NCBI RefSeq assembly: GCF_900129545.1
Contig: NZ_FQWB01000002.1
Coordinates: forward strand, 62,001-126,000
Length of the DNA stretch: 64,000 nucleotides
Source of the DNA: Flavobacterium fluvii
GTDB lineage: Bacteria; Bacteroidota; Bacteroidia; Flavobacteriales; Flavobacteriaceae
Direction of reading: 5' to 3'
The position numbers and the translations under genes were made by a program. Positions 1 through 64,000 of the stretch are shown here, piece after piece. The notes under the pieces are model-generated. The model worked only from the letters and a program-made list of their open reading frames with translations, was not told the DNA's origin and ran no database searches. Positions within the stretch are counted from its first letter, which is position 1. Each line of letters starts with the position of its first letter.

Positions 1-1268
1 TCCAGAAACGAACGCGTGGTTTGGAATACAGCATCAATCATTATGGAGACAGTTTTTACATCATGACCAATGCGGACAAAGCCACGAATTTCAAGTTGAT
101 GAAAACCCTGGAAACAGCCACTTCCAAAGAAAATTGGACGGAAGTTGTTCCGCATCGCGAGGATGTTTTGTTGGAAGACATCGAAATTTTCAAGGAATTT
201 CTGGTTGTCGAAGAGCGTACCAATGGTTTGAATAAAATCAGGATTATGCCGTGGAGTGGAGTAGGGGAATATTATTTGCCTTTTGACAGCGAAACTTATA
301 CTGCTTATACTTCTACTAACGTGGATTTTGACACGGATGTTTTGCGTTATTCCTACCAATCAATGACAACGCCTTCTTCGGTGATTGATTTCAACATGAA
401 AACAAAAACCAAGGAAATCAAGAAAGAACAACAAGTTTTGGGAGGAAAATTCGACAAAAACTATTACACCGAAGAACGAATCTGGGCCACCGCAAAAGAC
501 GGAACCCAAGTGCCTATTTCTGTGGTTTACCGAAAAGGATTGAAAAAAGACGGCAAGAACCCGTTGTTGCTCTATGCTTACGGTTCCTATGGTCATTCGA
601 TGGACGCCACGTTTTCATCGACCCGATTGACATTGCTCGACAGGGGATTTGTTTTCGCCATAGCACACATTCGAGGTGGTGAAGATTTGGGAAGACAATG
701 GTATGAAGACGGCAAATTGTTGAAAAAGAAAAACACGTTTACCGATTTTATAGATTGTTCCAAATTTGTAATCGAACAAAAATATACTTCGCCCGAACAT
801 TTATATGCCGAAGGAGGTTCTGCCGGAGGATTGTTGATGGGAGTAATAGTGAATTTGGCACCGGAATTATACCACGGAGTCATTGCCCAAGTGCCTTTTG
901 TGGATGTAATAACGACCATGTTGGACGAAACGATACCCTTGACGACAGGCGAATATGATGAATGGGGCAACCCAAATGTTAAAAAATATTATAGTTACAT
1001 GGCGTCATATTCGCCTTATGATAATGTGAAAAGACAAGATTATCCCAATATGTATGTGTCGACAGGCCTGCATGATTCACAGGTACAATACTGGGAACCA
1101 GCCAAGTGGGTTGCTAAACTCCGGGAAATGAAAACAGATAATTCCGTTTTATTTCTGGATACAAACATGGATGCAGGTCACGGAGGTGCTTCGGGAAGAT
1201 TTGAAGCCATCAAGGAATTGGCCAAAGAGTATAGTTTTTTGTTAGATTTAGAAAAAATTGAAACCTAA
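1..1268 (+). CDS. ptrB: Oligopeptidase B (S9 family prolyl oligopeptidase), 5' truncated
   Basis: Serine peptidase that cuts short peptides after basic residues. The reading frame is open from the first bases of the window, so the start lies upstream; a TTG at 21 is internal. Visible are the end of the beta-propeller (about the first 150 residues) and the whole alpha/beta-hydrolase domain. Counting from the TTG codon, the nucleophile is Ser267 in EGGSAGG, the acid Asp352 in STGLHDSQV and the base His387 in DAGHGG. The LLLYAYGSYG stretch before the catalytic domain is typical of oligopeptidase B rather than of strict prolyl oligopeptidases. About 420 residues remain of a family usually near 690. 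No signal peptide can be judged because the N terminus is missing. Confidence 0.9.
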   Translation, partial: QKRTRGLEYSINHYGDSFYIMTNADKATNFKLMKTLETATSKENWTEVVPHREDVLLEDIEIFKEFLVVEERTNGLNKIRIMPWSGVGEYYLPFDSETYTAYTSTNVDFDTDVLRYSYQSMTTPSSVIDFNMKTKTKEIKKEQQVLGGKFDKNYYTEERIWATAKDGTQVPISVVYRKGLKKDGKNPLLLYAYGSYGHSMDATFSSTRLTLLDRGFVFAIAHIRGGEDLGRQWYEDGKLLKKKNTFTDFIDCSKFVIEQKYTSPEHLYAEGGSAGGLLMGVIVNLAPELYHGVIAQVPFVDVITTMLDETIPLTTGEYDEWGNPNVKKYYSYMASYSPYDNVKRQDYPNMYVSTGLHDSQVQYWEPAKWVAKLREMKTDNSVLFLDTNMDAGHGGASGRFEAIKELAKEYSFLLDLEKIET

Positions 1269-1283
1269 TTAGAATATTTTTGT

Positions 1284-1291
1284 TAAATTTG
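1284..1291 (+). promoter_or_regulatory. Putative -7 box (TAAATTTG) for the PLP enzyme gene
   Basis: TAAATTTG matches the Bacteroidota TAnnTTTG -7 consensus about 50 bases before the ATG at 1341. The only upstream TTG (1258-1260) is 23 bases away, longer than the usual 19-21, so this is weak. Confidence 0.35.
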
Positions 1292-1340
1292 CAGGGATTT
1301 TAGGTTAAATTAAAAAGTGTCCTTGATTAACTATTTTTTT

Positions 1341-2381
1341 ATGAAAGAAGAAATTAACGCTTATAATAATATTTTAGAATTAATAGGGAATACCCCCCTT
1401 ATTAAGCTGAATAAAGTTACCGAAGAATTAAAAGGAAATTTTTACGCAAAAGTAGAAGCTTTTAATCCAGGGCATTCCACTAAAGACAGAATTGCTTTAT
1501 TTATAATTGAAGAAGCAGAGAAAAGAGGAATCCTTTCTCCAGGGGACACCATTATAGAGACTACTTCTGGGAATACAGGCTTTAGCTTGGCAATGGTAAG
1601 TATTATAAAAGGTTATAATTGTATTTTGGCAGTTACTTCAAAATCTTCCAAGGACAAAATTGACATGCTTCGCAGCTTGGGAGCAAAAGTATATGTTTGT
1701 CCGGCCCACGTTTCGGCAGATGATGAAAGATCTTATTACAGTGTTGCCAAACGTTTGCACGAAGAAACCAAAGGTTCTGTTTATATCAACCAGTACTTCA
1801 ATCAACTGAATATTGACGCCCATTACAAATCTACCGGACCGGAAATTTGGGAACAAACAAAAGGTAGAATAACCCATTTAATTGCTTGCAGCGGAACTGG
1901 AGGAACTATTTCGGGAACTGCAAAGTTTTTGAAAGAACAAAATCCAAACATCAGAATCTTGGGCGTGGATGCTTTTGGTTCCGTGTTGAAAAAATACCAC
2001 GAAACCAAAGAGTTTGACAATAAAGAAATTTACCCTTACCGTATTGAGGGGTTGGGAAAAAACCTGATTCCATCGGCTACCGATTTCGATGTTATCGATC
2101 AATTCATGAAAGTTACCGATGAAGAAAGTGCCCATTCCACAAGAGAATTGGCCAAAAGAGAAGGTCTGTTTGTAGGTTATACTTCAGGAGCGGTTCTTCA
2201 AGCCATCAAGCAATATGCCGAAGAAGGAGAGTTTGACAAAGACAGTAACGTAATTGCCATTTTCCCAGACCACGGTTCTCGTTACATGAGCAAAGTATTT
2301 AGCGATGACTGGATGAACGAACAAGGTTTCTTTGACAGCATCAATGAAGAAGAAGTTCAGAGAATTGAATTTATTAAATAG
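1341..2381 (+). CDS. PLP-dependent cysteine synthase / cystathionine beta-synthase family enzyme
   Basis: Fold-type II PLP enzyme acting on O-acetylserine, serine or homocysteine in cysteine and cystathionine metabolism. From the ATG at 1341 (346 residues) Lys48 in HSTKDRIA is the Schiff-base lysine, SGNTG (76-80) holds the substrate/PLP loop and GTGGT (185-189) the phosphate loop. The motif with NQYFNQLN then [10 protein letters not shown] is the usual CysK/CBS signature. There is no C-terminal CBS-pair domain. The frame also opens at a GTG at 1317, but the ATG gives the family N terminus. It stands alone, followed by a bidirectional terminator. Cysteine synthase and cystathionine synthase cannot be separated by eye. 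Confidence 0.85.
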
Positions 2382-2514
2382 ATTTACAGTCTGCAGTTTT
2401 CAGATTGCAGAAATAAGTATAAGACATAAAAAAACTCCATTCAAACGAATGGAGTTTTTTATGTTTATGAGAGAAATCTGCAATCTGCAACCTGAAATCT
2501 GCAATCTAAATCTA
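2380..2514. repeat. Intergenic CTGCAATCTGAAA-type word repeats
   Basis: Both sides of the terminator carry tandem variants of CTGCAATCTG and CTGAAATCTG (2388-2410 and 2475-2508). The same words recur at 30963-31080 and 55308-55349 between unrelated genes. Confidence 0.7.
2431..2460. terminator. Bidirectional rho-independent terminator
   Basis: A perfect 12-bp stem (2431-2442 with 2447-2458) around a 4-base loop, with A-tracts on one side and T-tracts on the other. It sits between the convergent PLP enzyme and yebC genes. Confidence 0.85.
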
Positions 2515-3222
2515 CTCTTCCATCGTGTGATACACGTTCATCACGTCATCATCTTCCTCGATTTTTTCTATTAGTTTTTCCACGTCGGCCATCTCGGCTT
2601 CGGTTAGTTTTTTCGTGATTTGCGGGATTCTTTCAAAACCGGAAGAAAGGATTTCCAACCCTCTATTCTCCAATTCTTTTTGGATGGTTCCAAAGCTGCC
2701 AAAAGGAGCATAAATCAAGATACCGTCTTCGTCTTCAAAAACTTCCTCGGCTCCAAAATCGATTAATTCCAATTCCAATTCTTCAGGATCGATTCCACCG
2801 GCTGGAATTCGGAAGTTGCAAGTGTGGTCAAACATGAATTCTACCGAACCTTGGGTTCCAAATGTTCCGTTGCATTTGTTGAAATAGCTTCGGATATTGG
2901 CCACGGTCCTGTTGTTGTTGTCTGTGGCAGTTTCCACCAAAATAGCGATTCCATGAGGCGCATAGCCTTCAAACAAAACCTCTTTATAGTTGGCGGTATC
3001 TTTGTCCGTGGCTTTCTTGATGGCGCGTTCCACATTTTCTTTAGGCATGTTCACTGCCTTTGAATTCTGGATTACGGCTCTTAATCTGGAGTTCGCCTCA
3101 GGATTTGGTCCGCCTTCTTTCACGGCCATTACAATATCTTTTCCAATTCTGGTAAATGCTTTGGCCATGGCTGACCAACGTTTCATTTTTCTACCTTTTC
3201 TGAACTCAAACGCTCTTCCCAT
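2512..3222 (-). CDS. YebC/PmpR family protein (TACO1 family)
   Basis: Member of the YebC/PmpR/TACO1 family, described as transcriptional regulators and, more recently, as factors that help ribosomes through difficult sequences such as proline runs. The 236-residue product begins MGRAFEFRKGRKMKRWSAMA and continues KAFTRIGKDIVMAVKEGG, the family N-terminal signature, and has the acidic C-terminal domain ending in EEDDDVMNVYHTMEE. Length is normal. It has its own well-formed promoter at 3245-3275 and a terminator just past the stop. Which of the two proposed roles applies here cannot be told from sequence. Confidence 0.92.
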   Translation of the reverse strand: MGRAFEFRKGRKMKRWSAMAKAFTRIGKDIVMAVKEGGPNPEANSRLRAVIQNSKAVNMPKENVERAIKKATDKDTANYKEVLFEGYAPHGIAILVETATDNNNRTVANIRSYFNKCNGTFGTQGSVEFMFDHTCNFRIPAGGIDPEELELELIDFGAEEVFEDEDGILIYAPFGSFGTIQKELENRGLEILSSGFERIPQITKKLTEAEMADVEKLIEKIEEDDDVMNVYHTMEE

Positions 3223-3244
3223 TTCTAATTATTATTTTGAACTG

Positions 3245-3275
3245 CAAAAATACAGTTATTAGTTATTTTTTCAAA
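3245..3275 (-). promoter_or_regulatory. Bacteroidota-type promoter for yebC
   Basis: On the minus strand TTTG (3272-3275) is followed 19 bases later by TATTTTTG (3245-3252), an excellent match to TTTG-N19-TAnnTTTG. Transcription would begin about 20 bases before the ATG at 3222. Confidence 0.75.
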
Positions 3276-3283
3276 TGTTTTTT

Positions 3284-4318
3284 TTAATCAATTGGTACAT
3301 ATTTGGCAATAAAATTCTCGCCGGTTACAGTCCAATTATTGATGGTATTGCTTCTTTCTGTATTGAATTTGTTGAGGGTCTTGTTGTAATTCCCCACTTC
3401 TTTATTCACTTCGTTGACCAATTTGTTGAAGTTGTCTATTTCTTCCTTTGATCTGCTGCTGGCCGATTTGCTGTCCATTGTTTTTTTGCTTTCCTGAAAT
3501 TTCTGGTTCAACATCATGAACGAAACCACGCTCGGGCTTAATTCAAGTGCTTCTTTCTTGCTGAATTCCAATGATTTTTTGGTGGCAAGTACAAGCGACA
3601 TGTCGTTTTTATAAGCCTTGAAAGTTTTTAGTTTTTCCAATCCTTCATTCGCATATTGTTCCAGGGCATTGCTGTTTTGTTGAATGCCGCTCATGTCATT
3701 GTTTTCGATGGCTTTCAATAGGCCTAGTTCCGTGAAATTGACCTTGAAAAAGATCAAATACAATTGGGTGTGATTTTCGAAAACTTCATTGGAAATTTTC
3801 ATTTTTTTGGCCAATTCGCTGGTGTCTTCCCCAATTTGGATGTTGTATTTATTGGCGAATATTTTTTGGTTGGCATTTAATTTCTCGACTTCTGCATTGA
3901 TTTTTTCATTGACCAAATCCCTTGCCATGATGTACGCTTCCATATAATCATAGGATTGTTCGGCGACTTCCTGCATGTTGATTATTTTTTCATATTCCTG
4001 GTTGATTTGCTTCTCCGAAATGGACAAATAAGCCAGCATTTGGTTCTTGTATTCAACGTCTCCTTTGTAACCGTCTTTCAAGGTTTCTATTTTTTTGGAC
4101 GCATTTTGGATGCTTTTCACCAATGATTTTCGAGTGGCATCAATTCTTCGGGCGTTTTTGGTGTGGGCAACCGTTGTGGTGTATTTCCAGGTGGAGCGAG
4201 TGATAATTTCAGTTTCTTTGCCGATGTAATTCAAATAATCAACGGGAGTTTTAAATTCTTGTGCGTTGGAAATGGTTGCCAAAAAGAAAAACAGGAACGA
4301 ACTCAGGGCGATTTTCAT
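3284..4318 (-). CDS. Secreted alpha-helical protein of unknown function
   Basis: 344 residues with a clear signal peptide (lysine, hydrophobic run, then SNAQEF around residue 20), so it is exported to the periplasm or outer surface. The mature part is rich in Lys, Glu and Asn and looks all-helical with coiled-coil segments, for instance around residues 60-165 and 270-330. No catalytic motif is visible. It may belong to the poorly described LIC11966-type surface proteins seen in this phylum, but I am not certain. It starts 5 bases after the stop of the tail-specific protease gene, so the two are very likely co-transcribed and may act together in envelope quality control. Confidence 0.8.
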   Translation of the reverse strand: MKIALSSFLFFFLATISNAQEFKTPVDYLNYIGKETEIITRSTWKYTTTVAHTKNARRIDATRKSLVKSIQNASKKIETLKDGYKGDVEYKNQMLAYLSISEKQINQEYEKIINMQEVAEQSYDYMEAYIMARDLVNEKINAEVEKLNANQKIFANKYNIQIGEDTSELAKKMKISNEVFENHTQLYLIFFKVNFTELGLLKAIENNDMSGIQQNSNALEQYANEGLEKLKTFKAYKNDMSLVLATKKSLEFSKKEALELSPSVVSFMMLNQKFQESKKTMDSKSASSRSKEEIDNFNKLVNEVNKEVGNYNKTLNKFNTERSNTINNWTVTGENFIAKYVPID

Positions 4319-4323
4319 GAAGT

Positions 4324-6363
4324 TTATTTTTTTAAATTATTGAAGTCGTTTAGTATGGCCACGGCTTCTTCCAAATAAGGATTTGTTTTTAGGTCTTTAA
4401 TTTTGGAAGTGTTGCTTTCCTGTTGAAAAGAGTCATACTGCAATTTTTCCGAGTCATAAGAATTGTTCGAAATGATGCATTTGGTCTCGGTTGTGGTTAT
4501 TTTTTTGACCTTTTTCCACAAGGCATCAATTTCGTGGATGTCCTTGAAAACATCCTTGAATGCAACTCGAAGCGGTTTTTTTGGATCGTTGTAAAGCGCA
4601 TTTATTTCCACGTTTGCCGCAATAATTTCATTGAAACGGGCATTGTTTTTCAATCTCGCATTGCTGTGCTCAATTAGAGTGGGATAATAGTCTTTTCGAT
4701 AAGGAATAAACTTCGCTTTGGTTTTGATTTGGTCATATTTTAAGGCGGTTTCATAATTGTCTTCTCGCTGAACGATGCTGTCGTACAACACGGGAAGCGC
4801 GATATCTGGAACAACTCCTTTTATTTGGTTGCTGTCGCCGGTTATCCTGTAGAATTTTTCAAGCGTTAGTTTAACGAAATTCTCTTGGTTTCTGTCCAAA
4901 GGAAGAATGGATTGCATGGAAGCCTTGCCCAAGGAGGTGCTCCCCACAATTATGGCTCGATTGTAATCCTGCATCGCGGCTGCAAAAAACTCGCTTGCCG
5001 ATGCCGAATTTCCATTGATCAACACCACGATTGGCCCAAAATAGGAACTGCCTCGATTGTAATCTTTCAGGATGGTATGCCTGCCTTTGTTGTTGACCAA
5101 AACCGAAACGGGACCAAAATCGATAAACATTCCAGCCAATTTTATGGCTTCTTCCATCGAGCCTCCTCCGTTGTTTTGCAGGTCAATGACCAAGCCTTGC
5201 ACATTGTCGTTCTTGAGTTTGGTAATTTCCTTGGCCACGTCATCTGCGCAACCTTGGACACTGTAGCCGTCAAAATCAGAATAGAAATTGGGGATGTTGA
5301 TGTAGCCTATTTTGGTTTCTTTTTCGGCAATGAAGCTGAAAACCGTATTTGCCGTGGCTTTCATCACTTGCTTTTTGAGCAGGATGGGCAGGATGTTTCC
5401 GTTTTTTTTCTGGATGGTCAATTCGATCAGCTCATTGGAATCCGAAAAAATGAGTTCTCCAATTTTCTCCAAAGGAGCGCAAGAAACCAAATACTCTTCG
5501 CCTTTCTTGTTGGAAACTTTCAGGATCACGTCGTCTTTTTCAAATTTTTTGGTCTTGTCTGCCGGGCCGCCGGGAACAATTTCCGACACGACAATTTCCT
5601 CTTTTTCATTCAGCGTCACGTTGAGTCCCAACGACAAGCCGCTTGTGGACAAACTCGACATGAAACTGGTTTTGGCATCCAACGAAAAGTAGTTGGTGTG
5701 CGGGTCGAAATAGGAGCAAAAAATATTCAGTAAATCATTTTGAAGATCGTATTCCAATCCTTTTTTGCTGTTCAAGGTGCTGTTTAATTTACACAAATAG
5801 GTTTCGAATATTTTGGCTTTCGTCGTTTTTTCGAGTTTTGCAAAATGGGGTGCCAATGAATCCAGATTGGAACCCAGTTTCGAAATATCTTCCAGAATGT
5901 CAAAGCGTACCCTTTTTCTCCAAACTCGTTCAAATTCGGTTGAGGTTAATTCAAAAGGGAAACTTTTCTTTGAAAACTTCACGGTATCCTTGGCATTGTA
6001 ATCAAAGACTTCGTTTTGTATTTTTTCGAGAACTTTTTTCTTTCTTTCCAAAGCCGATTGATAGGCAGAAACAAATTCGTCCATAAAGGAGCAATCGTTG
6101 CCTAGAATGTAATTGTCCAGCAAAAGCCTGTGTTTGCTAAGTTTTTCGTATTCTATTTTGGTAAATAAATTGCGATTGCCGTCCAAGCCGTCGATGAAAT
6201 TGTTAAAAACATAGACCGAAAGGCTGTCGTCCACGGGTTTTGGATGGTAATGTTCGCTTTGGATCAAAGCATTTATTTTCGAAAGTATTTCACAAGTCTT
6301 TGCACTATTTTGACCCAACAGGGAATAGGTTGTCAAGAGCAGTAGGAGTGAAATTTTCTTCAT
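4324..6363 (-). CDS. Carboxy-terminal processing protease (S41, tail-specific protease Prc-like)
   Basis: Periplasmic serine protease that degrades proteins from exposed C termini. The 679-residue precursor has a signal peptide (about residues 1-18), an N-terminal helical region, a PDZ domain around 240-330 and an S41 peptidase domain from about 340. The Ser/Lys dyad is visible as Ser455 in GNSASASEFF and Lys480 in STSLGKAS, spaced exactly 25 residues as in E. coli Prc. A C-terminal DUF3340-like tail follows. It is the first gene of a two-gene unit with the downstream secreted helical protein (5-base gap), which is a possible adaptor or substrate. Confidence 0.92.
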   Translation of the reverse strand: MKKISLLLLLTTYSLLGQNSAKTCEILSKINALIQSEHYHPKPVDDSLSVYVFNNFIDGLDGNRNLFTKIEYEKLSKHRLLLDNYILGNDCSFMDEFVSAYQSALERKKKVLEKIQNEVFDYNAKDTVKFSKKSFPFELTSTEFERVWRKRVRFDILEDISKLGSNLDSLAPHFAKLEKTTKAKIFETYLCKLNSTLNSKKGLEYDLQNDLLNIFCSYFDPHTNYFSLDAKTSFMSSLSTSGLSLGLNVTLNEKEEIVVSEIVPGGPADKTKKFEKDDVILKVSNKKGEEYLVSCAPLEKIGELIFSDSNELIELTIQKKNGNILPILLKKQVMKATANTVFSFIAEKETKIGYINIPNFYSDFDGYSVQGCADDVAKEITKLKNDNVQGLVIDLQNNGGGSMEEAIKLAGMFIDFGPVSVLVNNKGRHTILKDYNRGSSYFGPIVVLINGNSASASEFFAAAMQDYNRAIIVGSTSLGKASMQSILPLDRNQENFVKLTLEKFYRITGDSNQIKGVVPDIALPVLYDSIVQREDNYETALKYDQIKTKAKFIPYRKDYYPTLIEHSNARLKNNARFNEIIAANVEINALYNDPKKPLRVAFKDVFKDIHEIDALWKKVKKITTTETKCIISNNSYDSEKLQYDSFQQESNTSKIKDLKTNPYLEEAVAILNDFNNLKK

Positions 6364-6399
6364 TTGTATGTTTTATAGGATGCAATTTAAAATAAAATT

Positions 6400-6458
6400 A
6401 CCGCAAATTCACAAATTATTTATACCTATTTGAGATATTTAATTTGCGAATTTGCGGT
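6400..6458. terminator. Long imperfect hairpin, likely gcvT terminator
   Basis: Arms 6400-6417 and 6441-6458 pair over 18 bases with one mismatch, built from ACCGCAAATTCACAAATT. Nearly the same word forms a second hairpin at 12533-12576. Confidence 0.65.
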
Positions 6459-6486
6459 TTGCTTTTTTTCTGCAAAACAGCAGTTC

Positions 6487-7569
6487 TTATTTCTTGTAAA
6501 AAGGCAATTTTACCACCTTGGCAGGAACGTCGTTTTTTCGGATTCTGATGAAAATAGTGCTGTCAATGGCACTGTTTTCAGTAGTTACATAACCCATTCC
6601 AATACCGACATTCATTGATGGCGACATGGTTCCCGAAGTCACGATTCCAATTAAGTTGCCCGAAACATCGACAATTTCGTAATCGTGTCTCGGCACGGCG
6701 CGTTCCAGCATTTCGAAAGCCACCAATTTCTTGGAAACGCCCGCTTCTTTCTGCTTTTTCAAGTTTTCGGAATTGGTGAATTCTTTCGTGAATTTGGTAA
6801 TCCAGCCCAAACCGGCTTCCAATGGCGAAGTCGTGTCGTTGATGTCGTTTCCGTACAAACAGAATCCCATTTCCAGACGCAAGGTATCGCGGGCTGCCAA
6901 ACCAATCGGCTTGATTCCGAAAGCTTCACCGGCTTCAAAAACCTTGTTCCAGATTTGTTTCACTTCGTCGTTTTTGCAATAAATCTCGAAACCTCCTGAA
7001 CCGGTATAACCCGTTGCCGAAATAATAACGTGTTCGATTCCCGCAAAATCACCCACTTCAAAATGATAATAGGCAATCGCCGACAAATCTACCGAAGTCA
7101 AGGCCTGCATCGCTTCCACGGCTTTTGGCCCTTGAATGGCCAACAAAGAATAATCGTCCGAAAGGTTGCTCATATCCACGCCCAAATCGTTGTGGCTTGC
7201 AATCCAATCCCAGTCTTTGTCTATGTTCGAAGCGTTTACGACCAATAAATATTGTTCGTCCTTCATTTTGTACACCAATAAATCGTCCACGATGCCGCCG
7301 TCGTTGTTCGGCAAGCAGGAATATTGCGCCCTTCCTATGGTCAAGGTCGAAGCATCGTTCGAGGTCACTTTCTGGATCAAGGCCAAGGCATTGGGTCCCG
7401 TCAACAAGAATTCGCCCATGTGGGAAACGTCAAAAACGCCCACGGCATTGCGAACCACCTCGTGTTCGGCATTGACGCCTTCGTATAAAATAGGCATGTT
7501 GTATCCGGCAAACGGAAGCATTTTGGCTCCCAAACTCTCGTGTATGTGCGTCAGCGCAGTATTTTTCAT
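6487..7569 (-). CDS. gcvT: Aminomethyltransferase, glycine cleavage system T protein
   Basis: Transfers the methylene group of the aminomethyl-lipoyl H protein to tetrahydrofolate and releases ammonia. The 360-residue product fits the family length. It begins with the typical [20 protein letters not shown], followed by DVSHMGEF, the folate-binding [13 protein letters not shown] region and the C-terminal beta-barrel ending GIGMGYV. No gcvH or gcvP lies in the window, which is usual in Flavobacteriia where the genes are scattered. A REP-like palindrome pair lies upstream. Confidence 0.95.
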
Positions 7570-7656
7570 CGTGGATTTGAATAAAATTTGAAGCGGCTAA
7601 TTTATTGATTTTATTCGGTCTGGCAAAAGGTTTTTGAGGGGCATTTTTCCGTGTTC

Positions 7657-7684
7657 CGTCATTGCGAGGAACGACGCAATCGCA
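7657..7684. repeat. GTCATTGCGAGGAACGACGC-type interspersed repeat
   Basis: A copy of the short word GTCATTGCGAGGAACGA followed by CGCAATCGC, recognisable from intergenic repeats in many bacterial genomes. It lies directly beside the REP-like pair. Confidence 0.6.
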
Positions 7685-7701
7685 TTTGTTGCTCACGTTT
7701 T

Positions 7702-7788
7702 GCTAGCGCGAGCGTCACGCTCGTGCCCATTCTAAATTGCAATTTATTGGTTTGTGTTTGTGTTCACGAGCGGGACGCTCGCGCTAGC
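7702..7788. repeat. REP-like inverted repeat pair (GCTAGCGCGAGCGT)
   Basis: Two 24-base arms, 7702-7725 and 7765-7788, are inverted copies of each other with one mismatch and a 39-base spacer. Each arm also contains its own short palindrome (GAGCGT/ACGCTC). It fits a REPIN-like unit and lies between gcvT and the 3' end of the RloC-like gene. The following TCTGCGCGGT word recurs near 47950. Confidence 0.75.
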
Positions 7789-7828
7789 TGGGGGCTAACC
7801 GTGTTGGGATAAATCTGCGCGGTCGGGT

Positions 7829-10069
7829 TTAATTTGCTTGAGCTAATTCTTCTAATTCCACAATATCTTCACTAATTTCCATCATCATATTATAATGCCC
7901 TGCATTTTCTGTATGTTGGAAAATCTCTTTAAAAACCTTTAAATATTTAGTAATTGTCCCATCTGGAGATTCTATAAATAAATCGTCTGGCATTGTGTGC
8001 GAACCTTCGTTTGTCCAACTCATTAACGATCTACATATTTCTTTTTCTTCTTTTGAAGTAAATTGACCAATTAAAAAATCATCTCTACGATTACCTAGAA
8101 TACTGAAATAATTTTCAATAATTCTTCGCATCGTATTTTGAATTGTTATTCCAGAGTTTTTCTCCCATTCTTTTATTTCACGCCACAACAATTCATAAGA
8201 TGATTGTATTGGATTTTTTTCTAAATACGTCTGAATAGTTGAATGTTTGTGATTTTTTCTTAGTATCCAAAAATTTGGTTTTTCTCCTTTTCTAGATGTG
8301 TTGTCAATAAAGGAAACTTCTTTATGGAAATATATATTATGTGTCAAAAGTATAATTTGCCTAATATTACCAATATCGGCTCTTACTTCTTTGATTATTT
8401 CTTTGATTAGAGTACTGACTAAAAATAAAACATTACTATCTAAACTTGAAATTGGGTCATCAATGACTAAAATTCTTTCAATATTTACATCATCTTCTGA
8501 ACTTCCACCTTTTGCTAACTGTAAATAATATAAGAAAGTTATAAAAGTAATTTCGCCTTCGCTTAAAGTAGATTCGGCAATAGTTCCATCTTCTCTTTGA
8601 ATTTGATAAAAACCATTTTCCGTAGAAGGGACAATTTCAAAATTGTGAAATCCATACGATTTTAAAGTTGTATTTATTTCATCAATTGTAGGCTGAATAC
8701 TAGTAACTTGTTTACTTAATGTTTTAATTTCTGCATATAGTGTTTTATGCTCTTCTCGCTTGGTTTCAACTTCAACCTTTAATCTATCTATATATTTTTG
8801 AATCCCATCGGTTGATTTTACAAACGTATCAATGTCAGTTTTATATTCTTCAATAACATATCTCCAAATAGACCTGATTAGTTTGTTTTTTTCAACGGTG
8901 AAGTTGGTAACAATATTATTGTGAGCTGAAATAGCAATATTAGCTTCTGTTATTAATTCTAAAATTAAATCCAGTTGTTCTTTTAAAGAAGTTAATTCAA
9001 CTTTTCTGCTTGGTTCTTTTGCTTTATTGTTTATGAATTCTTTATTAGTTGCAACTTGACTGACTAATGTTTTGAGATAAGCAGAATATTTATCATTATT
9101 GAGTTTGGATTTTGAAAACTCTTTTTGGTTGGTTTCAATAGTATTTAATTCGTTAATTAAATTATCAATTAATAAAATGTATTCTTCTTTTAATGACTTT
9201 ATAGTTGCTAAATCTCCCAAATAGGTTTCGTCAAAGTAATCTTCTAATTGCTTTTTAAAACTTTCAGTTATTGTTTCTTGTTGGCAAAACGGACAAGTAG
9301 TGTCTTCTTGAATATAATCTCTACCTTGATTTACCCAGTCGTTTATATTTAATTTTTGAATAAGCTTTGCAATATTTACATCAGCTTTACCAACTATTAT
9401 TTTTCCCCAAATTAGATTTTTTTCAATTTCATTAATTCTTTCAAAAATAAAAGTGCTTATCGGTGTGATGTTTTGAGGAGCTTCTCCTAAAATAGTTTTT
9501 GACTTTGATTTTAATTCTGCAATTGTTAATACATCTGTTTTATTATCTGCATATTCTTGTAACAATTTATTTTTGAAGCTTTCAGATTTTTGAGAACCTA
9601 CAAAAGCATCTTTAAAATCTTTCTCGTGTTTTTTGTAAATCTTTACCCATGTATCATCTTTGAATTTAATTTCTAAATCTTGTTTTGCTATAACTTGTTT
9701 GTCAAATGTTTCCTTTTTTAAAATACCTGTTGCTTTTATAGTCTTTAAGTCTTCATTTTTTAGTCTTATAACTTCAATTTCTTCTTTAGTGGCTTTACCT
9801 AATGTAAAAACACCATTCATTTTACCATTGCCAAAATTAAGTTCTCTAAACTGTTTGTTATATACCAAAGTTTTTAATGATTGCTCATTTTTCCAGCTTG
9901 CTAAACAATTAGAAAACTTACCTTCAACTGGATTATGCAAAAAGTTAGAAATGGTAGTTTTACCACAACCATTTGCTCCATAAATAAAATTTATTTTCTT
10001 CAAACCTGTGATTTGAATTCCTGTGTCATCGTAAGATGCTACCAGTTTTATATTTATAGATTCGAGCAT
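7829..10069 (-). CDS. RloC/PrrC-like ATPase with putative anticodon-nuclease domain
   Basis: 746 residues of the AAA_13 (PrrC/RloC) type. Visible in order: Walker A GANGCGKT (31-38), long coiled-coil arms with a CPFC zinc-hook-like motif (259-262), the ABC signature LSEGE (502-506), Walker B ILVIDDP (533-539), D-loop SSLD and the switch histidine LTHN (575-578). After the ATPase, R648xxxE652 in MRRIIENYF and His691 in NEGSHTMPDD match the Arg-Glu-His triad described for PrrC and RloC anticodon nucleases. In that family the ATPase restrains a tRNA-cutting domain that fires on phage infection or DNA damage. No restriction-modification genes lie beside it. The gene is more AT-rich than its neighbours and abuts a REP-like repeat, suggesting acquisition. 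The nuclease role is inferred. Confidence 0.75.
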   Translation of the reverse strand: MLESINIKLVASYDDTGIQITGLKKINFIYGANGCGKTTISNFLHNPVEGKFSNCLASWKNEQSLKTLVYNKQFRELNFGNGKMNGVFTLGKATKEEIEVIRLKNEDLKTIKATGILKKETFDKQVIAKQDLEIKFKDDTWVKIYKKHEKDFKDAFVGSQKSESFKNKLLQEYADNKTDVLTIAELKSKSKTILGEAPQNITPISTFIFERINEIEKNLIWGKIIVGKADVNIAKLIQKLNINDWVNQGRDYIQEDTTCPFCQQETITESFKKQLEDYFDETYLGDLATIKSLKEEYILLIDNLINELNTIETNQKEFSKSKLNNDKYSAYLKTLVSQVATNKEFINNKAKEPSRKVELTSLKEQLDLILELITEANIAISAHNNIVTNFTVEKNKLIRSIWRYVIEEYKTDIDTFVKSTDGIQKYIDRLKVEVETKREEHKTLYAEIKTLSKQVTSIQPTIDEINTTLKSYGFHNFEIVPSTENGFYQIQREDGTIAESTLSEGEITFITFLYYLQLAKGGSSEDDVNIERILVIDDPISSLDSNVLFLVSTLIKEIIKEVRADIGNIRQIILLTHNIYFHKEVSFIDNTSRKGEKPNFWILRKNHKHSTIQTYLEKNPIQSSYELLWREIKEWEKNSGITIQNTMRRIIENYFSILGNRRDDFLIGQFTSKEEKEICRSLMSWTNEGSHTMPDDLFIESPDGTITKYLKVFKEIFQHTENAGHYNMMMEISEDIVELEELAQAN

Positions 10070-10190
10070 AGTTTTTTTATTTCAATCAAACATAATGATT
10101 TTCCTTACAGAAACCTAATAAATAAAAAATTAATTGCTGCAAAGAACAATCATTTAATTTTTGTATTTTTAAAGGAACAAATTCCATGCA

Positions 10191-11036
10191 ATGAAGCCAG
10201 TAATCCCCATAGACAAGTCCGAAATTCTCAAAAGATACAAACCCATTTACGCCAAAACCCACAAAGGTATTCAAGGTCACGCCTTGATTATTGGAGGCAG
10301 TTACGGCAAAATAGGAGCGGTGACACTCTCCTCCAGAGCCTGTTTGAAAACCGGTTGCGGCTTGGTCACGGTGTTCATTCCAAGATGTGGCTACAAAATC
10401 GTGCAATCCGCCTATCCTGAAGTGATGGTCTTGACGGATATTTCGGTAAAATACATTACTAGAATCGTTTTTGATTTTGTTCCCCAAGCCATCGGGATTG
10501 GTCCCGGAATTGGGCAGGACATTGAAACGCACACTGCCTTGCACCGCTTCGTGAAAACCAACGAAATTCCACTAGTCATCGACGCCGATGCCTTGAATAT
10601 TTTGTCGCAAAACAAACAATGGATGTCCTTTTTACCGGAGAAAACCATTCTCACTCCACACCAAAAAGAACTGGAACGCCTCATCGGCAAATGGGATTCG
10701 GATGCCGAGAAAATCGAAAAAACCATCGCTTTCAGTAAACAGAACAATCTGGTTATCGTGATGAAAGGTGCTCCCACCAAGATTTTTGACGGCGACACCA
10801 TTTATGAAAACACGACCGGAAACGCCGCCTTGGCCACTGCCGGAACCGGCGATGTCTTGACGGGAATGATCACGAGTTTATTGGCACAATCCTACGAACC
10901 CATAGACGCTGCCATAATCGGCGTTTACCTCCACGGACTCACTGCCGACATCGCCTTGCCGGAAACGGGTTATCAGGCGTTCCTGGCTTCGGACAGTATC
11001 GATCATATCGGGAAGGCTTATTTGAGTTTGGGATGA
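10191..11036 (+). CDS. nnrD: ADP/ATP-dependent NAD(P)H-hydrate dehydratase
   Basis: Repairs damaged NADHX/NADPHX using a nucleotide triphosphate or diphosphate. The 281-residue product is the ribokinase-like NnrD domain alone, without the N-terminal epimerase found in fused versions. Recognisable are [14 protein letters not shown] (30-43), IGIGPGIG (101-108), [11 protein letters not shown] (154-164) and [17 protein letters not shown] (211-227) with the catalytic Asp in GTGD. It is divergent from the RloC-like gene. Repeat-rich DNA follows the stop. Confidence 0.9.
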
Positions 11037-11038
11037 TT

Positions 11039-11130
11039 TTGAACCATATAGGTCATATAAGGTCATTAAAGTTGGATTGAATATATAAAATCCGTGTTGA
11101 TTCGTTTCATCTGTGCTATCCGTGGGCTGT
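11039..11130. repeat. Intergenic CATATAAGGTCAT and TCCGTG word repeats
   Basis: 11042-11067 carries CATATAGGTCATATAAGGTC-type words and 11088-11126 carries ATCCGTG...CATCTGTGCTATCCGTGG. Both words recur around 12438-12516; the first also at 51859-51887, 53118-53150 and 54133-54188. Confidence 0.7.
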
Positions 11131-11136
11131 TTTTGT

Positions 11137-11179
11137 CAGTCGGAGACTGATCCACACATCCTCAAAGTCGGAGACTTTG
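11137..11179. repeat. AGTCGGAGACT palindromes
   Basis: Two short hairpins with the same GGA loop: CAGTCGGAGACTG (11137-11149) and CAAAGTCGGAGACTTTG (11163-11179). Related palindromes lie at 46131-46144, 47336-47353 and 47964-47983. Confidence 0.7.
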
Positions 11180-11260
11180 CGGAGCTAGCGTAATCCGTGG
11201 CCTGATTAACTAAAGTTTTAAAATTGTTATTTGTAAGTTTGTAGTTCATAAAGTTGTACA

Positions 11261-12055
11261 ATGAAAAAAACACTTGAATTAAGAACTGTAAATGTTACGC
11301 GCTACATTTCGCCGTTGCGGGAAGGTGGTTCGTTACCGGCTTTGGCCGAGGCAGATGATGATTTTAAATATGTTTTGAAATTTAGGGGTGCGGGACACGG
11401 TGTAAAAGCACTGATTGCCGAATTGATAGGTGGAGAAATTGCCAGAGTCTTGAATCTGAAAATGCCCGAATTGGTGTTTGCCAATCTGGACGAAGCCTTT
11501 GGTCGCAGTGAAGGTGACGAAGAAATTCAGGATTTGTTGCAAGGCAGTCAGGGATTGAATCTGGCGCTTCATTTTTTGTCGGGAGCCATTACTTTTGACC
11601 CCGTAGTTACCCAATTATCTCCAGAGTTAGCATCACAAATTGTTTGGCTGGATGCTTTTATCACCAATGTGGATCGTACGTTCAGGAATACCAACATGCT
11701 GATCTGGCATAAAGAATTGTGGCTGATTGACCACGGAGCCTGTCTTTATTTTCATCATTCCTGGTCCAGTTGGGAAAAGCACGCCCAAAGTCCTTTTGCT
11801 TTGATAAAAGACCACGTTTTATTGCCACAGGCGAGCAAATTATCAGCAACTGATATTGCTTTTAAAAAGCTGCTGACCAAAGAAATACTGCAGGATATTG
11901 TCAATTATACTCCAGAAGATTGGTTGCATTGGGAAGATACCGATGAAACTCCAGAGGAAATCCGAGCCGTTTACTTCCAGTTTTTATGGACTAGATTGAA
12001 TCATTCAGAAATTTTTATAAATGAAGCCCAAAATGCAAGAGAAAAACTTATATGA
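11261..12055 (+). CDS. HipA-like kinase family protein
   Basis: 264 residues resembling the HipA_2 kinase family, short relatives of the HipA toxin kinase. YVLKFRG gives the likely ATP lysine (Lys40), NVDRTFRNTNML (136-147) matches the HipA catalytic loop (Asp138, Asn143/145) and LIDHGACLYFHH (155-166) the metal-binding Asp157. There is no HipB-type antitoxin in front. Instead its last 35 bases overlap the start of a DUF3037 gene in another frame, indicating translational coupling. A TAAGTTTG -7-like box sits at 11234-11241. Substrate is unknown; it could be a protein kinase or an aminoglycoside-kinase-like enzyme. Confidence 0.75.
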   Translation: MKKTLELRTVNVTRYISPLREGGSLPALAEADDDFKYVLKFRGAGHGVKALIAELIGGEIARVLNLKMPELVFANLDEAFGRSEGDEEIQDLLQGSQGLNLALHFLSGAITFDPVVTQLSPELASQIVWLDAFITNVDRTFRNTNMLIWHKELWLIDHGACLYFHHSWSSWEKHAQSPFALIKDHVLLPQASKLSATDIAFKKLLTKEILQDIVNYTPEDWLHWEDTDETPEEIRAVYFQFLWTRLNHSEIFINEAQNAREKLI

Positions 12056-12416
12056 GTATGCCGTTATTCGCGTTGTACCAAGGGTAGAACGGGAAGAATT
12101 CCTGAATGTGGGCATCATTTTGTTTTGCAAAAAAGCGAAATTCATAAAAATGATTTACGCTGTCAATGAAGCAAAATTAGTATTGTTTTCGGAAGATTTT
12201 GATTTGGAACAACTGGAATTGAATTTATGCTCTTTTCAAAAAATTGCTCACGGAGGCAAAGCAGGCGGGCCTATTGGCGAGTTTGATATTCCATCTCGTT
12301 TTCGTTGGTTGACCGCTATCCGAAGTTCGGCGATACAAACTTCCAGGCCTCATACGGGTTTGTGTACCGATTTGGAAGAAACCGCCCAACGCTTGTTTAA
12401 TGAATTGGTTTTGTAG
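12021..12416 (+). CDS. DUF3037 family protein
   Basis: 131 residues with the DUF3037 pattern: YEYAVIRVVPRVEREEFLNVG near the N terminus, the middle GGPIGEFDIPSRFRWLTA and TSRPHTGLC near the C terminus. Small soluble protein of unknown function. Start codon is the ATG at 12021, or the ATG four codons later at 12033; both lie inside the preceding kinase gene. The tight overlap with a HipA-like kinase suggests the two proteins work as a pair, as DUF3037 genes commonly sit next to such kinases. Confidence 0.8.
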   Translation: MKPKMQEKNLYEYAVIRVVPRVEREEFLNVGIILFCKKAKFIKMIYAVNEAKLVLFSEDFDLEQLELNLCSFQKIAHGGKAGGPIGEFDIPSRFRWLTAIRSSAIQTSRPHTGLCTDLEETAQRLFNELVL

Positions 12417-12437
12417 TTAAAAAACAACTAATTTATT

Positions 12438-12516
12438 TTTGACCATATAAGCTCATGGCATTGGAATCAAGGAAAAAATCCGTGCTTAATCCGTTTAATC
12501 TGTGTCATCCGTGGCC
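12438..12516. repeat. Second copy of the CATATAAG / TCCGTG repeats
   Basis: Contains ACCATATAAGCTCAT and then ATCCGTGCTTAATCCG...GTGTCATCCGTGGCC, parallel to 11039-11130. The two copies bracket the HipA-like/DUF3037 pair. Confidence 0.7.
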
Positions 12517-12532
12517 TAAATGAGCACAAAAA

Positions 12533-12576
12533 AAACCGCAAATTCACAAATTATAAAATCTGTGCATCTGCGGTTT
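12533..12576. terminator. Hairpin between DUF3037 and thrC
   Basis: AAACCGCA (12533-12540) pairs with TGCGGTTT (12569-12576), with inner CACA/TGTG pairing. It separates convergent genes and uses the same ACCGCAAATTCACAAATT word as 6400-6417. Confidence 0.6.
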
Positions 12577-12596
12577 ATATTTTTAAGCAGGATTTA

Positions 12597-13886
12597 TTAT
12601 CCCAAAAACGCTTTTAATTCCTCGTAAGTCTTGATTTTTGTACTTATTTTTTCTTTGTTCAATACGCTTTCAATTTGGGTAGGAATAGGCAATTGAATGT
12701 TCAAAGCCGGTTCTACCACATCTAAGAATTTGATGGGATGGGCTGTTTCCAAGAAAATTCCAATCGCAGTTGGATGGTTTTCTAGTTCTTTTTTCAAACC
12801 TAGATAGCCAACCGCACCGTGAGGTTCCGCAATGTAACCGTCGGTTTTGTAGATGGATTGCATGGCTTCCAAAGTTTCTTCATCGGTATAGGAAAAAGAA
12901 GAGAAATCTTTTTTGAATTGTTCCAAATCGTTGTTGTACATTTCCTGGATTCTGATGAAATTACTTGGATTCCCCACGTCCATTGCATTCGAAATGGTGG
13001 CTTTGGAAGGTTTTGGGTCGTAATTTCCTTTTTCCAAGAATCTTGGCACGGTATCATTCACGTTGGTCGAAGCCACGAAATGTTCGATAGGCAAGCCCAA
13101 TTTTTTGGCGATGATTCCGGCACAAATATTTCCGAAATTCCCGCTTGGGCAAGAAAATACCAAAGGCCTGTTTTGTGATTTCAATTGTTTGTAGGCAAAG
13201 AAAAAGTAGAACATTTGCGGCAACCAACGGGCAATGTTGATCGAGTTGGCCGAAGTAAGGTTGTGGTGCGCCAAACTTTCGTCCAAAAATGCTTTTTTGA
13301 CCATATCTTGGCAGTCGTCAAAAACACCGTCCACTTCCAATGCCTTGATGTTTTGTCCCAAGGTGGTCAATTGTCTTTCCTGAATGTCGCTCACTTTCCC
13401 GGAAGGGTATAAAATCACGACTTCCACGCCTTGAACTCCCAAGAAACCACTGGCAACTGCTCCTCCCGTATCGCCGGAAGTAGCCACAAGCACGGTATTT
13501 TTATTGTCTTTTTTGTCTTTGTTGAAATAACCCAAACAACGCGACATAAAACGTGCACCCACGTCCTTGAACGCCATTGTTGGCCCGTGATACAATTCCA
13601 AGGCATAGATGTCCTTTTCAACCGGCACGGTCGGGAAATCGAAACACAAAGTTTCGGCTATGATTTGTTTCAGGGTTTCGGCTGGAATTTCGTCGCCCAC
13701 AAATTGTTGGATGGCTGCAAAAGCAATTTCTTCGTTGCTCAAATTCTCGATGTTTTCGAAAAAATCAGCCTTTAATGGAGTGATGGATTCCGGAAAATAC
13801 AATCCTTTGTCGGTTGCCAATCCTTGTATTACGGCTTCTTGAAAAGAAACTTTTGGGGCATTATGGTTTAAACTGTAGTATTTCAT
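12597..13886 (-). CDS. thrC: Threonine synthase
   Basis: Last step of threonine synthesis: O-phosphohomoserine to threonine, PLP-dependent. The 429-residue product starts MKYYSLNHNAPKVSFQEAVI as in other class I (bacterial long-type) threonine synthases. Lys107 in HGPTMAFKDVGARF binds PLP; ATSGDTGGAVASGF is the phosphate loop and SCPSGNFGNICAG the second loop. Third gene of the thrA-thrB-thrC operon, 74 bases after thrB. Confidence 0.95.
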   Translation of the reverse strand: MKYYSLNHNAPKVSFQEAVIQGLATDKGLYFPESITPLKADFFENIENLSNEEIAFAAIQQFVGDEIPAETLKQIIAETLCFDFPTVPVEKDIYALELYHGPTMAFKDVGARFMSRCLGYFNKDKKDNKNTVLVATSGDTGGAVASGFLGVQGVEVVILYPSGKVSDIQERQLTTLGQNIKALEVDGVFDDCQDMVKKAFLDESLAHHNLTSANSINIARWLPQMFYFFFAYKQLKSQNRPLVFSCPSGNFGNICAGIIAKKLGLPIEHFVASTNVNDTVPRFLEKGNYDPKPSKATISNAMDVGNPSNFIRIQEMYNNDLEQFKKDFSSFSYTDEETLEAMQSIYKTDGYIAEPHGAVGYLGLKKELENHPTAIGIFLETAHPIKFLDVVEPALNIQLPIPTQIESVLNKEKISTKIKTYEELKAFLG

Positions 13887-13960
13887 TTTTTAATTTACGA
13901 TTTACAATATTTGATATACGATTTTACACTTCTAACTTCGTATATCGTATTTCCAACTTC

Positions 13961-14881
13961 TTATAATATACTTACTCCGTCCGGGTTTACTTTCGAAACG
14001 TGAATTTCATAAGGCAAATTGATTTCGTCATAAACGGCACTCATCGCTTTTGCTATTTTGTCGGCGGTTTCTTTTCCTTTGCTTAACGCAAAAATAGAAG
14101 GACCCGAACCGGATATTCCTGAACCCAAGGCTCCGTTTTCGTAAGCCGCTTTCTTGATCAAGTCAAAACCGGGAATCAACATGCTGCGAACGGGTTCGAT
14201 GATTTCATCATGCAGGGAACGCCCAATCAATTCGTAATCATTCGTATATAATCCGGCGACTAATCCGCCCACATTTCCCCATTGGGTGATGGCACTTTTC
14301 AGGGAAACGGTTTGTTTCAATACCGAACGCGCATCCGAAGTTTTCAACTCGATTTGAGGATGCACCACGGTGGCATACAATTCCGAAGGACTGTCAATTT
14401 TGATGATGTCTAAAGGATTCGAACTTCTTACCAAGGTAAAACCGCCCAAAAGGCAAGGGGCAACGTTGTCGGCATGGGCATTTCCGCTGGCCAACTTTTC
14501 GCCCTGCATGGCAAATTTCACCAACTCTTTTCGGGTAAAAGGTCGTCCCAATAATTCGTTGATTCCAAAAACGGCTCCGGCCGAACTGGCTGCACTGCTT
14601 CCGATTCCGCTTCCCGCCTTGATGTGTTTGTAGATTTCGATTTCGAAACCAAATTCGGTTTCCACTTCTTCCAACATCGCCAAAGCAGCCACGCCAGACA
14701 CATTGTTTTCGGTTTCCATTGGCAAATCCGCACCCACGATTTTGGTGATGCGAATGCCTTTTACATCGGATTTTCGAATAATCATTTCGTCTCCCGCAGT
14801 GGCCAAACACAATCCAAGAACGTCAAATCCGCAGGAAAGATTGGCAATGGTTGCAGGGCAAAATATTTTTATTTCATTCAT
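13961..14881 (-). CDS. thrB: Homoserine kinase
   Basis: GHMP-family kinase that phosphorylates homoserine. The 306-residue product has CPATIANLSCGFDVLGL near the N terminus, the ATP loop AGSGIGSSAASSAG (89-102) and the third GHMP motif GSGISGSGPSIFAL near residue 255. It lies between thrA and thrC in the same direction; an 89-base gap with repeat words separates it from thrA. Confidence 0.95.
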   Translation of the reverse strand: MNEIKIFCPATIANLSCGFDVLGLCLATAGDEMIIRKSDVKGIRITKIVGADLPMETENNVSGVAALAMLEEVETEFGFEIEIYKHIKAGSGIGSSAASSAGAVFGINELLGRPFTRKELVKFAMQGEKLASGNAHADNVAPCLLGGFTLVRSSNPLDIIKIDSPSELYATVVHPQIELKTSDARSVLKQTVSLKSAITQWGNVGGLVAGLYTNDYELIGRSLHDEIIEPVRSMLIPGFDLIKKAAYENGALGSGISGSGPSIFALSKGKETADKIAKAMSAVYDEINLPYEIHVSKVNPDGVSIL

Positions 14882-14889
14882 AATTTATT

Positions 14890-14966
14890 GTTTTTGCCAC
14901 GAAGGCACAAAGACACAAAGTTTTTTTGTCAGTTCCAAACTGAACACTGCGACTGAATACTGAAAA
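14890..14966. repeat. Repeat words in the thrA-thrB gap
   Basis: Contains the widespread CACGAAGGCACAAAGACAC word (14896-14914) and ACTGCGACTGAATACTGA (14946-14963), which recurs at 31683-31701. Confidence 0.65.
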
Positions 14967-14970
14967 CTAT

Positions 14971-17418
14971 TTATATGTTTCCAATTCGGATTACGTCGGC
15001 AAAAATTCCGGAAGCCGTAACGGCTGCACCGGCACCGGCACCTTTTATCAACAAAGGTTGGTCAATGTATCGGTCGGTGTAAAATTGCACGATATTGTCT
15101 TTTCCTTCCAAATTATAGAACGGACTTTCTTTCGGGATAAATTCCAAACCAACGCTGGCTTTTCCGTTTTCGAAAGTGGCGACGTATTTCAAACGACAAT
15201 CTTTTGCTTTTGCTTCTGCCAATAAATTCTCGAAATGGGCCGCATTTTTTATCAATGATTTGAAAAAATCTTCGTTGTTGGTTGTTGCCAAACATTCAGC
15301 CGGCAAGAATGATCTGTTGGCAATGTCTTCGATGTCGAATTGGTAACCGCTTTCGCGAATTAAAATCAAAATCTTTCTGGCAACGTCCACGCCGCTCAAG
15401 TCGATTTTTGGGTCAGGCTCCGTGAATCCTTGAACTCCCGCTTCTTTTACCACATCGTGGAAAGAATTGTTTTCGTCAAAATTGTTGAAAATAAAGTTCA
15501 AACTTCCTGACAATACCGCTTGTATTTTGTTCACTTTATCGCCTGAAGCAATCAAATGCTTCAAGGTGTCGATGATAGGCAATCCTGCACCCACATTGGT
15601 TTCAAACAAGAAAGGCGCATTGAATTGACGGGAAAGGTTTTTTAGTTTTTTGTAATTGTCGTAAGCCGATGAACAAGCAATTTTGTTGCAGGTAACCACG
15701 GCAACGTTTTGTTTCAAATATTGCTCATAAGTTTCGGAAACTTCTTGATTGGCCGTAATGTCCACGAAAATACTGTTGCGCAAATTGAGTGCTTTTACTT
15801 TTGCAATAAAAGCTTCCTTGTCGGCTGTTTCTCCATTTTTCAATAGCAATTGCCAGTCTTTTAAAGGAATTCCATCTTCGTCAAAAAACATTTTTCTGGA
15901 ATTGGACACAGCCACAACTCTCAGGTTTATTTTTAGGTTTTCCTTCAGGAATTTCTTTTGTTGGCTGATTTGTTCGATGAATTTTTCACCCACGTTTCCA
16001 ACTCCCATCACGAACAAGTTCAATTGTTTGGTGTTTTCCTCGAAGAAGTTTTCGTGAAGCGTGTTCAATGCTTTTTTGACGTCTCTTTCGTTGATGACCG
16101 CTGAAATGTTTCTTTCGGAAGCACCTTGCGCAATCGCACGGATGTTGACGTTGTTTTTACCCAAAGTGCTGAACATTCGACCGCTCAAACCTTGGTGGTT
16201 TTTCATGTTTTCGCCTACCAAAGCAATGATGCAAAGGTCAGTTTCCGCAATGCAAGGGTCGATTTTGTTTTGGGCAATTTCAACCGCAAAGGCTTTGTTG
16301 ATGGCATTCTCTGCTTTTTCTGAATCGGAATTCAAAATTCCAATGCAAATAGAATGTTCTGACGAAGCTTGAGTAATGAAAATCACGTTGATGTTTTCCT
16401 GTGACAACACTTCGAAAAGTCTTTTGGAAGAACCGGCAACACCAATCATTCCTGAACCCTCCAGCGTGATCAAGGTAATGTTTTCGATATGGCTAATCCC
16501 TTTTACCGGATTGGTGTTGGATACCACTTTATCTGAAATCAATGTTCCTTCTGATTCTGGTTCGAAAGTGTTTTTGATTAGAATAGGAATGTTTTTTCTC
16601 AAAACCGGTTGAATCGTTGGAGGATACAATACTTTGGCACCAAAATGCGACAACTCCATTGCTTCTTGATAGGAAATGTTGGCAATAGGTTGGGCTTGTT
16701 TCACGATTTTAGGATTGGCGGTAAACATTCCGTTTACGTCAGTCCAGATTTCCAATTTGGTTGCGTCCAAGGCAGCAGCGATGATGGCGGCGGTGTAATC
16801 GGAACCTCCGCGTCCCAAAGTAGTGCCAATTCCGTCATTTGTTGCGGCGATGAAGCCTGGGATTACCACTATTTGCGCTTCATTCGAAGCAAAATAATCG
16901 GCAATTAATTCATTTGTAACATCAAAAATCACGGCAGCTTTGCCATAATTGTTGTTGGTTTTTATCAATTCACGGCTGTCTTTGTAACCGTAATTTTTGT
17001 CGTGTTGTTTGAAGGCTTCGGCAATGATGTAGGAAGACAATAATTCGCCAAAACTTAAAATGGTGTCTGAAGTTCTTGGGGATAATTCGCCAAGGAGAAA
17101 ACAACCGTCCAACAAGGTTTCGAGGTGGTTGATAATTCTTTTGATGTGGCTCAAAGAACTGCTTTGCTCGCTAACGGGAATCAATTCCTTGATGGCATCC
17201 AGGTGTTTTTTCTCGATTTCGGCCACGACTTCCTTGAAATTTTCGTCGTTTGAAGCGGCTTTTTGGGAGGCGAGAACCAATAAATCAGTAACTTTGGTAA
17301 AAGCGGAAACAACCACAACCAGTTTGTCTTGTTTTGCTTTGTTGAGGACTATATCTAAAACGAGTTTAATATTTTGTGCATTGGCTACAGAAGTTCCGCC
17401 AAATTTTAATACTTTCAT
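14971..17418 (-). CDS. thrA: Bifunctional aspartate kinase / homoserine dehydrogenase I
   Basis: Catalyses the first and third steps from aspartate to threonine. The 815-residue fusion has the kinase start MKVLKFGGTSVA, TTLGRGGSDYTA (199-210), tandem ACT domains at about 310-450 (including QGASERNISAVI at 431-442) for threonine feedback, then the dehydrogenase NAD(P) motif GVGNVGEKF (472-480) and a C-terminal catalytic domain ending in IKGAGAGAAVTASGIFADVIRI-type sequence. First structural gene of thrABC; a 33-codon poly-threonine leader 104 bases upstream suggests attenuation control. Confidence 0.96.
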   Translation of the reverse strand: MKVLKFGGTSVANAQNIKLVLDIVLNKAKQDKLVVVVSAFTKVTDLLVLASQKAASNDENFKEVVAEIEKKHLDAIKELIPVSEQSSSLSHIKRIINHLETLLDGCFLLGELSPRTSDTILSFGELLSSYIIAEAFKQHDKNYGYKDSRELIKTNNNYGKAAVIFDVTNELIADYFASNEAQIVVIPGFIAATNDGIGTTLGRGGSDYTAAIIAAALDATKLEIWTDVNGMFTANPKIVKQAQPIANISYQEAMELSHFGAKVLYPPTIQPVLRKNIPILIKNTFEPESEGTLISDKVVSNTNPVKGISHIENITLITLEGSGMIGVAGSSKRLFEVLSQENINVIFITQASSEHSICIGILNSDSEKAENAINKAFAVEIAQNKIDPCIAETDLCIIALVGENMKNHQGLSGRMFSTLGKNNVNIRAIAQGASERNISAVINERDVKKALNTLHENFFEENTKQLNLFVMGVGNVGEKFIEQISQQKKFLKENLKINLRVVAVSNSRKMFFDEDGIPLKDWQLLLKNGETADKEAFIAKVKALNLRNSIFVDITANQEVSETYEQYLKQNVAVVTCNKIACSSAYDNYKKLKNLSRQFNAPFLFETNVGAGLPIIDTLKHLIASGDKVNKIQAVLSGSLNFIFNNFDENNSFHDVVKEAGVQGFTEPDPKIDLSGVDVARKILILIRESGYQFDIEDIANRSFLPAECLATTNNEDFFKSLIKNAAHFENLLAEAKAKDCRLKYVATFENGKASVGLEFIPKESPFYNLEGKDNIVQFYTDRYIDQPLLIKGAGAGAAVTASGIFADVIRIGNI

Positions 17419-17522
17419 TTTGTTGTTTTTATTTAAAAATGCAAATGGTTTTTATACACCTATGAACTCTCTTCATTTAGAAAAAAGTACAAAAACTGGA
17501 TTATATGTAAAAATGTATACCC

Positions 17523-17624
17523 CTAAAGGGTAGTAGTAGTTGTAGTAGTGGTGGTGGTAATAGCACAAACTGCCCAAGTTTGGGTAGTCATCGAAGAGTG
17601 ATATGTGTTGCTGTTGTTTGCCAT
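17523..17624 (-). CDS. thrL: Threonine operon leader peptide (ten consecutive Thr codons)
   Basis: ATG at 17624 opens a 33-codon frame ending in TAG at 17523-17525, in the orientation of thrA and 104 bases before its start. It encodes MANNSNTYHSSMTTQ, then TWAVCAI, then ten threonines and a leucine; thirteen threonines lie in the last 21 residues. This is the hallmark of an amino-acid attenuator: ribosome stalling at uncharged tRNA-Thr would change mRNA folding before thrA. Short hairpins (CAAACT/AGTTTG at 17566-17582, and CCC/GGG around the stop) could take part. It is analogous to E. coli thrL but not obviously homologous. I see no classic GC-rich terminator between it and thrA, so translation- or Rho-based control is possible. 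Confidence 0.85.
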   Translation of the reverse strand: MANNSNTYHSSMTTQTWAVCAITTTTTTTTTTL

Positions 17625-17634
17625 TTTGATTTTT

Positions 17635-17664
17635 CAAAAGTACAGTTTTTTACAAAACTACAAA
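17635..17664 (-). promoter_or_regulatory. Promoter for the thr leader and operon
   Basis: Minus strand TTTG (17661-17664), an 18-base spacer, then TACTTTTG (17635-17642). This would start RNA only about 5 bases before the leader ATG. A second -7-like box TAGTTTTG (17653-17660) overlaps and would leave about 23 bases. Confidence 0.6.
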
Positions 17665-17796
17665 ACCTTTAGTCCTGTTTTTGCGAATATTTCAAAAAAC
17701 ACTAGGCTAAAAAAAGAATATGAATTATTTAACCTTTAAATTTTGCTTTTTAATATTGATTTATTGAATTTTGATCTCTCTAAAGCCTGTAGTTAA

Positions 17797-19311
17797 ATGG
17801 ATAATACACATTATATAAGTACTGAAGTTCTTTCCTTGGAAAGCTTGCAAAAAATTGTTTCGTATCATAAATCGCTGGCATTGTCCGATGAGGCGAGGGT
17901 TAATATTCAAAAATGCAGGGATTATCTTGACAAGAAAATGGCTTCGAAAACGAAACCCATTTATGGCATCAATACCGGTTTTGGCGCTCTTTGCAACGTT
18001 AAAATTTCCAAAGAAAACCTTTCAAAGCTTCAAGAAAATTTGGTTAAGTCGCATTCTTGTGGCACGGGAGACGAAGTGCCGACCGAGATTGTCAAATTGA
18101 TGTTGTTGCTCAAGATTCAATCCTTGAGTTATGGTCATTCCGGGATTCAATTGCAAACTGTCGAGCGTTTGGTCGATTTTTACAACAATGATATTTTACC
18201 CATAGTTTATACCCAAGGTTCGCTTGGCGCTTCCGGCGATTTGGCTCCGTTGGCCCATTTAGCCTTGCCGTTATTGGGTGAGGGAGAAGTGAATTTTGAA
18301 GGAAAAAGAATCCATTCCAGCGAAATTTTGAAGCAATTTAATTGGGAACCCATCGTGCTTCAATCCAAGGAAGGCTTGGCTTTGTTGAACGGAACCCAGT
18401 TTATGAGTGCTTATGGTGCCCATATTTTGATGAAAGCCAACAAGTTTTCTTATTTGGCAGATTTGATAGGAACCATTTCCTTGGAGGCATTCGACGGAAG
18501 GATAGAACCATTCCACGAGTTGATTCATTTTATTCGTCCGCACAAAGGGCAAATCGTTACGGCCAATAGGGTGAAAGGATTTTTGGAAGGCAGCGAAATC
18601 ATCAACCAAGAAAAAAAATATGTTCAGGATCCGTATTCCTTTCGATGTATTCCACAGGTTCACGGTGCTTCGAAAGACGCCATTGATTACGTCAAAAAAG
18701 TTTTCAAGACCGAAATCAATTCGGTGACGGACAATCCCAATATTTTTGTCGAAAGCGACCAGATTATTTCCGGAGGGAATTTCCACGGACAGCCTTTGGC
18801 TTTGGCCCTGGATTTTATGGCCATTGCCTTGGCGGAATTGGGCAGTATTTCCGAAAGGAGAACTTTTCAATTGGTGTCGGGTTTGCGAAATCTTCCCGCC
18901 TTTTTGGTGCATAATCCCGGTTTGAATTCGGGTTTGATGATTCCACAATACACGGCCGCGAGTATTGTCAGCCAGAACAAACAGCTGGCAACACCGTCCA
19001 GCGTGGACAGCATCGTGTCGAGCAATGGGCAGGAAGACCACGTGAGCATGGGAGCCAATGGCGCGACAAAAGCCTTGAAAGTGATGGAAAACCTGGAGCG
19101 TATTTTGGCCATCGAATTGATGAATGCTTCCCAAGCCATTGAATACAGGAGACCATTGGAGTCAAGTGATTTTATCGAAATGTTTTTGAAAGCCTATCGA
19201 GAGGAAGTTCCTTTGGTGGAAGAGGATCGAATCTTGCACTATGATATTGAGAAAACGATTACGTTTTTGAACAGTTTTGAAATAGAAGAGGATTTGTTAA
19301 CAATTACTTAA
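17797..19311 (+). CDS. hutH: Histidine ammonia-lyase
   Basis: Converts histidine to urocanate and ammonia. The 504-residue product has the MIO-forming Ala145-Ser146-Gly147 in GSLGASGDLAPLAHLAL, YGINTGFGAL near residue 56, NGTQFMSAYG and the C-terminal SMGANGATKAL. Length is normal. No hutU, hutI or hutG genes are adjacent. In Bacteroidota related lyases can also act on tyrosine or phenylalanine, or prime flexirubin-type pigments; the residue just after GFG (Ala63) is not diagnostic by eye. Confidence 0.88.
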   Translation: MDNTHYISTEVLSLESLQKIVSYHKSLALSDEARVNIQKCRDYLDKKMASKTKPIYGINTGFGALCNVKISKENLSKLQENLVKSHSCGTGDEVPTEIVKLMLLLKIQSLSYGHSGIQLQTVERLVDFYNNDILPIVYTQGSLGASGDLAPLAHLALPLLGEGEVNFEGKRIHSSEILKQFNWEPIVLQSKEGLALLNGTQFMSAYGAHILMKANKFSYLADLIGTISLEAFDGRIEPFHELIHFIRPHKGQIVTANRVKGFLEGSEIINQEKKYVQDPYSFRCIPQVHGASKDAIDYVKKVFKTEINSVTDNPNIFVESDQIISGGNFHGQPLALALDFMAIALAELGSISERRTFQLVSGLRNLPAFLVHNPGLNSGLMIPQYTAASIVSQNKQLATPSSVDSIVSSNGQEDHVSMGANGATKALKVMENLERILAIELMNASQAIEYRRPLESSDFIEMFLKAYREEVPLVEEDRILHYDIEKTITFLNSFEIEEDLLTIT

Positions 19312-19359
19312 CATTAGCGTAAAATAAAGCAGTAATTTTGCTCCATAAAAAAAGATAAA

Positions 19360-20004
19360 ATGTCAATAAATAGTATTTTTCAATTTTTGGTTCCAAAAGA
19401 CAAAAAATTCTTTCCGCTTTTTGAGGAAGCATCTGCCAATTTAGTTCAACTAGCTTCCATTTTACACGAAGCCGTCAATCTTCCCTTGAAAGAAAGAAAT
19501 GAACTTTTTTCGAAAATAGACGAATTAGAACAAAAAGGGGAAGATATCACGCGTCTCACCAATCTCGAATTGAGTAGAAACTTCATCACGCCATTCGACA
19601 GGGAAGACATTCACTCCTTGATTACTTCGATAGATTATGTTGCCGACAACCTTCATGGTGCAGCCAGTAGAATGCGTTTGTACCAAGTGGACAAGATCAC
19701 GAAATCCATCCGAAAATTGACCGAAATTAATCTGGATGCCTGTCAGCATATTGATACTGCGGTTCAAGAGTTGAGAGATTTGATAAAAATGAAGAACATC
19801 ACTTCTGCTTGTGCCAAAATCAGTAAACTGGAAGCTAAATCGGATAACGTTTACGATAAAGCCGTGGCCGATCTTTTTGAAAATGAAACCGATGCCAAGA
19901 ACATCATCAAATACAAAGAAGTATTGTCAGTGTTGGAAACGGCAACCGACAAATGCAAAAGAGTAGCGAGTGTTTTAGAATCTATTTCTGTAAAACATTC
20001 GTAA
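19360..20004 (+). CDS. DUF47 family PhoU-like protein (Pit accessory)
   Basis: 214 residues, all-helical, PhoU-like DUF47 domain. SINSIFQFLVPKDKKFFPLF starts it, and the helix with PFDREDIHSLITSIDYVADN (around residue 77) is the family core with its acidic metal-binding cluster. Such proteins sit beside Pit transporters and are thought to regulate phosphate uptake. It ends 36 bases before the Pit gene, so the pair is an operon. A TAATTTTG box lies at 19333-19340 about 20 bases ahead. Confidence 0.88.
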   Translation: MSINSIFQFLVPKDKKFFPLFEEASANLVQLASILHEAVNLPLKERNELFSKIDELEQKGEDITRLTNLELSRNFITPFDREDIHSLITSIDYVADNLHGAASRMRLYQVDKITKSIRKLTEINLDACQHIDTAVQELRDLIKMKNITSACAKISKLEAKSDNVYDKAVADLFENETDAKNIIKYKEVLSVLETATDKCKRVASVLESISVKHS

Positions 20005-20040
20005 TAATTTCGAAAATTTTTCAATTTTTCAATTCAAATT

Positions 20041-21393
20041 ATGGAATTTACTCTACTAATTGTCATTATAGTATTGGCTTTAATCTTTGATTACATTAAT
20101 GGTTTTCATGATGCCGCCAATGCCATTGCCACTGTTGTTGCCACAAAAGTATTGACGCCTTTTCAAGCGGTACTTTGGGCTGCTTTTTTTAATTTTCTGG
20201 CCTATTGGGTTTTTGGTTTTGGCGTTGCCGATACTGTTGCCAAAACGGCCCATACGATGGAGATTAATCTTGTTGTCATACTTGCCGGTGTCATTGCGGC
20301 CATTTGTTGGAATTTATTGACCTGGTGGTTGGGTATTCCGTCCAGTTCTTCACATACTTTAATTGGAGGTTTTGCCGGTGCTGCCATTGCCCACGCCATC
20401 GTGGTTCACGGTTTCTCGGGATATGTTGCCGAAGATGGGACTATTGCCCACTGGTATGATATTGTGAGTTGGTATAAAGCAGGAAAGGATGGAGGCATGC
20501 CGTCTGGAGTTTTGATTATCGTTGCCTTTATTGTTTTGGCGCCATTATTGGGAGCCATGGCTTCTTATCTAATTTCTATTTGGCTGTTGAATGCTTCCAA
20601 GAAAAGTATTTTGCCCAAGTTGTTTACGATCGCTTTAATGATTGGCACAATTGTTTTTATTTACTCTCAAATGATTCCTTATGAAACCATTGTCAAAGAC
20701 GGAGGAGAACCTCGTTTTGAGTCGTCTGTTTTTTGGAGTGTCGTATTTGAGGCGCACAACATAAAATGGTTTTTGGTAGGCTTTATCATATTGTCCATTT
20801 CACTATTTGCCTTGATATTTAGCAGCTTAAATTTGCATCAGGCTGATGGGGCTTTGAAGAAAATGCAATTATTGTCTTCGGCGGCTTTTAGTTTGGGTCA
20901 CGGGGGTAACGATTCGCAAAAAGTAATGGGTATCATTGCAGCGGCAGTTGCTGTTTATATTCACACTAGTGGCGTGGCGCAAGAAACTTTGCCAGCTTGG
21001 CTGGATGTTGTTCTTCCTTCGGATGATGGTGCATTTAAAATGCCTGCTTGGATTCCGTTAGCTTGTTATTCTGCAATTGCTGCAGGAACATTGAGTGGTG
21101 GTTGGAAAATTGTAAAAACAATGGGTTCCAAAATCACGAAAGTATCATCCTTTGAAGGGGTTGCCGCCGAGACAGCAGGAGCTTTGACATTATATTTCAC
21201 GGAACATTTCAAAGTGCCGGTGAGTACCACGCACACCATTACAGGTTCGATTATTGGAGTTGGTTTGACCAAACGTGTTTCGGCAGTTCGTTGGGGTGTA
21301 ACGGTTAGTTTGCTTTGGGCTTGGGTATTGACGATTCCTGTTTCGGGATTGTTGGCCGCCTTTATTTATTATGTACTGAGTTTGTTTGTTTAA
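20041..21393 (+). CDS. Low-affinity inorganic phosphate transporter, Pit family
   Basis: 450-residue polytopic inner-membrane protein carrying phosphate with a cation. The two PiT signature repeats are visible: FDYINGFHDAANAIATVVAT near the N terminus and the inverted copy with SAAFSLGHGGNDSQKVMGII around residue 280, with GIPSSSSHTLIGGFAGAAIA and VPVSTTHTITGSIIGVG as the paired re-entrant loops. About ten membrane segments. Partner of the DUF47 protein just upstream; a strong terminator follows. Confidence 0.94.
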   Translation: MEFTLLIVIIVLALIFDYINGFHDAANAIATVVATKVLTPFQAVLWAAFFNFLAYWVFGFGVADTVAKTAHTMEINLVVILAGVIAAICWNLLTWWLGIPSSSSHTLIGGFAGAAIAHAIVVHGFSGYVAEDGTIAHWYDIVSWYKAGKDGGMPSGVLIIVAFIVLAPLLGAMASYLISIWLLNASKKSILPKLFTIALMIGTIVFIYSQMIPYETIVKDGGEPRFESSVFWSVVFEAHNIKWFLVGFIILSISLFALIFSSLNLHQADGALKKMQLLSSAAFSLGHGGNDSQKVMGIIAAAVAVYIHTSGVAQETLPAWLDVVLPSDDGAFKMPAWIPLACYSAIAAGTLSGGWKIVKTMGSKITKVSSFEGVAAETAGALTLYFTEHFKVPVSTTHTITGSIIGVGLTKRVSAVRWGVTVSLLWAWVLTIPVSGLLAAFIYYVLSLFV

Positions 21394-21411
21394 ATAGAAA
21401 CTTTTTTCATC

Positions 21412-21451
21412 AAAAAATCCCCTCAGCAGTTTTGTTGAGGGGATTTTTTTT
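21412..21451. terminator. Bidirectional terminator after pit
   Basis: AATCCCCTCA (21416-21425) pairs with TGAGGGGATT (21436-21445), flanked by A6 and T8 runs. It serves both pit and the convergent secreted-protein gene. Confidence 0.9.
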
Positions 21452-21464
21452 GGCTGATTTGTCT

Positions 21465-22094
21465 TTAATAAGGACTTTTTGCTGTCTTTGCTCCAGCAGG
21501 AAGTTCAAACATTTTAGGGTCTAATTTTGTTGGTTTTACTTCCGTTGCAATGCTTTCCAAAGTGAATTGAGCCGTGTCAATTATTGATTTCAAAGGCAAG
21601 GATTTTGATTTTGACAAATAGTCGGCCCAGTTGCCAAATTTGTGCTTGACGAACAGTTTTGGATTTACCGACAGTTTGGTGTTGAAGTAATATTTTTGTA
21701 CGCCACTTGTGCAGGTCAAAATCACTTCGTCACATTTGTAACCCAAAATTTCGATTACTTTTTTGTTGACTTCCACTTTTAAAACTTCGTCGCCTTGTAT
21801 GCTGCCGTCATTCCAAAGCAGCGTTTCGGAATTGGCCATTTTGATGTACAGTTTATTGTCTGTATTGCTGTATTGTTGCCATTGCACAAAAGTTCCGTTT
21901 GTGACGGATTTATAATCTCCCCCTTTTATGAAATATTCTTGGGTCGCTCCCAGCATTGTCGACCATTGTTGATCCGTAATTTTTGTGTTTTTAGTTTTGT
22001 ATGTGTTGGTGTACATTATTTTGCCTTCAAAATTTTGAGAGAATGTGGTTATTGTAAAAAATAATGCGGTTAGAATTAGAACTATTTTTCTCAT
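21465..22094 (-). CDS. Secreted protein, GLPGLI/DUF4412-like
   Basis: 209 residues with a signal peptide (MRKIVLILTALFFTITTFSQ). The mature domain has FEGKIMYTNTY, a glycine-poor beta-rich middle and GYKCDEVILTC followed by KYYFNTKLSVNP, the layout of Bacteroidota DUF4412/GLPGLI-type proteins, which are predicted to be lipocalin- or LolA-like beta structures. Function unknown. It ends at the Pit terminator and is preceded 23 bases upstream by another small secreted protein in the same direction, so they may share a transcript. Confidence 0.8.
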   Translation of the reverse strand: MRKIVLILTALFFTITTFSQNFEGKIMYTNTYKTKNTKITDQQWSTMLGATQEYFIKGGDYKSVTNGTFVQWQQYSNTDNKLYIKMANSETLLWNDGSIQGDEVLKVEVNKKVIEILGYKCDEVILTCTSGVQKYYFNTKLSVNPKLFVKHKFGNWADYLSKSKSLPLKSIIDTAQFTLESIATEVKPTKLDPKMFELPAGAKTAKSPY

Positions 22095-22117
22095 TTGTGA
22101 TGTTTATGGGTAGTTAA

Positions 22118-22645
22118 TTAATCTGTTAAACTATAAAGTATTTTTTGGAAGTCGGCTTTGAATTTATTTTTGTTCTCTTTACCGGTGTACGATAAAATTT
22201 TATAGAAAGAAGTCTTTGTTTCTACGATTCCAACCAAATAATATATTTCTGTTTTGGCATCTTTATCATAATATGTCGCATCAAATTCAGCAAAACTCAC
22301 ATCTCCTTTTTTCTGGTATTCAGGATATGAAATAGTTCTTTTTTTTTCGTCTTTTAGAAAATCTTTGGCGAAATCTTCGCAAAAATCATTTATTGAAGTG
22401 TAGTTTAGTTCTGCCAATAATAATTCCTCTTTATTGTCTTCAATGACAAAGCCATAAACATCTTTTACGGTACTTTTAAATTGTATTATGGAGGAATCAT
22501 TTAGACCAATCGTTTTGTTCATGTAGTCAGGTAAACTAATGGAAACAACGTGTCCAATTTTATATTCTTTGAGAGTTGTTTGAGCATAGTTGTTTGATGT
22601 TGTTAAAACTAAAATTAGCGTTAATGTTGCAATTATTCTTTTCAT
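22118..22645 (-). CDS. Small secreted protein of unknown function
   Basis: 175 residues from the ATG at 22645, which gives a clean signal peptide (MKRIIATLTLILVLTTSNNYAQ); the frame also opens ten codons earlier but this would bury it. The mature part (EYKIGHVVSISLPDYMNKT near its start, QKILYSLTD at its end) alternates short strands and helices, as in PsbP/MOG-like lipid-binding folds. No catalytic motif. A terminator-like hairpin lies directly upstream. Confidence 0.75.
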   Translation of the reverse strand: MKRIIATLTLILVLTTSNNYAQTTLKEYKIGHVVSISLPDYMNKTIGLNDSSIIQFKSTVKDVYGFVIEDNKEELLLAELNYTSINDFCEDFAKDFLKDEKKRTISYPEYQKKGDVSFAEFDATYYDKDAKTEIYYLVGIVETKTSFYKILSYTGKENKNKFKADFQKILYSLTD

Positions 22646-22685
22646 AAGTAAGTTAGTTGATTTTTTGAAAACCAAATGTAAAAAA

Positions 22686-22716
22686 AATCCTCAACTATTT
22701 TTGATGGCTGAGGATT
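22686..22716 (-). terminator. Terminator after the PepSY gene
   Basis: AATCCTCA (22686-22693) pairs with TGAGGATT (22709-22716); on the minus strand it ends in a T-run, about 20 bases past the PepSY stop. Confidence 0.75.
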
Positions 22717-22736
22717 AATTTTTAGTAGTATATTTT

Positions 22737-24338
22737 TTAATCTTTTCTCTTCAGAAACATGATTAAACCTAACACGCTAATTACCAAAATGGCTAATGCA
22801 ACTATAACGGTTGTTAAATCTCTAACATTTTTGCCTGCCCAATCCATGAATAAAAACTTGTGAAAGATGGCAAAAGAATAGCCTTCAATCCTGTCTGAAT
22901 TTTCTATGACTGCAGCCAGTCTTGAAGTGGATGTTTCAATGAAGTAAGTTGTTTCTTCGGGTGTGTCATACCCTAATTTTATGACTGGCAAACGTTTGTT
23001 GGCAAAACCATACTCCCGGCTTTCGAAGTCGGTTATAACTTTTGTTTCCAGCAAAGGAATGTTTTCAATTGACGGCTTGCTTTCCGTGTTACTGTCCATT
23101 TCGCAACAAGCTGGTTTTGCATCATCGTCACTGAAATACAAAGCCAGGAATTTGGCGTATTCCAAATCAAGATTTGGAGTTGTTTTGTTCGTTGTTGCGT
23201 TGATGTAAACCACTTCCGATTTTGGAATTTCTTTTTTATGCGATTCGGATTTTGAATGTGGTTTTGTGTCGTATTTGCTTTTGGCCAATGCCAATTGACA
23301 TCTGTAATAAACGCTGTCATTTAAGGCAATGATACTCGTGTTCTCCAACCGATTCCAGTCTAAAGCAAGAATATTGTTTGGAGTCAGGATGTCTTTGGTT
23401 TCGAAAACTGGTTCATAAACCATTTTGTCCAAAATGTACGGATTCCATTTTGTGGTGGCGTGATAGGCACCGCTAAAAGCAAAGGTCAAGGTGAATATCG
23501 AAATCCAAATTCCGATTTGTCGGTGGTATTTTCGGAGTCCTTTTTTGGGCTCCAACCGATCTGTTTTTTTGAATTGTTTCCAAAACAGGCCATAGATCAC
23601 GATTCCGCTCAAGGCAGAAAAAAAGATGATGGAAAGAAACAAAAACATCACGACAATGCGAATGCTGTTGTTGCCAATCCAATCTATAAAAGCCCAATTG
23701 TGGAAGGTGTCGAAAAACCATATATAAGCTTGTCTTGATTTTGGGTTGTAAGTGGCCAGCTTGCTGGAAGCCGTTTCCACATACACTTGCATTCCGTCCG
23801 GGCGATTGAAACTGGTTTTGTAAACGGGTAAATATCTGTTGACATATTTGTATTGCGAAGTGAATTCGGTGATGAATTCGGTTTTGTCGATGGTGTTTTT
23901 TTGGTCGTCCAAAAAGTATCGAGAAAGCCAATTGGCGTATTTTTGGTCTCCGTTTTCCAGTTTTTTTGCGGTTAAAGCATTGAAATAAACCAGTTCGTCT
24001 TTCGTGGTTTTTACTTGATAATAACTGGTGTTGTCAAACGAAACGATCCTGAAATTCTTGAACTCGGTTATCTTGTTTTTTTCTAAAACTTCTTGTAAGG
24101 ATAGTGTCAGTTGGGTTTTGTCAATTGGTTTTGTTTCCAAGCGTTCGTTGGCGATGGTGGGCTTGAAAAAATGAGCCATAAACGGGTGCATTAATCCGGA
24201 CAAGGTCCAGAATATCACTGGGATTATCGTGATAATCCCAATAATGCGATGCCAAGCGTATATTTTTTGCTTGATTTTTTTGACGAACTTGGAATCCTTC
24301 TTTTTTGAAGATTTTTTTTCTTTTGGTATGTTGCTCAT
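22737..24338 (-). CDS. PepSY-associated TM domain protein (PiuB-like, metal/siderophore uptake)
   Basis: 533 residues from the ATG at 24338 (a GTG seven codons earlier is less likely, lying in a repeat). After a lysine-rich start comes IKQKIYAWHRIIGIITIIPV, the first helix of the PepSY_TM family, with histidines in and around helices (WHR, YHRQIGIW, YHATTKWNPY) that bind haem in related reductases. Four main membrane helices alternate with large periplasmic PepSY-like parts. A CCEMD stretch around residue 405 is an unusual cysteine pair. The gene follows the TonB-dependent receptor in the same direction with a 65-base gap, so it most likely reduces or moves the metal that receptor imports. 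Confidence 0.85.
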   Translation of the reverse strand: MSNIPKEKKSSKKKDSKFVKKIKQKIYAWHRIIGIITIIPVIFWTLSGLMHPFMAHFFKPTIANERLETKPIDKTQLTLSLQEVLEKNKITEFKNFRIVSFDNTSYYQVKTTKDELVYFNALTAKKLENGDQKYANWLSRYFLDDQKNTIDKTEFITEFTSQYKYVNRYLPVYKTSFNRPDGMQVYVETASSKLATYNPKSRQAYIWFFDTFHNWAFIDWIGNNSIRIVVMFLFLSIIFFSALSGIVIYGLFWKQFKKTDRLEPKKGLRKYHRQIGIWISIFTLTFAFSGAYHATTKWNPYILDKMVYEPVFETKDILTPNNILALDWNRLENTSIIALNDSVYYRCQLALAKSKYDTKPHSKSESHKKEIPKSEVVYINATTNKTTPNLDLEYAKFLALYFSDDDAKPACCEMDSNTESKPSIENIPLLETKVITDFESREYGFANKRLPVIKLGYDTPEETTYFIETSTSRLAAVIENSDRIEGYSFAIFHKFLFMDWAGKNVRDLTTVIVALAILVISVLGLIMFLKRKD

Positions 24339-24353
24339 TGTTGTTTTATTTTT

Positions 24354-24395
24354 AGCCACAGATTTAAATCCTTTAAATCTTTTTAATCTGTGGCT
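24354..24395. repeat. GCCACAGATT hairpin in the receptor-PepSY gap
   Basis: AGCCACAGATT (24354-24364) pairs with AATCTGTGGCT (24385-24395), enclosing AAATCCTTTAAATCTTT. It is a copy of the CTGTGG/TCCGTGG type interspersed word and could modulate expression within the operon. Confidence 0.65.
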
Positions 24396-24403
24396 AATTT
24401 TGA

Positions 24404-26587
24404 TTACTTTTTGAACGAAAAATTATATTGTAACCCAACCAAAAATGTTCTTGGTGCTGCAGCCAAGTAGGCAGGTTGTGACGTGGTTAGATTCCCCCTG
24501 GATACATTGTAAGCGTATAATTTGTCGGTAATGTTAATTATGTTTCCGTAAATTTCAATGCCTTTCCATTCGTAGCCTGCCCTGAAATTGAAAATATCGT
24601 AGCCCGTATATTTTACGGTGTTGACTTGGTCTTGGTAATAGCTTCCCACGGATTGCCATTCCAATGATGTCCTGAATTTTGGCAACCAATTCGGGTAATA
24701 ACTTACTTCTGAATTGCCGGACCATTTTGGTGCATTGGGCATTTCTTTTCCATCCAGGTTTTGCAAAACATCCGTTGGTTTGTCCGAAACCTTGAAGTCG
24801 ATAAAAGTGTGTTCCGCAACTGTGCCTCCAAAGCGGATGTTTAGTTGGTTGGAAAGCATTTTGTAATTTCCTCCAAATTCAATTCCCTTGTGTCTGGTTT
24901 CTCCAACAGAACGATAGTCGGTTGAATTGTCAGGTAGTTTAACGTTCAATAATTCGTTTTTGCCTTCCATGTAATACACGGCATAATCAAAAATTAATTT
25001 ACCGTTTAACACTGCCAGCCAACCACCCATTTCATAGTTGTTGAAAGTTGCCGGTTCCAGGTTGTAATAGAACTCTGCCGGTTTTCCTGTTGTTCCGCCA
25101 GTTCCGGGTTTGGCCCTGAAAATTGAGGTTATTCCGGGAGGAGCAAATCCTTGGGCATAATTGGCGTAAATGCCGGTAAATTTGGCAGGATTATAGTTGA
25201 TGCCCACTTTGAATGTAGGTTTGTCGTATATTTTTGTTCCCGTGGAATTGTCCAGAGCATTGTTGTAATTGACTTTCAGATTATCATAACGCGCACCGGC
25301 AGTTATAACCAATTTGTTAATTGGGTTGATGCTCATTTGCGCATAAGCCGCTTTGTTGAAAATATCGGCTGAATAATTGGCTAATTTCACGTCAGGTCGT
25401 TCAGCGGTAATTTCATAATAATTTACCGTTTGTTTTCCGGGAAGTCCGGGATTGAGATTGGCTTTCATTTCAAGCAAATACGCCCAATAGGTTACGGGAG
25501 AATAATCGTATAGTACTCCGCCAACAATTTTAGTGTTCAAGAAATCAAATTTTTGGGTGTGTTGGGCAATGGCTCCATAACTTTTGAAATTATTGGAATT
25601 GACTTCACCCGCTGCTTTTGTTGGGTTTATCGTAGGACTCCACTTGATTCCGTAGGAGGGATTTTGTCCTAATTTATTGTCACGGTAATAAGCAGTAATG
25701 TAGCTGCCGGCATTGTCGTTCCAATCGTGTTCCAATGTCAGTCTGGTGCGCAAAGCATCCGACTTTCTATAGGTAAAGTCGGACGTGCTTTTATAGTCTC
25801 GATTATAAAAATCAGTCTCGTTTACGCCACCACTCATATCCGAATAATACTGACCGTACATCGTGTTGCTTATCAGCCGTGTATTGGTGTTGATGTTGTA
25901 ATCGATTCTGGCATTGATGTTGTCTTTTCTATAATCAGAAAAGGTCATCCAACCATTTTTTTGCAAGCTGGAAATTCCCGAAACATGAAAACCAACTTTG
26001 CCCACGGTTGCTCCTCCAGCGGCTTGAATTCGTCTATAACCCCATTGGTCAGCTTGGATTCCAAACTTGAATTCGGGATCAATTGATGGTTTTATCGAAA
26101 TTAAATTTATTGTTCCACCCACGGCTTCAGGACCATATAATGAAGAGGCAGGTCCTTTTACCACCTCGATGTTTTGGAGATTGAATTGGTTGATTTCCAA
26201 CAAGGCATTGTGGTTGAAAATTCCCATTGGTCGAATAGACAAACCATCTTCCAGATATAAATAATATGCATTGGTGGTCATCGGTTGGCGAATCGACATC
26301 ATGTGTTGTTCATTGCCCAAGTTGACCATCAATACCCCGGGAACTTTATTGGCTATTTCATAAAGCGCCACTGCCTTGGTTTCATTGATGGTTTTTGCAG
26401 TTAGCTTGCTGATGGCCACAGGCGTTTCTTTGCGCAAGGTGGCAGTTCTGTTGGCCGTCACAAAAACTTCTTCCAGATTTTCGACTTTTGTGCTGTCTTT
26501 TTCAGACGTTGTATTTTTATTTTGGGAATTATGTTGCGCAAAAGTGACTTGCCCTAAAATCAATAGGGTAAGGACTGTTTTTTTCAT
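24404..26587 (-). CDS. TonB-dependent receptor (metal or siderophore uptake)
   Basis: 727-residue outer-membrane receptor. A signal peptide (about 1-17) is followed by the TonB-box-like region VEEVFVTANR-type (NLEEVFVTANRTA near residue 40), a plug with NIEVVKGPASSLYGPEAVGG (around 140-160) and a 22-strand barrel ending in FLVGLQYNFSFKK with a C-terminal aromatic-rich strand. It has no N-terminal carboxypeptidase-like extension and no SusD partner, so it is an ion/siderophore-type receptor, not a glycan importer. Neighbours (PepSY protein downstream, Cys-rich membrane protein upstream) support a metal. Which metal is not readable; the Cys-rich partner would suit copper or iron. Confidence 0.92.
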   Translation of the reverse strand: MKKTVLTLLILGQVTFAQHNSQNKNTTSEKDSTKVENLEEVFVTANRTATLRKETPVAISKLTAKTINETKAVALYEIANKVPGVLMVNLGNEQHMMSIRQPMTTNAYYLYLEDGLSIRPMGIFNHNALLEINQFNLQNIEVVKGPASSLYGPEAVGGTINLISIKPSIDPEFKFGIQADQWGYRRIQAAGGATVGKVGFHVSGISSLQKNGWMTFSDYRKDNINARIDYNINTNTRLISNTMYGQYYSDMSGGVNETDFYNRDYKSTSDFTYRKSDALRTRLTLEHDWNDNAGSYITAYYRDNKLGQNPSYGIKWSPTINPTKAAGEVNSNNFKSYGAIAQHTQKFDFLNTKIVGGVLYDYSPVTYWAYLLEMKANLNPGLPGKQTVNYYEITAERPDVKLANYSADIFNKAAYAQMSINPINKLVITAGARYDNLKVNYNNALDNSTGTKIYDKPTFKVGINYNPAKFTGIYANYAQGFAPPGITSIFRAKPGTGGTTGKPAEFYYNLEPATFNNYEMGGWLAVLNGKLIFDYAVYYMEGKNELLNVKLPDNSTDYRSVGETRHKGIEFGGNYKMLSNQLNIRFGGTVAEHTFIDFKVSDKPTDVLQNLDGKEMPNAPKWSGNSEVSYYPNWLPKFRTSLEWQSVGSYYQDQVNTVKYTGYDIFNFRAGYEWKGIEIYGNIINITDKLYAYNVSRGNLTTSQPAYLAAAPRTFLVGLQYNFSFKK

Positions 26588-26691
26588 TTAATTTGATGTA
26601 AATTATAAATACATAGGTTTTGTTTTCAAAGGCTAAATCCAATGAAAAGATGCATTTCAAAACTGTTGAAATGAAAAACTAATACTTATAA

Positions 26692-27063
26692 TTAGGCGAG
26701 TGGTGGTCGGAAAATGGAAAATGGAATTGATTTTGGTTTTTCGCCAGTATGGGAAATCGAAATTCTGGTGCTTTGGATTAAATAAGAAGGTGCAACAGGA
26801 TTTTCAGAAAAGGAATTTAGATATACCAATTCTTGTTTTTCTTTTAAATTCTCGGTTTCTTTCTTTTCTTTTTCAGCTGCTTTTTTGAGTTGTTTGGACA
26901 AGAAACAATGTCCATTACATTTGTTTTCTTTCATCTCTCTTTGAATGCACAAAGTTTTTACAATCTCTTCTTGATGTATCTTGAAATTCAAATAAATAAA
27001 AACATTGCCCAGTGAAGGCACCAGCAGCAGAATAGAAATTAGTATGGAATAGAAACGTTTCAG
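26692..27063 (-). CDS. Small Cys-rich membrane protein, apparent CTG start
   Basis: The frame is open from a stop at 27067-27069. The only conventional start is a GTG at 27021 (109 residues), but that cuts into the obvious membrane anchor. Starting at CTG 27063 gives 123 residues beginning (M)KRFYSILISILLLVPSLGN, a normal positively charged start plus hydrophobic helix. Next comes VKTLCIQREMKENKCNGHC, a C-x9-C-x3-C cluster, then a Lys/Glu-rich helix. Similar small proteins (C...NKCNGKC...L.KQL) sit beside TonB receptors in Bacteroidota and are probably metal-related. A frameshift or sequencing error hiding an upstream ATG is possible. Confidence 0.65.
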   Translation of the reverse strand: MKRFYSILISILLLVPSLGNVFIYLNFKIHQEEIVKTLCIQREMKENKCNGHCFLSKQLKKAAEKEKKETENLKEKQELVYLNSFSENPVAPSYLIQSTRISISHTGEKPKSIPFSIFRPPLA

Positions 27064-27140
27064 CTTTTATGATTTTATTACACGGCAAATCTACGAATAA
27101 TATTTAGGTATAAATTATGATTGAAATCACAAATTAAAAA

Positions 27141-27176
27141 TTCCCCAACTACTTTTCGTAATTGAGGAATCTTTTT
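27141..27176 (-). terminator. Probable secA terminator
   Basis: On the minus strand ATTCCTCAA and TTGGGGAAT pair around a 12-base loop followed by T-rich sequence, 35-70 bases after the secA stop. Confidence 0.6.
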
Positions 27177-27210
27177 ATTCATGCAGTCTGCAAATTGTGA
27201 CGAATACTTT

Positions 27211-30200
27211 TTATTCGTGAACGATAACCCATTCGCCAGAAGCCAATAAACTTTCGGCTTTTTTGAATTTCATCGTTTCGGTATTTCCTGTGGCAACTTG
27301 CTTCACGGTTACATTGTCATTGCGGTTGATTTTTGGTTGATCGCGAACAATGGTTTCCGTAACCTGGCGTTGTTGTGTTTGTCCAGCTTCGCGATTGGCA
27401 CTTTCGCTGGAAACAATTTCGTCTTTACTGGTTGTATAATCTTCTTTCTGACGAACTTCTTTCGCTTCCTGAATAGCTGGTGCAGCAACTTGTTGTGGTA
27501 AATCACCTTTGAACAAGAATGAAATCACTTCTTTGTTGATGCCGTTCAACATCGAGCTAAACAAATTGAAGGCTTCGAATTTATAGATAAGCAAAGGGTC
27601 TTTTTGTTCGTGAACGGCTAGTTGAACCGATTGTTTCAATTCGTCCATTTTACGTAAGTGTTTTTTCCAAGCTTCGTCCACAATCGCCAAAGTGATGTTT
27701 TTCTCGAAATCGGCAATCAATTGGTTTCCTTTGGATTCATACGCTTTTTTCAAATCGGTAACCACGTTCAAGGATTTGATTCCATCCGTAAACGGAACGA
27801 TGATGCGTTCGAATTGGTTGTTTTTGTCTTCATAGACATTGCTGATGATCGGGAATGCTTCTCTCGCACTGCGTTCTGTTTTTTCGGTGTAAAATGCCAA
27901 AGCTGCTTTATACACTTTTCCAGTCAATTCGATATCCGTCAATCTGTTGAACTCACTTTCGGTGACAGGTGAAGTGATGGAGAAATAACGAATCAATTCG
28001 AATTCGAAGTTTTTGAAATCATTGCTCGGTTTATTGTCGCTTACGATCAAGTCGCAAGTGTCATACAACATATTGGCGATATCCAGTTTCAAACGCTCTC
28101 CAAACAAGGCATGACGACGACGTTTGTAAACCACTTCACGTTGGGCATTCATCACGTCATCATATTCCAATAAACGTTTACGAACACCAAAGTTGTTTTC
28201 TTCCACTTTTTTCTGCGCACGTTCGATAGATTTGGTCATCATCGAATGTTGGATTACTTCGCCTTCTTCCAATCCCATTCTGTCCATTACTTTTGCAACT
28301 CTTTCAGAACCGAACAAACGCATCAAGTTGTCTTCAAGAGAAACATAAAATTGGGAACTTCCCGGATCTCCTTGACGACCGGCACGACCACGCAACTGTC
28401 TGTCCACACGACGAGAATCGTGACGTTCCGTACCAACAATTGCCAAACCACCAGCTGCTTTCACTTCTGGAGTCAATTTGATGTCGGTTCCACGACCAGC
28501 CATGTTGGTAGCGATGGTTACCACTCCCGGTTTTCCTGCTTCTTCCACGATTTGTGCTTCTTGCTTGTGCATTTTTGCATTCAAGACGTTGTGCACAACA
28601 CCACGCATTTTCAACATTCGGCTCAATAATTCCGAAATTTCTACCGAAGTTGTCCCGATCAACACGGGTCTTCCTGCATTCGATAATTGAGTTACATCCT
28701 CGATTACGGCGTTGAATTTTTCACGGGTTGTTTTATAGATGTAATCTTCTTTGTCGATACGAGCCATTCCTCTGTTGGTAGGAATTTCAACCACGTCCAA
28801 TTTATAGATTTGCCATAACTCGCCAGCTTCCGTAACGGCTGTTCCAGTCATGCCGCCTAATTTGCTGTACATTCTGAAATAATTTTGCAGCGTTACCGTT
28901 GCAAAGGTTTGGGTGGCATCTTCAATTTTTACGTTTTCCTTGGCTTCAATGGCTTGGTGCAAACCATCAGAATAACGACGACCGTCCATGATACGACCGG
29001 TTTGCTCGTCTACAATCATGATTTTGTTGTCCATGATCACGTATTCCACGTCTTTTTCGAAAAGCGTGTAAGCTTTCAAAAGTTGTGTCAACGTATGGAT
29101 ACGCTCGCTTTTTACACCAAAATCTTGGAATAATCTTTCTTTTTCTTCGGCTTCAGCGTCTTTTTCCAAGTTTTTCTTTTCGATGGCGGCAATTTCGGTT
29201 CCAATGTCTGGAAGTACAAAAAATCCGCTGTCGGTGTCGCCTGAAAGGAATTTAATTCCGTTGTCGGTCAATTCTACTTGGTTGTTTTTTTCTTCAATTA
29301 CAAAGTACAATGCCTCATCCACTTTCGGCATTTCTTTGTTGTTGTTCTCCATATAGGAGTTCTCGGTTTTTTGAAGCAATTGTTTGATTCCTTCTTCACT
29401 CAAAAACTTGATCAAAGCCTTGTTTTTAGGCAAAGCCCTGTAGGCTCTCAATAATATGAAACCACCATCTTTTGTGTTTCCTTCCTTGATTAATCTTTTG
29501 GCTTCGGCCAAGAATCCGTTCGCCAATTGTCTTTGCAGACTGACCAAATTTTCGATTTTTGGTTTCAACTCGGTAAATTCGTGGCGATCTCCTTCCGGCA
29601 CTGGACCAGAAATAATCAACGGTGTACGGGCATCATCAATCAAAACCGAATCGACCTCGTCGACAATGGCATAATTGTGTTTGCGTTGCACCAAATCATT
29701 TGGCGAATGCGCCATGTTGTCTCTTAAATAATCAAAACCAAATTCGTTGTTGGTTCCGTAAGTAATGTCGGCATCGTAGGCTTTTTTTCTTCCTTCGGAA
29801 TTCGGTTGGTGGTTGTCGATACAATCCACGGTCAAACCGTGAAATTCGAATAAAGGAGCTTTCCAAGTGCTGTCACGCTTGGCCAAGTAATCATTCACTG
29901 TTACCAAATGCACTCCGTTTCCGGTCAAGGCATTCAAATATAGCGGCAGGGTGGCCACCAATGTTTTTCCTTCCCCAGTTTGCATTTCGGCAATTTTACC
30001 TTCGTGCAACACCATTCCACCTATCAACTGGACGTCATAGTGAATCATGTCCCAAGTGATGGCTTTACCGGCTGCGCTCCACGAGTTGGCCCAAATCGAT
30101 TTGTCGCCATCAAGGGTGATGTAGGTTTTTGTAGCCGAAAGTTCGCGGTCTTTGGCCGTTGCAGTTACCTCTATTTGTGTGTTTTCCTTGAAACGTCTGG

Positions 30201-30558
30201 CTGTTTCTTTAACCACTGCAAAAGCTTCCGGAAGAATTTCCATCAAGGTTTTTTCCGAGATTTCGTAAGCTTCTTTTTCCAAGGCATCGATGGCCAAGTA
30301 AATGTCTTCGCGTTTGTCGATGTCTTCGGTTTTTTCAGCTTCTAGTTGAAGAGAAGCAATTTTCGCGTCTTTCTCGGCACGAGCCTCTTTTATTTTTTCT
30401 TTGAAGAAAGTTGTTCTAGCTCTTAACTCATCATTCGACAAGGCTGCAAGAACACTTTCGAACGTTTTAATTTTGGCTAAATAGGGTTGTAAAGCCTTGA
30501 CATCTTTTTGCGATTTATCCCCTACAAAGGCTTTGATAATGCTATTTATGAAACTCAT
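27211..30558 (-). CDS. secA: Preprotein translocase subunit SecA
   Basis: Motor ATPase that pushes preproteins through SecYEG. 1115 residues, longer than the E. coli enzyme (about 900) because of inserts usual in Bacteroidota, including one between [13 protein letters not shown] and the second half of the nucleotide domain. Walker A is [15 protein letters not shown] near residue 190; [15 protein letters not shown] is the DEVD/DEAD box; [15 protein letters not shown] and [13 protein letters not shown] mark NBD2. The C terminus lacks the CxC...CH zinc motif found in proteobacterial SecA and ends in a short [14 protein letters not shown] segment. Confidence 0.97.
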
Positions 30559-30600
30559 AATGTTTATGTATTTTATTTTATAATGTGCGTAAATTTAAAC

Positions 30601-30631
30601 AAAAAAAAAGCCTCTTTTGAGACTTTTTTCT
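30601..30631 (-). terminator. Imperfect hairpin after the DUF2795 gene
   Basis: A-rich left arm with GCCTC and right arm GAGACTTTTTT around TTTT; one mismatch. Lies between the DUF2795 stop and secA. Confidence 0.55.
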
Positions 30632-30643
30632 TGAGATATTTTT

Positions 30644-30865
30644 TTAATATTCGTCCTCGTTCCAAAGATAATCTTCGTCAGTAGGATAATCTGGCCAAAT
30701 CTCTTCCATTGATTCATATATCTCCCCTTCATCTTCTATAGACTGTAAGTTTTCCACCACTTCTAATGGTGCTCCAGCTCTAATAGCGTAGTCGATAAGT
30801 TCATCTTTGTTAGCAGGCCACGGGGCATCGCTTAAGTAGGATGCTAATTCTAATGTCCAATACAT
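30644..30865 (-). CDS. DUF2795 family protein
   Basis: 73-residue acidic protein. MYWTLELASYLSDAPWPANKDELIDYAIRAGAPLEVVENLQ-type sequence is the DUF2795 fold (small helical domain); the C terminus is an acidic, aromatic-rich tail (YPTDEDYLWNEDEY). Highly conserved in Flavobacteriia but without a known role. It has a strong own promoter (30889-30919) and sits upstream of secA in the same direction, so read-through into secA is possible. Confidence 0.88.
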   Translation of the reverse strand: MYWTLELASYLSDAPWPANKDELIDYAIRAGAPLEVVENLQSIEDEGEIYESMEEIWPDYPTDEDYLWNEDEY

Positions 30866-30888
30866 CTTTTGTCTATTTTAGGTTTGTG

Positions 30889-30919
30889 CAAAAATAAATT
30901 TTTTACTGAATAAGACAAG
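30889..30919 (-). promoter_or_regulatory. Promoter for the DUF2795 gene
   Basis: Minus strand CTTG (30916-30919), a 19-base spacer, then TATTTTTG (30889-30896), 24 bases before the ATG. Confidence 0.7.
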
Positions 30920-30962
30920 TAAAAATTTATTTATTTTTAATTAAAGTTAAGAACGTTTTTTC

Positions 30963-31038
30963 AGACAGCAGATTTCAGTTTACAGATTTCAGATTGTTGG
31001 CAGGAAAATCTATTTGAATTGCTGTAAATCTGTTGTCT
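30963..31038. repeat. Hairpin made of CAGATTTCAG-type words
   Basis: AGACAGCAGATTT (30963-30975) pairs with AAATCTGTTGTCT (31026-31038) with one G-T pair. The interior and the following 31045-31080 repeat the CTGAAATCTGCAA word. It lies downstream of the adenosyltransferase gene. Confidence 0.65.
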
Positions 31039-31083
31039 AAATATTTGAATTCTGCCTTCTGTAACCTGAAATCTGCAAGCTGA

Positions 31084-31653
31084 TTACTTTCTCGGAATCC
31101 ATTTTACTTCCTCGGCGTTTAAATCGTTGGACAACTTTCGTGCCAATACAAAAAGGTAGTCAGAAAGTCGGTTTAAGTATTTGATTACTATTTCGGCAAC
31201 GGCTTCATTGTGGTCTAAATGTACCGCCAAACGTTCTGCGCGGCGACAAACGCATCTGGATATATGACAATATGACACGGTAGTGTGTCCGCCGGGCAAC
31301 ACGAAATGCGTCATTGGCGGAAGTGCTTCTTCCATCGTGTCGATTTCTTTTTCGAGCAATTCGATGTCGCTTTCCGTTATTACGAGTTTTTGCAAACGCA
31401 ATTCCCCGTTTTTCATTACTTCTTTTTCGGGTGGAGTGGCTAGAATGGCGCCAACGGTAAACAATCGATCCTGGATTTCTATCAGGATGTTTTTGTAATG
31501 TGGATTGATTTCTTGGTCTCGAATTAACCCAATATAGGAGTTTAATTCATCCACCGTGCCGTAGCTTTCTATGCGGATGTGGTCTTTTGGAACTCGTGTG
31601 CCGCCAAAAAGTGCGGTGGTTCCTTTATCGCCTGTTTTGGTGTAGATTTTCAT
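31084..31653 (-). CDS. Cob(I)yrinic acid a,c-diamide adenosyltransferase (PduO/EutT-type ATR)
   Basis: Transfers adenosyl from ATP to cob(I)alamin, making the cofactor for enzymes such as methylmalonyl-CoA mutase. The 189-residue product starts MKIYTKTGDKGTTALFGG (ATP-binding), has SYGTVDELNSYIGLIR and the CRRAERLAVHL motif with the catalytic Arg and Glu, then ADYLFVLAR-type NRLSDYLFVLARK. Normal length for PduO-type ATR. It follows the ABC ATPase gene by 46 bases in the same direction. Confidence 0.93.
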   Translation of the reverse strand: MKIYTKTGDKGTTALFGGTRVPKDHIRIESYGTVDELNSYIGLIRDQEINPHYKNILIEIQDRLFTVGAILATPPEKEVMKNGELRLQKLVITESDIELLEKEIDTMEEALPPMTHFVLPGGHTTVSYCHISRCVCRRAERLAVHLDHNEAVAEIVIKYLNRLSDYLFVLARKLSNDLNAEEVKWIPRK

Positions 31654-31674
31654 TTTGATAATAAGATTTTATAA

Positions 31675-31703
31675 ACTGCCAACTGCGACTGAATACTGAT
31701 TAC
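31675..31703. repeat. ACTGCGACTGAATACTGA repeat word
   Basis: The 18-base word at 31683-31701 is the same as in the thrA-thrB gap (14946-14963). Confidence 0.6.
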
Positions 31704-32386
31704 TTTGTTGTGTCACTTTCAATCATTCCGTCACGCAAACGGATAATTCTTTTGGCGTGGGCCGCAATTTCCTCCTCGTGGGTTACCACAATGATGGTGT
31801 TGCCGTTGCCGTGGATTTCTTCCAAAAGTTTCATGATTTCTTCGGACGTTTTGCTGTCCAAATTTCCCGTGGGTTCATCGGCAAGAATGATTGATGGTTT
31901 GTTGACCAAGGCTCTTGCGATGGCAACCCGCTGGCGTTGTCCTCCCGAAAGTTGGTTGGGTTGGTGGTCCATTCTGTCGGCCAGATTTACTTGATGCAAT
32001 ACACTGGTGGCTCTCTCTTTTCTTTCTGCCTTGGAATATCCTGCATAAATCATCGGCAAAGCCACGTTGTCCAATGCCGTGGTTCTAGGCAAAAGGTTGA
32101 AAGTTTGAAAAATGAAACCAATTTCCTTGTTGCGGATGTCGGCCAATTCGTCATCGTGCATTTGGCTCACGTCTTTTCCGTTGAGAATGTAAGTTCCCGA
32201 AGTAGGTGTGTCCAGACATCCCAAAAGGTTCATCAAGGTAGATTTTCCGGAACCCGATGGTCCCATGAGTGCCACGTATTCGCCTTTTTTAATTTCTAAA
32301 TTGATGCCTTTAAGCACATACACGATTTCATTTCCAAGGATAAAATCCCTTTTGATGTTGGTTATTTTTATTAATGGTTTTGACAT
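31700..32386 (-). CDS. ABC transporter ATP-binding protein, LolD/MacB type
   Basis: 228 residues. Walker [10 protein letters not shown], the Q-loop [15 protein letters not shown], signature [14 protein letters not shown], Walker [13 protein letters not shown] and the H-loop VVTHE are all intact. Sequence type is that of mechanotransmission transporters (LolD, MacB, FtsE), which work with a separate FtsX/LolC-like permease. No permease gene is next to it, so the partner is encoded elsewhere. Possible substrates are lipoproteins, peptides or macrolides; I cannot choose. Confidence 0.9.
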
Positions 32387-32715
32387 TTTATATAAGATTT
32401 ACCGCTTTAGCAGGCCCAGCGTGACATTAAAGTTTGGTTTAAAAGTACAAAAGACTTTTGAATTACAGGTAAGTAGGCTTTTTTTAAAATTTGTTACATT
32501 TTTTTAAAATCTAAATTCGTTTCATTTCGAACTTTTTAATACACAAAAACAGGTTTTTAGTACTTATATAATTAGAATTGTGTTTTGTGTAATTTACTTG
32601 TTTTTCAGTATGTTATCACAATTTTTTCAAATAGTTTCATAATTTTTGGTTTTATATTGAATGTGCTGCAATTCGATATAGATTTGTTGGGTAATGTTAA
32701 AAAAAAACAAAAATT
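32387..32715. other. Divergent intergenic region
   Basis: 329 AT-rich bases between the divergent ABC ATPase and lipoprotein genes. Apart from the promoter at 32657-32686 I see no RNA gene or convincing ORF. Confidence 0.5.
32657..32686 (+). promoter_or_regulatory. Promoter for the lipoprotein gene
   Basis: TTG (32657-32659), 19 bases, then TAGATTTG (32679-32686), 30 bases before the ATG. Confidence 0.55.
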
Positions 32716-33375
32716 ATGAAAAGTACAAAATGGTTATTTGGAGTTGCATTAATCGCTTTAGGATTTACATCTTGTAAAGACGAGAAAGAAGCCCAAGCCG
32801 AGAAAGCGGTTGACAGTTATGTTGTTTATGTAGATTCAGTGGAAAAAGTTGCCATTGAAGATGCCCAAAAAAACTGGGAAGGAATTGATGCAGTTTATCA
32901 ATTGAGAATGAGCGAAGCTGAGGCTAATTTAGCCAATTTAAAAGACAGCATAAAAGCAAGGGAAAGAATAATCGCGAGTAGAGACAGGTATGAAGTAATA
33001 CGAACCAAAATGGTTGTTGTAGCTGCTCCTGTTGTCGTGGATTCTAAACAGCAATTGAGAAATGCCTTGTTTGGTGAAGGAAAAATTGGAGACGACATGA
33101 ATTTTGATTGGGTTAATGCAGGAAATATTCACGGTGTGTACCAAACTTTTATTCATACTGCCGAAGACAATAAAGACAGTTATTCCCGTGAAGATTGGGA
33201 CGAAATCAAGTTGATGTATGAAGCCTTGGACAGCAGAAAAAACACTGTTGAAAAAGAAGGTCTTAGCAAAGAAGACAACAGGGAAATTGCAGGTTTAAAA
33301 TTCAAATTTGCTCCAATGTTGAAAGTCAACCGAATGGGAGCGAAATCGGAAGAAATGAAGGAAGCAAAAGAATAG
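32716..33375 (+). CDS. Predicted lipoprotein of unknown function
   Basis: 219 residues. The signal peptide MKSTKWLFGVALIALGFTSC ends in a lipobox (FTSC) with the lipidated cysteine at residue 20, followed by KDEKEAQ. The mature part is highly charged and helical (VYVDSVEKVAIEDAQKNW, then a long Lys/Glu stretch) and ends KSEEMKEAKE. No known domain recognised. Stands alone between divergent promoter and a convergent carbonic anhydrase gene. Likely membrane-anchored in the periplasm. Confidence 0.8.
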   Translation: MKSTKWLFGVALIALGFTSCKDEKEAQAEKAVDSYVVYVDSVEKVAIEDAQKNWEGIDAVYQLRMSEAEANLANLKDSIKARERIIASRDRYEVIRTKMVVVAAPVVVDSKQQLRNALFGEGKIGDDMNFDWVNAGNIHGVYQTFIHTAEDNKDSYSREDWDEIKLMYEALDSRKNTVEKEGLSKEDNREIAGLKFKFAPMLKVNRMGAKSEEMKEAKE

Positions 33376-33469
33376 TTGGTTAAAAAATAATAGTTAATTA
33401 TTAATTCGGGAAAAATGATGGTCAGTGATGGCTGTCATTTTTTTTTAAGCTTTATAAACAAACATTGAT

Positions 33470-34099
33470 TTAATTCGATATTTTGTAAATCTTGGTAATG
33501 TCTTTCAGTATTTCGGTGAAATTGATGTTCAGGTCGATTAGTTTGCCGCTGTGAATGTCAAAAATCCATCCATATACTTTCAAATCTCGTTCGTTGTAAG
33601 CTTTCTGGACTTCGGCAGTTTTAATGATGTTGATGCACTGTTCCTGTACATTCAATTCGATTAATTTTTTATATTTTTCCTCCTCGTTGGTGATGGTGTC
33701 AAGAACCTTTTGGTGAATTCGGTACACATCGCGAATGTTTCTCAACCAAGGATTCAAGATACCCAAATCCGATTGTTGCATGGCGGCATACACACCGCCG
33801 CAGCCGTAATGTCCGCAAACGATGATGTGATTTACTTTCAAATGCACTACGGCATAATTAATGACCGACATCGAGTTGAGGTCGGTATTGGGAACCATGT
33901 TGGCAATATTGCGATGCACGAAAACGTCTCCCGGTTCCAAGCCCATAAGCTCTTCGGCAGAAACACGACTATCGGAACAACCAATGTACAGAAATTCGGG
34001 AGATTGTCCTTTTGACAGTTTCTTGAAATAATTCTCGTCTGTTTTGAGTTGTTTGACAATCCAATTTCGGTTGTTCTCAAATATTTTTTTGATATCCAT
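33470..34099 (-). CDS. Beta-class carbonic anhydrase
   Basis: Interconverts CO2 and bicarbonate. The 209-residue product has zinc ligands Cys41 (GCSDSRVSAEE, with Asp43-Arg45 dyad), His97 and Cys100 (CGHYGCGGV). VHRNIANMVPNTDLNS is the family motif between them. No signal peptide, so cytosolic. The gene is monocistronic; a TAGATTTG -7-like box lies at 34125-34132 on the minus strand. Confidence 0.95.
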   Translation of the reverse strand: MDIKKIFENNRNWIVKQLKTDENYFKKLSKGQSPEFLYIGCSDSRVSAEELMGLEPGDVFVHRNIANMVPNTDLNSMSVINYAVVHLKVNHIIVCGHYGCGGVYAAMQQSDLGILNPWLRNIRDVYRIHQKVLDTITNEEEKYKKLIELNVQEQCINIIKTAEVQKAYNERDLKVYGWIFDIHSGKLIDLNINFTEILKDITKIYKISN

Positions 34100-34129
34100 A
34101 TTGCAAATTTGAATTTTAAAGGTACAAAT

Positions 34130-34909
34130 CTAGGTTCTAATCACAAAATGCTCTTTCGGTTGTTCTCTTCTAAAGAAAACCAATCCCCACTGAAATGTAT
34201 CAATCGTTACGGTTACTTTCGGATGTTTTTTGATAATTTCCCAAGCTTCTTCCATTTCGGGTGACCAATGAATGTCGTCAAAAATCCAAACAGTGTCGTT
34301 GGTAATTGTAGGCAATAAAAGTTCAAAATACTCCAAAGTGGCGGTTTTGGAATGGTTGCCATCTATATATATTAGATTGTAGATATTGGATTTTAGATTT
34401 TGGGATTGTAAATATTCGCCGAATTCGGTTAGTACTAATTCCACATTGTTGCCATTCAATAATTGCAATTGATTTTTTGCCATTGCCATTGTATTTGGAC
34501 AACCTTCCAATGTGGTAATGGATGCTTTTGAATTTCCCAAAGCCAGGGCAGAAGTGGCTAATCCTAATGAAGTTCCAATTTCTAAAATAGTGTCCGGTTG
34601 AAAATAATTGGTAATTCTAAACAATAATTCCGCACGTTTTGGAGTGATTCCGGCGGTTTTGGCAATTTGGTTAATTTGTCTTGTATTTGATTTGAAAACT
34701 TTGGAACCGGCACCAAAATCGGTGACTTCAATGGTGTTTTTATTTTCTAAAAGCGATTTTCGGTAGGTTTTTAAAATTTCATATTCCGGTTTAGGTTTCT
34801 TGTCATAAAAACATTTGGTAATCAATTGAAACACAAACGGCGAATGCACAGCGTGTTCGTTTTTGGAGTGCCAAAGGAATTTAAGATAGGATTTAATTTG
34901 GAAGAGCAT
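34130..34909 (-). CDS. Class I SAM-dependent methyltransferase
   Basis: 259 residues. Motif I ILEIGTSLGLATSALAL binds SAM; IYIDGNHSKTATLEYFELLL and WIFDDIHWSPEMEEAW follow as in O-methyltransferase-like (Methyltransf_24) enzymes, which often use a metal held by the Asp residues. The N-terminal part (LWHSKNEHAVHSPFVFQLI) is typical of a Bacteroidota subgroup. Substrate unknown. It ends 30 bases before the carbonic anhydrase gene begins, in the same direction. Confidence 0.85.
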   Translation of the reverse strand: MLFQIKSYLKFLWHSKNEHAVHSPFVFQLITKCFYDKKPKPEYEILKTYRKSLLENKNTIEVTDFGAGSKVFKSNTRQINQIAKTAGITPKRAELLFRITNYFQPDTILEIGTSLGLATSALALGNSKASITTLEGCPNTMAMAKNQLQLLNGNNVELVLTEFGEYLQSQNLKSNIYNLIYIDGNHSKTATLEYFELLLPTITNDTVWIFDDIHWSPEMEEAWEIIKKHPKVTVTIDTFQWGLVFFRREQPKEHFVIRT

Positions 34910-34967
34910 AGGTTTTTGTGTTTTTTGAAAAAAATAAGCGATAATTAATTTGGTTTAAATCTTATAG

Positions 34968-36743
34968 TTAATAATCTTTTTTTGTTTTAAAACTTCTTAT
35001 TTGAGTTTTTAATCTTTTGATAATATTTTTATCTTCAATTTTAATCTTTGTCAAAATTTCTAAAATAGCACTTAACCTATCTTTTAAAATCATATATAAA
35101 TCGAAATTATCATTTGTATGTGATTCATAATATTCTTTCAAAATAATATAAGTTTCTATACAATCATTTAAACAATTTTGAGTAGTTGTGTTTTCATTAT
35201 AATTGTGAGCACATCTTCTAGCTATATATCCTAAATCCCCTTCCGAAATCATAATATTATTTATATTAATGCCACCCAAGAACCGCCTGTCTAGTTTGTT
35301 TATCTTTTGTAAATTAATTAGTAAATAGCAATATTTTTGTAAAACGTTTCTTGAAGCAAGTGCTTCATTTTTAATAAGAATTTCAAGATGAAAGGATAGT
35401 ATATTTGTAGCATCGCTTCCTTCTTCAAAAACATTTTTTTCAAAAGCGAGATAAGTATAGTCAGAAATTGTTGATGCAATTTTAATTTGAAGAAAAGCTG
35501 ATTTATATTTTCCTGTCTTTTTAGTATAAATTTGAAAACTTAAATCTTCTAAATTTTTAAAACAGGTATTTATTAAATTAGAATTTTTAGATGTAATCGA
35601 TTTGCTAAGGATGATTGAAAATATATTAAAAATTTTAAAAGCTATTTCTCTCCAATGTATGGAGTCAGTACCGTTTTTTTCAGAATAATCAGTGGAAAAT
35701 TTAAAATCAGCTTCAACCGATTTTATAAATCCATTTAATGTAATTATATCTTTATCATCAGGCATATTAGATATTACCTGATTTTCTATAATCCTTTTAA
35801 CTGTTTCTATACATTCAATAATTTCTTCCTCTTTGTTATAATTAAAAAGTCTATTTATATATCTCTCAAAGAATTTTTCTCGGAATTCCTGATAATGATA
35901 TGAAGTTTCTTTTTTTTCAATTAAATCAAAATACATACTTTCAATTGAGTTCAAAATACCTCTTAATATTCCAGCGTTATTAGGTTGCAGTAAAGAAAAA
36001 TCAATTATTTTGATGTAAAAAGATATTAGTCGTTCTGTTATATACTGTTTGCTTTTTAGATTTTCTTCATCAATAATAAGACTAGATAATTTTATTGTTA
36101 CTTTCCTAATAATTAACTGTGCTTTTACACTTTCAGAAACACTAATCAATGCAATTGTAATATTAGTTACCTTTATTAAATGGTCATTTTCATATATTTC
36201 TGCTGATTTATCGATGTCTTTAATTCCATTATTGTTTATGAAAATTGACTTAGAATCGATTTTATGAATTTCTTCTGAAGCTATTTTTTCAGGTTTTAAA
36301 GATGAAAACAAATTAAACGCAACTGGAATAAGGAATAAAATAATTGTAATAAAAAGGATTGCATTAAAATAAACAATCGAAATTTCATGAGAGGATAGAT
36401 TTTGAGTTGGAATTATTATGCTAGATATAATTGCTACAATAATTGTCGATACCGAAAAACTGATATAATATGCACTTAATGGATTTATCAAAAAAGATTT
36501 TTGGAAATCGACTCCTGATTTTTGTTTAAAAAATTCATAAGCAACTAGAGAAACAGTAATGTAAATCCCAATAAAAGAAACCAAAGAACTAATAATCAAA
36601 TTAAATAGCTCATAGATTTTTGTGTAATTTTCAATACTTAAATAATCTGGAATAAAAGGAGGGGCATTATAATATACAAATCCTCCTATAAAAATTATAA
36701 AAATTGGATAAATAATGAATTTGAAATTTAGTATATTATTCAT
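34968..36743 (-). CDS. AT-rich multi-pass membrane protein of unknown function
   Basis: 591 residues. The first about 160 contain four hydrophobic helices (around 8-26, 44-68, 85-110 and 120-148); the remaining 430 are soluble, Ile/Asn/Lys-rich and helical, probably cytoplasmic. I recognise no family motif. Base composition and codon use (many ATA, AAT and TTA codons) differ sharply from the neighbouring methyltransferase and SDR genes, which suggests acquisition. No mobility gene flanks it. It could be a sensor, a channel or a defence effector of the membrane type, but nothing in the sequence decides. Confidence 0.75.
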   Translation of the reverse strand: MNNILNFKFIIYPIFIIFIGGFVYYNAPPFIPDYLSIENYTKIYELFNLIISSLVSFIGIYITVSLVAYEFFKQKSGVDFQKSFLINPLSAYYISFSVSTIIVAIISSIIIPTQNLSSHEISIVYFNAILFITIILFLIPVAFNLFSSLKPEKIASEEIHKIDSKSIFINNNGIKDIDKSAEIYENDHLIKVTNITIALISVSESVKAQLIIRKVTIKLSSLIIDEENLKSKQYITERLISFYIKIIDFSLLQPNNAGILRGILNSIESMYFDLIEKKETSYHYQEFREKFFERYINRLFNYNKEEEIIECIETVKRIIENQVISNMPDDKDIITLNGFIKSVEADFKFSTDYSEKNGTDSIHWREIAFKIFNIFSIILSKSITSKNSNLINTCFKNLEDLSFQIYTKKTGKYKSAFLQIKIASTISDYTYLAFEKNVFEEGSDATNILSFHLEILIKNEALASRNVLQKYCYLLINLQKINKLDRRFLGGININNIMISEGDLGYIARRCAHNYNENTTTQNCLNDCIETYIILKEYYESHTNDNFDLYMILKDRLSAILEILTKIKIEDKNIIKRLKTQIRSFKTKKDY

Positions 36744-36909
36744 TTTTCTTCAAAAAGTTTAATCTCTAAAATTAGTAAAGTATGTGCAATAAATAAGAGT
36801 TAAATTTTTTAGTTTTTAACAAGTTTGTAAGAATTTATCAAACGAGTAAAATTGAGTTTTTTTAATTGTTTTGTAAAAATACAAGCCTTACACGCTTCAC
36901 TTTAAACAC

Positions 36910-36917
36910 TATCTTTG
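36910..36917 (+). promoter_or_regulatory. Putative -7 box (TATCTTTG) for the SDR gene
   Basis: Perfect TAnnTTTG, 41-47 bases before the ATGs; no clear TTTG at -33. Confidence 0.5.
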
Positions 36918-36957
36918 CAACCTTGGTATTTTCGCAAATGAAAAACCTGTTTTTATA

Positions 36958-38508
36958 ATGATGATGGAAGAAATAGAAGAAAAGATTGTAATAAGTTCGG
37001 AAGAAATTGATAGATGCATTGCTGTTTTGGCACAATTGAACAGCGATACCGACCAAATATTTGAAATTCCAAAAGACCAGCGAATTGCTTTAATCAAAGC
37101 AGCGGGACAATTTTCACGGCCGGATCGGGATGAGTTTGCGAAGAGAAAGAAAGATGGAAAAGCGGTTGCCAAACGCAAACAGGAAAAGAAAGACCGAACA
37201 GCTCGCAAAGAAACAGGAATTCGTTCTGCTCGGGAAGCAAGTATTTTTGTGGCTCCAAAATTGTTGGCATTGAATGATCTTGCCAGTAAGGAACAGTTGG
37301 AGCTGGAAACGCCAAAAAAATGTTATGTCTGTAAAACGGAGTTTACTAAAATGCATCATTTTTACGATACAATGTGTTCGGATTGTGGTGATTTTAATTA
37401 CGCCAAACGCTTTCAAACTGCCGATGTAAAAGGACAAATTGCCGTGATTACAGGTTCTCGCCTGAAAATTGGTTATCATATTACATTGATGCTTTTGCGT
37501 GGTGGAGCGACAGTTGTTGCAACGACCCGTTTTCCGGTGGATTCGGCTTTGCGTTTTTCCAAGGAAGAGGATTTTATGGAATGGGGACATCGCCTGAAAA
37601 TTCACGGATTGGATTTGCGCCATATTCCGAGTGTGGAAATTTTCTGCAATTTCATAGAGCAAAAATACGGGCGATTGGATATCCTGATTAACAATGCGGC
37701 ACAAACTGTGAGACGCCCTGCTGGTTTTTATACCCATTTGATGGAAAATGAAGAGCGTCCGATTGGCACTTTGCCACAGCAGGCACAAGAGTTGTTATTG
37801 GATCACACCAATTGTTTGGATGAATTGAAAGTATTGACTTCGGGAGCTTCTTCCAATCAGAATATGCCGGTAACCTGGCACGGACCGGAACCCGGAATTG
37901 GTTTACGGGCTTCCGCCAAGTTGTCCCAGATTCCGTATTCGTTTGATAATGCACTGGTGGCACAGGAAGTTTTTCCGGAAGGAGAACTTGATGCCGATTT
38001 GCAACAGGTAGATTTACGAAAGGTAAACAGCTGGCGATTAAAATTAGGTCAAATCGAAACTACCGAAATGATTGAAGTACAATTGGTCAATTCGGTTGCA
38101 CCTTTTGTGTTATGCAACCGCCTTTCGGAAGTGATGAAGAAAGACAATACGGGCAAAAAACACATTATTAACGTTTCGGCGATGGAAGGGAAGTTCTACC
38201 GCGATTTCAAGGAAGACCGCCATCCGCATACCAATATGGCGAAAGCAGCGTTGAATATGTTGACGCATACTGCCGCAGGAACTCTTGCAAAAGACGGTAT
38301 TTTCATGAATGCCGTGGACACGGGTTGGGTAACCGACGAAGATCCCGCAGAATTAGCCAAAAGAAAACAGGAAGAACAAGATTTTCAACCGCCTTTGGAT
38401 ATTGTTGACGGTGCTGCTCGTGTAATGGATCCTTTGTTTGACGGAATCAATACAGGAAAACATTGGTGCGGGAAATTTTTGAAAGATTACAGACCAATTG
38501 CCTGGTAA
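36958..38508 (+). CDS. SDR-family oxidoreductase with N-terminal zinc-ribbon-like extension
   Basis: 516 residues; three in-frame ATGs in a row (36958, 36961, 36964) make the exact start uncertain. The first about 110 residues are charged and helical with a Lys/Arg-rich stretch; then CYVCKTEF and [10 protein letters not shown] (about 122-145) form a four-cysteine zinc ribbon. From about 160 a Rossmann domain follows: [12 protein letters not shown] (NAD loop), [20 protein letters not shown]. The usual catalytic YxxxK is TNMAK here, so the tyrosine is lost and normal SDR chemistry is doubtful. Long inserts sit between the NNAA and NVS motifs. Function unknown; the family looks conserved rather than decayed. 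Confidence 0.8.
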
Positions 38509-38530
38509 AACTTAATTGTTTTGAAAAAAT

Positions 38531-38567
38531 AAAAACCACAACAGAATCTGATTTCGTTGTGGTTTTT
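38531..38567. terminator. Bidirectional terminator
   Basis: AAAAACCACAAC (38531-38542) pairs perfectly with GTTGTGGTTTTT (38556-38567), between the convergent SDR and FKBP genes. Confidence 0.88.
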
Positions 38568-38612
38568 ATTTTTTATCGTGGGTTTAATTTAATTCCTTTT
38601 GGACGAATACGC

Positions 38613-39095
38613 TTAATTAACCGAAACTAATTTTACTTCAAAAACAAGTGATGAACCTCCGGGAATAGGTCCCATCGTGTCATTTCCATATCCTAAATGA
38701 GCAGGTACAAAAAGAATTCCGCTGCCTCCAACTTTTAAAAGGGGAATGCCTTCTGTCCAGCCTTTTATCACTTGATCCAGGCCAAAAGAAATTCCTTCAG
38801 GACCGCTTTGGTCAAATACGTTTCCATCGGTGAAATACCCTTTGTAGGCCACGGTTACATTTGATGTTGCAGTCGGTTGGGCTCCAGTTCCAGGTTCGTT
38901 TATCACATAATATAAACCTGAATCGCTTTTTTGCGCGGTTAATTTATTTTTGGCTATGTAATCGGTGATTTCTTTGTCGTTTTTGGCAACGCAATCAACG
39001 GTTGCTTCTTTTGGTACTTCGTTTGTCTCTTCTTTGCTTTTGTTGCAAGAAATGAAAAGAGTCAAGACCACTAAGGTAGATAATAAATGTTTCAT
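38613..39095 (-). CDS. FKBP-type peptidyl-prolyl isomerase lipoprotein
   Basis: 160 residues. Signal peptide ending in lipobox LFISC (Cys17), then a short acidic linker and a domain with SDSGLYYVINEPGTGAQPTA, VAYKGYF, FDQSGPEGISFGLDQVIKGW and IPGGSSLVFEVKLVSV, the FKBP fold. It probably speeds proline isomerisation of exported proteins while tethered to a membrane. A close paralogue lies at 40760-41230 on the other side of the barrel gene. A TATATTTG box is at 39122-39129 on the minus strand. Confidence 0.92.
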   Translation of the reverse strand: MKHLLSTLVVLTLFISCNKSKEETNEVPKEATVDCVAKNDKEITDYIAKNKLTAQKSDSGLYYVINEPGTGAQPTATSNVTVAYKGYFTDGNVFDQSGPEGISFGLDQVIKGWTEGIPLLKVGGSGILFVPAHLGYGNDTMGPIPGGSSLVFEVKLVSVN

Positions 39096-39322
39096 GGAAA
39101 TAGGTTATTTTTTTAAGTTCGCAAATATAGTAAAAACGGATTGTGATTTTTGTTAAAAATACAAGTCCTCAAAATTGGAAAATAGTTTGTCTTAAACCAT
39201 TAAGGTCATTAAGAAAATTAAGATTCGAAGTGTTCTTGATTTTCTTGATTGTAAAAAATAAAGATATTAACAACATTTCCAGTAGAGCCAAATTGCTAAG
39301 TTTATTGAGTAAATCATTGGTG

Positions 39323-40579
39323 TTAGAATCCTTCGCCGTCATTAAAATAGAAGGTTTGGGAATCACGTCCCAATCCAAAATTAACGATGAAATTGGTCAA
39401 GGTTGTTTTGTCAAGCAGGATTCTTAGCCCAACTCCAATTGCGGGCTGAACAGCTTCGAATGAGGTAAGGTTTTTGCTGGTAGTGGTTGCTGTTGTGGCA
39501 TTGGCAAATACTGTTCCGCTGATCATTTGGTTTTTGGTAATTGGAAAACGGTATTCACTTTCAAAAAACATCAGGTTTGTACCTCTTAAAAGTCCTTGCG
39601 TATACCCTTTTCCGCTACGGCTGTTTTGGTCCCAACCTATCGCTGGAAGATTTAAATAAGGCAACCTGCCTCTTAATTGAAATTGGCCATAAGCCCAAAA
39701 ACCAAGAACGTGCTGTTTGTTGATTTTGCTGAGCGGTAAAAAATATCTGCCTTCAAATAATATCGTTGCACTGCGGTGTGTGTTAAGATCTGTTTTGGGA
39801 TTGTAACGGTAATTCATGTTCAAGAACAAACCGGTATTGGTGTTTATCAAGTTGTCCCTGGTGTCATAAATCATATTGAAACTCATCCCGTTGACAGCAT
39901 AATTCTTGTCGCTGAATCCATAATTTTTTGAATAATTATAGTGATAGGTATATTTATTATTGGCAGCATCCAGCAGTTTGTCACGGATATCGGTATAACT
40001 ATCGAAATGAATTCCTGCTCCTATAAAGAAATCACGAAAGACATAGTAGGAAACTGTTTCGTGAAATTTGAAATAATTGTAATCCATGGGTTGCTCAATG
40101 GAATTGAAATCAAATTCTTGGAATTCGGTTCCCCAAGGAATAATGTTGGTTCCTAGGCCATAATTGGATTGCGAGAAAACATAATATCGAAAATCACCGC
40201 TAAAAAACAACCGGTCGTTGTTGATGTACATATTGTTTTTTAGATAGGTCAGGACTTGTTTTTGCGTGCTATAAGAAGCTCCTCCCGACCACAATGAAAC
40301 TTTGTTTTCCGGCTTTATTTTGAAACTGAATTGGCTGATGAATCCAAAAGTGAAACCATTTGCAGGCTGGTAACCCAATGTGGGAAATGCGATTAATTTT
40401 CTTTTGGAATCAGGTTTGCTTATTTTTAGGGTGTCTTCTTTTGTGAATAAATCAACTATGGAGCGCAGATGGAGTTTTTTTTCGCCTTCTTTTTTCTCTT
40501 CCTGTGAAAAAGTGGTTTGAGATAGGAAAAGAATAAGCAGTAACAGGATTCTCGATTTCAAAATAGTTGTAAAATTCAT
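39323..40579 (-). CDS. Outer-membrane beta-barrel protein, BamA/TamA C-terminal (surface antigen) type
   Basis: 418 residues with a signal peptide (LLLLILFLSQTTFSQ, about residues 12-26) and no POTRA domains. The rest is a barrel of alternating strands similar to the bacterial surface antigen domain (PF01103): GFTFGFISQFSFKI, FRYYVFSQSNYGLG, and near the end the lid-loop-like GRLPYLNLPAIGWDQ and FESEYRFPI. Ends in a QTFYFNDGEGF tail rather than a terminal aromatic strand. It may be an efflux or lipid-related porin or phospholipase-like barrel. Flanked by FKBP paralogues, so folding assistance is a plausible link. Confidence 0.83.
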   Translation of the reverse strand: MNFTTILKSRILLLLILFLSQTTFSQEEKKEGEKKLHLRSIVDLFTKEDTLKISKPDSKRKLIAFPTLGYQPANGFTFGFISQFSFKIKPENKVSLWSGGASYSTQKQVLTYLKNNMYINNDRLFFSGDFRYYVFSQSNYGLGTNIIPWGTEFQEFDFNSIEQPMDYNYFKFHETVSYYVFRDFFIGAGIHFDSYTDIRDKLLDAANNKYTYHYNYSKNYGFSDKNYAVNGMSFNMIYDTRDNLINTNTGLFLNMNYRYNPKTDLNTHRSATILFEGRYFLPLSKINKQHVLGFWAYGQFQLRGRLPYLNLPAIGWDQNSRSGKGYTQGLLRGTNLMFFESEYRFPITKNQMISGTVFANATTATTTSKNLTSFEAVQPAIGVGLRILLDKTTLTNFIVNFGLGRDSQTFYFNDGEGF

Positions 40580-40699
40580 TAAAGAGTGTCTATACTTTGA
40601 CGTATTTCTAACAGATTATAAAACTAAACAAAATTCCATTGTAAGTATTTGATTAAAACGATAAAATGTTTTTATTATTAGGTTGCCGAATTGTAAACA

Positions 40700-40737
40700 A
40701 AAAAAACGCGACAAAATTAATTTTGTCGCGTTTTTTT
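40700..40737. terminator. Perfect palindromic terminator
   Basis: A 38-base perfect palindrome with CGCGACAAAATT/AATTTTGTCGCG arms and A7/T7 ends (40700-40718 with 40719-40737), downstream of the second FKBP gene and upstream of the barrel gene. Confidence 0.9.
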
Positions 40738-40759
40738 GTTTTGATAATGTGGATTAATT

Positions 40760-41230
40760 CTAATTTACCGAAATTAGGTTAATCTCAAAAATAAGTACTG
40801 AACCTCCTGGAATACCTCTGTAAGCGTAGCTTCCATATCCTAAATGGGCAGGTATCAACAGTATTCCGGTTCCGCCTTCCTTAAAATACGGAATACCTTC
40901 CGTCCAACCTTTTATCACTTGATTCAAACCTATCGAAATGCCGGCAGTAGTGCTTTGGTCAAATATTTGTCCATTGAGAAAAGTTGCTTTGTAGGCAACA
41001 GTTACATTAGAAGTGGCAGTGGGTTGGGCTCCAGTTCCCGGTTCCTTGATGACATAATACAAGCCAGTGTCGCTTCTTTGGGCAGTTAAGTTATTGGTGG
41101 TTATAAAATCGCTAATTTCTTTTTCATTTTGGACAGTGTAATCAACTGGTTCGGGTACTGCTGTTGAATCTTCTTTGGTGCAAGAGACAAAAAGAGTTAA
41201 AATCAGTATTGAAGATAGTAGGTGTTTCAT
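40760..41230 (-). CDS. FKBP-type peptidyl-prolyl isomerase lipoprotein, paralogue
   Basis: 156 residues, closely similar to the FKBP at 38613-39095: same lipobox position (TLFVSC), same QRSDTGLYYVIKEPGTGAQP and FDQSTTAGISIGLNQVIKGW segments, same IPGGSVLIFEINLISVN end. The pair must come from a duplication, with the barrel gene now between them. A TATATTTG box at 41276-41283 on the minus strand suggests it is transcribed separately. Confidence 0.92.
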   Translation of the reverse strand: MKHLLSSILILTLFVSCTKEDSTAVPEPVDYTVQNEKEISDFITTNNLTAQRSDTGLYYVIKEPGTGAQPTATSNVTVAYKATFLNGQIFDQSTTAGISIGLNQVIKGWTEGIPYFKEGGTGILLIPAHLGYGSYAYRGIPGGSVLIFEINLISVN

Positions 41231-41637
41231 TGGGGAATGTGTTTAAAAAATGTGTAAATATGTTTAAAAAAAGTGCAAATATAACAAGTTTTCAGGATTT
41301 GAAATCATTCCCTCGCAATATGTTTATGCAGATATTGTTTTTTAACTTCTTTTTTGGAGTATTTTTTTACGCTGTTTTTGAATGGATTTATTTGTCAAAA
41401 AAATAGGATTTCAAGGTTTTGTCCATCTTTTTCCAAACTATCTCGTTTGCGTACACAGTATTTGATTTTGTTGGATTTACGTGATTTCAAAAAAAACGAT
41501 TTTTTTGAAAATTAATGCATTTTTTTCTTTAATTATAAGCCAGTTTTCTCCATCTTTGTAAGGAGAAAAATAATTTTATCCAATTTTTTCAAGCACACAA
41601 AAACGTATAAAACATATCCTTATATTAATTTTAATAG
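41231..41637. other. Intergenic region upstream of the 1159-residue protein
   Basis: 407 bases. It holds the FKBP -7 box, AT-rich DNA and near 41544-41569 an inverted repeat around a near-consensus CATCTTTG -7 box. A 28-codon frame at 41320-41406 encoding a hydrophobic peptide is too weak to call. Confidence 0.5.
41544..41569. promoter_or_regulatory. Inverted repeat overlapping a -7-like box (possible operator)
   Basis: TTTTCTCC (41544-41551) and GGAGAAAA (41562-41569) flank CATCTTTG (41551-41558), 80 bases before the ATG of the large gene. Confidence 0.4.
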
Positions 41638-44600
41638 ATGAGTACAGAAATTAACCCCAATCAAGAACCAATCAAGCAAAGTAGAAAAGATACTGTCCAG
41701 TATATAAATCTTCAATTAGCCTCATTAGGACAACCTATTTATCAAGATGACGAAAATGCTGCAGAGCAATTTTGCAATCCTAAATTTCAAGCCTTGACCA
41801 ACGGTTTGATTAAAAGTTTTCGAGAAAAATCTCGATTATTGTCCAATCATCTTTCACCAGCCGATACCAGAATCCAAAACTTTCTGAATGATTATCTCAA
41901 AGAGCTGAAGTTCGACAAGCCTTATGTTTTGCCAAACGATACTTTGGTGTTGACGCAAAGCGGTCATGCAAGAGAATTGAGCTTGCCACCTAACGGAAAA
42001 ACTTTTAAGGGGCAAGATGTTACTTCCTATAGAATCAAGCAAGGGATTTTGAACAACCCAACGAATGACAAAAGAACCACGGTTGGTACTTTTCATATTG
42101 TGGAAGGAAATTTGCCGGTGCCTTTGGATAAAAAGGAAGTGCCTAAAATTGCTTTTGCCCATTTCTTGAACGCGGCATTCAGTCCTCCAGAGGAACTGAA
42201 AATAGTGCCTTTTACTTCCAATCAGTCAGCCAAAGCCAAATTAATCGTTTCCTTGTTGATGCGACCAATGGTTTGTCCTGAAGTGAAAGGGGTTGTTTCA
42301 AAAAAATCAATGGAAGTTCGCTTTTTTGCGCCTGGAAGTTTGGTGAGTAACCTGGATTTTGTGGAAAATATTTTTGGAAACGCAGGAGATCCTTATCTGG
42401 CCCAAAATGATGCGGCTTTGGATACGGAACATTGGACAGGGCACACGGGTTGTGTCATTCTTGCGCCACAATTGCGTTTGTTGAAGAAAAAAGATATTGG
42501 CTTGCCGCATTTTGATAACGCTACGGATCGTCAAAAAAGTGAGGGAATGTGCTGGAAAGACGAAAATGAACTGTATAATAACGGAGGTGCATTTAAAGTG
42601 ACTTGCCGAGACGATAGAGGAGTTGTCGTGACCATTATTGCCGACAACTATTATGGTTATTCCAAAAAAGAAATCAAAACGCAAATCAGTTATTCTGCCA
42701 ATTTATTTGGGTTGGTGGAAGAAGAACATTCTGGAGGAGCCATAGCCTATCCTAGAGGTGTCATGGGCGACATTGTTGATGGAAGCACTTTTTCAGGGAA
42801 ATTCGGGAATCAATATAATTTTGAAGAGGTGAAAACTTTTCTGGGCGACAGAATCGATGTAAAACAGGGGAATTATGCAGTGGACAAAAAATATCCCAAC
42901 TTGGTTTATATTCCAGAGAATGCGCATATCAATACCAATACCAACAGCATTACCTGGAATTATGACAATGCAGAACAAAAATTGATTTTATCTCCAAATA
43001 AAACCTATGTTCATCCAACGGGAAATAAATTCAAATTGGAAAAACACAATGCCATTGCTTTGTGGCGAATCGTGAATACTTCCCCAGAAGGTGTTTTTTG
43101 CCATAAACCTTGCACGGTTTCGGGTGGTGGCAAGTCCGAGATTTCCAAATCGATGCAAAATGCCATTACGTACAATGCCTTCAATATTTTGGATATTGAC
43201 GAAGATTTTAAAAAAGCGGATGAAATCATAGAATACAATTATTCCAACAGATGGAAAAAACGTGATGCTTCATTGCCGCCGTCAAGAACCTTTTTGGACG
43301 AAAGAAGAACTTTGGGTTCTGCAGTAAAATTATTGACACCTTCGGAAGAAAACAGCGATGAATTTAACGCATTCATTAAAAACATCCCGGTTCACATCAG
43401 ATCGTTGGTATTGTTTGTAAAACGTTTGTACCGACAAGATCATGCTGCCTTGAACTGGAAAGATTGCATGTCGGTTGAAATCATCAACGGCAAAAACGGT
43501 ACGGGTTTACAATACAACAACACGCCTGTTGTGGGAAGTTACGTTCGTATCGGCTTCAACCAAAAAGGGGTGTGGTTGTTGAATAAATTGAGATCTGATT
43601 TTTCTGCTTGCCAAAAAATCCAGATGGAAGACGATATTTCGGCTTCCATTACCTTGCCAAGAGCGCAGTTCAAAAACTTGAATCCCGAATACACCAACCC
43701 AAGTTTGAAAGTGGTTGCCAACTGCGAATCGCATTTGTTCCAAAGACCCGACGAAGCCATCATAAGAGGCTACGATAAAGGCGCAGAAAAAGATATCGTG
43801 AGCGACAATGTATTTTTGACCAATTACGAACTTTTGACGAAAAAAGATGCTATCGAAATTTTTGAAGATACCATCAATTATGATAAATATACGCAGCCTG
43901 TAAAAGATTTAATTCTAAGTATTGTCAATAGTCCAAACGAAGAGGAATATTTTTCATTGCCTTCCCACACCCGAATCGTGGATGGAGAACCAACGAAAAA
44001 CCCGCGTTATTTGGAACCCAATATTTTTATCGATGAAACCGAAGCCAGTTATTTGGGCGAAGTCGGGGTTCGTTTGTACCGAAAAATTAAATCGGAAGAT
44101 CCTGTCATCAATGTGGTGAACGCCGTTTTGCCGGGAAGAAGAAACAACCCGATAGACAAAAAAGCGGGCATTCGTCCGTTGGCGGTTTATAATCCAATCC
44201 ATTATCAGGAAACCCCTGAATTGTTCATGGATTTTATTTGCAGCCTTACCGGAAAATCGCCTTCGACTACAGGAGCCGGTTCCGAAGGTGCCTTGACCAA
44301 AGGCCCTTTCAACATGATGACGCCAACATCCGACTTGAACAATGCCTTGCTGTCGCACATTTTGACAGAATCCAATGCTTTTAGCACGGCAGCTGGTTAT
44401 GTGGGTGGAGAAAACAAGGTAGATCACGACATCAGTCTTTTAATACCGGAAATTTGGGCGCGATTAAATGCCAAAGATCGCGATCCAAAAGTATTGATTG
44501 CCAATGGTTCCTTGGAAAAACTGGAAGATTTTGAATATCAAGGCAAAAAAGTATTGGCCAGTAGATTGGGGTATCGCATCACGAGTACTTTCTCGTTGTT

Positions 44601-45117
44601 GTGCTTGAACCGTCTATTTGATGAACCGAATGCTGTTTTCAACGAGAAAATGTTGAAACCCGAACTCCAAGGAATCGAAGATTACGTGGATGGAATTGCC
44701 AATATTGTCGAAGCCCAACAAAAAGTGGCCTTGAGTTATTTTGAAGACGGAAGCATCGAGGCTGCCATTCCACCATTGAAAATATTGTTGCACATAATGG
44801 CTTACGGGACTTATGAAGGCAAAGAGATGAGCGATGCCGGATTGAGAAGTTATTTCGAAAGAGAGTACGTAATCAACAGCGATTGGTACAAAGAGCGATT
44901 GAAATTGAAGCAACAAAAAGACATCAATTTCTACACCAATCAAATCAGCTATTTGGAGCGTTTTATTTCCAATGCCGAAAATAACTTGTTGGTTGCAGAA
45001 ATGGATTTGAACACGCGCTTGCAAAACGTGAAAAATATGCTGGAAGTGGCCAGTTCACCCGACTATATCAACAGTTTGGTGGGAACCATCGGAGCCGATC
45101 CATTGTATAGAAAATAA
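41638..45117 (+). CDS. Large conserved protein, possible PPi-type phosphoenolpyruvate carboxykinase
   Basis: 1159 residues (about 130 kDa), soluble, no signal peptide. Conserved-looking stretches include TGHTGCVILAPQL (267-279), HSGGAIAYPRGVMGDIVDG (364-382), CTVSGGGKSEISKSM (492-506), LPGRRNNPID (831-840) and TGKSPSTTGAGSEGALTKGP (871-890). The Gly/Ser/Lys loops look like phosphate-binding sites of an enzyme acting on phospho-compounds. The size and single-chain form match the PPi-dependent PEP carboxykinases described from Entamoeba and Propionibacterium, whose relatives occur in Bacteroidota. I assign this by size and general look, not by a checked alignment, so it is a hypothesis. The gene is monocistronic with its own terminator. 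Confidence 0.5.
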   Translation: MSTEINPNQEPIKQSRKDTVQYINLQLASLGQPIYQDDENAAEQFCNPKFQALTNGLIKSFREKSRLLSNHLSPADTRIQNFLNDYLKELKFDKPYVLPNDTLVLTQSGHARELSLPPNGKTFKGQDVTSYRIKQGILNNPTNDKRTTVGTFHIVEGNLPVPLDKKEVPKIAFAHFLNAAFSPPEELKIVPFTSNQSAKAKLIVSLLMRPMVCPEVKGVVSKKSMEVRFFAPGSLVSNLDFVENIFGNAGDPYLAQNDAALDTEHWTGHTGCVILAPQLRLLKKKDIGLPHFDNATDRQKSEGMCWKDENELYNNGGAFKVTCRDDRGVVVTIIADNYYGYSKKEIKTQISYSANLFGLVEEEHSGGAIAYPRGVMGDIVDGSTFSGKFGNQYNFEEVKTFLGDRIDVKQGNYAVDKKYPNLVYIPENAHINTNTNSITWNYDNAEQKLILSPNKTYVHPTGNKFKLEKHNAIALWRIVNTSPEGVFCHKPCTVSGGGKSEISKSMQNAITYNAFNILDIDEDFKKADEIIEYNYSNRWKKRDASLPPSRTFLDERRTLGSAVKLLTPSEENSDEFNAFIKNIPVHIRSLVLFVKRLYRQDHAALNWKDCMSVEIINGKNGTGLQYNNTPVVGSYVRIGFNQKGVWLLNKLRSDFSACQKIQMEDDISASITLPRAQFKNLNPEYTNPSLKVVANCESHLFQRPDEAIIRGYDKGAEKDIVSDNVFLTNYELLTKKDAIEIFEDTINYDKYTQPVKDLILSIVNSPNEEEYFSLPSHTRIVDGEPTKNPRYLEPNIFIDETEASYLGEVGVRLYRKIKSEDPVINVVNAVLPGRRNNPIDKKAGIRPLAVYNPIHYQETPELFMDFICSLTGKSPSTTGAGSEGALTKGPFNMMTPTSDLNNALLSHILTESNAFSTAAGYVGGENKVDHDISLLIPEIWARLNAKDRDPKVLIANGSLEKLEDFEYQGKKVLASRLGYRITSTFSLLCLNRLFDEPNAVFNEKMLKPELQGIEDYVDGIANIVEAQQKVALSYFEDGSIEAAIPPLKILLHIMAYGTYEGKEMSDAGLRSYFEREYVINSDWYKERLKLKQQKDINFYTNQISYLERFISNAENNLLVAEMDLNTRLQNVKNMLEVASSPDYINSLVGTIGADPLYRK

Positions 45118-45142
45118 TCCGAAAGGATTTTAATTTAAAAAT

Positions 45143-45173
45143 CGTCCAAGAAGTGATTCTTGGACGTTTTTTT
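45143..45173 (+). terminator. Terminator after the large gene
   Basis: CGTCCAAGAA (45143-45152) pairs with TTCTTGGACG (45157-45166) around GTGA, followed by T7; 26 bases past the stop. Confidence 0.9.
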
Positions 45174-45260
45174 GTTTTTGGAATAATGGTAAAATCCTTT
45201 GCCTGACGGCTAAAAGTGAATTTTTACTATCTGTGTTCCGTAAATTTGGCGTGCATCCGA

Positions 45261-45938
45261 TTAAGGATCTATGTTGACTTTCAAACCTATGGAAACGAGA
45301 GTTTCATCTTGTAAAAAATAGGAGTCCGTCAGATTTTCGCTGAGTTGAAGTTGGATGAATAATTTAACATTCTCAAGGCCTGCTTGCAGTGTTAAGGCGG
45401 GTTCGATTAACCAATAGGAATTATTGGCTTTCAAGTATTCAACGTCATAATAATTTCCGTTAACAGAATTGTAATTTAGGTTGGCCAATCTTCCAGATAA
45501 AGAAGCGATAAAGTATTTGCTGGTAAAACTGATAGAGGGTTGTGCGCCAATACGGAAGAAATTGGCATTAATGTTAGTACCGTCCTCTTCATATTTTAAA
45601 CCACCAAAGGCCAATAGTCCATAAGTTTCAAAAACAACGTGTTCTGATAATTTTTTGTAATAACCAGGGCCAAATTCCACAAAATAACCAGAACCATTTG
45701 AGCTGCCTTCCGAAGATTTCACCCTGTCGGCATTCAGTTGCAAGGCAATTTTGTCGGTCAATCCATACGCACCTTGAAATTCAAATCCGTCGGTGCTTTC
45801 CGAAGCGTTGAGGCCAAGAGTTAAATTGGTTTGGCCTTTTTCTTTTATTACGGGCACATTTTGGGTATTCGGCACATAATAAACAGGGGCACATCCAATT
45901 AATGTGGCACAAATTGAAAGGATAATTATATTTTTCAT
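45261..45938 (-). CDS. Outer-membrane beta-barrel lipoprotein of unknown function
   Basis: 225 residues from the ATG at 45938, giving MKNIIILSICATLIGCAPVYY with a lipobox (LIGC). The frame extends 7 codons further but that would spoil the signal. The mature part is beta-rich with repeated amphipathic strands (GQTNLTLGLNASES, YGLTDKIALQLNADR, YFVEFGPGYYKKL) resembling small 8-strand porin-like domains, ending in SIGLKVNIDP. Possibly an outer-membrane stress or surface protein. A TAACTTTG box lies at 45962-45969 on the minus strand. Confidence 0.8.
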   Translation of the reverse strand: MKNIIILSICATLIGCAPVYYVPNTQNVPVIKEKGQTNLTLGLNASESTDGFEFQGAYGLTDKIALQLNADRVKSSEGSSNGSGYFVEFGPGYYKKLSEHVVFETYGLLAFGGLKYEEDGTNINANFFRIGAQPSISFTSKYFIASLSGRLANLNYNSVNGNYYDVEYLKANNSYWLIEPALTLQAGLENVKLFIQLQLSENLTDSYFLQDETLVSIGLKVNIDP

Positions 45939-45959
45939 GGCTAAAAGTTTTAAATTCAT

Positions 45960-46263
45960 TTCAAAGTTAGAATGATGAATAAAAACTAATATCCAAGATT
46001 ATGTAAATGAGGGAAATCCGGACAAATTGGATAAATCCGGATAATTTTAAATTTCTTTAAAAAACAGAAAGCTACAACTTTTTAGGGCTGTAGCTTGTGT
46101 TTGTGGTCACAGAATGCAATTTGCTCTTCGAAGTCTCCCGACTTTGTAGCTACAACAATTTGCAATTATTACAATTCTAAATAAACTTAGAGAATTGTAA
46201 AAACATATAGGAATGGGTGCGAAGTCGAGAGATTTTGCTCAGCTGGGTTAGGATGATTAAAGT
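45960..46263. other. Repeat-bearing intergenic region before fic
   Basis: 304 bases with a hairpin AAGCTACA/TGTAGCTT (46069-46096) and two copies of the palindromic repeat unit described at 46096-46247. No coding signal. Confidence 0.6.
46096..46247. repeat. Palindromic repeat units, copies 1 and 2
   Basis: Copy 1 has GTTTGTGGTCACAGAATGCA followed by AAGTCTCCCGACTT (46131-46144). Copy 2 has GGAATGGGTGCGAAGTCG and CAGCTGG (46211-46245) with a degenerate palindrome. Copies 3 and 4 lie at 47325-47363 and 47897-47983. Confidence 0.75.
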
Positions 46264-47229
46264 TTACTTTACACTATATTTTGTTTTGTTTTGAGTTCCA
46301 CTGCTTTCAAAAAGTTGTAATTCAACTCCTTTTTTTAAATCTCTGCTGGCGGTTGCCGAAGACAAATCCTTGAAAGTATTCATGTAATCTTTTCGAGTAA
46401 ATTCTTTGATGCCAAGTTTTAAAAAATAATCCAGTCTGTCGATGTCTTTCAAAATTCTATTGTTGTAATTCAGTAAATTGCCCAATGATTTATCAATTAC
46501 CTCCAACATATATTCAATAAATAAAGTTGATTTTCCCGATTTGTCGCTCATCGCCAAGGCTTGGTAATATTCATTCTGTGTTTGGCTAATCAAGGTTTCA
46601 AATGGTAAAAATTCAAAAACGGGATATTCGGACATTAAAATTAAAGTCTGCCACAGTCTTCCCATTCTGCCGTTTCCGTCGAGAAAAGGATGAATAAATT
46701 CCATTTCATAATGAAAAACACAACTTTTTATTAAAGTGAGTTCTTCGGAATCTTTCACATATTCAAATAAATCCTTCATCAAATACGGAACATTTTCATA
46801 CGGAGGTGCAATGTGTTCCACTTTCGAACCTTTCATTATTCCGACACCTTGCTTCCTATATTTTCCGGCACTTTCAATTAGACCTTGCATCAATTCCTGA
46901 TGCGCTTTCAAGAAACTTTTATCCGAATCCAATTTATAATCTTCCAGCTTTTCATAAACTCGGATGGCGTTTAGTACTTCCAATACTTCCTTTTCGGGAC
47001 CAATTACTCTTTTGTTTTCAATTAAGGCGGTAATTTGTTCCTCGGTCAATGTGTTTCCTTCAATCTGCAAAGACGAATGGATGGTTTTGATTCGGTTTTG
47101 TTTTCTTAATTGAGGCGATTGTTTGGTCAGATAATTGGCATTGACTTCTCCAATTTTTTCAGAAATGGCAGTAATCAATTTTAATATTTTGGGACTAATG
47201 TCGTAAGGCGGCTTCATTGATAGTGTCAT
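46264..47229 (-). CDS. Fic family protein (class II, self-inhibited)
   Basis: 321 residues. The Fic core HPFLDGNGRMGR (180-191) is intact, with catalytic His180, Asp184 and the phosphate-binding GNGR; it predicts transfer of AMP or another nucleotide to a protein hydroxyl. Upstream of it, S53-L-Q-I-E57-G58 is the (S/T)xxxE(G/N) inhibitory helix, marking a class II Fic in which Glu57 blocks the site from within the same chain. The N-terminal Fic_N-type region and C-terminal winged-helix-like segment (LGIKEFTRKDYMNTFKDLSSA) fit the common 320-370 residue architecture. The gene lies between repeat-unit copies. Start is the ATG at 47229 or, four codons later, 47217. Confidence 0.92.
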   Translation of the reverse strand: MTLSMKPPYDISPKILKLITAISEKIGEVNANYLTKQSPQLRKQNRIKTIHSSLQIEGNTLTEEQITALIENKRVIGPEKEVLEVLNAIRVYEKLEDYKLDSDKSFLKAHQELMQGLIESAGKYRKQGVGIMKGSKVEHIAPPYENVPYLMKDLFEYVKDSEELTLIKSCVFHYEMEFIHPFLDGNGRMGRLWQTLILMSEYPVFEFLPFETLISQTQNEYYQALAMSDKSGKSTLFIEYMLEVIDKSLGNLLNYNNRILKDIDRLDYFLKLGIKEFTRKDYMNTFKDLSSATASRDLKKGVELQLFESSGTQNKTKYSVK

Positions 47230-47324
47230 TTGATAGTATCAAAAGTAGGTTTTTTATTTGAAATGGCAATTGTTTGGGAGTATTGTTAGTTAATAACAAT
47301 TTCTAAAAAGTTGTTATGGAACAT

Positions 47325-47363
47325 CGGAATGGGTACGAAGTCGGGAGACTTCGCACAGCTGGA
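47325..47363. repeat. Palindromic repeat unit, copy 3
   Basis: GGAATGGGTACGAAGTCGGG leads into the perfect hairpin CGAAGTC-GGGA-GACTTCG (47336-47353) and ends CAGCTGG, matching copy 2. Confidence 0.75.
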
Positions 47364-47366
47364 TTT

Positions 47367-47867
47367 TTATTGAGGTTTATCTCTTCCAACAAATTTTTCT
47401 TTTCCCAAAAGGAAGTTGATGGCTCTTGCAATATTTCTGTCAAGAGTTTCTTTGGTTTTCAATCTGGCCAAATAACGCACAATTTCATTTTTGCGGGAAG
47501 CAGACAATTGTTCGAAAACCAGATTGGCTTCCTGGTTTGCTGCCAAAGCTTTTGCAAAATCATCCGGCATCTCGATGGCGCGGCTTTCGGGGTCGAATGT
47601 AATGGTAAGTGTCACGATTTCTCCAATTCGTTTTGGCGAATTCTTCAGCATGATGGTATTGATGTAAAGACGCCATTCGCCACTATAACGAACCAACGTT
47701 TGTCGATATGGATTATCATTGATGGTGCCTTTTATGGGAATGAATCCTTTGTCTTTTCCGGCTTGCTTAAAAATGATTTGAAGAATGGCATCAGGAACAA
47801 AAACAAAAGGATTTATTCCGATGATTTCGATTTTGGCTTCGAATTGTGGAGTCTCGTTTTGTTCCAT
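47367..47867 (-). CDS. DUF1905 / YdeI (OmdA)-type protein
   Basis: 166 residues in two parts. The N-terminal about 95 form a DUF1905 beta-barrel-like domain (FEAKIEIIG, PIKGTINDNPYRQTLVRYSG, IGEIVTLTITFDPESR) and the C-terminal part is a YdeI/OmpD-associated helical module (MPDDFAKALAANQEANLVFEQ, SRKNEIVRYLARLKTKETLDRNI). Such proteins are described as bacteriocin-protection proteins by homology, but no mechanism is known. It sits directly between repeat copies 3 and 4. Confidence 0.85.
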   Translation of the reverse strand: MEQNETPQFEAKIEIIGINPFVFVPDAILQIIFKQAGKDKGFIPIKGTINDNPYRQTLVRYSGEWRLYINTIMLKNSPKRIGEIVTLTITFDPESRAIEMPDDFAKALAANQEANLVFEQLSASRKNEIVRYLARLKTKETLDRNIARAINFLLGKEKFVGRDKPQ

Positions 47868-47896
47868 TTTTAGCTTTGTGATGTAGTTCTTTACTG

Positions 47897-47983
47897 CTCT
47901 CGTTTGTGGGCACAGAATGCAATTCTGCGCTAACGCCGTGAAGAGATATCTGCGCGGTTGGGGACGAAGTCGGGTGACTTCGT
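47897..47983. repeat. Palindromic repeat unit, copy 4
   Basis: Starts GTTTGTGGGCACAGAATGCA (as in copy 1), contains ATCTGCGCGGTTGGGG (similar word at 7814-7829) and ends in the hairpin ACGAAGTC-GGGT-GACTTCGT (47964-47983). Confidence 0.75.
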
Positions 47984-48041
47984 ACAGTAAATCTCTGCTT
48001 GTCTGGGTGGCTATTATATATATGATCTGTCGCGATAGTTT

Positions 48042-49634
48042 TTATTCTAATTTAGGCAAATAATTTTTAAGTGCTGTAATAATTTCGTTTTGTTGATTAC
48101 CTTTCAAAAGGCGAACCAATAGTTTACCATACTCGCCATTAGTTAAGCCAAAAATGCTCGAAATTCGGTTTGGTAGAGATTTTCTATTGTATAATAAAAG
48201 TAATTGTTCTATATCTCTATTGTCTATTGCGGATTGATATTGTACTCTAGCTGTTTCATATGCAAGAGGAATATTTATTCTGCCAATCGTTGTGTTAAAT
48301 CCGTCTACTAATCCTTGTTCTGAGTTTGATTCTTTTGAAAAAGCTCCCAGTTTATACTCGATTATTTTTTCGGCTTTTGAAGATACTTGCGTGTTAAATT
48401 CAGTAGATAGTGCATCAATAAGGAAGTTAATTACTTCATTAACTTTAATATCTGCATCTAAATGTAGATGGTTAGATATTATTCTTATAAGCGGCTCAAT
48501 ACAAAAGAGGTTTTCAACTTCTGCAACAGAAATAGTAAAAATACCATGCTTCCTAAGGATTGTAATTTCTTCTTGTTCTTTATAGTCACTATCGATGATG
48601 CCAAATGCTGTTAAATGGTGTAATTCAGTATTCTCCCTAAACGCTTTTGTTGCCTCTATAACTTTTGAACCACCACCTCTTGAAATAATATGGAAATTTG
48701 GATAAACTAATTGATAAATGGTTGAATCTAATTTTCCCATTTCCCCTTCGCAAAAAATTACATTTTTTCTATTTCCTATGATTTCCAACATTAAACTTTC
48801 AGGTATATTATCATCTGAAGGGATTTCTTGCCATAACCAGCGGTTTTTACCATTATATTCTTTTATCCAGAATTTGGAAGCATCTGTTCTTGAAGTTGCA
48901 AATTCTAAGTCATGTGTGATATATATAATTAGTTTGTCCTGTGACAATTCTTCTATTTTATTCCATAGTTTGTCAACGAGTGATTTATGTATATGAATTT
49001 CGGGTTCATCTACAATTATTATAGAATTAGAAGGAGCACATAGGCATTGACCTATTAAGTAAAGAATCACTCTTTCTCCATCACTCATATCTTTTCCGTG
49101 ATAGTTATCGCCACTCGAAGTAGAAACGGTTATTTTACCATCATTAAAGGATATGTTTCTATGTGGTAAAAGACTATTCCAAATCTTAATAATTATATCA
49201 ATTGGGGAGTTTGGTACGGAAATATATGTCTGAGTCTGTCTTGTTTGCTGTGTATGTATCCTATCTCTTTCAGATGATTTAGCAAATAAAAGTGAAAGTA
49301 ATTTTTCGTAATCATTCAGTAAAAAAGTAGCTGGGTCTTTCCCCCATCTGAATGTTGTTTTATATTGTAGGGTAGGATAATCAGCATTTCCAAATTTCAA
49401 GGCGTTTTCAGCCTGCTCCAAATTCTTGATTGGAGCAAATTCGGGAATATTTAAAGCTTTTTGTGCACTGATTCGATGAACATTCATATTAGACGAAACT
49501 AATTGTTCAACATATACTCCAAACCTAGTCTTTCCGGCGCCATTTGCTCCGATTAAAACAATGTTGCTTTCTGTTTGAATTACTTCTTGACCACTGGTTC
49601 CATCTTTTTTAGGAAAAATTATATTATAACTCAT
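48042..49634 (-). CDS. AAA ATPase fused to a TOPRIM/DUF4435-like domain (PARIS- or OLD-like)
   Basis: 530 residues. ABC-type ATPase: Walker A GANGAGKT (29-36), signature MSDGER (183-188), Walker B IIIVDEPEIH (205-214), H-loop YITHDLE. The coiled-coil insertion is short, unlike SMC proteins. From about 290 a TOPRIM/DUF4435-like domain follows: VIFCEGE (292-298) with the metal glutamates, GIIDSDY (345-351) with the DxD, and VAEVENLFCIEP (370-381), a DUF4435-like signature. In PARIS, AriA (ATPase) and AriB (DUF4435 nuclease) are separate or fused; OLD nucleases have the same order. Either way a phage-defence role is likely. The gene is AT-rich and lies next to the repeat cluster and fic. Confidence 0.7.
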   Translation of the reverse strand: MSYNIIFPKKDGTSGQEVIQTESNIVLIGANGAGKTRFGVYVEQLVSSNMNVHRISAQKALNIPEFAPIKNLEQAENALKFGNADYPTLQYKTTFRWGKDPATFLLNDYEKLLSLLFAKSSERDRIHTQQTRQTQTYISVPNSPIDIIIKIWNSLLPHRNISFNDGKITVSTSSGDNYHGKDMSDGERVILYLIGQCLCAPSNSIIIVDEPEIHIHKSLVDKLWNKIEELSQDKLIIYITHDLEFATSRTDASKFWIKEYNGKNRWLWQEIPSDDNIPESLMLEIIGNRKNVIFCEGEMGKLDSTIYQLVYPNFHIISRGGGSKVIEATKAFRENTELHHLTAFGIIDSDYKEQEEITILRKHGIFTISVAEVENLFCIEPLIRIISNHLHLDADIKVNEVINFLIDALSTEFNTQVSSKAEKIIEYKLGAFSKESNSEQGLVDGFNTTIGRINIPLAYETARVQYQSAIDNRDIEQLLLLYNRKSLPNRISSIFGLTNGEYGKLLVRLLKGNQQNEIITALKNYLPKLE

Positions 49635-49813
49635 ATTTTTTAATAATTCCCATCTATCATAATATTTAGGATGGTTTGGTCAAACAAACGTTACTTTTCT
49701 TTTGCTAAAATAGCAATAAAAGATTACAAATCATTGTACTAACTATTATATTTTTATAAAACAACAACCCCAACAATTTCAGTATTACTACTAAAAGTGT
49801 TGGGGTATTTTTG

Positions 49814-49883
49814 TGTCATTTCGACGAAGGAGAAATCACATATAGAGAGCAACTAATGAGATTTCTCCTTCGTCGAAATGACA
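49814..49883. repeat. Perfect 24-bp inverted repeat (TGTCATTTCGACGAAGG)
   Basis: Arms 49814-49837 and 49860-49883 are perfect complements around a 22-base loop. The word is a widespread intergenic element in flavobacteria. It lies between the ATPase and the 3' end of the ABC-F gene and could act as a terminator. Confidence 0.8.
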
Positions 49884-49896
49884 AATGGTATGCTTT

Positions 49897-51759
49897 TTAT
49901 CCTTCTATTTTTGCACTCAGCTCAAACCATCTCTCTTCTTTTTCTTCTATTTTTTTAATGATATTTTCCAGTTCTTTGGCTTTGGCAGCAATATCGGCGT
50001 CGGCTACTTTTCCGTCAGAAAAGAGTTGTTCAATTTTGGCTTTGTTGCTTTCTAAATCCTTGATTTCTTTCTCGATTTTCTGGAATTCTTTTTGCTCGTT
50101 GAAAGTCAGGTTTCCAGTTGGATTGTTTTGTTTCCAGTCTTTCTTTTCTGCTTTGTTGTCTTCTTTTTGGGCAACATCGGCACTGTCTTCGTAAGACCTG
50201 AAATCAGAGTAATTACCGGGGAAAGTTTCAATTTCGCCCTGACCCCTGAAAACAAATAATTGATCCACGATTTTGTCCATAAAATAACGGTCGTGCGACA
50301 CCACAAGCAAACAACCCGGATAATCCATCAAGAAACTTTCGAGTACATTCAAGGTCACGATATCCAAATCATTCGTGGGCTCATCCAGAATCAGGAAGTT
50401 CGGGTTTTGGATTAAAACGGTACATAAATACAATCGTTTCAACTCGCCACCGCTCAATTTTTCTACATAATCGTATTGTTTTTTGGAGTCAAAAAGAAAA
50501 CGTTCCAGCAATTGTGAAGCAGAAATCAATCTGCCTTTTGTCAACGGAATGAATTCCCCATATTCCTTGATTACGTCAATCACGCGCTGTCCCGGTTTTG
50601 GGTTGATTCCGCTTTGGGTATAATATCCGACTTTTATAGTTTCGCCAATAACTACTTTTCCAGAATCCAAAGGAATGGTTCCTGTCAACAAATTCAAGAA
50701 AGTCGATTTTCCGGTTCCGTTTTTTCCAATGATTCCGATGCGTTCGCCACGTTGAAAATCAAAGCTGAAATTATCCAAAATTACGTGATCCTTGAATTTC
50801 TTGGAAATCTTGTGAAGCTCGATAATCTTGCTTCCCATTCGTTCCATGTTGATTTCAAGTTCGACCTTGTTCTCCCGACGGCGACTTTGTGCTTTTTCCT
50901 TAATCACGTAAAAATCATCCTGACGCGATTTCGATTTGGTCGTTCTCGCTTTCGGTTGGCGACGCATCCATTCCAATTCTTTTACAAACAAGTTTTGGGC
51001 TTTGTCCACACTCGAATTTTCGGAGGCGATTCGCTCTTCTTTTTTCTCTAAATAATAGGAATAGTTTCCTTTGTATTGGTATATTTTTCCGTTGTCCAAT
51101 TCGATGATTTCGTTGCAAACACGTTCCAAAAAGAAACGGTCGTGCGTCACCATAAACAACGTGATGTTTTCTTTGGCAAAATAACTTTCCAACCATTCGA
51201 TCATCTCCAAGTCCAGGTGATTTGTGGGCTCATCCAGAATCAACAAGTCGGGACGGTTAATCAAAATGATGGCCAGCGACAAACGTTTTTTCTGTCCACC
51301 CGAAAGGTTTTTTACTTTCAGTTTGAAATCTTCCAATTTCAATTTGAACAAAATTTGCTTGTATTGGGTTTCAAAATCCCAGGCATTGTGCTGGTCCATT
51401 CCATCAAAAGCTTTTTGGTAAGCTTCTTCATCTTCCGGATTTTCCAATGCTTTTTCGTAGGCCTGAATCACTTTCAAAGTTTCATTGTCCGAAGCGAAAA
51501 TACTTTCTTCAATCGTCAATTCGTCCTGCAATTTATTGTCTTGCGAAAGAAATGCCATTCTAATGCTTTTGCGAAGCACGACTTGTCCAGTATCAGGTTC
51601 GTCAAAACCATTGATGATGTTCATAATGGTGGTTTTTCCGGAACCATTTTTGGCTATAAAAGCAATTTTTTGGTCTTTGTTGATTCCGAAGGATATGTCT
51701 TTAAAAAGCGTGCGCTCTCCAAAAGATTTTGAGATATTTTCGACTGATAAGTAATTCAC
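49897..51759 (-). CDS. ABC-F family ATPase (Uup-type)
   Basis: 620 residues from a GTG at 51759 (VNYLSVENISKSFGERTLF). The frame runs further to 51885, but the extra 42 codons look like intergenic repeat DNA. Two ATP-binding cassettes: first Walker A AKNGSGKT, signature NLSGGQKKRLSLA, Walker B LLILDEPTNHLD; second Walker A GKNGTGKS, signature KLSGGELKRLYL, Walker B FLILDEPTNDLD. A charged linker (RRQPKARTTKSKSRQDD) joins them, and a C-terminal coiled coil (QKEFQKIEKEIKDLESNKAK) is as in Uup. ABC-F proteins work on ribosomes or, for Uup, affect transposon excision and ribosome assembly. No membrane domains. Confidence 0.9.
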   Translation of the reverse strand: MNYLSVENISKSFGERTLFKDISFGINKDQKIAFIAKNGSGKTTIMNIINGFDEPDTGQVVLRKSIRMAFLSQDNKLQDELTIEESIFASDNETLKVIQAYEKALENPEDEEAYQKAFDGMDQHNAWDFETQYKQILFKLKLEDFKLKVKNLSGGQKKRLSLAIILINRPDLLILDEPTNHLDLEMIEWLESYFAKENITLFMVTHDRFFLERVCNEIIELDNGKIYQYKGNYSYYLEKKEERIASENSSVDKAQNLFVKELEWMRRQPKARTTKSKSRQDDFYVIKEKAQSRRRENKVELEINMERMGSKIIELHKISKKFKDHVILDNFSFDFQRGERIGIIGKNGTGKSTFLNLLTGTIPLDSGKVVIGETIKVGYYTQSGINPKPGQRVIDVIKEYGEFIPLTKGRLISASQLLERFLFDSKKQYDYVEKLSGGELKRLYLCTVLIQNPNFLILDEPTNDLDIVTLNVLESFLMDYPGCLLVVSHDRYFMDKIVDQLFVFRGQGEIETFPGNYSDFRSYEDSADVAQKEDNKAEKKDWKQNNPTGNLTFNEQKEFQKIEKEIKDLESNKAKIEQLFSDGKVADADIAAKAKELENIIKKIEEKEERWFELSAKIEG

Positions 51760-51858
51760 AAGTGTAGTTTTTTTGCAAAAGTAAGCTTTTATAACACTAT
51801 TAACGAAATAGTTTATTTTGAAACGGAATTGGGTTTGTAAAAAAGCAGATTTATTTTG

Positions 51859-51990
51859 TGAACCATATAAGGCATATAAGGTCATTCAGGTTCTGGTTGA
51901 ATCTTTATAAGATGCTTATTCACCCTGTTTCCATATGTTGAAAATAATTGCACCCAGCGGGTTACTTATATAATTTTAAGGCGTAAATTT
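51859..51990. repeat. CATATAAGG-type words before GH130
   Basis: ACCATATAAGGCATATAAGG followed by TCATTCAGGTTCTGG, the same words as at 11042-11080 in slightly different arrangement. Confidence 0.6.
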
Positions 51991-52010
51991 ATTTGATTAA
52001 AAAACTTGTT

Positions 52011-53072
52011 ATGAGTGATATAGCCCGCCGATTTCCCGAAAACCCACTACTGATGCCTAAAGATTTACTGCCAAGCAGTAGTGAATTGCAGATAATCAGC
52101 CTGCTGAATCCGGGTGTTTTTGTGTATGAACAAAAGACGTGGCTTTTAGTACGCGTAGCGGAAGGTGTTGTGCAGAAGGAAGGCGTCGTGTTTTTTCCTG
52201 TCATGAATCCGTTGGGCAAAATAGAAATCATCGAAATACCACTCAACGATCCCGATCTGATAGCGAGTGATCCACGGGTAATTCAGTATAAAGGACTGGA
52301 TTATCTCACAACGCTTTCGCATTTGCGGTTGTTGTGCAGTGATGATGGGGTTCATTTTTATGAACCGCTGGAAAACTCATTAGTAATGGGTATTGGTTCG
52401 CTGGAGAAGTTTGGAATAGAGGATTGCAGGGTAAGCAAATTAGCCGAAACCTATTACCTGACTTATACGGCAGTTTCAGAGAATGGTGTTGGCGTTGGAT
52501 TGCGCACTACGAAAGACTGGAAAACTTTTGAAAACAAAGGAATGATTTTTCCGCCACATAATAAGGATTGTGCCTTTTTTGAGGAATTAATCAACAATAA
52601 ATTTTACGCTTTGCATCGCCCATCAAGTCCACAAATTGGCGGGAATTATATTTGGATAGCCGAATCGCCAGATGGTGTACACTGGGGGAATCACAAATGT
52701 ATCGTGAAAACCCGAAAGAATATGTGGGACAGTGGAAGAGTGGGAGCAGGAGCAGCACCAATCAAGACTGAACAAGGATGGCTGGAAATCTATCATGGTG
52801 CCAATGCCGAACACCAATATTGTCTGGGGGCATTCTTGATGGATAGTGATGATCCTTCAAAAGTTCTTGCCCGCACACTGGATCCAATAATGGTTCCCAC
52901 AGAAAATTACGAATTGAACGGATTTTTTGGTTATGTCGTTTTCACCAACGGACATATTGTAGACGGCGACAAGTTAACGGTTTATTACGGAGCTGCAGAT
53001 GAATTTGTTTGCGGTGCCCATTTTTCAATTGCGGAAATTTTATCGGCTTTGAGTTTTAACGAGGAAATATAA
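52011..53072 (+). CDS. Glycoside hydrolase family 130 protein (beta-mannoside phosphorylase-like)
   Basis: 353 residues from the ATG at 52011 (a TTG six codons earlier is possible). Five-bladed propeller enzymes of GH130 phosphorolyse beta-mannosides. Recognisable are NPGVFVYEQKTWLLVRVAEG, GIEDCRVSKLAETYYLTYTA (with acidic and Arg active-site residues), HNKDCAFFEELIN and GRVGAGAAPIKTEQGWLEIYH, and the ending YYGAADEFVCGAHFSIAEIL is typical. No signal peptide, so cytoplasmic. No mannosidase or SusCD genes are near, so its substrate source is not shown. Confidence 0.9.
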   Translation: MSDIARRFPENPLLMPKDLLPSSSELQIISLLNPGVFVYEQKTWLLVRVAEGVVQKEGVVFFPVMNPLGKIEIIEIPLNDPDLIASDPRVIQYKGLDYLTTLSHLRLLCSDDGVHFYEPLENSLVMGIGSLEKFGIEDCRVSKLAETYYLTYTAVSENGVGVGLRTTKDWKTFENKGMIFPPHNKDCAFFEELINNKFYALHRPSSPQIGGNYIWIAESPDGVHWGNHKCIVKTRKNMWDSGRVGAGAAPIKTEQGWLEIYHGANAEHQYCLGAFLMDSDDPSKVLARTLDPIMVPTENYELNGFFGYVVFTNGHIVDGDKLTVYYGAADEFVCGAHFSIAEILSALSFNEEI

Positions 53073-53117
53073 AGGGATATTAGTAGATTATTTTGAGAAA
53101 TATTTTTCAAGCTAAAA

Positions 53118-53156
53118 CTTAGATGACCTTAGATGTCTTATATGGTTTAAATTTTT
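53118..53156. repeat. CTTATATGG-type words
   Basis: AGATGACCTTAGATGTCTTA then TATGGTTTA, the inverse orientation of the CATATAAG words, just after GH130. Confidence 0.55.
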
Positions 53157-53173
53157 TAATTGTCTTGAGAAGA

Positions 53174-54127
53174 CTAATTTTTTAAAAACGAACCCAAATC
53201 TACCGTAGATATTTGTTGGGCAATATTTACAAACGGCTTTCTGATGAAGGATTCATTGGTCACATAAAATAGTTTGCCGTCTTCGGTAGTGACTCCTTCG
53301 ATTTGATGAAAAGGAAATGACAGCCCTATTTTTCGTTGGTTTCCAGTCGAAAAATCGTTGTTTTTATAATTGTACAACAAGTATAAAAAAGGTTGCAGCA
53401 TTTCCGAATAACCACTAAGCACGATTCCTTTTCCCGAACCTAATAATGTTGCTCCGGTTATCAAACCTTCCACATTCAGGGTTTCTTTCAATTGGGCGAT
53501 GTGGTTTCCCGGGATTTTGGGCAAGACATAAATGCTGGATTTATTTTGGTTCCATTGTTTGGTAAACAAGTAAATACTGTCTTTGGAAACGACAAAGGCT
53601 TCACAGTCAAAATCGGTACTGTTTGCTTCTTGTAGGCTAAAATCCGTTTGATTGGAATAGGAAAAGGAGATGGTGTCAATTACGGGTTTGTTCAACAAGA
53701 AGGATTTTTTTTCGACTCTCAAAAGATGCAAATCTTTTCGGTTGCCCAGAAAATTATTCCCGAAATCGCCAACGTAAATGTAACTGCTGTCTTGCGAAAT
53801 CTCTTCCCAATCAGTATTGATTACTTTTTCGAGCTTGATTTTCTTTTGGATTTTTCCTTTGGAATCCAATCCGTAAATGGTGGTGTCCAAGTTGTCGTTG
53901 TGGGTCCACAATAAATTGTCGAATGGTATCAAACCAGAAGTTTCCATCAAGGAATTCTCTAATTTCAGTGAAGTGTTTGGTTTGATTTTGGCGGAAGCAT
54001 AAACACAACTTCCGTCATTGGTCGTGGCATTCGGATCAAAATTTTTGGCAAGTGCATCTGTACAACCCGAAATTTGACCGTAGGTTGCCGTGGTGAATAA
54101 CAGGAAAAATAGAATTACTTTTTTCAT
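53174..54127 (-). CDS. Secreted protein with Asp-rich GCTD motif and propeller-like domain
   Basis: 317 residues with signal peptide (MKKVILFFLLFTTATYGQ). Directly after it, GCTDALAKNFDPNATTNDGS forms a short Asp/Asn repeat with two cysteines, a calcium-binding-like element common in Bacteroidota exoproteins. The rest alternates strands and turns (LLWTHNDNLDTTIYGLDSKG, WEEISQDSSYIYVGDFGNN, EAFVVSKDSIYLFTKQW), suggesting a beta-propeller such as the phytase-like/SdiA-regulated fold. No T9SS sorting domain at the C terminus. Function unknown. Confidence 0.78.
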   Translation of the reverse strand: MKKVILFFLLFTTATYGQISGCTDALAKNFDPNATTNDGSCVYASAKIKPNTSLKLENSLMETSGLIPFDNLLWTHNDNLDTTIYGLDSKGKIQKKIKLEKVINTDWEEISQDSSYIYVGDFGNNFLGNRKDLHLLRVEKKSFLLNKPVIDTISFSYSNQTDFSLQEANSTDFDCEAFVVSKDSIYLFTKQWNQNKSSIYVLPKIPGNHIAQLKETLNVEGLITGATLLGSGKGIVLSGYSEMLQPFLYLLYNYKNNDFSTGNQRKIGLSFPFHQIEGVTTEDGKLFYVTNESFIRKPFVNIAQQISTVDLGSFLKN

Positions 54128-54132
54128 TTATT

Positions 54133-54190
54133 AAACATATAAGTCATATAAGATATTTAAGTTTAAAACTTATATGGCTTATATGGTTTA
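54133..54190. repeat. Inverted CATATAAG words
   Basis: ACATATAAGTCATATAAGAT and, 13 bases on, ACTTATATGGCTTATATGGT form an imperfect inverted repeat upstream of fabH; same words as at 11042 and 51861. Confidence 0.65.
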
Positions 54191-54289
54191 GATTGTATTT
54201 TCAAAAGTAAGTTTTTTAAACGAATGTTGTTTAAATAATGATTATATTAGATTTAAAAGGTTTCAATTTTAATAAAAAATATCAAAATT

Positions 54290-55297
54290 ATGTTTCATTC
54301 AAAAATAGCGGGATTGGGATTTTACGTTCCAGAGAATGTGGTAACCAATGATGATTTATCCAAAATAATTGACACCAATGACGAATGGATTCAGGAACGA
54401 ACCGGAATTCAGGAGAGGAGACATATAAGACCGGGAGAAGACACGACGACAACGATGGGCGTCAAGGCAGCCAAAATTGCCATCGAACGTTCTGGAGTTG
54501 CCAAAGAAGACATTGATTTTATCGTTTTTGCCACGCTCAGTCCCGATTATTATTTTCCTGGACCGGGCGTTTTGGTACAACGAGATTTGGGATTGAAAAC
54601 CGTTGGTGCCTTGGATGTAAGATGTCAATGTTCGGGTTTTGTGTATGCGATTTCGGTTGCCGACCAATACATAAAAACTGGAATGTACAAAAACATTCTG
54701 GTCATTGGATCCGAAGTGCAATCACAAGGATTGGATATGACGAATCGTGGTCGAGGTGTTTCGGTGATTTTTGGTGATGGAGCAGGAGCAGCCGTTTTAA
54801 GCAGGGAAGAAGACCTGACCAAAGGCATTTTGTCCACCCATTTGCATTCCGAAGGAATACACGCCGAAGAATTGGTTTTGAAAGCACCGGGAATGGGAGG
54901 GCGTTGGGTTACCGATATTCTGGCAGACAACGATCCCGATGATGAAAGTTATTTCCCTTACATGAACGGTCAATTTGTGTTCAAAAATGCCGTGGTGCGT
55001 TTTGCCGAAGTCATCAACGAAGGCTTGGAAGCCAATAATTTGCAGGTTTCGGACATCAACATGCTCATTCCGCATCAGGCGAATTTGAGAATTTCCCAAT
55101 TCATCCAAAAGAAATTCAATTTGGATGACGACCAAGTTTTTAGCAACGTCCAAAAATATGGAAATACCACTGCGGCTTCCATACCAATTGCTTTGACCGA
55201 GGCTTGGGAACAAGGCAAAATCAAGTCGGGTGATCTCGTGGTTTTAGCTGCTTTCGGTAGTGGATTTACTTGGGGTAGCGCAATTATTAGGTGGTAA
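54290..55297 (+). CDS. fabH: 3-oxoacyl-[acyl-carrier-protein] synthase III
   Basis: Condenses acyl-CoA with malonyl-ACP to start fatty-acid chains. 335 residues. Catalytic Cys114 in RCQCSGFVYA, the His in MLIPHQANLRI and the Asn in KYGNTTAASIP complete the triad. VPENVVTNDDLSK and DEWIQERTGIQERR are standard. Flavobacteria often have more than one FabH, one of which primes branched chains; no plsX or acpP is adjacent, so this could be the accessory copy. A strong hairpin terminator follows. Confidence 0.93.
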   Translation: MFHSKIAGLGFYVPENVVTNDDLSKIIDTNDEWIQERTGIQERRHIRPGEDTTTTMGVKAAKIAIERSGVAKEDIDFIVFATLSPDYYFPGPGVLVQRDLGLKTVGALDVRCQCSGFVYAISVADQYIKTGMYKNILVIGSEVQSQGLDMTNRGRGVSVIFGDGAGAAVLSREEDLTKGILSTHLHSEGIHAEELVLKAPGMGGRWVTDILADNDPDDESYFPYMNGQFVFKNAVVRFAEVINEGLEANNLQVSDINMLIPHQANLRISQFIQKKFNLDDDQVFSNVQKYGNTTAASIPIALTEAWEQGKIKSGDLVVLAAFGSGFTWGSAIIRW

Positions 55298-55307
55298 AAA
55301 TAGATTT

Positions 55308-55349
55308 CAGATGGCAGGTTTCAGACTGCTATCTGAAATCTGCCATCTG
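55308..55349. terminator. Strong bidirectional terminator built from CAGATTTCAG words
   Basis: An 18-bp stem (55308-55325 with 55332-55349) with one G-T pair and a 6-base loop, between convergent fabH and the T9SS gene. Its arms contain the same words as at 2388 and 30963. Confidence 0.85.
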
Positions 55350-55361
55350 AACTTTACTTCA

Positions 55362-58300
55362 TTACCTCTTCAATGTAAAGTGCGATTTGAAAATTTTTGA
55401 TATTCCTTTTTCATCATAATCCACCGTGAACCAATAATCGGTGGAAGGCAATTGTTGTCCGTTGTACATTCCGTTCCAACCCGCAGTTGTAGGCGTTATT
55501 TCCTTGAGTAATTTTCCATATCGGTCAAAAATGAATATGGGCGCATTTGGATTTGTCGACAACAAATGGGGGATATTCCAGGTTTCGTTAAAGCCGTCAC
55601 CGTTTGGAGTGAAAAATTTGGGATAATTTATGATTACTGCACTTATGGGTGGAGGATCACAATGTCCGTCCTTGTCTCTAACCGAAATAATATGTTCTCC
55701 CGGGTTTGCATTCGTAAATTGATTGCTGTCTTGATACGGAAAATCATCCAGTTTATATTCGTAATTTCCTGAACCAACACCCAAAACATTTACCGTAATA
55801 AAAGTTTGATTTTCAAAAGCATCGCTGTAAGCGATTTCAAGATAGGGCGTGTATTTAGAGACTTTGGTTACGGACGTGTTTACGCAAGTTGTGGTCGTGT
55901 TGGTAACTTTTACGGCATAATTGCCAATTTGGCTGGTGGTAATGGAAGGCGTGTTGCCACCGAAGGGATTTCCGTCAAGAGTCCATTCAAAGAGATAATT
56001 GGCTCCCGAGATTCCCGTGTTTAGGGTCGCCGGGTTCAATAAAGTACCCGTTTGATAGTCTTCGCAGATGAAATATTCCGAATCCAATTGCGGATTAGGC
56101 ATTGGATTCACGATTAATTTTAATTCGACAACGTCAAAACAAGGATTGGGTATCGTATTGTTGGCAACCCTAATCCAAACACTGTCTGCAAACGGATTGT
56201 CATTTTGGTAAGTAGCAGGATTTGCAATTGGAATCGCGTTGATGTCATTGGCTCCGGCCAAAGAAGTGTAAAAAGTTAGCGTAAAGTTGGCATCGGGAGT
56301 TTGTCCGTTTAATACTTGGTTTCTAATGGATAAAGTGGTCAAATCGAATTGAAAAATTCCGTCGTTTACACCAAAAGTATCACAGCTTGCCAACGGATTG
56401 ACAGTATTGGCAACAGGTCTGGGCGCAATGGTGATGCTAAATGGTTTTTCGTCACTGCAATTTAATCGGTCTCCGGTTTCATAATAAATATAGTAGGTTG
56501 GCAAAACCGTGGCAGGAGTTACCGTGGTGCCAGCCGGTATTATGTTTCCACCACCCAAAGGGCCACCGGGAGCATCATAATAAAAGTTGTTTGCGGTTGG
56601 CAATGGAGGAAAAGTAAAACTGCCGCAATACGATAATTGTGTGGGAATTGGATCTGATTGGACGCCATTTATGGAAATATCGAAAAAGTTTTCGGAGTAA
56701 CAAAAAGGGTCGTTCGGATGTGCCGCATAAATATAAATTCTGTTATTGGCACTAATGACAGTTCCTGCAGTCAATGGTTTTACACCATTTGGATCATCAT
56801 AATAATTCCCGTTGGACAATGGCGTTAAAACATAAGAAGCACATTGTTCAATATTTGCCCGGGAATCTATTTCGGGTTTTTCGTTAATGGTAATCAGCCA
56901 AGGTTTTTCATTGTAGCAACCCACGATTGTTGGTGATGGTTTGTAGATGTACAGCGTTGTCGTGGTAGTTATTTTGTCGACATTTGGAATTAGTTTTATG
57001 TTATTTGGAGTTGCAGGACCTCCAGCCAAGGTGTAATATTCTCCGCCATCCACTTGAGCGGGCAATAAAAAACTATCACAAGTAATTACATCCGTGGGAG
57101 TAGTTAGAAACGGGCCATTTATCGTGATTCTGAAAAAATCATCGTCGGTGCAATTGGGCGTTCCGGCTCCGGGAACATAAGTATATACCGTGGTCGTTAG
57201 CGAAATGACTCCCGGCGGAATTAGGTTTCCACCACCATTTGGAGCATCTCGATATTCGCCAACGGGTGCAGGAGGAAGAGTATAGGGTAAACATTCATTT
57301 ATATCCGCCAAACCCAAGGTATTGATATAGACTGTAAAGACGGTATCTGGAGTTCTGCATCCATTGTTTATTGCAAAAATATGAAGCGTTGTCGTGGTCG
57401 TTATGGGCGAAACGGCTGGAGTATATATTCCCGTTACGGCATCATAAGTATAATAATCGCCAACGGACAATGGAGGCAAATTATAGGAAGTGCAATCAAA
57501 AACATTTGCAATGGGATTGATTGTAGGCGTTATGTGTATGTTTATTTTAAGTAGACCTTCTAAAACACAAGGGTTGGCGATGTCTGTGGAACTAAAGTAG
57601 GTGTAAACAGTTGTCGTTCCCGGTGTCGTCAATATTGTTCCCCCGCGAATTTCAGTTCCACCCCCAGATGGTCCTCCCGGCATTGTAAAATAACGGAGTC
57701 CGAAAAAAAGAGGAGTTAATTGATGTTGATCGCAAGCATCAATATCCGTTGGTGACAAATCTCCCGGTTTGATAATTATTATGCTGAAACTGCTCTCAAA
57801 AGGGCAACTTGGCGTGGTCGCAGTTTCACTGTAAATATAGACTATTTGGTCTGCAGTAATAACATCACCAGCGTTTAGCATTGGCAAACCTTTGTTGGGT
57901 CCCGAGTAATAATTCCCTGGGTTGACAAGTGGAGGCAAAGTATAACTGTTGCAAACATATTGGTTGGGAAGCTGGTCTACGATAGGTCTCAGGACAACGG
58001 TTAGATTAAAATTGGTCGTATTAAAACAAGTGGGGTCAGTAGTGGTTTGGATTCTTGCAAATAGCGTTGCATTCCCAGAAGTGTATGGAACTGTGGAATC
58101 TATTGGGTTGGTTCCTGCATCTGCATCGGCTAAATTGCCATAATAGGTAACATCATATATTGCTGCTGATTGTGCTCCCAAAACTGCCGCTGTTTGTTGG
58201 CCAAGGTTGAAATTGGCGGTATTCGTGCCTGCAAAGGTTTCGCATAAAGTCAAGTCGCCGGCATTATTCGCGACAGGGGGAGGAGTAAGTCTTAATTGGA

Positions 58301-59630
58301 AGGTCTTGGTGATTAAACAGTTGGTTCCCGTATCCATAATTCTTGTCCAAATGGTGGCCGGCAAACTGGCCGTGGCGAGGGTGTAATTGTTGGGCAACGG
58401 ATTATTGTTCAAGGCGGCATCAGCCAAAGAGGCATGGTAACTGATTTGGGTTCCAGGTACACTAACTATTGGGGTGTTGAAAGACAAATCGAAAGTTGAA
58501 TTTGCTTGTCCCGAATTGCATTGAAATAAATCCACGGGATCGGGAGTGGTTATCGGATTATGGTATTCAATAGTAATCAAGTCGGTTGTTACGGGACAAT
58601 TTGTTGCTATAATGGAGTAAGTAAGTCCATAAACTCCTGCTTGGATTACGGCTAAATTAGGTGTGTTCCCACCAATGGGATTCCCGTTAAATGTCCATGC
58701 AAAAGAATAAACAGCAGGATTCAAGCCCGAAACGAGCGTGTGTGTTTCATTGGCACAAATTGCCGTATTGCTCGCCACGGTCAAGTCGGGTCCCAAAACA
58801 TCTTGGCCGACATTGAAACTATTGGCACCCAAAAAGATGGCGGAATCGGCCTGATTGTCTTGCCTGTCGGCAATCACCAGTTTGATGTGATAGGCTGTGT
58901 TGGGTACCAATGAGGTTGACGAAGCGCTCATCGAAACGGTTTGTCCGTTGAAATTTGTCGCTGAACCGGCAGCGTTGGAGCCTCCATTAAACGCTCCAAA
59001 ATAGGTCGGGTTTTGCGAAGAACAAGAGGAATTGTACAATGAATTGCGAATGGTAACCACTGAAATTGGAGTTGTGGTATTGGGAATAACGGCAAGATTG
59101 GTCGTGACTCCAGTTACTGTATTGGTAAGCAAAAAAGCAAAAGCATCCGAAAATTGGCATTGAAAATTACCATATTCTTCAGAAGCAAACAAAAAGTTGA
59201 AGTCGAAGTTGGCCGAAAAAGGCACAAAGTCAAATTCCAAAACCGTGGCATTTGTCGAGTTCATGGTAATTCCTGAGGCTAAAAGTGTTGCCTCCAAATC
59301 CGAGTCGCCTGTCCAAGAGGTATTTCCATCGTTGAGTTGGCTAGTGTTTGGGCCTGCTGCGTTTGCCACATTTCCGGTACTCAAAATAACCCCACTAGGC
59401 AATGGAAAAGCGGGATTGGTGTTTGTAAAATAGCCAATTCCGTTTGATGAACCAAATCCATTCGTGTTTCCTGTTCTCCAAGTGATGTTGCTTACAGGGA
59501 CACAGGCTTTGTTGACCAAAACATCTGTCACTAATTGTGGAACGGTATAAGTATTGGTATCCACGTTGATAGCCTGGGAAAAGCATCCTATCCAGAAGAA
59601 TGAAATTATAAATACCAGGCATTTTTTCAT
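55362..59630 (-). CDS. Large T9SS type B secreted protein with choice-of-anchor L domain
   Basis: 1422 residues from ATG 59630 (frame extends 10 codons more). Signal peptide to about residue 20. N-terminal choice-of-anchor L domain (VLVNKACVPVSNITWRTGN, LFASEEYGNFQCQFSDAFAF). Then Ig-like segments and, from about 570 to 1150, seven or so tandem modules of about 80 residues, each with C-x-x-[YF]-x-L-x-P, YY, TT-[LV]-Y and a later Cys. C terminus FFTPNGDGFNETWNIPHL to SHFTLKR is the gliding-motility-associated type B sorting domain, so it is exported by T9SS and left on the surface. Likely an adhesin or a motility partner. Monocistronic. Confidence 0.92.
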   Translation of the reverse strand: MKKCLVFIISFFWIGCFSQAINVDTNTYTVPQLVTDVLVNKACVPVSNITWRTGNTNGFGSSNGIGYFTNTNPAFPLPSGVILSTGNVANAAGPNTSQLNDGNTSWTGDSDLEATLLASGITMNSTNATVLEFDFVPFSANFDFNFLFASEEYGNFQCQFSDAFAFLLTNTVTGVTTNLAVIPNTTTPISVVTIRNSLYNSSCSSQNPTYFGAFNGGSNAAGSATNFNGQTVSMSASSTSLVPNTAYHIKLVIADRQDNQADSAIFLGANSFNVGQDVLGPDLTVASNTAICANETHTLVSGLNPAVYSFAWTFNGNPIGGNTPNLAVIQAGVYGLTYSIIATNCPVTTDLITIEYHNPITTPDPVDLFQCNSGQANSTFDLSFNTPIVSVPGTQISYHASLADAALNNNPLPNNYTLATASLPATIWTRIMDTGTNCLITKTFQLRLTPPPVANNAGDLTLCETFAGTNTANFNLGQQTAAVLGAQSAAIYDVTYYGNLADADAGTNPIDSTVPYTSGNATLFARIQTTTDPTCFNTTNFNLTVVLRPIVDQLPNQYVCNSYTLPPLVNPGNYYSGPNKGLPMLNAGDVITADQIVYIYSETATTPSCPFESSFSIIIIKPGDLSPTDIDACDQHQLTPLFFGLRYFTMPGGPSGGGTEIRGGTILTTPGTTTVYTYFSSTDIANPCVLEGLLKINIHITPTINPIANVFDCTSYNLPPLSVGDYYTYDAVTGIYTPAVSPITTTTTLHIFAINNGCRTPDTVFTVYINTLGLADINECLPYTLPPAPVGEYRDAPNGGGNLIPPGVISLTTTVYTYVPGAGTPNCTDDDFFRITINGPFLTTPTDVITCDSFLLPAQVDGGEYYTLAGGPATPNNIKLIPNVDKITTTTTLYIYKPSPTIVGCYNEKPWLITINEKPEIDSRANIEQCASYVLTPLSNGNYYDDPNGVKPLTAGTVISANNRIYIYAAHPNDPFCYSENFFDISINGVQSDPIPTQLSYCGSFTFPPLPTANNFYYDAPGGPLGGGNIIPAGTTVTPATVLPTYYIYYETGDRLNCSDEKPFSITIAPRPVANTVNPLASCDTFGVNDGIFQFDLTTLSIRNQVLNGQTPDANFTLTFYTSLAGANDINAIPIANPATYQNDNPFADSVWIRVANNTIPNPCFDVVELKLIVNPMPNPQLDSEYFICEDYQTGTLLNPATLNTGISGANYLFEWTLDGNPFGGNTPSITTSQIGNYAVKVTNTTTTCVNTSVTKVSKYTPYLEIAYSDAFENQTFITVNVLGVGSGNYEYKLDDFPYQDSNQFTNANPGEHIISVRDKDGHCDPPPISAVIINYPKFFTPNGDGFNETWNIPHLLSTNPNAPIFIFDRYGKLLKEITPTTAGWNGMYNGQQLPSTDYWFTVDYDEKGISKIFKSHFTLKR

Positions 59631-59845
59631 GAAGAAATAGATTTGGGGGCAAAAATACAAACAAATCGATTAAAAGTTCAATTTTACCGATGTAATGCAA
59701 GATACAATTATTTTTGTATTTTATTAAAACCTGAAAATAATTTAAAACAGGGTTTCTAAATAAGTAAGGCGGAGTATTAAATTAAACACGAACGGCATAC
59801 GTGTTTTTTCATGTCATTCTAAAACAATTATCTCTCTTAAAACCC

Positions 59846-59853
59846 TATATTTG
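59846..59853 (+). promoter_or_regulatory. -7 box for argS
   Basis: TATATTTG, a perfect TAnnTTTG, about 23 bases before the argS ATG at 59876. Confidence 0.55.
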
Positions 59854-59875
59854 CACTCTTAAAATTAATAAAAAA

Positions 59876-61654
59876 ATGACCTTATCACAGATTTTGACAC
59901 CCTCCATAGAAAAAGCGGTACAAACTTTATTTGATGTTACCATTGACAAAGTTGAATTTCAAACCACTCGAAAAGAGTTTGAAGGCGACATCACGATGGT
60001 GATTTTTCCATTGTTGAAAGTCATCAAAAGCAATCCAGTGGAATTAGGAAATAAAATAGGCAACTATTTAGTAGAAAATGTTGCTGAAGTAAGCCGTTTT
60101 AACGTGGTTTCAGGATTTTTGAATATTGTTATTTCAGATGCATATTATTTGAATTTTTTCAACGAAATCAGGAATAATGCAAAATTTGGTTTTGTTGCTC
60201 CAAATCCGGAAGACAAAGCAATCATGGTGGAATATTCTTCGCCAAACACCAATAAACCGTTGCATTTAGGACACGTTCGAAACAATCTTTTGGGGTATTC
60301 CGTTGCCGAAATTATCAAGGCTTCTGGCAAGAAAGTGTATAAAACACAAATTATCAACGATAGAGGAATCCATATTTGCAAGTCGATGTTGGCCTGGCAA
60401 AAATTCGGGAATGGAGAAACTCCAGAATCAACAGGTTTGAAAGGAGATAAGTTGGTTGGAAATTATTATGTGGCTTTTGATAAAGCGTATAAAGAAGAAA
60501 TCAATGGTTTAATTGCCCAAGGAAAAACCGAAGAGGAAGCAAAAAAACAAGCACCAATCATTTTGGAAGCGCAACAAATGCTTTTGGATTGGGAGAAAGG
60601 AAATGCTGAGGTGATTGCACTTTGGAAAATGATGAACCAATGGGTTTATGATGGTTTTGCGACGACTTATAAAAATTTGGGAGTTGATTTCGACAGCTAT
60701 TTTTACGAAAGCAATACCTATTTGCTGGGGAAAGACGTGGTTCAAATTGGTTTGGAAAAAGGTATTTTCGAAAAAGATCCAGACGGTTCAGTTTGGATTG
60801 ACTTGACCGACGAAGGTTTGGACAGAAAAATTGTCTTGCGTTCCGATGGAACTGCTGTTTACATGACGCAGGATATAGGAACAGCCATTCAGCGCGTGAA
60901 GGATTTTCCAGACGTTGGCGGAATGGTTTACACGGTGGGTAACGAGCAGGATTACCACTTCAAAGTATTGTTTTTAATATTGAAAAAACTCGGTTTTGAC
61001 TGGTCTAAAAATCTATATCATTTGTCTTACGGAATGGTCGATTTGCCTTCCGGAAAAATGAAATCCAGAGAAGGAACGGTTGTCGATGCCGACGATTTGA
61101 TGCAGGAAATGACCGATACTGCCCAAAAAATTGCCGAAGATTTAGGAAAATTGGACGGTTATTCAGAAGACGAAAAATCTAAATTGTACAAAACCATTGG
61201 ATTAGGCGCTTTGAAGTATTACATTTTGAAAGTCGATCCCAAGAAACGAATCCTTTTCGATCCAGCAGAATCAGTTGACTTTGCAGGAAACACGGGATCG
61301 TTTATTCAATATACTTATGCGAGAATCCAGTCGATTATTCGTAAAGCCGATTTTGATTTTGTTGCCAATGCAGGAATTGTAGAACTGCACGAAAAAGAAA
61401 AAGAATTGGTAAAACAACTCGAATTGTTCCCAGAGGTGATTCAGAATGCGGCGCTAAATCACAGTCCTGCTTTAATTGCCAACTATACGTATGACTTGGT
61501 TCGTGAGTACAATTCTTTTTACCAAGCTGTTTCCATACTTGGGGAAACCGATTTGAACAAAAAAATATTCAGGGTTCAGCTTTCTAAAAAGGTTGCCGAC
61601 ACGATTGCATTGGCCTTTCAATTATTGGGAATTGATGTTCCGGAGAGAATGTAA
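59876..61654 (+). CDS. argS: Arginine-tRNA ligase
   Basis: Class I synthetase. 592 residues from ATG 59876; the frame opens 25 codons earlier but the -7 box falls inside that extension. HLGH (130-133) in NKPLHLGHVRNN is the HIGH motif and GKMKSREGTVVDADDL corresponds to KMSKS. N-terminal Arg-tRNA D-loop recognition domain and C-terminal DALR anticodon domain (TYARIQSIIRKADFD onwards) are present. Confidence 0.97.
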   Translation: MTLSQILTPSIEKAVQTLFDVTIDKVEFQTTRKEFEGDITMVIFPLLKVIKSNPVELGNKIGNYLVENVAEVSRFNVVSGFLNIVISDAYYLNFFNEIRNNAKFGFVAPNPEDKAIMVEYSSPNTNKPLHLGHVRNNLLGYSVAEIIKASGKKVYKTQIINDRGIHICKSMLAWQKFGNGETPESTGLKGDKLVGNYYVAFDKAYKEEINGLIAQGKTEEEAKKQAPIILEAQQMLLDWEKGNAEVIALWKMMNQWVYDGFATTYKNLGVDFDSYFYESNTYLLGKDVVQIGLEKGIFEKDPDGSVWIDLTDEGLDRKIVLRSDGTAVYMTQDIGTAIQRVKDFPDVGGMVYTVGNEQDYHFKVLFLILKKLGFDWSKNLYHLSYGMVDLPSGKMKSREGTVVDADDLMQEMTDTAQKIAEDLGKLDGYSEDEKSKLYKTIGLGALKYYILKVDPKKRILFDPAESVDFAGNTGSFIQYTYARIQSIIRKADFDFVANAGIVELHEKEKELVKQLELFPEVIQNAALNHSPALIANYTYDLVREYNSFYQAVSILGETDLNKKIFRVQLSKKVADTIALAFQLLGIDVPERM

Positions 61655-61674
61655 CAAGAGTATATCATGCAATA

Positions 61675-61701
61675 AAAACGGCTTCCAATGGAAGCCGTTT
61701 T
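61675..61701. terminator. Bidirectional terminator after argS
   Basis: AAAACGGCTTCC (61675-61686) pairs perfectly with GGAAGCCGTTTT (61690-61701) around a 3-base loop. Confidence 0.9.
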
Positions 61702-61734
61702 CAATTTAAGCAAGATGGTTGATTTAAGCAATTT

Positions 61735-62274
61735 TTAATTCATTGCCAAGGCTTTGGTTGTTTTGATAATCTTTCCTGTTGAACTTACCAGTATGTTTTG
61801 GGTTTTGTTATCTTTTTTAAGTTTTAAATGGTAGGCTTTTTTCAATATTTGCCCTTTTTCTTGGGAATATTCAAACTTGCTTTTTGTAATTATCCACTCA
61901 GGATAGGAAAGATAAACTGAATTGATAACTTCTCTCGGCAATTCAACGTTTACATATTTTTCGGAAATATACATTAATACTCCTTTTTCATTGTAAGTTG
62001 CCACTAAGGAGCCCTTTTCATTTTCTAAAGTCACTAAATATTCGTCGAAATTTTTGCATTCATCATCCACTTTATACGAAAGGAATTCGTTTTGAATATT
62101 TCTGACAACTGCATCAGGATTGTTGTCCGGAGCGTATTTTGACAAATCTTTTTTAACCGGTGAAATTACTATTTCGGGTAATTTTTCAATTTTTGAAGCT
62201 TCTTGCTTTTTGTCTTGTGAATAAGATACTGAAAATAAACTGAAGCATAGGGCAAAGGTGATAATTGTTTTCAT
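61735..62274 (-). CDS. Secreted PepSY-like protein
   Basis: 179 residues with a signal peptide (MKTIITFALCFSLFSVSYSQ). The linker is Lys/Pro-rich. From about residue 55 the pattern FLSYKVDDECKNFDEYLVTL, NEKGVLMYISEKYVNVELPR, VINSVYLSYPEWIITKSKFE and LKKDNKTQNILVSSTGK matches the PepSY-like (DUF2874) domain of Bacteroidota, which resembles beta-lactamase-inhibitor-like folds and is proposed to act on secreted peptidases or bind metals. Isolated gene. Confidence 0.8.
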   Translation of the reverse strand: MKTIITFALCFSLFSVSYSQDKKQEASKIEKLPEIVISPVKKDLSKYAPDNNPDAVVRNIQNEFLSYKVDDECKNFDEYLVTLENEKGSLVATYNEKGVLMYISEKYVNVELPREVINSVYLSYPEWIITKSKFEYSQEKGQILKKAYHLKLKKDNKTQNILVSSTGKIIKTTKALAMN

Positions 62275-62487
62275 GATTTTTTTATTTTATGATGTTTTTT
62301 ATTGAAATTTTTTATTGTTTTTTAATAGTGTAAATGTACATCTATTTTTGAAACCACAAAAATATTTAATTATAAATTTACTAAAAAATACGGTATTTTT
62401 TTAAACATATTTTAATAAAGTGGTTTTATTTAAATTATAAATTGCATTAATTGTAATAATTTAACATTTTAACATCATTTTAAAAAC

Positions 62488-62640
62488 CATCTTTGCGCAA
62501 ACAATCAAACAAACTAAAACGTTTGATTGGAATTAATGCTAAAAGCGTAAAACGGTACTAAATTATTAATCTGATGACTTGAAAAACAAGTTCTGGATAG
62601 TATAATACGACATCTAAAAAATAGGTGTATATTCATATTG
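62488..62640 (+). ncRNA. Possible small RNA or structured leader
   Basis: Near-consensus -7 box, transcription expected to begin near 62502 exactly at a 9-bp hairpin, then two more small hairpins. No known RNA family recognised. Tentative. Confidence 0.25.
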
Positions 62641-62815
62641 CTTTTACGGTAATCAAGAATTTATGGACTTCTCTTTTTTATGCTAACAAGGCAGTATTCG
62701 CAAAAAAGCAAAATCTTTCTGCTCCAAAAGAATAATCGGACTCCGGTTTTTAATTTTATTTTAAAACAATTGGTTTTTTATTTCCATTACTATTTAAACT
62801 TCAATATCAAATCAT

Positions 62816-62823
62816 TAAATTTG
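62816..62823 (+). promoter_or_regulatory. -7 box for ffh
   Basis: TAAATTTG, perfect TAnnTTTG, 27 bases before the ATG; the -33 region is unclear. Confidence 0.5.
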
Positions 62824-62849
62824 CGCCTTAATTTAAGAGAAACACAATT

Positions 62850-64000
62850 ATGTTCGATAATTTAAGCGATAAATTAGACAAAGCCTTTCATATACTAAAA
62901 GGTCACGGAAAAATAACCGAAGTTAACGTGGCCGAAACCCTAAAAGAAGTGCGTCGTGCTTTATTGGATGCCGACGTCAACTTTAAAATTGCCAAAGATT
63001 TTACCACCAAAGTAAAAGAAAAGGCGATTGGTCAAAACGTGTTGACGACATTGCAACCGGGACAATTGTTGGTAAAATTGGTTAAAGACGAACTAACCGA
63101 ATTGATGGGTGGCGATGTGGCTGGAGTAAATCTTTCCGGGAATCCAACCGTTATATTGATGTCAGGTTTACAAGGTTCCGGGAAAACTACTTTTTCTGGA
63201 AAACTGGCCAATTATCTGCAAACTAAAAAAGGGAAAAAACCGCTTTTGGTTGCCTGTGATATTTATCGTCCAGCGGCTATTCAACAATTATATGTTGTTG
63301 GAGATTCTATAGCTGTTGAGGTATATTCAGAACCTGAAAACAAGAATCCTGTCGAGATTGCCCAAAACGCAATCAAACACGCGAAAGCCAATGGATTCAA
63401 TGTCGTGATTGTCGATACTGCTGGTCGTTTGGCCGTGGATGAAGCTATGATGACAGAAATCTCCAATGTTCACAAAGCGATTCAGCCTCACGAAACTTTG
63501 TTTGTTGTGGATTCGATGACAGGGCAAGATGCCGTGAATACTGCAAAAGCTTTCAACGATAGATTGAATTTTGACGGTGTGATCTTGACCAAATTAGACG
63601 GTGATACTCGTGGTGGAGCAGCGATTTCCATTAAATCGGTAGTGAACAAACCAATCAAGTTTGTTGGTACTGGCGAGAAAATGGAAGCAATCGACGTGTT
63701 TTATCCAGACCGTATGGCGGAACGTATCCTTGGAATGGGTGACGTTGTGTCTTTGGTAGAAAGAGCACAAGAGCAATTTGACGAAGAAGAAGCCAGAAAA
63801 ATCCAAAAGAAAATTGCCAAAAACGAATTCGGTTTTGATGATTTCCTTTCCCAAATTCAGCAAGTGAAGAAAATGGGTAACATGAAAGATTTGGTCGGGA
63901 TGATTCCTGGAGCTTCAAAAGCGATGAAAGACGTAGAAATTGAAGACGATGCATTCAAACATATCGAGGCCATCATTCATTCGATGACTCCAAAAGAAAG
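62850..64000 (+). CDS. ffh: Signal recognition particle protein, 3' truncated by the window
   Basis: GTPase that binds signal sequences of nascent membrane proteins and docks with FtsY. ATG at 62850 opens MFDNLSDKLDKAFHILKG, the NG-domain start. P-loop GLQGSGKTT (106-114), DTAGR (189-193) and TKLDGD (247-252) are intact; the M domain begins near residue 300 (FGFDDFLSQIQQVKKMGNM, then GMIPG). 383 full codons are visible of a family usually near 450, so only the end of the methionine-rich domain is missing. Confidence 0.96.
   Translation, partial: MFDNLSDKLDKAFHILKGHGKITEVNVAETLKEVRRALLDADVNFKIAKDFTTKVKEKAIGQNVLTTLQPGQLLVKLVKDELTELMGGDVAGVNLSGNPTVILMSGLQGSGKTTFSGKLANYLQTKKGKKPLLVACDIYRPAAIQQLYVVGDSIAVEVYSEPENKNPVEIAQNAIKHAKANGFNVVIVDTAGRLAVDEAMMTEISNVHKAIQPHETLFVVDSMTGQDAVNTAKAFNDRLNFDGVILTKLDGDTRGGAAISIKSVVNKPIKFVGTGEKMEAIDVFYPDRMAERILGMGDVVSLVERAQEQFDEEEARKIQKKIAKNEFGFDDFLSQIQQVKKMGNMKDLVGMIPGASKAMKDVEIEDDAFKHIEAIIHSMTPKE

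Follow-up and report, generated by a model that had tools for sequence, protein, structure and literature searches.

The threonine operon thrABC of Flavobacterium fluvii is very probably controlled by a leader peptide that senses threonine, and this control probably acts through a short RNA hairpin, P2, built around the stop codon of the leader. The overall reading, in which a threonine-sensing leader governs transcription into thrABC and belongs to a terminator-free "stop-codon hairpin" type, seems to us evenly balanced between right and wrong. We propose, more tentatively and with slightly less than an even chance in its favour, that P2 together with a YAUAU motif about 10 nt later is the output element of an undescribed class of terminator-free attenuators in at least two classes of Bacteroidota, that it is masked directly by a ribosome stalled on the adjoining Thr/Ile codons, and that it is evolutionarily interchangeable with the antiterminator/terminator pair. 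A preliminary description of this DNA missed the stop-codon hairpin and the YAUAU following it, which are present where the terminator is missing. The whole stretch of DNA analysed, 64 kb long, is called the window here, and its relevant features are the following:

17661 to 17664, minus strand: -33 box TTTG, read from the sequence; presumably the -33 box type of Bacteroidota promoters
17635 to 17642, minus strand: -7 box TACTTTTG (TAnnTTTG), from the sequence and the sigma-A consensus
17523 to 17624, minus strand: leader peptide ORF of 33 codons, translated as MANNSNTYHSSMTTQTWAVCAITTTTTTTTTTL before the stop, with Thr-rich leader ORFs in relatives of the genus
17612 to 17609 pairing with 17565 to 17562, minus strand: P0, a helix enclosing P1, from folding and an arm-swap test
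17568 to 17589, minus strand: P1, a hairpin inside the ORF (GACU.CCCA / UGGG.AGUU), from folding and an arm-swap test
17529 to 17558, minus strand: ten consecutive Thr codons (control codons), directly read
17518 to 17532, minus strand: P2, the stop-codon hairpin UACCCU-UUA-GGGGUA, from folding, a consensus scan and conservation
17498 to 17508, minus strand: conserved ACAUAUAAUCC, in which YAUAU (CAUAU, 17507-17503) begins 11 nt after P2
17466 to 17488, minus strand: P3, an AU-rich hairpin (ACUUUUUUC / GAAGAGAGU) with no U tract after it, from folding and covariation
14971 to 17418, minus strand: thrA, bifunctional aspartate kinase/homoserine dehydrogenase (NF006959, 1058 bits, cut-off 726)
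13961 to 14881, minus strand: thrB, homoserine kinase (curated model, above its cut-off)
12597 to 13886, minus strand: thrC, threonine synthase (curated model, above its cut-off)

The leader ORF runs from the ATG at 17624-17622 to the TAG at 17525-17523, with a Leu between the Thr run and the stop, and 104 nt (17522-17419) separate the stop from the ATG of thrA. The frame of 33 codons with ten Thr codons at this distance from thrA, on which the preliminary description was built, is correct in both coordinates and translation, and its identification of the downstream genes as thrABC agrees with the curated-model scores of all three. The Thr run is singular in its surroundings: all frames of the window together hold one run of 10 Thr codons, two of 5 and five of 4, the run of the leader being the sole one longer than 5 in any frame. 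Upstream of the leader lies a divergent neighbour, a histidine ammonia-lyase gene. In Flavobacterium, the counterparts of ACAUAUCA (17606-17599 in the window, inside the ORF) and of ACAUAUAAUCC (17508-17498, after P2) are near-direct repeats. The genome also carries a second aspartokinase-homoserine dehydrogenase gene (L002; C13:57164-59563, minus strand; 36% identical), within 400 nt of which no comparable leader was found.

The leader is retained among the closest relatives of the window. A thrA match at E 1e-200 was found in 70 of 101 genus genomes; the genus set of 110 upstreams, made up of the best 80 of 232 loci, the 29 best loci from further genus genomes and the window itself, consists of closest relatives, is conditional on having thrA, and contains 97 sequences that are non-redundant over the leader. 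With a strict parser, a Thr/Ile-rich ORF and the stop-codon hairpin were recovered in every one of the 110. Of the best 80 of 232 loci, 73 have an ORF starting with ATG in which four or more Thr codons follow one another without a break, and in the remaining 7 the run is interrupted by Ile. The leaders are 28-35 codons long, and 108 of them together use ACT 347 times, ACA 282, ACC 149 and ACG 22 times; since Thr third bases and ORF lengths vary, selection is on the Thr codons and the frame. Third-base changes at conserved Thr codons had been named beforehand as support for the leader, and all four codons are indeed in use. In an extra set of 20 more divergent genus members (thrA identity 58-80%), 17 have the ORF with P2, one has the ORF without P2 by the parser (peptide end TPLGYIFHI), and two have neither. 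The preliminary proposal of a conserved Thr-codon leader ahead of thrABC is thus upheld in all 110 of the closest upstreams and in 17 of the 20 divergent ones, and the loss of the frame or Thr run in close relatives that keep thrA, which had been named as evidence against it, was looked for and does not occur in the closest set. The two divergent members with neither element (L325 and L332) keep thrA and show no Thr-rich leader ORF in the fetched stretch, which in L332 is cut at the contig end; leader loss, another promoter or a contig edge may be responsible. Two contigs titled as MAGs of Klebsiella pneumoniae (L042) and Lentimicrobium (L039) carry a flavobacterial thrA (90-91% identity) with a Flavobacterium leader and are probably misbinned or mislabelled.

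The promoter arrangement TTTG-N18-TACTTTTG is likewise present as first described (TTTG at 17664-17661, box at 17642-17635), and the second box corresponds to the sigma-A -7 consensus TAnnTTTG given in PMC9723704. A TA-n(2-3)-TTT(G/A) box is found 6-14 nt ahead of the ATG in 108 of the 110 genus upstreams. Judged from the promoter box, the leader mRNA is predicted to have a 5' end of 5 bases. Such predicted near-leaderlessness would be a trait of the genus Flavobacterium, because the box lies 9-11 nt ahead of the ATG in 104 of its 108 parsed leaders, whereas 34 of the 46 family leaders in which a box was recognised have 15-23 nt there.

P2 joins the end of the Thr run to the end of the ORF. 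In the window the last Thr codon lies in its 5' arm and the TAG stop within the hairpin; throughout the genus set (110/110) the stem has 5-6 bp and the stop codon lies inside the hairpin or touches its 3' end. The form is ACCC(C)-loop-GGGGU, with the ORF ending as ACC C(C/T)N..GGG(G). At the family level, where thrA was found in 204 of 249 genomes and 100 upstreams were fetched from the best 150 places listed, P2 occurs at most 250 nt from thrA in 92 of the 100 upstreams and is accompanied by a YAUAU-like motif in 83, and the ORF with P2 is recognised by the strict parser in 81. The family peptides end in ...TTTPLG, ...TTTLWGC or ...TITPFGV before the stop, and their N-terminal parts differ between clades; in these other clades the control codons appear to be Thr/Ile codons running into P2. 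At E 1e-120, 81 of 146 genomes drawn from the order and 151 of 198 drawn from the phylum had thrA or a fused relative. In a distant set of 60 upstreams, hand-picked across families with the last 20 biased to families already of interest, the parser assigned 18 an ORF ending in P2, 8 an ORF without P2 and 34 no such ORF; being strict, it misses some cases, such as L230 and L246, in which another scan finds P2. The 18 come from several families, among which f35 belongs to another class. At least two classes of Bacteroidota contain families with the P2 leader form.

The stem occurs in a flipped form, ACGGG/CCCGU, in L236, L239, L295 and L298, all of one family (f21), and its loop then holds UGA or UAA; CAUAU follows about 10 nt on in L239 and L295 and not in L236 and L298. 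Over all 209 P2 leaders, the second pair of the stem is C-G in 201 and G-C in 8, the two bases changing together, and the last Thr codon overlaps the 5' arm in 207 (110/110 in the genus, 80/81 in the family, 17/18 in the distant set). The stem flip is the strongest evidence that P2 acts as a hairpin at the stop codon and not as a sequence. A search model of P2 plus YAUAU (R1), built from 40 sequences, keeps only two base pairs and describes sequence far more than structure; with strict filters at E 0.01 it matched one place in this genome and one each in 50 of 392 genomes. Of these 50 matches, 37 were checked, and 36 stand in front of thrA; the single exception (L288) has no Thr-rich ORF and looks accidental.

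The textbook form of amino-acid attenuation combines an antiterminator with a terminator. The preliminary description saw no classical terminator between the leader and thrA, and we agree: a consensus scan of the leader strand in the window called only the short P2 (17532-17518) terminator-like, which it does because the broken T stretch TACATTTTTA follows, and many other genera lack this stretch. The his leader of the same genome (L216, on C23, upstream of hisG at 172258) is alike in placing a leader peptide with codons for the end product ahead of its operon, the peptide being MLSTQLHHHHFHYCSQAMC before the stop, and unlike in its classical-looking read-out, a 14-pair terminator with a U tract about 60 nt ahead of hisG. 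Since the his attenuator is classical in this very genome, the missing thr terminator is a property of the leader and not of the organism.

The same difference is found among thr leaders themselves. Eight leaders from other Bacteroidota families (L225, L227, L228, L237, L238, L244, L299 and L300) stand before the same gene and have a similar Thr/Ile-rich ORF; they lack the stop-codon hairpin, and all eight have terminator stems of 11-15 pairs (5-7 of them G-C) with a U tract. Among the 209 P2 leaders, in contrast, 203 have no terminator and 6 have weak stems of three G-C pairs each (Fisher p 2.8e-11, a value that ignores relatedness and whose P2-less side consists of 8 sequences from a small number of families). 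The distant set alone gives 17 of 18 P2 leaders without a terminator and 8 of 8 P2-less leaders with one. The Thr/Ile codons of the eight classical leaders lie mainly 8-17 codons before the stop, a spacing that leaves room for an antiterminator segment; this contrast is not absolute, as 3 of the 8 also have Thr in the last four codons. By this comparison, P2 and the classical terminator stand in for each other ahead of one operon within a single phylum, and P2 seems to take the place that the terminator holds in textbook amino-acid attenuators.

The second conserved element is YAUAU, which starts 10-12 nt after the last paired base of P2 in 108 of 110 genus sequences. Counted at 8-13 nt, it occurs in 76 of the 78 distinct downstream strings of the genus, where shuffling gives a mean of 5.7; the family (39 of 81 strings) and the distant set (11 of 18) have it less regularly. 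In PMC9291695, the stem-to-pause distance of hisL is 10 nt and the E. coli pause consensus is G-10 Y-1 G+1. The genus arrangement, a stem of 5-6 bp with YAUAU about 10 nt on, would fit the geometry of a hisL-type pause if YAUAU is taken as the pause position. With its Y placed at -1, the motif has A, not G, at +1, and therefore departs from the hisL-type consensus, which is that of E. coli.

P0 and P1 precede the Thr run in the Flavobacterium ORF. For 97 genus sequences, the native arms of P1 pair at -6.4 kcal/mol versus -5.3 for mismatched arms (z -8.6), and P0 gives z -7.0 to -8.4; these genus duplex tests are confounded by relatedness, since z goes down to -7.1 in cells of unfavourable energy and to -6.1 in ORF-by-downstream cells. 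P3 lies about 25-50 nt downstream of P2, as a rule with no U tract behind it. It has covarying column pairs in the genus alignment, and in two other clades its native arms pair better than mismatched ones (z -5.7, n=55; z -8.7, n=37), in a test in which cells with overlapping windows were disregarded. The leader of the window as a whole is modestly more stable than its shuffles (z -1.57). In many Flavobacterium (L046-L051, L053, L060, L068, L079 and others), an extra unrelated segment of about 80 nt is found between P3 and thrA, and the distance from stop to thrA is about 170-195 nt with this insert versus the usual 105 or so. In L294 (reverse complement, leader hairpin from 433), an unrelated 144-codon ORF, of GxxExxY type by eye, lies between the leader and thrA; the leader thus tolerates gene insertion.

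An AU-rich antiterminator, suggested in the preliminary description, did not emerge from the covariation and duplex tests: no convincing mutually exclusive helix was found among the genus column pairs (96 of the 110 sequences, 89 distinct; 14 were left out, 3 of them because no box or hairpin was found) or in duplex tests of the genus and other clades. In the top covarying column pair of the genus, the last C of ACCCC is matched with the G that opens GGGUGUAUA (17461-17453), with a corrected mutual information of 0.55, canonical pairing in 0.94 of weighted sequences and two pair types. The best candidate for a helix of this kind, a possible pairing of the 5' arm of P2 with this GG before thrA, would compete with P2; it was not adopted, as the variation divides along two clades and, by eye, adjacent bases are unpaired in the GGAUACAU species. 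Two further helices were set aside. First, UAUAAUCC with GG(G/A)UGUAUA folds in some species, and the changes in its arms are mismatched. Second, a long-range helix of ACGGAC early in the ORF with GUCCGU after the stop, spotted by eye in one family clade, had z -2.9 (6 of 2000 permutations) as the best cell and about -2 on a larger set. In the clade with peptides ending in ...TTTLWGC (for example L147, L155, L194 and L203), the Ile-Thr-Thr sequence AUUACAA before P2 is complementary to the P3 5' arm UUGUAAU; some changes match (AUCACAA/UUGUGAU), with z -3.4 among 112 cells.

We propose the following mechanism. When charged tRNA-Thr is short, the ribosome would halt on the Thr run with its footprint over P2, which then could not form, and RNA polymerase would continue into thrA. 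With ample threonine, the ribosome would reach the stop and leave; the free P2 would form in the RNA exit channel while the polymerase is about 10 nt further on, at YAUAU, causing it to pause. A factor would then terminate the paused transcription, either at this point or at P3; the simplest choice is Rho, which may load on the naked, G-poor RNA of the Thr codons. Such a masking model needs no antiterminator. We give the masking of a pausing P2 by a stalled ribosome the same chance of being right as of being wrong. Rho is the simplest candidate for the terminating factor because the leader RNA is C-rich and G-poor, a composition that Thr codons alone would give; its part here is doubtful. Release at the stop must be fast in the masking model, as P2 would be covered for a short time by a ribosome at the stop as well, and a ribosome halted early in the ten-codon run would leave P2 free, which speaks against masking in its simple form.

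Among other explanations, Rho-dependent attenuation with an incidental P2, in which the Thr-codon stretch would be a Rho site shielded by the stalled ribosome as on tnaC, fares best and is still unlikely. The leader has no terminator and is C-rich and G-poor: the 78 nt of leader RNA from 17605 to 17528 hold 27 C and 8 G, matched by 0.03% of the 78-nt windows of the 64 kb, and a C-over-G bubble is reached by 2 of 47 control upstreams and is largely forced by Thr codons. The tolerance of the P3-thrA stretch for inserts of about 80 nt, and in L294 even for a gene, is also in keeping with Rho. However, the classical leaders are, by eye, C-rich from their Thr codons as well, and an incidental P2 leaves three observations unexplained, namely its wide retention, the stem flip with the stop kept in the loop, and the spacing of YAUAU.

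Ordinary attenuation by alternative structures would require a weak AU-rich terminator, a hairpin on UAUAAUCC...URUA ending in C-UUUUUU (17486-17481), which another pairing would block when the ribosome stalls. Hairpins just before this U tract do fold in L101, L044, L046 and L055, while for the window no more than a short form could be sketched by eye. We did not adopt this terminator and consider the explanation rather improbable: the 5' side (ACAUAUAAUCC) is nearly invariant and the 3' side drifts without matching changes, the U tract makes up the 5' arm of P3 (a helix in which one C-G column pair is canonical in 0.99 of weighted sequences with three pair types), and the alignments of other clades in the family retain P2 but show no such terminator.

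Control of translation or mRNA stability has a similarly low probability. Here, translation of the leader would alter access to the thrA start or expose the message to decay at P2/P3, in keeping with the missing terminator and with a leader-to-thrA distance of only about 60-85 nt in many genera. The inserts of about 80 nt, or a whole gene, tolerated between P3 and thrA argue against it, as do the similar leaders in other families of the phylum, which use a transcription terminator; moreover, no pairing with the thrA start turned up in our tests, which were not aimed at the start codon. It is very unlikely that the palindrome ACCCC-N-GGGGU, symmetrical in DNA and fixed in place, is the operator of a repressor with the Thr-rich ORF as decoration, for P2 sits at the end of a Thr/Ile-rich ORF, whose stop it overlaps or touches and whose last Thr codon lies in the 5' arm of the hairpin in 207 of 209 leaders, and the flipped form keeps the pairing and the stop position but not an operator sequence. 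That the ORF encodes a small working protein is hardly credible: its N-terminal half is fairly conserved at the amino-acid level among close Flavobacterium, but this part changes between clades while the Thr/Ile richness, P2 and the stop stay.

In Rfam, the thrL attenuator of enterobacteria is the family Thr_leader (RF00506). No Rfam family, Thr_leader included, reached its gathering score in the window, and a comparison of the leader with Rfam at E up to 10 gave no Thr_leader and only chance matches to idnO (E 9.8) and a Drosophila snoRNA (E 8.5). Earlier work on attenuators by Vitreschak et al. (2004) is said to include Bacteroidetes. Clues for leader-peptide attenuation ahead of amino-acid operons of F. 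psychrophilum are reported in PMC9723704, whose main text mentions neither threonine nor thrA, and leader-like sORFs in Bacteroides are described in PMC7366714. PMC2864571 lists Bacteroid-trp and, in its table, a GUCCY-hairpin; a GUCC element occurs in some of our clades, and no identity of the two is claimed. A thr leader of Bacteroidota does not appear in the available parts of PMC4833913 and PMC6429828, and a search of PMC2965389 gave no matching terms. In the open-access literature searched, no description was found of a stop-codon hairpin that replaces a terminator.

In the thr leader, the sensing is ordinary, by Thr codons in a leader peptide at the same operon as in the textbook, and it is the output linked to this sensor that appears to differ. 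Because families of one phylum carry either output, the two solutions can be compared side by side. To our knowledge, Bacteroidota is a phylum without Shine-Dalgarno sequences, and the P2 leader offers a concrete, mutable RNA element for studying the coupling of ribosome and RNA polymerase in their absence. It is also a recognisable signature for annotating thr operons in Bacteroidota.

Three known systems invite comparison. First, the hairpin-stabilised pauses of hisL and trpL in E. coli, as described in PMC9291695, share with the Flavobacterium leader a short stem and a spacer of about 10 nt. They differ in the G at +1, which the Flavobacterium leader does not have, and its pause is predicted from sequence. 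Second, tnaC and mgtL are Rho-controlled leader peptides without an intrinsic terminator that sense other signals, and on tnaC the ribosome on the leader shields a Rho site. The thr leader is alike in having no intrinsic terminator, and its ribosome could shield the RNA from Rho, whose role here is putative. Third, thrL of enterobacteria encodes a leader peptide with Thr/Ile codons before thrABC, and the position of the ribosome is the sensor. Its control by threonine and isoleucine is stated in PMC9291695. The two leaders are alike in placing a Thr/Ile-codon peptide ahead of thrABC; unlike thrL, the Flavobacterium leader has no intrinsic terminator and no antiterminator segment between control codons and stop, and carries its hairpin on the stop itself.
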